From Candidatus Pacearchaeota archaeon (GTDB lineage: Archaea > Nanoarchaeota > Nanoarchaeia > Pacearchaeales > GW2011-AR1), in contig NZER01000465.1 in the NCBI GenBank assembly GCA_002690445.1, positions 1-9,754 of the forward strand: a stretch of 9,754 nucleotides of DNA. The letters run 5' to 3'. The stretch's first letter is position 1. Each line of letters begins with the position of its first letter. The notes beneath the pieces were generated by a model. It saw only the letters and a program-made list of their open reading frames with translations, was not told the DNA's origin and made no database searches. The translations under genes and the position numbers were made by a program. Of the stretch, positions 1 through 9,754 are shown one piece after another.

Positions 1-2
1 AT

Positions 3-1178
3 GATTTAAAAGAAGCGGGATTTGAAGATTTAAGTAAAAAGTTAGCTACGGCTACCATGAGCATTATTAAAGAAGCCGATGAATATGGTTATGGTGGATT
101 CCAATCTGGAGGAGTAGGGGGTGCCTGGCAGAAAGCCAGGGGGTTTCTCTCTGGAAAAGGAAGAATAAAAAACGTAGTTAGTAGGCTAAGTAATCTTTCT
201 AATACAGCAGGCGAGTTTGCAAACGAGTTGGGAAATATCTCTTATTACCAGCCTTCTCAGTCAACACAACAAAATCAGTCAACACAACAAAGCAAATCAC
301 CTGCAGCCGCTGCGCCAGGTACTACTTTTGAACTTCCTAGTACCTCTATAGATGCCGGTGCGGCAGGTCAACAAGGAACCAGTGTGACACCTGTTGGTAC
401 AACTATTCCTTCTTTAGGAGTACAGGAAAGAAACGAATTAGGACATTATGGTCCTAGACAAGAATTAACCCAGAATGTTGATACGGGAGTTTTACCTAGT
501 CGTGCTCAGGGACGAAACCGCAAAGGAAATTATTCTACTAATGTAGATGTGTCTCCTAGATCTTATTATGCCAAATCAGGTAAAAAAGTAAAAAAAGCTC
601 AAAGACCAGCTTCAAGTATAGAACTATTAAACGAACAAGTAATGGAGTTTACTCAAAATCTTAATAATGAGGCTGCACAGTTAGCGCAGTTGGCAGGTTC
701 TGCTAAAGAACAAGAAGTGAAACAGATGGCTAGTAAGGCTTCACAAGTAATTGGTGATTTTTTACAAAGTACATCTATTGTAGGAATAGGAAACCAGATT
801 GCTAAAGACCCTAATTATTTTATAAATAATCCAGAGGCAGCGACTAATTTATCTACAGCTTCTCGTAGGTTTTCGAATTTAATCAATCAAACAATAGGCA
901 GAGGAGGCGCGACCTATAAACCTAGTCCCCAGTCTTCTAGTGTACCAGGTGAAGCAGCTGTACCAGGTGAGGCTGCTGTACCAGGTGCCCCGTCAGCACC
1001 CGTTGAAACACCAGTTCAAACAGATACCGGGGAGATGCCAGCAGCGTCTCAATCACCCTTTAATAGCCCAGGGCAGATGGTGAGAGGGTACATAATGCAA
1101 CTAATGAAAGATAAAAACTCAGACGAATTAGGTAAAATAAAAAATGATGTAAATAATGCTATTGCGGCCATAGGTTAA
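3..1178 (+). CDS. Low-complexity, helix-containing phage protein, 5' end outside the window
   Basis: I do not recognise the family. The frame is open from base 3, reading DLKEAGFEDLSKKLATAT before the Met codon at 57. That Met has no Shine-Dalgarno sequence, so the true start is probably upstream of the window. Against this, MSIIKEA resembles the N-termini of other genes here (MKIIKTA at 9636), so initiation at 57 remains possible. Counting from Met57, residues 10-35 are Gly-rich. Residues 65-125 are Gln/Ser/Pro/Ala-rich with a repeated QSTQQ. Residues 170-182 are basic (KKVKKAQ). Residues 187-280 look alpha-helical, and 290-340 form a Pro/Ala-rich linker with VPGEAA repeats. A short predicted helix ends the protein. 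No signal peptide or membrane segment is visible. The alternation of helical blocks and disordered linkers suggests a minor virion or assembly protein, but that is inferred only from its neighbours. Confidence 0.75.
   Translation, partial: DLKEAGFEDLSKKLATATMSIIKEADEYGYGGFQSGGVGGAWQKARGFLSGKGRIKNVVSRLSNLSNTAGEFANELGNISYYQPSQSTQQNQSTQQSKSPAAAAPGTTFELPSTSIDAGAAGQQGTSVTPVGTTIPSLGVQERNELGHYGPRQELTQNVDTGVLPSRAQGRNRKGNYSTNVDVSPRSYYAKSGKKVKKAQRPASSIELLNEQVMEFTQNLNNEAAQLAQLAGSAKEQEVKQMASKASQVIGDFLQSTSIVGIGNQIAKDPNYFINNPEAATNLSTASRRFSNLINQTIGRGGATYKPSPQSSSVPGEAAVPGEAAVPGAPSAPVETPVQTDTGEMPAASQSPFNSPGQMVRGYIMQLMKDKNSDELGKIKNDVNNAIAAIG
258..290 (+). repeat. 15-bp direct repeat, QSTQQ codons
   Basis: The 15-mer cagtcaacacaacaa occurs at 258-272 and again at 276-290 with a period of 18 bp. 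The repeat is in frame and encodes QSTQQ-N-QSTQQ in a low-complexity linker. The exact nucleotide identity suggests recent slippage duplication. Confidence 0.8.
942..989 (+). repeat. 18-bp tandem repeat, VPGEAA
   Basis: Two full units (942-959 and 960-977) and a partial third begin with gtaccaggtg. They encode VPGEAA, VPGEAA and VPGAPS. The period is 18 bp, in frame, inside a Pro/Ala linker. The second unit differs from the first only at third codon positions, so the peptide is conserved. Confidence 0.85.
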
Positions 1179-1279
1179 AATTAGGGCAAAAAAGATATAA
1201 TATTAAAGGAATTTTCCCGATATATTAAAAATAATAGAAATAACTATATGCAGTTTATGTTTTTATAAGGAGTAGACTT
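1179..1279 (+). promoter_or_regulatory. Intergenic control region: -10-like box, leader ORF and strong RBS
   Basis: This is the longest non-coding gap in the window. It begins with TTAGGGCAA (1181-1189), a word also found in the other sizeable gap at 8773-8781. A perfect TATAAT lies at 1196-1201, but no convincing -35 box sits at standard spacing, so any promoter here may depend on a phage-encoded factor. AAGGAG at 1267-1272, seven bases before the ATG at 1280, is one of the best ribosome binding sites in the window. The position just before an acidic repeat gene fits a new transcription or translation unit. The promoter is an inference; the RBS is clear. Confidence 0.45.
1248..1268 (+). other. 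Six-codon leader ORF (MQFMFL) ending inside the RBS of the next gene
   Basis: ATG at 1248 opens a six-codon frame that stops at TAA 1266-1268, overlapping the first bases of the AAGGAG ribosome binding site (1267-1272). Its first three codons (MQF) are identical to those of the real gene at 1280, and the 10-mer tatgcagttt occurs at both starts. No Shine-Dalgarno precedes 1248. It may be a remnant of a start-region duplication, or a leader whose termination couples to downstream initiation. Confidence 0.3.
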
Positions 1280-2113
1280 ATGCAGTTTGTTACTAACAAG
1301 ATTTCAACAGGTAAAGGAAAGTCTTTTGATGACATTGTTGCGGATTATAAAAAATCCAAAGATGTTGTCAAAACTGCTTCCTCTGAAGAGGAAGTAAAGG
1401 TTGCTACCAAAGAAAAAGAAGAAGCTGATTCCAGCGGGCAACCTGAAGCAGAAGGCACTGAAAAATTTAACAATGACCCCTATAAGGATCCTAAAGTTAA
1501 AGCGGATGCTGAAGAGGAAGTTGTTAAAGAAGCTGCTGAACAAGATGAAGCAGATTCCAGTGGTCAGCTTAAAGTAGAACCTCATCACCAAAAAGGTGAG
1601 TCAACTACTATGCCTAAAAATGGCCCTAATGGTAAAAAGGAAGCTGATGTAGAGGAAGACAAAGAAGAGGAAAAAGAAGCTGTCACTGATGCTTCTGAAT
1701 CCAAAGAAGAGGAAAAAGAGTCTGAAGCTACAGACACCAAGGAAGAGGAAAAAGAATCCGAAACCAAAGAAGAAGAGGAAAAAGAAGCCAAGGCTGATGA
1801 TACCGAAGAGGAAAAAGAAGCCAAAGCAGATGATTCTGAAGAGGAAAAAGAAGCTGAAACTGATGAAGATAAAAAAGAGGATGTTAAAGAAGCTTCTAGT
1901 GGGTGCAGTTGTGGCAAAGACGATGGCAAAGACGATTGCAAAGAATGTAGTGATTGTAAGGCAGAAACAGAAAAGGAAGAAGAGAAAGAAGCTTCTGGTC
2001 CTAAGTTCGTGAAAGTAGCTAACTTGGACGGTAAGTCCAAATCCTGGTTAAATGAATATTGGAAAAATCTCTATCCACCAGAATATGTGGATGCCATGTT
2101 AGCAGACAAATAA
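1280..2113 (+). CDS. Highly acidic Glu/Lys-repeat protein with Cys cluster and compact C-terminal tail
   Basis: 277 aa, family not recognised. The start is fixed by AAGGAG seven bases upstream. Residues 1-38 form a basic N-terminal segment ending in VVKTASS. Residues 39-205 are extremely charged: the phrase EADSSGQ occurs twice (about 48-54 and 90-96), followed by at least six EEEKE blocks at 30-42-bp spacing. A Cys cluster follows (C209, C211, C220, C223, C226), which could bind metal. After KEASGPK the composition changes sharply at residues 240-277 to an aromatic, foldable tail containing WLNEYWKNLYPPEYVDAML. The core motif K[TE]AS occurs at 31-34, 203-206 and 236-239, each flanking a compositional block. 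Scaffolding-like, internal-head or decoration roles would fit an acidic, disordered phage protein, but nothing here proves one. Confidence 0.85.
   Translation: MQFVTNKISTGKGKSFDDIVADYKKSKDVVKTASSEEEVKVATKEKEEADSSGQPEAEGTEKFNNDPYKDPKVKADAEEEVVKEAAEQDEADSSGQLKVEPHHQKGESTTMPKNGPNGKKEADVEEDKEEEKEAVTDASESKEEEKESEATDTKEEEKESETKEEEEKEAKADDTEEEKEAKADDSEEEKEAETDEDKKEDVKEASSGCSCGKDDGKDDCKECSDCKAETEKEEEKEASGPKFVKVANLDGKSKSWLNEYWKNLYPPEYVDAMLADK
1664..1854 (+). repeat. Imperfect in-frame repeat array encoding EEEKE blocks
   Basis: The unit gaagaggaaaaaga recurs with starts at 1664, 1706, 1742, 1772, 1805 and 1838. Spacings are 42, 36, 30, 33 and 33 bp, all multiples of three. Most units carry a following Ala, Ser or Asp segment (EAKADD, EAETDE). 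The array explains long shadow reading frames on both strands here. Confidence 0.85.
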
Positions 2114-2140
2114 TTTCTGTTAAAAGAAGGGAGATTTCTA

Positions 2141-2851
2141 ATGTCTTTAGTTCCAGCAGGCAAAACACGTTTGATGGTTGCCCAGACACTAGCCAACCCT
2201 TTGTCACAGGGATTCTCTGATCCTAATGAAATAGGAGCAGAAGAAATGCCAAGCTTTGACGAAGGAGGCTTAGAGGGCGATGCTCAATTACAGCCAGAAG
2301 ATGATTTTCTAAAACCAGAAGATGATTTTCTACACAGCGACGAAGAAGAGCAGGTACAACCACAAGAGTCTAATACTCTGAGTGACTATATTTTTAACAA
2401 ACTGCAAAGTTATGGTTATCCTGGTCGTCGTCTAGAAGAGTTTAAAAAGAAGTTTGTAAAAGAAAGTGTTTCGCCTGATGGCAACAAGGATATTACGGTA
2501 GAGATACCAGATAGACATTATCCAGATGAAACCGGACAACAACAAACCATAGAAACAAGTGATTTAAGTGGTATTGTTAAAGAGGTAGAAGCTAAATTCG
2601 GACTTCATTTCAATGGAGCAGAACGTTCAGAAGGTAAGTGGACCATTAAACTTACGTCATCTGAGGTAAGAAATCCAGAAGGCGAAGAGGGAATGGTACG
2701 AGATAATCTCGATGAAGTATATGGTACTCCCTCTAATAAAGGGAAACCCAAAAAAAACAGACCTGTACAAGCATTTACTATCCATGAAATGATAAAAGGT
2801 CAAAAAGAAGATACTGTTGAAAAACTTAAAAAAATAACCGGAGATAAATAA
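2141..2851 (+). CDS. Hypothetical phage protein with acidic N-terminal repeat and basic C-terminus
   Basis: 236 aa, not recognised. AAGGGAG at 2127-2133, seven bases upstream, supports this start. Residues 25-75 are acidic and include a direct duplication of PEDDFL (52-57 and 59-64). Residues 78-195 look like a folded domain with mixed helices and strands: a helical part (LSDYIFNKLQSYGYPGRRLEEF), then ITVEIPD and a segment GKWTIKLTS that resemble paired beta-strands. Residues 196-236 are Lys-rich and end in a short charged helix. No Cys cluster, signal peptide or membrane segment is present. Its stop overlaps the next start (TAATG), so the two are translationally coupled. It sits in the run of hydrophilic genes upstream of the portal, so an assembly or minor structural role is possible but unproven. 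Confidence 0.85.
   Translation: MSLVPAGKTRLMVAQTLANPLSQGFSDPNEIGAEEMPSFDEGGLEGDAQLQPEDDFLKPEDDFLHSDEEEQVQPQESNTLSDYIFNKLQSYGYPGRRLEEFKKKFVKESVSPDGNKDITVEIPDRHYPDETGQQQTIETSDLSGIVKEVEAKFGLHFNGAERSEGKWTIKLTSSEVRNPEGEEGMVRDNLDEVYGTPSNKGKPKKNRPVQAFTIHEMIKGQKEDTVEKLKKITGDK
2294..2332 (+). repeat. 18-bp direct repeat, PEDDFL codons
   Basis: The 18-mer ccagaagatgattttcta occurs at 2294-2311 and 2315-2332 without mismatch, with a 21-bp period. It encodes PEDDFL-K-PEDDFL. Nucleotide-level identity implies recent duplication. Confidence 0.9.
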
Positions 2852-3516
2852 TGGCATTACAAAGAATGCAAGACCAACATCAGATTGGTTTTTTAGATAG
2901 TCAGCCTAAAGATACTCCTGTATCTAAAACTTCAGGCGAAAACGCAAAGTCTTTAAGCTCTTTAGCAGAAGAACAAAAAGCTAAAGTGTTTAATCCTAAA
3001 GATAGTGTGCTTAAATCCGGTAGAAGCATTAAGTCCTCAAGGGCAGGTGAAGTCACGGATATGGGTGGTCCATCCAAATTCATTGGAAGCGAATCAGCTA
3101 ATTCTGTTTGGAATAATACTAAAATAGAAGAAGCAGCGGCTAAAGAAGTTTCTACCACAGCAATGAACGAAGATCCAAAAGCATTAAGACAACAGGCGGA
3201 AAAAGAAAGACTAGATAAACTAGTTTCCTCTTTACAAACTGTTGACCAGAGAAAAGCGTCTTCAGTTGCTCCCACTGGAACCTCTGAAGGAAGCGGCCCT
3301 GGCTTTAAAGCGACTAGTAATAATATGAGTATCTTTGATACAAAAGATTTTGAGCGTTTGGCAGAAAAAACAGCAGGCGAAAAAGTTACAGAAGAAGCAA
3401 AACAAAGAAAAAGCCAAGTAGATGAATCTTGGAAAAATAATGGCAAATCAGTAACTTCTTCTGATGTAGTAAATAGAATGTTTGATAATTTAAACAGAAA
3501 AATTGTAGGGAAATAA
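2851..3516 (+). CDS. Hydrophilic, probably disordered phage protein
   Basis: 221 aa, family not recognised. The ATG overlaps the preceding stop by one base (TAATG), and GGAG at 2840-2843 lies seven bases upstream. The sequence is rich in Ser, Lys, Ala, Glu and Gln, with few aromatics and no Cys. A Lys/Glu/Ala-rich stretch around residues 90-135 is likely helical or coiled coil (DPKALRQQAEKERLDKL). Another helix is likely at 163-190. The KxA motif appears as RKASS at 134-138 and EKTAG at 172-176. The C-terminus (203-221) looks like an amphipathic helix, VVNRMFDNLNRKIVG. It ends four bases before the next gene. Size, charge and position upstream of the portal are compatible with a scaffold-like or chaperone protein, but no homology supports this. 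Confidence 0.82.
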   Translation: MALQRMQDQHQIGFLDSQPKDTPVSKTSGENAKSLSSLAEEQKAKVFNPKDSVLKSGRSIKSSRAGEVTDMGGPSKFIGSESANSVWNNTKIEEAAAKEVSTTAMNEDPKALRQQAEKERLDKLVSSLQTVDQRKASSVAPTGTSEGSGPGFKATSNNMSIFDTKDFERLAEKTAGEKVTEEAKQRKSQVDESWKNNGKSVTSSDVVNRMFDNLNRKIVGK

Positions 3517-3520
3517 ACTT

Positions 3521-4771
3521 ATGGCTTTTAACCTAAAACAAGCTCAACAAGTAATGCAAGGGCCCGCGGCAGGTTTGTACCAGTGGGCTTTGCAAAACAT
3601 GTATATTGAGCCAGGCACACCTCCAGAGGTTGTCGTAGAAATGGCTCAGAAAGCCAAAGCCGAAGCTGAAACCGCCGGTCAAGTAGCAGACATTATTGAA
3701 GAAAATACAGTAATGAATGAAGAAGTAGCAGAGAACACAGATAGAATGAAAAATATTATTCCCCAAGCAGTACCGGCTCCTCAGGAAATGGGAGCAATGG
3801 CAGGGTCCAAAGATACTATAAAAACATTTAATCTTAAAAAAGCACAAGGCATTGGAGAAGCAGTAACCCCACTGGGCGATGTTGCGGCAGACGATATCGA
3901 TATGATGGGAGACCAATTTTCTATGGAACAAGATGTTCTAGGTGGGGAACAAGATGCAATGGGTGGCGAAAGCCCTAAGTTCCAAGATGGAGCAGATTTA
4001 AAAGATTGGCTTGACCAAAAAGATTTTAATACAGCCAGAAATTTATTACTTACTTATATAGCAGATACGGCCGCTCAACAGCTTGTTGAAGATGGCTTAA
4101 ATAGTTTTTACGAGGGAGATTTAGACCAAAATGGCAAAATAAAAATTGCCGTTTCGTTGTTTGATGTTTTACCCGACCAGTTAAAATTTGATGATATGAG
4201 TGGAGGGGATATGATTCCAGCAGAATATACCAGAGCTATGATAGAAGAAACTAATGAAACGATTAAAAAATTGGCAGAAGAACATGTTAAAAAAGCAGAG
4301 AAGAAACCCTTTAACCTTAATAAAGAAGCACAACACAAAGTAGTTGAAGATACTTTTATGTATGGTCCGGGACAAACCAGAATAGACCCATATTACAGAA
4401 TGCCTGTTTCTGATTATCATATTATAGAAAGAAATAAAGGCTATGGAATTGATTTTGGTGGTGTTTGGGATGTTGATTGGGAAGCAATCTGGCGTAGTTC
4501 TATTATGGATAAATATTCTCGTCCATATAAAGATAAAGATGGTAATTGGGTAGGTGGATATATTCAAAAACGCTTTGAAGTAGATAAAAATATTCCAGAA
4601 CAAAATAATATGCAACTAAAACCAGGGCAGACAAGAAAACCTGTTCTCCCTGAATATGGAAGTACGGAAGCCAGATTACAGTCAGCTAGGGCTGATGGTG
4701 ATGTAGAGGGTGCTAATAACACCGATGCACCATTTAACTGGAAAGAGGCTTCTGCTAAAAAAAAAAGTTAG
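3521..4771 (+). CDS. 416-aa modular protein with four FNLKKAQ-type motifs; likely 5' part of a frameshift fusion
   Basis: Not recognised as a known family. Its striking feature is a near-repeat motif at residues 3-9 (FNLKQAQ), 103-109 (FNLKKAQ), 264-271 (FNLNKEAQ) and 405-411 (FNWKEAS), which cuts the protein into modules. Residues 1-80 are helical, and 85-160 are Met/Gly/Asp-rich and probably flexible. Residues 158-260 are helical with an acidic patch. Residues 272-395 form an aromatic-rich domain (DFGGVWDVDWEAIW, then KDKDGNWVGGYIQKRF) that looks globular. The frame ends KEASAKKKS-TAG directly after ten A bases (4757-4766). In the -1 frame an open stretch continues for 168 codons, so a longer product of about 581 aa is likely. 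The gene begins four bases after its neighbour's stop. A virion or head-assembly role is inferred from its position immediately before the portal. Confidence 0.87.
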   Translation: MAFNLKQAQQVMQGPAAGLYQWALQNMYIEPGTPPEVVVEMAQKAKAEAETAGQVADIIEENTVMNEEVAENTDRMKNIIPQAVPAPQEMGAMAGSKDTIKTFNLKKAQGIGEAVTPLGDVAADDIDMMGDQFSMEQDVLGGEQDAMGGESPKFQDGADLKDWLDQKDFNTARNLLLTYIADTAAQQLVEDGLNSFYEGDLDQNGKIKIAVSLFDVLPDQLKFDDMSGGDMIPAEYTRAMIEETNETIKKLAEEHVKKAEKKPFNLNKEAQHKVVEDTFMYGPGQTRIDPYYRMPVSDYHIIERNKGYGIDFGGVWDVDWEAIWRSSIMDKYSRPYKDKDGNWVGGYIQKRFEVDKNIPEQNNMQLKPGQTRKPVLPEYGSTEARLQSARADGDVEGANNTDAPFNWKEASAKKKS

Positions 4772-4791
4772 CACAACTTAAGCCCCTTAAG
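4757..4791 (+). promoter_or_regulatory. A10 slippery tract with downstream hairpin: candidate -1 frameshift site
   Basis: Ten consecutive A (4757-4766) are read as AAA AAA AAA A in the upstream frame, just before its TAG at 4769-4771. A -1 slip, or one extra A in the transcript, leads into the open frame that runs to 5265. Ten bases downstream a perfect six-base stem CTTAAG-CCC-CTTAAG (4777-4791) could act as a stimulator. The -1 frame has a TAA at 4756-4758 just before the A run and no ATG, GTG or TTG between there and 5038. An A10/A11 miscount in the assembly would give the same picture. Confidence 0.6.
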
Positions 4792-5265
4792 GATATAGGG
4801 GAGATTAAGCCCCTTAAACCCTACAAACTTCGCGATGATCCTGACCCCTCTAAACAGGATATTGTATGTGATTATTGTGGCTCTACTCTAGCAAGCCCAG
4901 ATCCCGCTAAAAACCAAGGCACGCCCGGTGTCTGCCCAAATTGTGGTCAAGTCAGCACAGAAAATGTAATTGGGTTTCATGGACATACTCCAGACAGAAA
5001 AGGCAAACAACCCAATCCATTCAGCACCAACAAACCTATGTACGTGGAAAGAGGGGGACCTATGGTTCCTATGGCCTCTAGTGAAGACGAGGCGAAAGTT
5101 GCCCAGAAGCCCAATACAGTGAAAGAACCCAAAGTAAGAGACGATTGGGTGTCAGAAGAGTTTAAACAAATGAAGTCACCAGGTAGGAGATACAAGAAAA
5201 AGAACGATATATATGATATAGACGAGATAGAAAACACATGTAAAGATCTAGCAATAGACGGATAA
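4759..5265 (+). CDS. Zinc-ribbon module in the -1 frame, probably expressed by frameshifting from the gene at 3521
   Basis: 168 codons are open between the TAA at 4756 and the TAA at 5263, with coding-like composition throughout. The first ATG is at 5038, with no Shine-Dalgarno. That start would remove the conserved part, a zinc ribbon with CDYC (4867-4878) and CPNC (4933-4944) separated by 18 residues. No ATG, GTG or TTG precedes it, so an independent start that includes the ribbon is not available. Fusion to the preceding frame gives KEASAKKKKLAQ followed by LKPLK/IKPLK repeats, the ribbon, a Pro/Asn-rich linker and a charged Lys-rich tail (RRYKKKNDIYDIDEIE). An internal ATG at 5062 does follow a GAGGGGG sequence, so a separate C-terminal fragment could be made. 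Zinc ribbons usually mediate nucleic-acid or protein contacts; the partner here is unknown. Confidence 0.65.
   Translation, partial: KKKLAQLKPLKDIGEIKPLKPYKLRDDPDPSKQDIVCDYCGSTLASPDPAKNQGTPGVCPNCGQVSTENVIGFHGHTPDRKGKQPNPFSTNKPMYVERGGPMVPMASSEDEAKVAQKPNTVKEPKVRDDWVSEEFKQMKSPGRRYKKKNDIYDIDEIENTCKDLAIDG
4778..4817 (+). repeat. 13-bp direct repeat TTAAGCCCCTTAA
   Basis: TTAAGCCCCTTAA occurs at 4778-4790 and 4805-4817, 27 bp apart, and encodes the repeated peptide KPLK. Each copy can fold on itself (TTAAG-CCC-CTTAA). AGGGG at 4797-4801, between the copies, can pair with CCCCT of either one (4783-4787 or 4810-4814). The RNA could therefore adopt alternative hairpins just downstream of the A10 run. 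Confidence 0.6.
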
Positions 5266-5287
5266 AAGAAGAGAGGAATAAAGTTTC

Positions 5288-7561
5288 ATGGCTAAAATGA
5301 TATTGCCCGATAATTCTCCTAAGAACAAGAGAAGGATGGTGGCTGCGACCGGAGCACAAGAGGTTCCAAATAATTTAAATCAACCATTTGCAAAAAGTGG
5401 TTTTACTACATCCACAGTAGCAAATATTCCCATAACCAAAGCTGCCCAGTTTGCAGGTTCAGGTGCAAATGCTGTGATGACACAGCCTATGTTCTTTTCA
5501 CCTTTACACACTCCCCAAAACTGGCAAATTGCATCAAAAAGAAGAGAAGTTTATCAGTGGTCAAGATTTTACTATTTCAATGAACCTAAAGTTGCTGCTG
5601 GCGTAGATTTCTATGCCAACTTCTCTATGAACGGGTTCACCCTTCAATGTAAAAATAAAAAAGTACTTAAATACTATGAGAGACTATGTAAGAAACTAGA
5701 TTTAGCAGAGAAATTAAATAGTGTTAGTCACGAGTACTTTTTATTAGGCGATGTGTTTCCCTTTCTAGAGATTGAGTGTAATAAATGTGGGGGAAGAGGG
5801 GTGACACAAGATAGGCAACCCTGTAATCACCCAGACGGTTCTTTTAAAAGTATAAAAATAATGAACCCTGATTTTGTAAAGGTCGAGTCTAATCCCCTTG
5901 CTACAGCCCCAGAATTTTATCTTATTCCAGATGATGAATTAAGAACCATTGTTCAGAGAAAAGAACCCAAAAACGTTTATGATCAACTTCCTGTTGATTT
6001 AATCGAGTTAATCAATACAGGCAGACCTATTCCTCTGTCTAGTAGAAGCGTAAGTCATATTAAACATAATGCCAGTGATTATGTAAGTTATGGTACTTCT
6101 ATGTTACAGAGGTTATTCACTTATCTTGCTTATAAAACCAAGATTATGACTGCTAACTGGATTGTAGCAGAGAGGTTAATTCTTCCGGTTCGTGTTGTGA
6201 AAGTTGGAGAGAAAGATCGTCCTGCTACTGAAGAAGATATTCAAGATATAGTTACCCAGTTAAGTGCTGTAGCTAATGATCCCAACTTAACTATAGTGAC
6301 GCATCACGCGTTTGACTATGAGTGGATCGGGGCAACGGGCAAGATCCACAATATCACTCAAGAGATGGAATACATTGGTAAAGAAATTCTAGATGGCATG
6401 ATGTTGAACCAAGCTATTCTTAATGGAGAAATGTCTAGTTATTCTAGTGCTCAAGTTGGTGTAGAAACCCTTATAAGAAGACTAGATAACTGGAGAGAGA
6501 AACTAAAAACTTGGGTAGAGGATCATATTTTTCTACCCATTGCCATGATGAGAGGTTTTGTAGACCAAGAAGAAAGCGATTTAATAGGAGAAACTGCTTA
6601 TGAGGTTCCAGAACTTATCTGGAATGATTTACAATTAAGGGACAAGACAAATAGAATACAAACCTTAATGCAGATGCAAGAGAAGGGACTTGTTTCTACT
6701 CAAACTTTGTTAGAAGAAGTTGATTTAGATTATGATACTGAGGTTCAGAAGATGAGAGAAGAACAAGTGTTAGCCAGTGCTACAGGTATGATGGGCATTG
6801 GCGGCGCAGCCAACCAAGGAACTATGGGAATGGGTGCTATGGGTGGCGGCGGTATGGGTGGAGACATGGGAGGTATGCCTCCTGGTGCTCCAGGCGCAGA
6901 AATGGGCGGCATGCCAGGCGCAGAGATGGGCGGCGGTATGGGCGCGCCCGGCGGAGAGATGGGTGGAGGTATGGGTGGTGGCATGGGCGCAGCCGCAGCA
7001 AATCTTCCTAAAATAACTAAGAGAGGAAAGGGTGGAGAAGAAGAGCAACAACAAGGGACTCCACCTCAAATGATTAAGTTAACTAAGTTAGAACAACAAA
7101 TGTATAAGGCCCTACAGGACTTAAACATACCTTATCCTTTATTCGGGCAGTTTTCTGTTAATGTGCCAGGCGAACAAAGACCCTTCGTTTTAGATTTTGC
7201 TTATCCACAAGTGGGAGTAGGTGTGGAAACAGATGGTGATATTTGGCATCAAAGAGAAGACTTAGCACAGAGAGATGCGCAGAGAGACCAGAAATTAGCA
7301 AATATAGGTTGGAGAATACTGAGATTTAAACAAGATGCTGTAGAGAGTCACATAGACGCAGTACAAGATGTTATTAAGACTAATATCATAGAGGCTCATA
7401 AAGATTTACACAAGAAAAAAGCGGAAGGTGGAGAAGAAATGATGAAATATGCTTCTGTAGATGAATATATTAGAGCCACAAATCCAGATAAGATAGGAAT
7501 TTCTATTAAAAGCTTGAATGGTTATGGAGAACTATGGTGTATAGGGGAGAAAATTGAGTGA
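5288..7561 (+). CDS. Portal protein fused to a C-terminal PD-(D/E)XK (DUF559/Vsr-like) nuclease domain
   Basis: 757 aa. Residues about 75-495 have the character of large-phage portal proteins. They include a WSRFYYFNEPKVAAGVDFYA segment early on, a basic/aromatic central part, and a distal helix (MMLNQAILNG, then LIRRLDNWREKLKTWVEDHI) matching the usual portal stem/crown order. Portals form the dodecameric DNA-entry ring at the capsid vertex. Within this region CNKCGGRG...CNH (C164, C167, C179, H181) is a probable zinc knuckle. Residues 500-572 are a Gly/Met/Ala linker. Residues 597-706 then match DUF559/Vsr-type endonucleases: D636 in FVLDFAYP, E647 and D649 in VETDGDIWH, H654, the R-D-x2-R-D pair (662-667) and GWRILRF. 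All putative catalytic residues are intact. The 47-residue tail contains MKYASVDEYI. An SD-like AGAGAGGA lies about ten bases upstream. The next gene overlaps by four bases. The portal call is fold-level recognition; the nuclease call rests on clear motifs. Confidence 0.88.
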   Translation: MAKMILPDNSPKNKRRMVAATGAQEVPNNLNQPFAKSGFTTSTVANIPITKAAQFAGSGANAVMTQPMFFSPLHTPQNWQIASKRREVYQWSRFYYFNEPKVAAGVDFYANFSMNGFTLQCKNKKVLKYYERLCKKLDLAEKLNSVSHEYFLLGDVFPFLEIECNKCGGRGVTQDRQPCNHPDGSFKSIKIMNPDFVKVESNPLATAPEFYLIPDDELRTIVQRKEPKNVYDQLPVDLIELINTGRPIPLSSRSVSHIKHNASDYVSYGTSMLQRLFTYLAYKTKIMTANWIVAERLILPVRVVKVGEKDRPATEEDIQDIVTQLSAVANDPNLTIVTHHAFDYEWIGATGKIHNITQEMEYIGKEILDGMMLNQAILNGEMSSYSSAQVGVETLIRRLDNWREKLKTWVEDHIFLPIAMMRGFVDQEESDLIGETAYEVPELIWNDLQLRDKTNRIQTLMQMQEKGLVSTQTLLEEVDLDYDTEVQKMREEQVLASATGMMGIGGAANQGTMGMGAMGGGGMGGDMGGMPPGAPGAEMGGMPGAEMGGGMGAPGGEMGGGMGGGMGAAAANLPKITKRGKGGEEEQQQGTPPQMIKLTKLEQQMYKALQDLNIPYPLFGQFSVNVPGEQRPFVLDFAYPQVGVGVETDGDIWHQREDLAQRDAQRDQKLANIGWRILRFKQDAVESHIDAVQDVIKTNIIEAHKDLHKKKAEGGEEMMKYASVDEYIRATNPDKIGISIKSLNGYGELWCIGEKIE
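6788..6997 (+). repeat. Gly/Met-rich linker coding region with 24-bp tandem repeat
   Basis: This in-frame stretch of GGN and ATG codons encodes GMGGDMGGMPPGAPGAEM-like sequence, residues 501-570 of the portal fusion. It is visibly more GC-rich than its surroundings. A 24-bp unit starting ccaggcgcaga is duplicated at 6890-6913 and 6914-6937. It separates the portal body from the nuclease and probably acts as a flexible tether. Confidence 0.85.
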
Positions 7562-8244
7562 AATTAGTTTACTCTAAAAAAACAGAGCCGAAATATGAAA
7601 CACTAAAGAAGAATAAAAAGACGCTGACAGAGGAAGAGAGAAAACAAGTTGTGGATGCTGGTGCAGTTTGGCATCATGGTCCAAATGGAGAGGAAACCCC
7701 TGCAGTTTGGAAAGCAGAGGTAGATGGCAACTCCTGGTATGTGTGCAATACACACAGAGCTTATGATTGTAAGCCAACTCTTAAAGGGGCAATTAAAGCA
7801 TATGATTTTATAGAGACTACTGCTTCTTCTGAGAAAGTAATTAAATTAGCGGGCAGAAAAAGAATCAGAGATAGAGGTATTAATTGGAAAGAAGCATATC
7901 ACGAAAAATCACAAGGACTAAAAAAGAGATACGATAAAGATATAGGAGGCAACTCCTATATGCGTTATGAAGGTCATGATTTCACCACTGATTCAGATTA
8001 CTTTATTATTATTGGTCCTGCTTTAAATAAAGAAATGAAGAAGAGGTTTTTTTCAGGTATTAAAAAACTACCTGATGACCCTAAAGCCAAAGTATATGCT
8101 CCTAGTGGGGAATATTTTCATAATATAATTTCTGCGTTTAGCCATGCCTCTGAAAAGTGGGCATTGCCTTTTCCTAAAGGTACTCCTGAGTATACACTTG
8201 CTGATTTAGCTAACATCGAAATTGCGCGTCATATTAAAGGATAG
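7558..8244 (+). CDS. Two-part phage protein: WHHGPNG-type N-terminal domain plus unknown C-terminal domain
   Basis: 228 aa with a GTG start overlapping the portal stop by four bases (GTGA); GGGGAG at 7544-7549 lies eight bases upstream. Residues 22-90 form a compact aromatic domain (LTEEERKQVVDAGAVWHHGP, then WYVCNTHRAYDCKPTLKGAI, ending ETTAS). From memory it resembles small stand-alone phage proteins of unknown function; I could not check this. A basic linker (93-107, KLAGRKRIRDRG) leads to INWKEAY (108-114), a variant of the motif repeated in the gene at 3521. The C-terminal part (120-228) contains YFIIIGPALNKEMKKRFF and ends in a probable helix LADLANIEIARH. The two halves look like a fusion joined at TTAS...NWKEA. 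No catalytic motif is obvious. Overlap with the portal gene suggests coordinated expression, not function. Confidence 0.83.
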   Translation: MKLVYSKKTEPKYETLKKNKKTLTEEERKQVVDAGAVWHHGPNGEETPAVWKAEVDGNSWYVCNTHRAYDCKPTLKGAIKAYDFIETTASSEKVIKLAGRKRIRDRGINWKEAYHEKSQGLKKRYDKDIGGNSYMRYEGHDFTTDSDYFIIIGPALNKEMKKRFFSGIKKLPDDPKAKVYAPSGEYFHNIISAFSHASEKWALPFPKGTPEYTLADLANIEIARHIKG

Positions 8245-8248
8245 AAAA

Positions 8249-8548
8249 ATGGAATATAAAGTATTGGCAGAAGTGAAAACGGCACAAGTGGCTGTGCAGC
8301 AAATGGGTACAGAGAAACTAGACCCTAATCACATAAAGCAGTTTGTGATGCAATTAAAGATGTCTGTGAATAATTTGTCTTCCCAATTAAGTAGCTATGA
8401 AAATATTAATGAAGCGTTATTAGAGCTAGAAAGAATCCAAACACTGACGCAACAAATAGTTGGCTCTATTTATTCTGGCAAAAGAAAACCAGTAGTGAAT
8501 CAACAAGAACAGCTTCAGCAAGTAAAGAATCCTTTAGGTGTAGAGTAA
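8249..8548 (+). CDS. Small helical protein, possible coiled coil
   Basis: 99 aa, not recognised. The frame is open further upstream, but ATG 8249 is preferred: AAAGGA (8236-8241) sits seven bases before it, and an earlier ATG at 8222 would overlap the previous gene by 23 bases. The N-terminus MEYKVLAEVKTAQ carries the KTAQ form of the recurrent K-x-A motif. Residues 23-75 are strongly helical with Leu/Ile/Met heptad-like spacing (IKQFVMQLKMSVNNLSSQLS, then EALLELERIQTLTQQIVGSI). The last 20 residues are Gln-rich and probably disordered. It could be a small oligomeric structural or chaperone protein. It ends two bases before the FeoA-type gene. Confidence 0.82.
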   Translation: MEYKVLAEVKTAQVAVQQMGTEKLDPNHIKQFVMQLKMSVNNLSSQLSSYENINEALLELERIQTLTQQIVGSIYSGKRKPVVNQQEQLQQVKNPLGVE

Positions 8549-8550
8549 AT

Positions 8551-8751
8551 ATGTATTTAAGTGACCTGGATAAAGGACAAAAAGGAGTTATAAGAAAAGT
8601 TTGCGACATATATATGAAAGAATTGGGTTTCATACCTGGCGCAAAAATAAAAGTTATTTCAAAGAGTCCTTTTAACGGGCCTATAGCAGTATTTATAAAG
8701 GGAACACGTTTTGCTCTTAGACTAGAAGAGGCAGCGTGTGTAATTATATAA
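8551..8751 (+). CDS. FeoA-domain (SH3-like) small protein
   Basis: 66 aa, the full length of a single FeoA domain. Family hallmarks appear in order: LSDL near the N-terminus (3-6), GQKGVI (9-14), the signature LGFIPG (25-30), a strand with KVISKSPFNGPIAV (34-47), then KGTRFALRLEEA (50-61) and the terminal hydrophobic CVII. In bacteria FeoA is a cytosolic partner of the FeoB ferrous iron transporter, and the same fold forms the C-terminal SH3-like domain of DtxR-family regulators. No feoB or iron gene is nearby here; the gene lies two bases after a helical phage protein in a virion gene cluster. A protein-protein adaptor function seems likelier than iron transport, but host-directed modulation of Fe(II) uptake is an alternative. 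Confidence 0.85.
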   Translation: MYLSDLDKGQKGVIRKVCDIYMKELGFIPGAKIKVISKSPFNGPIAVFIKGTRFALRLEEAACVII

Positions 8752-8773
8752 AAATAGAGGATTTTTTATAATT
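8742..8773 (+). terminator. AT-rich hairpin at the end of the FeoA-type gene
   Basis: AATTATATAAAAAT (8742-8755) and ATTTTTTATAATT (8761-8773) are complementary over 13 pairs, with one bulged base and a five-base AGAGG loop. The stem starts inside the last codons and includes the stop. It is all A-T, so its stability is low, and the only U-tract is within the 3' arm. It could be a weak terminator, an RNA-processing site or a symmetric protein-binding site. Confidence 0.3.
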
Positions 8774-8820
8774 TAGGGCAAGACTAAATTAACTATCTGC
8801 ACAAAGTTAGGAAATAAATT
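8752..8820 (+). promoter_or_regulatory. Intergenic region with shared TTAGGGCAA word and RBS
   Basis: This 69-bp gap contains TATAAT at 8767-8772, overlapping the 3' arm of the hairpin. TTAGGGCAA (8773-8781) follows, the same word as at 1181-1189. AGGA at 8809-8812, eight bases before ATG 8821, is the ribosome binding site of the next gene. In both gaps the shared word lies within 15 bases of a TATAAT box, though in opposite order. A promoter or terminator role is possible but unproven. Confidence 0.35.
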
Positions 8821-8985
8821 ATGCTTAAATGTGGACAAAAAGATAATCAAAATTACACATTTGGTGTTAGAAAAGATCAAATGGAAGTAACTAAAGTAGC
8901 CGCACCTAAACGCTGTTGCTCCGCATGTGGTGTTTGTGTAACGGATGACGCAATGTATTGTCCTCAATGCGGAGAAGAATTATAA
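8821..8985 (+). CDS. 54-aa zinc-ribbon protein
   Basis: ATG 8821 follows AGGA at eight bases; the frame runs 54 codons to TAA 8983. The C-terminal half is a classic double-CxxC zinc ribbon: C33-SA-C36-G, then C47-PQ-C50-GEEL ending the protein, plus extra cysteines C4, C32 and C39. The N-terminal 30 residues are polar and carry VTKVAAPKR. Stand-alone ribbons of this length in phages commonly have unknown roles (nucleic-acid binding, or binding to host proteins). The gene directly abuts the next one (TAA then GTG). A second start, Met21 at 8881, would keep the ribbon but has no better ribosome binding site. Confidence 0.85.
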   Translation: MLKCGQKDNQNYTFGVRKDQMEVTKVAAPKRCCSACGVCVTDDAMYCPQCGEEL

Positions 8986-9639
8986 GTGAGGGTTATAGAA
9001 ACAGAGCTATATAAGAAAGCTACGCAGTTTGAAGGAGACATTTTAGATTATATGAATGAGCCGCAGTTTTCGCAGGAAGCTTTAGAAACAGATATAAGAA
9101 AACAGGATTATAATTTGTATCCTCCTAAAGCTCCTAAAAAAAAGAATGTTAGGCAATTAGGAATAGAAAATAGATTTGATATTAGAAACAGAATACAGGA
9201 GTTAGGTCCAAATTCAGTTAGACAAGATACTCCAGAGCAGAAAAGAGAAAGGTTCTTAAAAAGAAGAGAAAAAGACAGATTACAGGATCAAGATTATATA
9301 GACGTTTCTAAACAAGTTCAGGAAGAAATAGAAAGGGAGATGCTGCAATGGATGGAAAGAACAGGCAATAAACCGTCTAACTCGCTGTTAGAAATGGTTT
9401 ATAAGCAAAAGATGAAAAAATATATAAAAGATAAAGGTGCTGTTCCTACTTTTGATAGACCTGTACGAAGAACAGCTTCCAAAAAAGAAGCTTTTTATGA
9501 TCCAACTATGGAAGATGAAAAAGAAGATGATTCTCATTTATATTATGAGTTTATGCATTATTTAGATAGACAAATACATGATTTTGCAGAACTAAAAAAC
9601 GTAGATCCAGAAACTCTTAAGGAGCTTATTGATTTATGA
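8986..9639 (+). CDS. Charged, helix-rich phage protein
   Basis: 217 aa, not recognised. A GTG start immediately follows the preceding stop, with GGAGAA (8971-8976) about nine bases upstream. The N-terminus MRVIETELYKKATQFEGD holds the KKAT form of the K-x-A motif. Residues 45-55 are Pro/Lys-rich (YPPKAPKKK). Residues 82-155 are strongly charged and likely one or more long helices (EQKRERFLKRREKDRLQDQD, then VQEEIEREMLQWMERTG). RRTASKKEA (161-169) is another K-x-A/TAS site, followed by an acidic patch (EDEKEDD) and a final helical segment rich in His, Tyr and Leu. No enzyme signature or Cys cluster is visible. The stop overlaps the next start by ATGA. The long charged helices fit a scaffold or structural protein, without further support. 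Confidence 0.83.
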   Translation: MRVIETELYKKATQFEGDILDYMNEPQFSQEALETDIRKQDYNLYPPKAPKKKNVRQLGIENRFDIRNRIQELGPNSVRQDTPEQKRERFLKRREKDRLQDQDYIDVSKQVQEEIEREMLQWMERTGNKPSNSLLEMVYKQKMKKYIKDKGAVPTFDRPVRRTASKKEAFYDPTMEDEKEDDSHLYYEFMHYLDRQIHDFAELKNVDPETLKELIDL

Positions 9640-9754
9640 AAATTATAAAAACTGCTAATTATATAAGGTTAATATATGCAGGTGCTCCACGATATCAAGG
9701 GCAACAACAGGGCGATGAGTATAATCAACACTCTACCCAAGAAAGATATACTGA
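9636..9754 (+). CDS. Start of a further phage gene, truncated by the window end
   Basis: ATG 9636 overlaps the preceding TGA (ATGA), and AAGGAG lies at 9619-9624. The first 39 codons read MKIIKTANYIRLIYAGAPRY, then a Gln-rich polar stretch. The N-terminal KTA again matches the recurrent K-x-A motif at gene starts. The rest lies outside the window, so no function can be given. Confidence 0.7.
   Translation, partial: MKIIKTANYIRLIYAGAPRYQGQQQGDEYNQHSTQERYT

Follow-up and report, generated by a model that had tools for sequence, protein, structure and literature searches.

A Vsr-type nuclease domain that looks catalytically intact, fused in frame to a phage portal protein and kept among its relatives

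The window analysed here, a 9,754-nt stretch of a contig assigned to Candidatus Pacearchaeota archaeon (NZER01000465.1), encodes a phage portal protein that continues in the same reading frame into a Vsr/DUF559-like nuclease domain. Judged from its sequence, the nuclease looks catalytically intact, and the fusion seems to have arisen once and to have been retained. As the likeliest explanation, to which as a whole we give a probability of about 40%, we propose that the nuclease processes the phage's own DNA at the portal vertex. Few machines of tailed viruses are as conserved as the portal, which is usually regarded as a passive DNA channel. A clade with an intact-looking nuclease on each portal subunit offers a natural test of DNA processing at the portal vertex, a task that T4 meets with separate proteins, and it raises the question of how a virion can keep a dozen nucleases beside its own genome and leave that genome uncut.

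The gene, the parts of its product and the adjoining gene are listed here in window coordinates.

5288..7561, plus strand: portal-nuclease fusion gene, 757 aa, ATG start, TGA stop (ORF list; Pfam/PHROG)
5288..5482, plus strand: N-terminal segment, residues 1-65, mostly low confidence (pLDDT mostly <60)
5438-5449, plus strand: K51-A-A-Q54, an instance of the recurrent K-x-A-[SQ] motif, within the N-terminal segment
5483..6769, plus strand: portal core, residues 66-494
6782..7075, plus strand: flexible Gly/Met/Pro/Ala-rich linker, residues 499-596 (pLDDT <50 for 501-577)
7010..7030, plus strand: basic motif KITKRGK in the linker, residues 575-581 (loose pattern in 81/164 linkers)
7076..7402, plus strand: Vsr/DUF559-like nuclease domain, residues 597-705
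7193..7195, plus strand: Asp D636 (D in 169/169 non-redundant relatives)
7226..7234, plus strand: E647-x-D649 (E in 169/169, D in 164/169; intein after E647 in some relatives)
7247..7249, plus strand: His H654 (H in 167/169; the other two are intein-interrupted at E-x-D)
7403..7558, plus strand: C-tail, residues 706-757, comprising in the model a Lys-rich helix end, K720-Y-A-S723, a small helix and a beta hairpin
7445-7456, plus strand: K720-Y-A-S723, the K-x-A-[SQ] instance in the C-tail
7558..8244, plus strand: downstream neighbour gene, GTG start overlapping the portal stop (ORF list)

In relatives the portal gene is followed by a look-alike of the 7558..8244 neighbour, with an R-K-R-I-K-D-R-G-I-like stretch recognised by eye. 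The head cluster of the window also holds a 66-aa FeoA-domain protein (8551-8751, E=1.4e-18) and a very acidic, E/K-rich protein of 277 aa (1280-2113) with no Pfam or PHROG match at E≤1.

The portal assignment of the preliminary description, which had made its claim depend on a match for residues 75-495, held up. A portal match was found there; the protein matches the PHROG 16240 portal profile at E=3e-47 and the Pfam family Portal_Mu at E=6e-8, over the family cut-off. It has a portal fold, residues 87-502 of the model aligning with residues 74-515 of T4 gp20, and the portal part of the model stops near the end of gp20. The gene neighbourhood in relatives is that of head genes. In L013 a protein a few genes downstream of the portal matches the head maturation protease family phrog_18299; a TerL was detected by phrog_2 in the same record as the portal in 13 of 17 relatives; and relatives' genes resemble the decoration and capsid genes of phage G in order and length, in a comparison of order and length alone. 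In the same 17 relatives no TerL was found by PF17289 (which missed that of phage G too), by a phage G TerL query or by PF03237, nor by phrog_2 in the other 4. The phrog_18299 match of L013 sits in the N-terminal part of a protein of ~1750–2300 aa that is perhaps a protease-scaffold fusion. Proteins of this size were noted downstream of the portal at L001 13455-19487, L013 14585-20485 and L011 15191-20476, with repeated I-T-E-K-Q-L-like segments visible by eye; at L004 12653-19573 a large protease-scaffold-like gene apparently carries an intein-like insert, again by eye. As part of the explanation taken as a whole, and as tentatively, the window protein would be a portal from large, uncultured tailed phages that form a clade of their own, akin to Bacillus phage G but distinct from it.

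The C-terminal domain has the Vsr-type fold, alpha-beta3-alpha-beta-alpha, by profile, Foldseek and VIA comparison, and a PD-(D/E)XK match was found over residues 597-706, where the preliminary description had placed one. The long Gly/Met linker described there is likewise real: it spans residues 499-596, and its counterparts in 164 relatives have a median length of 107 aa (range 85–195) and a median G/M/P/A content of 71%. At L089, L094, L095, L099, L100 and L106, about 150 extra residues were seen by eye in the linker, between portal core and nuclease. E602, D636, E647, D649 and H654, the presumed catalytic set of the family, all fall in invariant columns among 90 full-length proteins. Part of the basis for assigning catalytic residues was D51/H69 of Vsr, as given in the available part of PMC11879112. 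Among 169 non-redundant proteins, D636 and E647 were each kept in 169, D649 in 164, H654 in 167, R666 in 167 and D667 in 168; only proteins covering at least 85% of the nuclease profile entered this set, which would therefore lack strongly decayed copies. In a less filtered set of 144 proteins, 84 of them retrieved using the nuclease itself as query, D636 and E647 were present in all 141 that had a letter at those positions. Mean identity in the 169 proteins was 46% for the nuclease vs 59% for the portal core: the domain drifts except at its active site, as suits an intact-looking Vsr-like nuclease of the kind first proposed. Within the portal ORF there was no match to Endonuclease_7 (PF02945), no Pfam match to a MuF domain and none to an extra DNA-binding family beside the nuclease.

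The fusion is widespread. Our main protein query was the portal part alone, to avoid bias, and 117 of the 120 matches listed, out of 559, had a nuclease-profile match; for one of the 117 (P0083) that match is partial. The three listed proteins that had none, P0123 (marked partial) and P0090 and P0106 (contigs <3 kb), end inside the linker or just before it; P0106 and P0090, whose ends look unrelated, may be cases of genuine nuclease loss. Viral contigs were scanned four times: with the whole window protein, 2 of the 6 patterns coming from its C-terminal part; twice with portal-core alignments, keeping the best 80 loci of 183 and the best 80 of 140; and with phage G gp14. Fetched loci and three deposited phage records together yielded 194 portal ORFs, of which 171 were fused in frame, 9 were cut by contig ends and 14 were without the nuclease. 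Removal of duplicates left 111 distinct portals: 93 fused, 7 at contig ends, one interrupted by a stop (L200) and 10 from the phage G group and outgroups. Thus 93 of the 94 uncut clade portals in this sample carry the nuclease in frame. In L200 an in-frame stop lies in the linker at 5549-5551, with the nuclease frame directly after it, so a stop can divide the two parts; it may be an assembly error, a true split or a codon that is read through. Some loci matched only to residue ~499, as if nuclease-less portals were common; this idea was rejected when reading of the ORFs showed a nuclease there too. PF04480 (DUF559) was matched once and only once in each of 15 of the 17 records searched, one of these being 548 kb long; it was absent from phage G and from the record of L021, where the contig ends inside the gene.

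Among 50,697 records of deposited phages, none covers 80% of the window protein and no clade member was seen; the nuclease alone at E≤0.001 matched only a helicase gene there, in two records of one Corynebacterium phage. A scan of genome contigs for a host gave no confirmed relative. Two proteins come from MAGs named 'Petrotogales bacterium' (P0095) and Competibacteraceae (P0123), names that are bin labels only. The domain annotation is already present in databases, and 17 of 84 related proteins bear the JGI name 'very-short-patch-repair endonuclease', which hides their portal nature. The view that this fusion is not a standard portal architecture agrees with the CC-licensed PMC literature searched, in which, among the papers listed, we found no printed description of it. 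The sole paper with both 'portal protein' and 'DUF559', PMC10969951, means different genes in the part available, and the available parts of PMC7824862, PMC9723584, PMC12619734, PMC7162821 and PMC13282480 do not mention such a fusion. Portal and nuclease are each of a known kind; their covalent, clade-wide combination was not found reported in the literature searched.

We built a tree of 96 portal cores with the nuclease columns excluded. All 10 nuclease-less rows fell on one side of a 100/100 branch, and the only other change of state was L200; the tree was rooted at its midpoint, and its two outermost rows, on long branches, were flagged by the program as unsure. This pattern fits one gain of the nuclease on the clade stem with no loss seen. 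Pairwise distances of portal core and nuclease correlated at r=0.71 among the 169 non-redundant proteins, with 0 of 2000 permutations as high, so the two domains have largely been co-inherited.

On our favoured explanation, the portal C-terminus would have acquired a Vsr/DUF559 (EDxHD-type) nuclease in a single fusion and retained it as a part of the virion vertex. We infer that each particle has some twelve copies, flexibly tethered to the portal crown inside the head, whose target would be the phage's own DNA at the vertex while that DNA is packaged or the head completed. In T4 the capsid encloses the stem, wing and crown of gp20 and leaves the clip outside; crown and wing touch DNA (available part of PMC9958956). 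Because the portal part of the model ends near the gp20 end and the gp20 crown is luminal, the nuclease should by homology hang inside the head. Because packaged DNA touches the crown in T4, any cut would have to depend on structure, lesion or site, or be restrained in some other way. The same excerpt describes GFP-portal fusions that fill up to about half of the T4 portal positions with prohead function intact, and a C-terminal GFP that locks the prohead unexpanded unless DNA is packaged; in view of that lock, a C-terminal domain may act structurally rather than enzymatically. The tether is probably retained in the mature head. The portal nuclease could then be the covalent counterpart of nucleases that T4 supplies in trans, the portal-bound resolvase gp49 and gp4 of head completion. 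In the parts of the sources available, portal-bound gp49 frees packaging stalled on branched DNA (PMC9958956), and gp4 is a REase-fold DNase needed for packaging (PMC7824862). The analogy with gp49 is weakened by topology: from a luminal C-terminus, DNA that has stalled outside the motor would be hard to reach.

Four functions had been proposed for the nuclease in the preliminary description: trimming DNA ends, resolving packaged branched DNA, degrading host DNA at ejection and attacking competing phages. Our results single out none of them. Attack on competing phages met with no positive evidence here, and end trimming in place of TerL is disfavoured because TerL retains its own nuclease motifs: in an alignment of the 13 TerLs (two from near-identical records) with that of phage G, the nuclease domain keeps each of its three acidic motifs, which we presume to be catalytic. 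A portal nuclease that replaces a lost TerL nuclease was accordingly rejected for these 13 records. Among resolvases, RuvC was matched in phage G (E=8e-23) and in none of the 14 clade records searched; the apparent complementation between RuvC and the nuclease is undercut because the 11 other nuclease-less records, most of them partial, also had no RuvC above the cut-off (one sub-threshold match, LR745208). Endonuclease VII was matched in 3 of the 14 clade records (one under the family cut-off), RusA in 3 (two under the cut-off) and Hjc in none. A search for T4 gp4-like TnsA nucleases gave no matches, controls included. QueC, considered for DNA modification as self-protection, was matched in 6 of the 14 (E 2e-6 to 5e-4, 5 over the family cut-off).

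The motif K-x-A-[SQ] recurs in many ORFs of the head cluster. In plus-strand head-cluster ORFs of L001–L026 it occurred 463 times vs 98±10 in shuffles (~4.7-fold) and in 149 of 352 ORFs, some of which come from near-identical contigs; the reversed pattern occurred 70 times. In the first 40 kb of the 548-kb relative, where its head genes lie, there were 22 instances vs ~6, with no enrichment in ten other 20-kb regions (22 vs ~23). L215–L226 were also among the loci noted for the motif. Within 139 portals, observed and expected counts were 104 vs 14.4 in N-terminal segments and 97 vs 4.0 in C-tails (each with the motif in 83/139 proteins), 8 vs 19.9 in the portal core, 18 vs 6.0 in the linker and 31 vs 8.9 inside the nuclease, where the excess is probably a conserved K-L-A-x stretch; all these numbers overstate independence, because shuffles disregard relatedness. 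Phage G has K-x-A-[SQ] in gp14 and a looser KTA in gp13. The motif is a candidate for either a maturation-protease site or a scaffold-docking signal; from sequence, both would fit.

A protease site bears on the explanation that we rank second and hold to be rather doubtful, namely that the nuclease is head-internal cargo, cleaved off in head maturation or still tethered, which hits host or competitor DNA at ejection in the manner of T4 internal proteins or MuF toxins. The luminal position predicted from the gp20 alignment suits it, as do the head-maturation-protease match in L013, only a few genes further downstream than the portal, and the ~3-fold enrichment of the candidate maturation motif in the linker. 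The available parts of the sources provide precedents in T4 IPI, a virion-carried protein injected with DNA (PMC9958956), and in the proposal that MuF proteins are virion-carried (PMC5576092). However, the linker has the motif in only 18/139 proteins, vs 83/139 for both N-terminal segments and C-tails, so that cleavage at the motif, should it occur, would leave the nuclease attached in most members. Moreover, no Pfam or PHROG match pointed to an immunity protein beside the portal gene, and the nuclease domain is invariable in kind among relatives.

In 80 of 248 distinct portal proteins, an insertion of 120 residues or more was found elsewhere than in the linker. Those in the portal lie near residues 91-96, 109-111, 342-355 and 381-386, and 10 of the 248 proteins have one in the nuclease, between E647 and residue 648. 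Insert ends, in the protein set and at site 647, are intein-like in most cases; the site-647 insert starts with C-[LF] and ends with [HF]-N before C, and a spliced protein would accordingly read E-C-D-G there. In P0083 such an insert begins and the nuclease never resumes. Many of these proteins have precomputed Pfam matches to intein and homing-endonuclease families. Inteins favour conserved sites, so their presence at the E-x-D motif is separate evidence of constraint there. These active-site inteins add a possible switch; that their splicing gates nuclease activity is speculation.

The wealth of intein-like inserts in portal genes (80/248) also lends something to an unlikely alternative, that the portal gene captured an EDxHD homing endonuclease, domesticated or still selfish, and kept it for promoting inheritance of the portal allele. 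The phage homing endonuclease I-Bth0305I ranks second among solved structures by profile, Foldseek and VIA. Yet in the sample the nuclease is clade-wide rather than patchy and sits at the same fusion point; 15 of 17 records have a single copy, it has largely been co-inherited with the portal, and no extra DNA-binding family was matched beside it. Homing or mobility as its present function is opposed by the clade-wide presence and the co-inheritance.

We think it just as improbable that the domain is a non-cutting DNA-binding module that holds or organises DNA at the portal or controls prohead expansion. An active tethered nuclease would endanger the packaged genome, Vsr-like folds can lose catalysis, as FASTKD4 did (available part of PMC11879112), and C-terminal additions alter T4 prohead expansion (available part of PMC9958956); but across 169 sequences D636 and E647 are invariant and H654 and D667 nearly so, and a pure binder would need none of them. 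Degradation of host or superinfecting DNA by free portal-nuclease rings late in infection is equally improbable: a head-cluster gene product must presumably be cytoplasmic before assembly, but nothing in the sequence speaks for such a role, and attachment to the portal would be needless.

The explanation we prefer remains that the nuclease processes DNA of the phage itself at the vertex. On that explanation, and with the same tentativeness, these proteins would form a distinct portal class in which the ring itself is an enzyme, with a dozen active luminal Vsr-type nucleases acting on transiting DNA; in some members an intein between the catalytic Glu and x-Asp would gate activity until the portal is made and spliced.

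Among deposited phages the closest portal is gp14 of Bacillus phage G, with 32% identity over residues 46-493. Like the window portal, gp14 has a low-complexity, Gly/Pro-rich C-terminal extension with K-x-A-S near its end; unlike it, gp14 carries no nuclease, and the 497,513-base phage G genome has no DUF559 match. The catalytic domain of I-Bth0305I (EDxHD homing endonuclease, PDB 3r3p) belongs to a homing enzyme and E. coli Vsr (1cw0, 1vsr) is a mismatch-repair enzyme, whereas the window domain is part of a virion structural protein. The modification-dependent restriction enzymes PvuRts1I/AbaSI (4oq2, 4oky, 4par) gave a weaker VIA match than 3hrl, I-Bth0305I and Vsr, and their second domain, which is for modified cytosine, was not seen in the window protein. 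MuF toxins beside the portals of temperate phages resemble the fusion in having a head-carried enzymatic C-terminal domain on a portal-linked protein (available part of PMC5576092), but their toxin C-terminus is variable, whereas the window clade has no MuF match and the same nuclease in all fused relatives. T4 gp20 with gp49 is likewise a case of a portal-held nuclease (available part of PMC9958956); there, however, the two are separate proteins and the nuclease is of another family than the Vsr-fold domain of the window, and gp49 acts on motor-stalled DNA whereas the window nuclease should face the lumen. T4 gp4 shares with it the nature of a virion-associated REase-fold DNase (available part of PMC7824862), but is a separate, TnsA-like protein, whereas the window domain is Vsr-like and fused to the portal.
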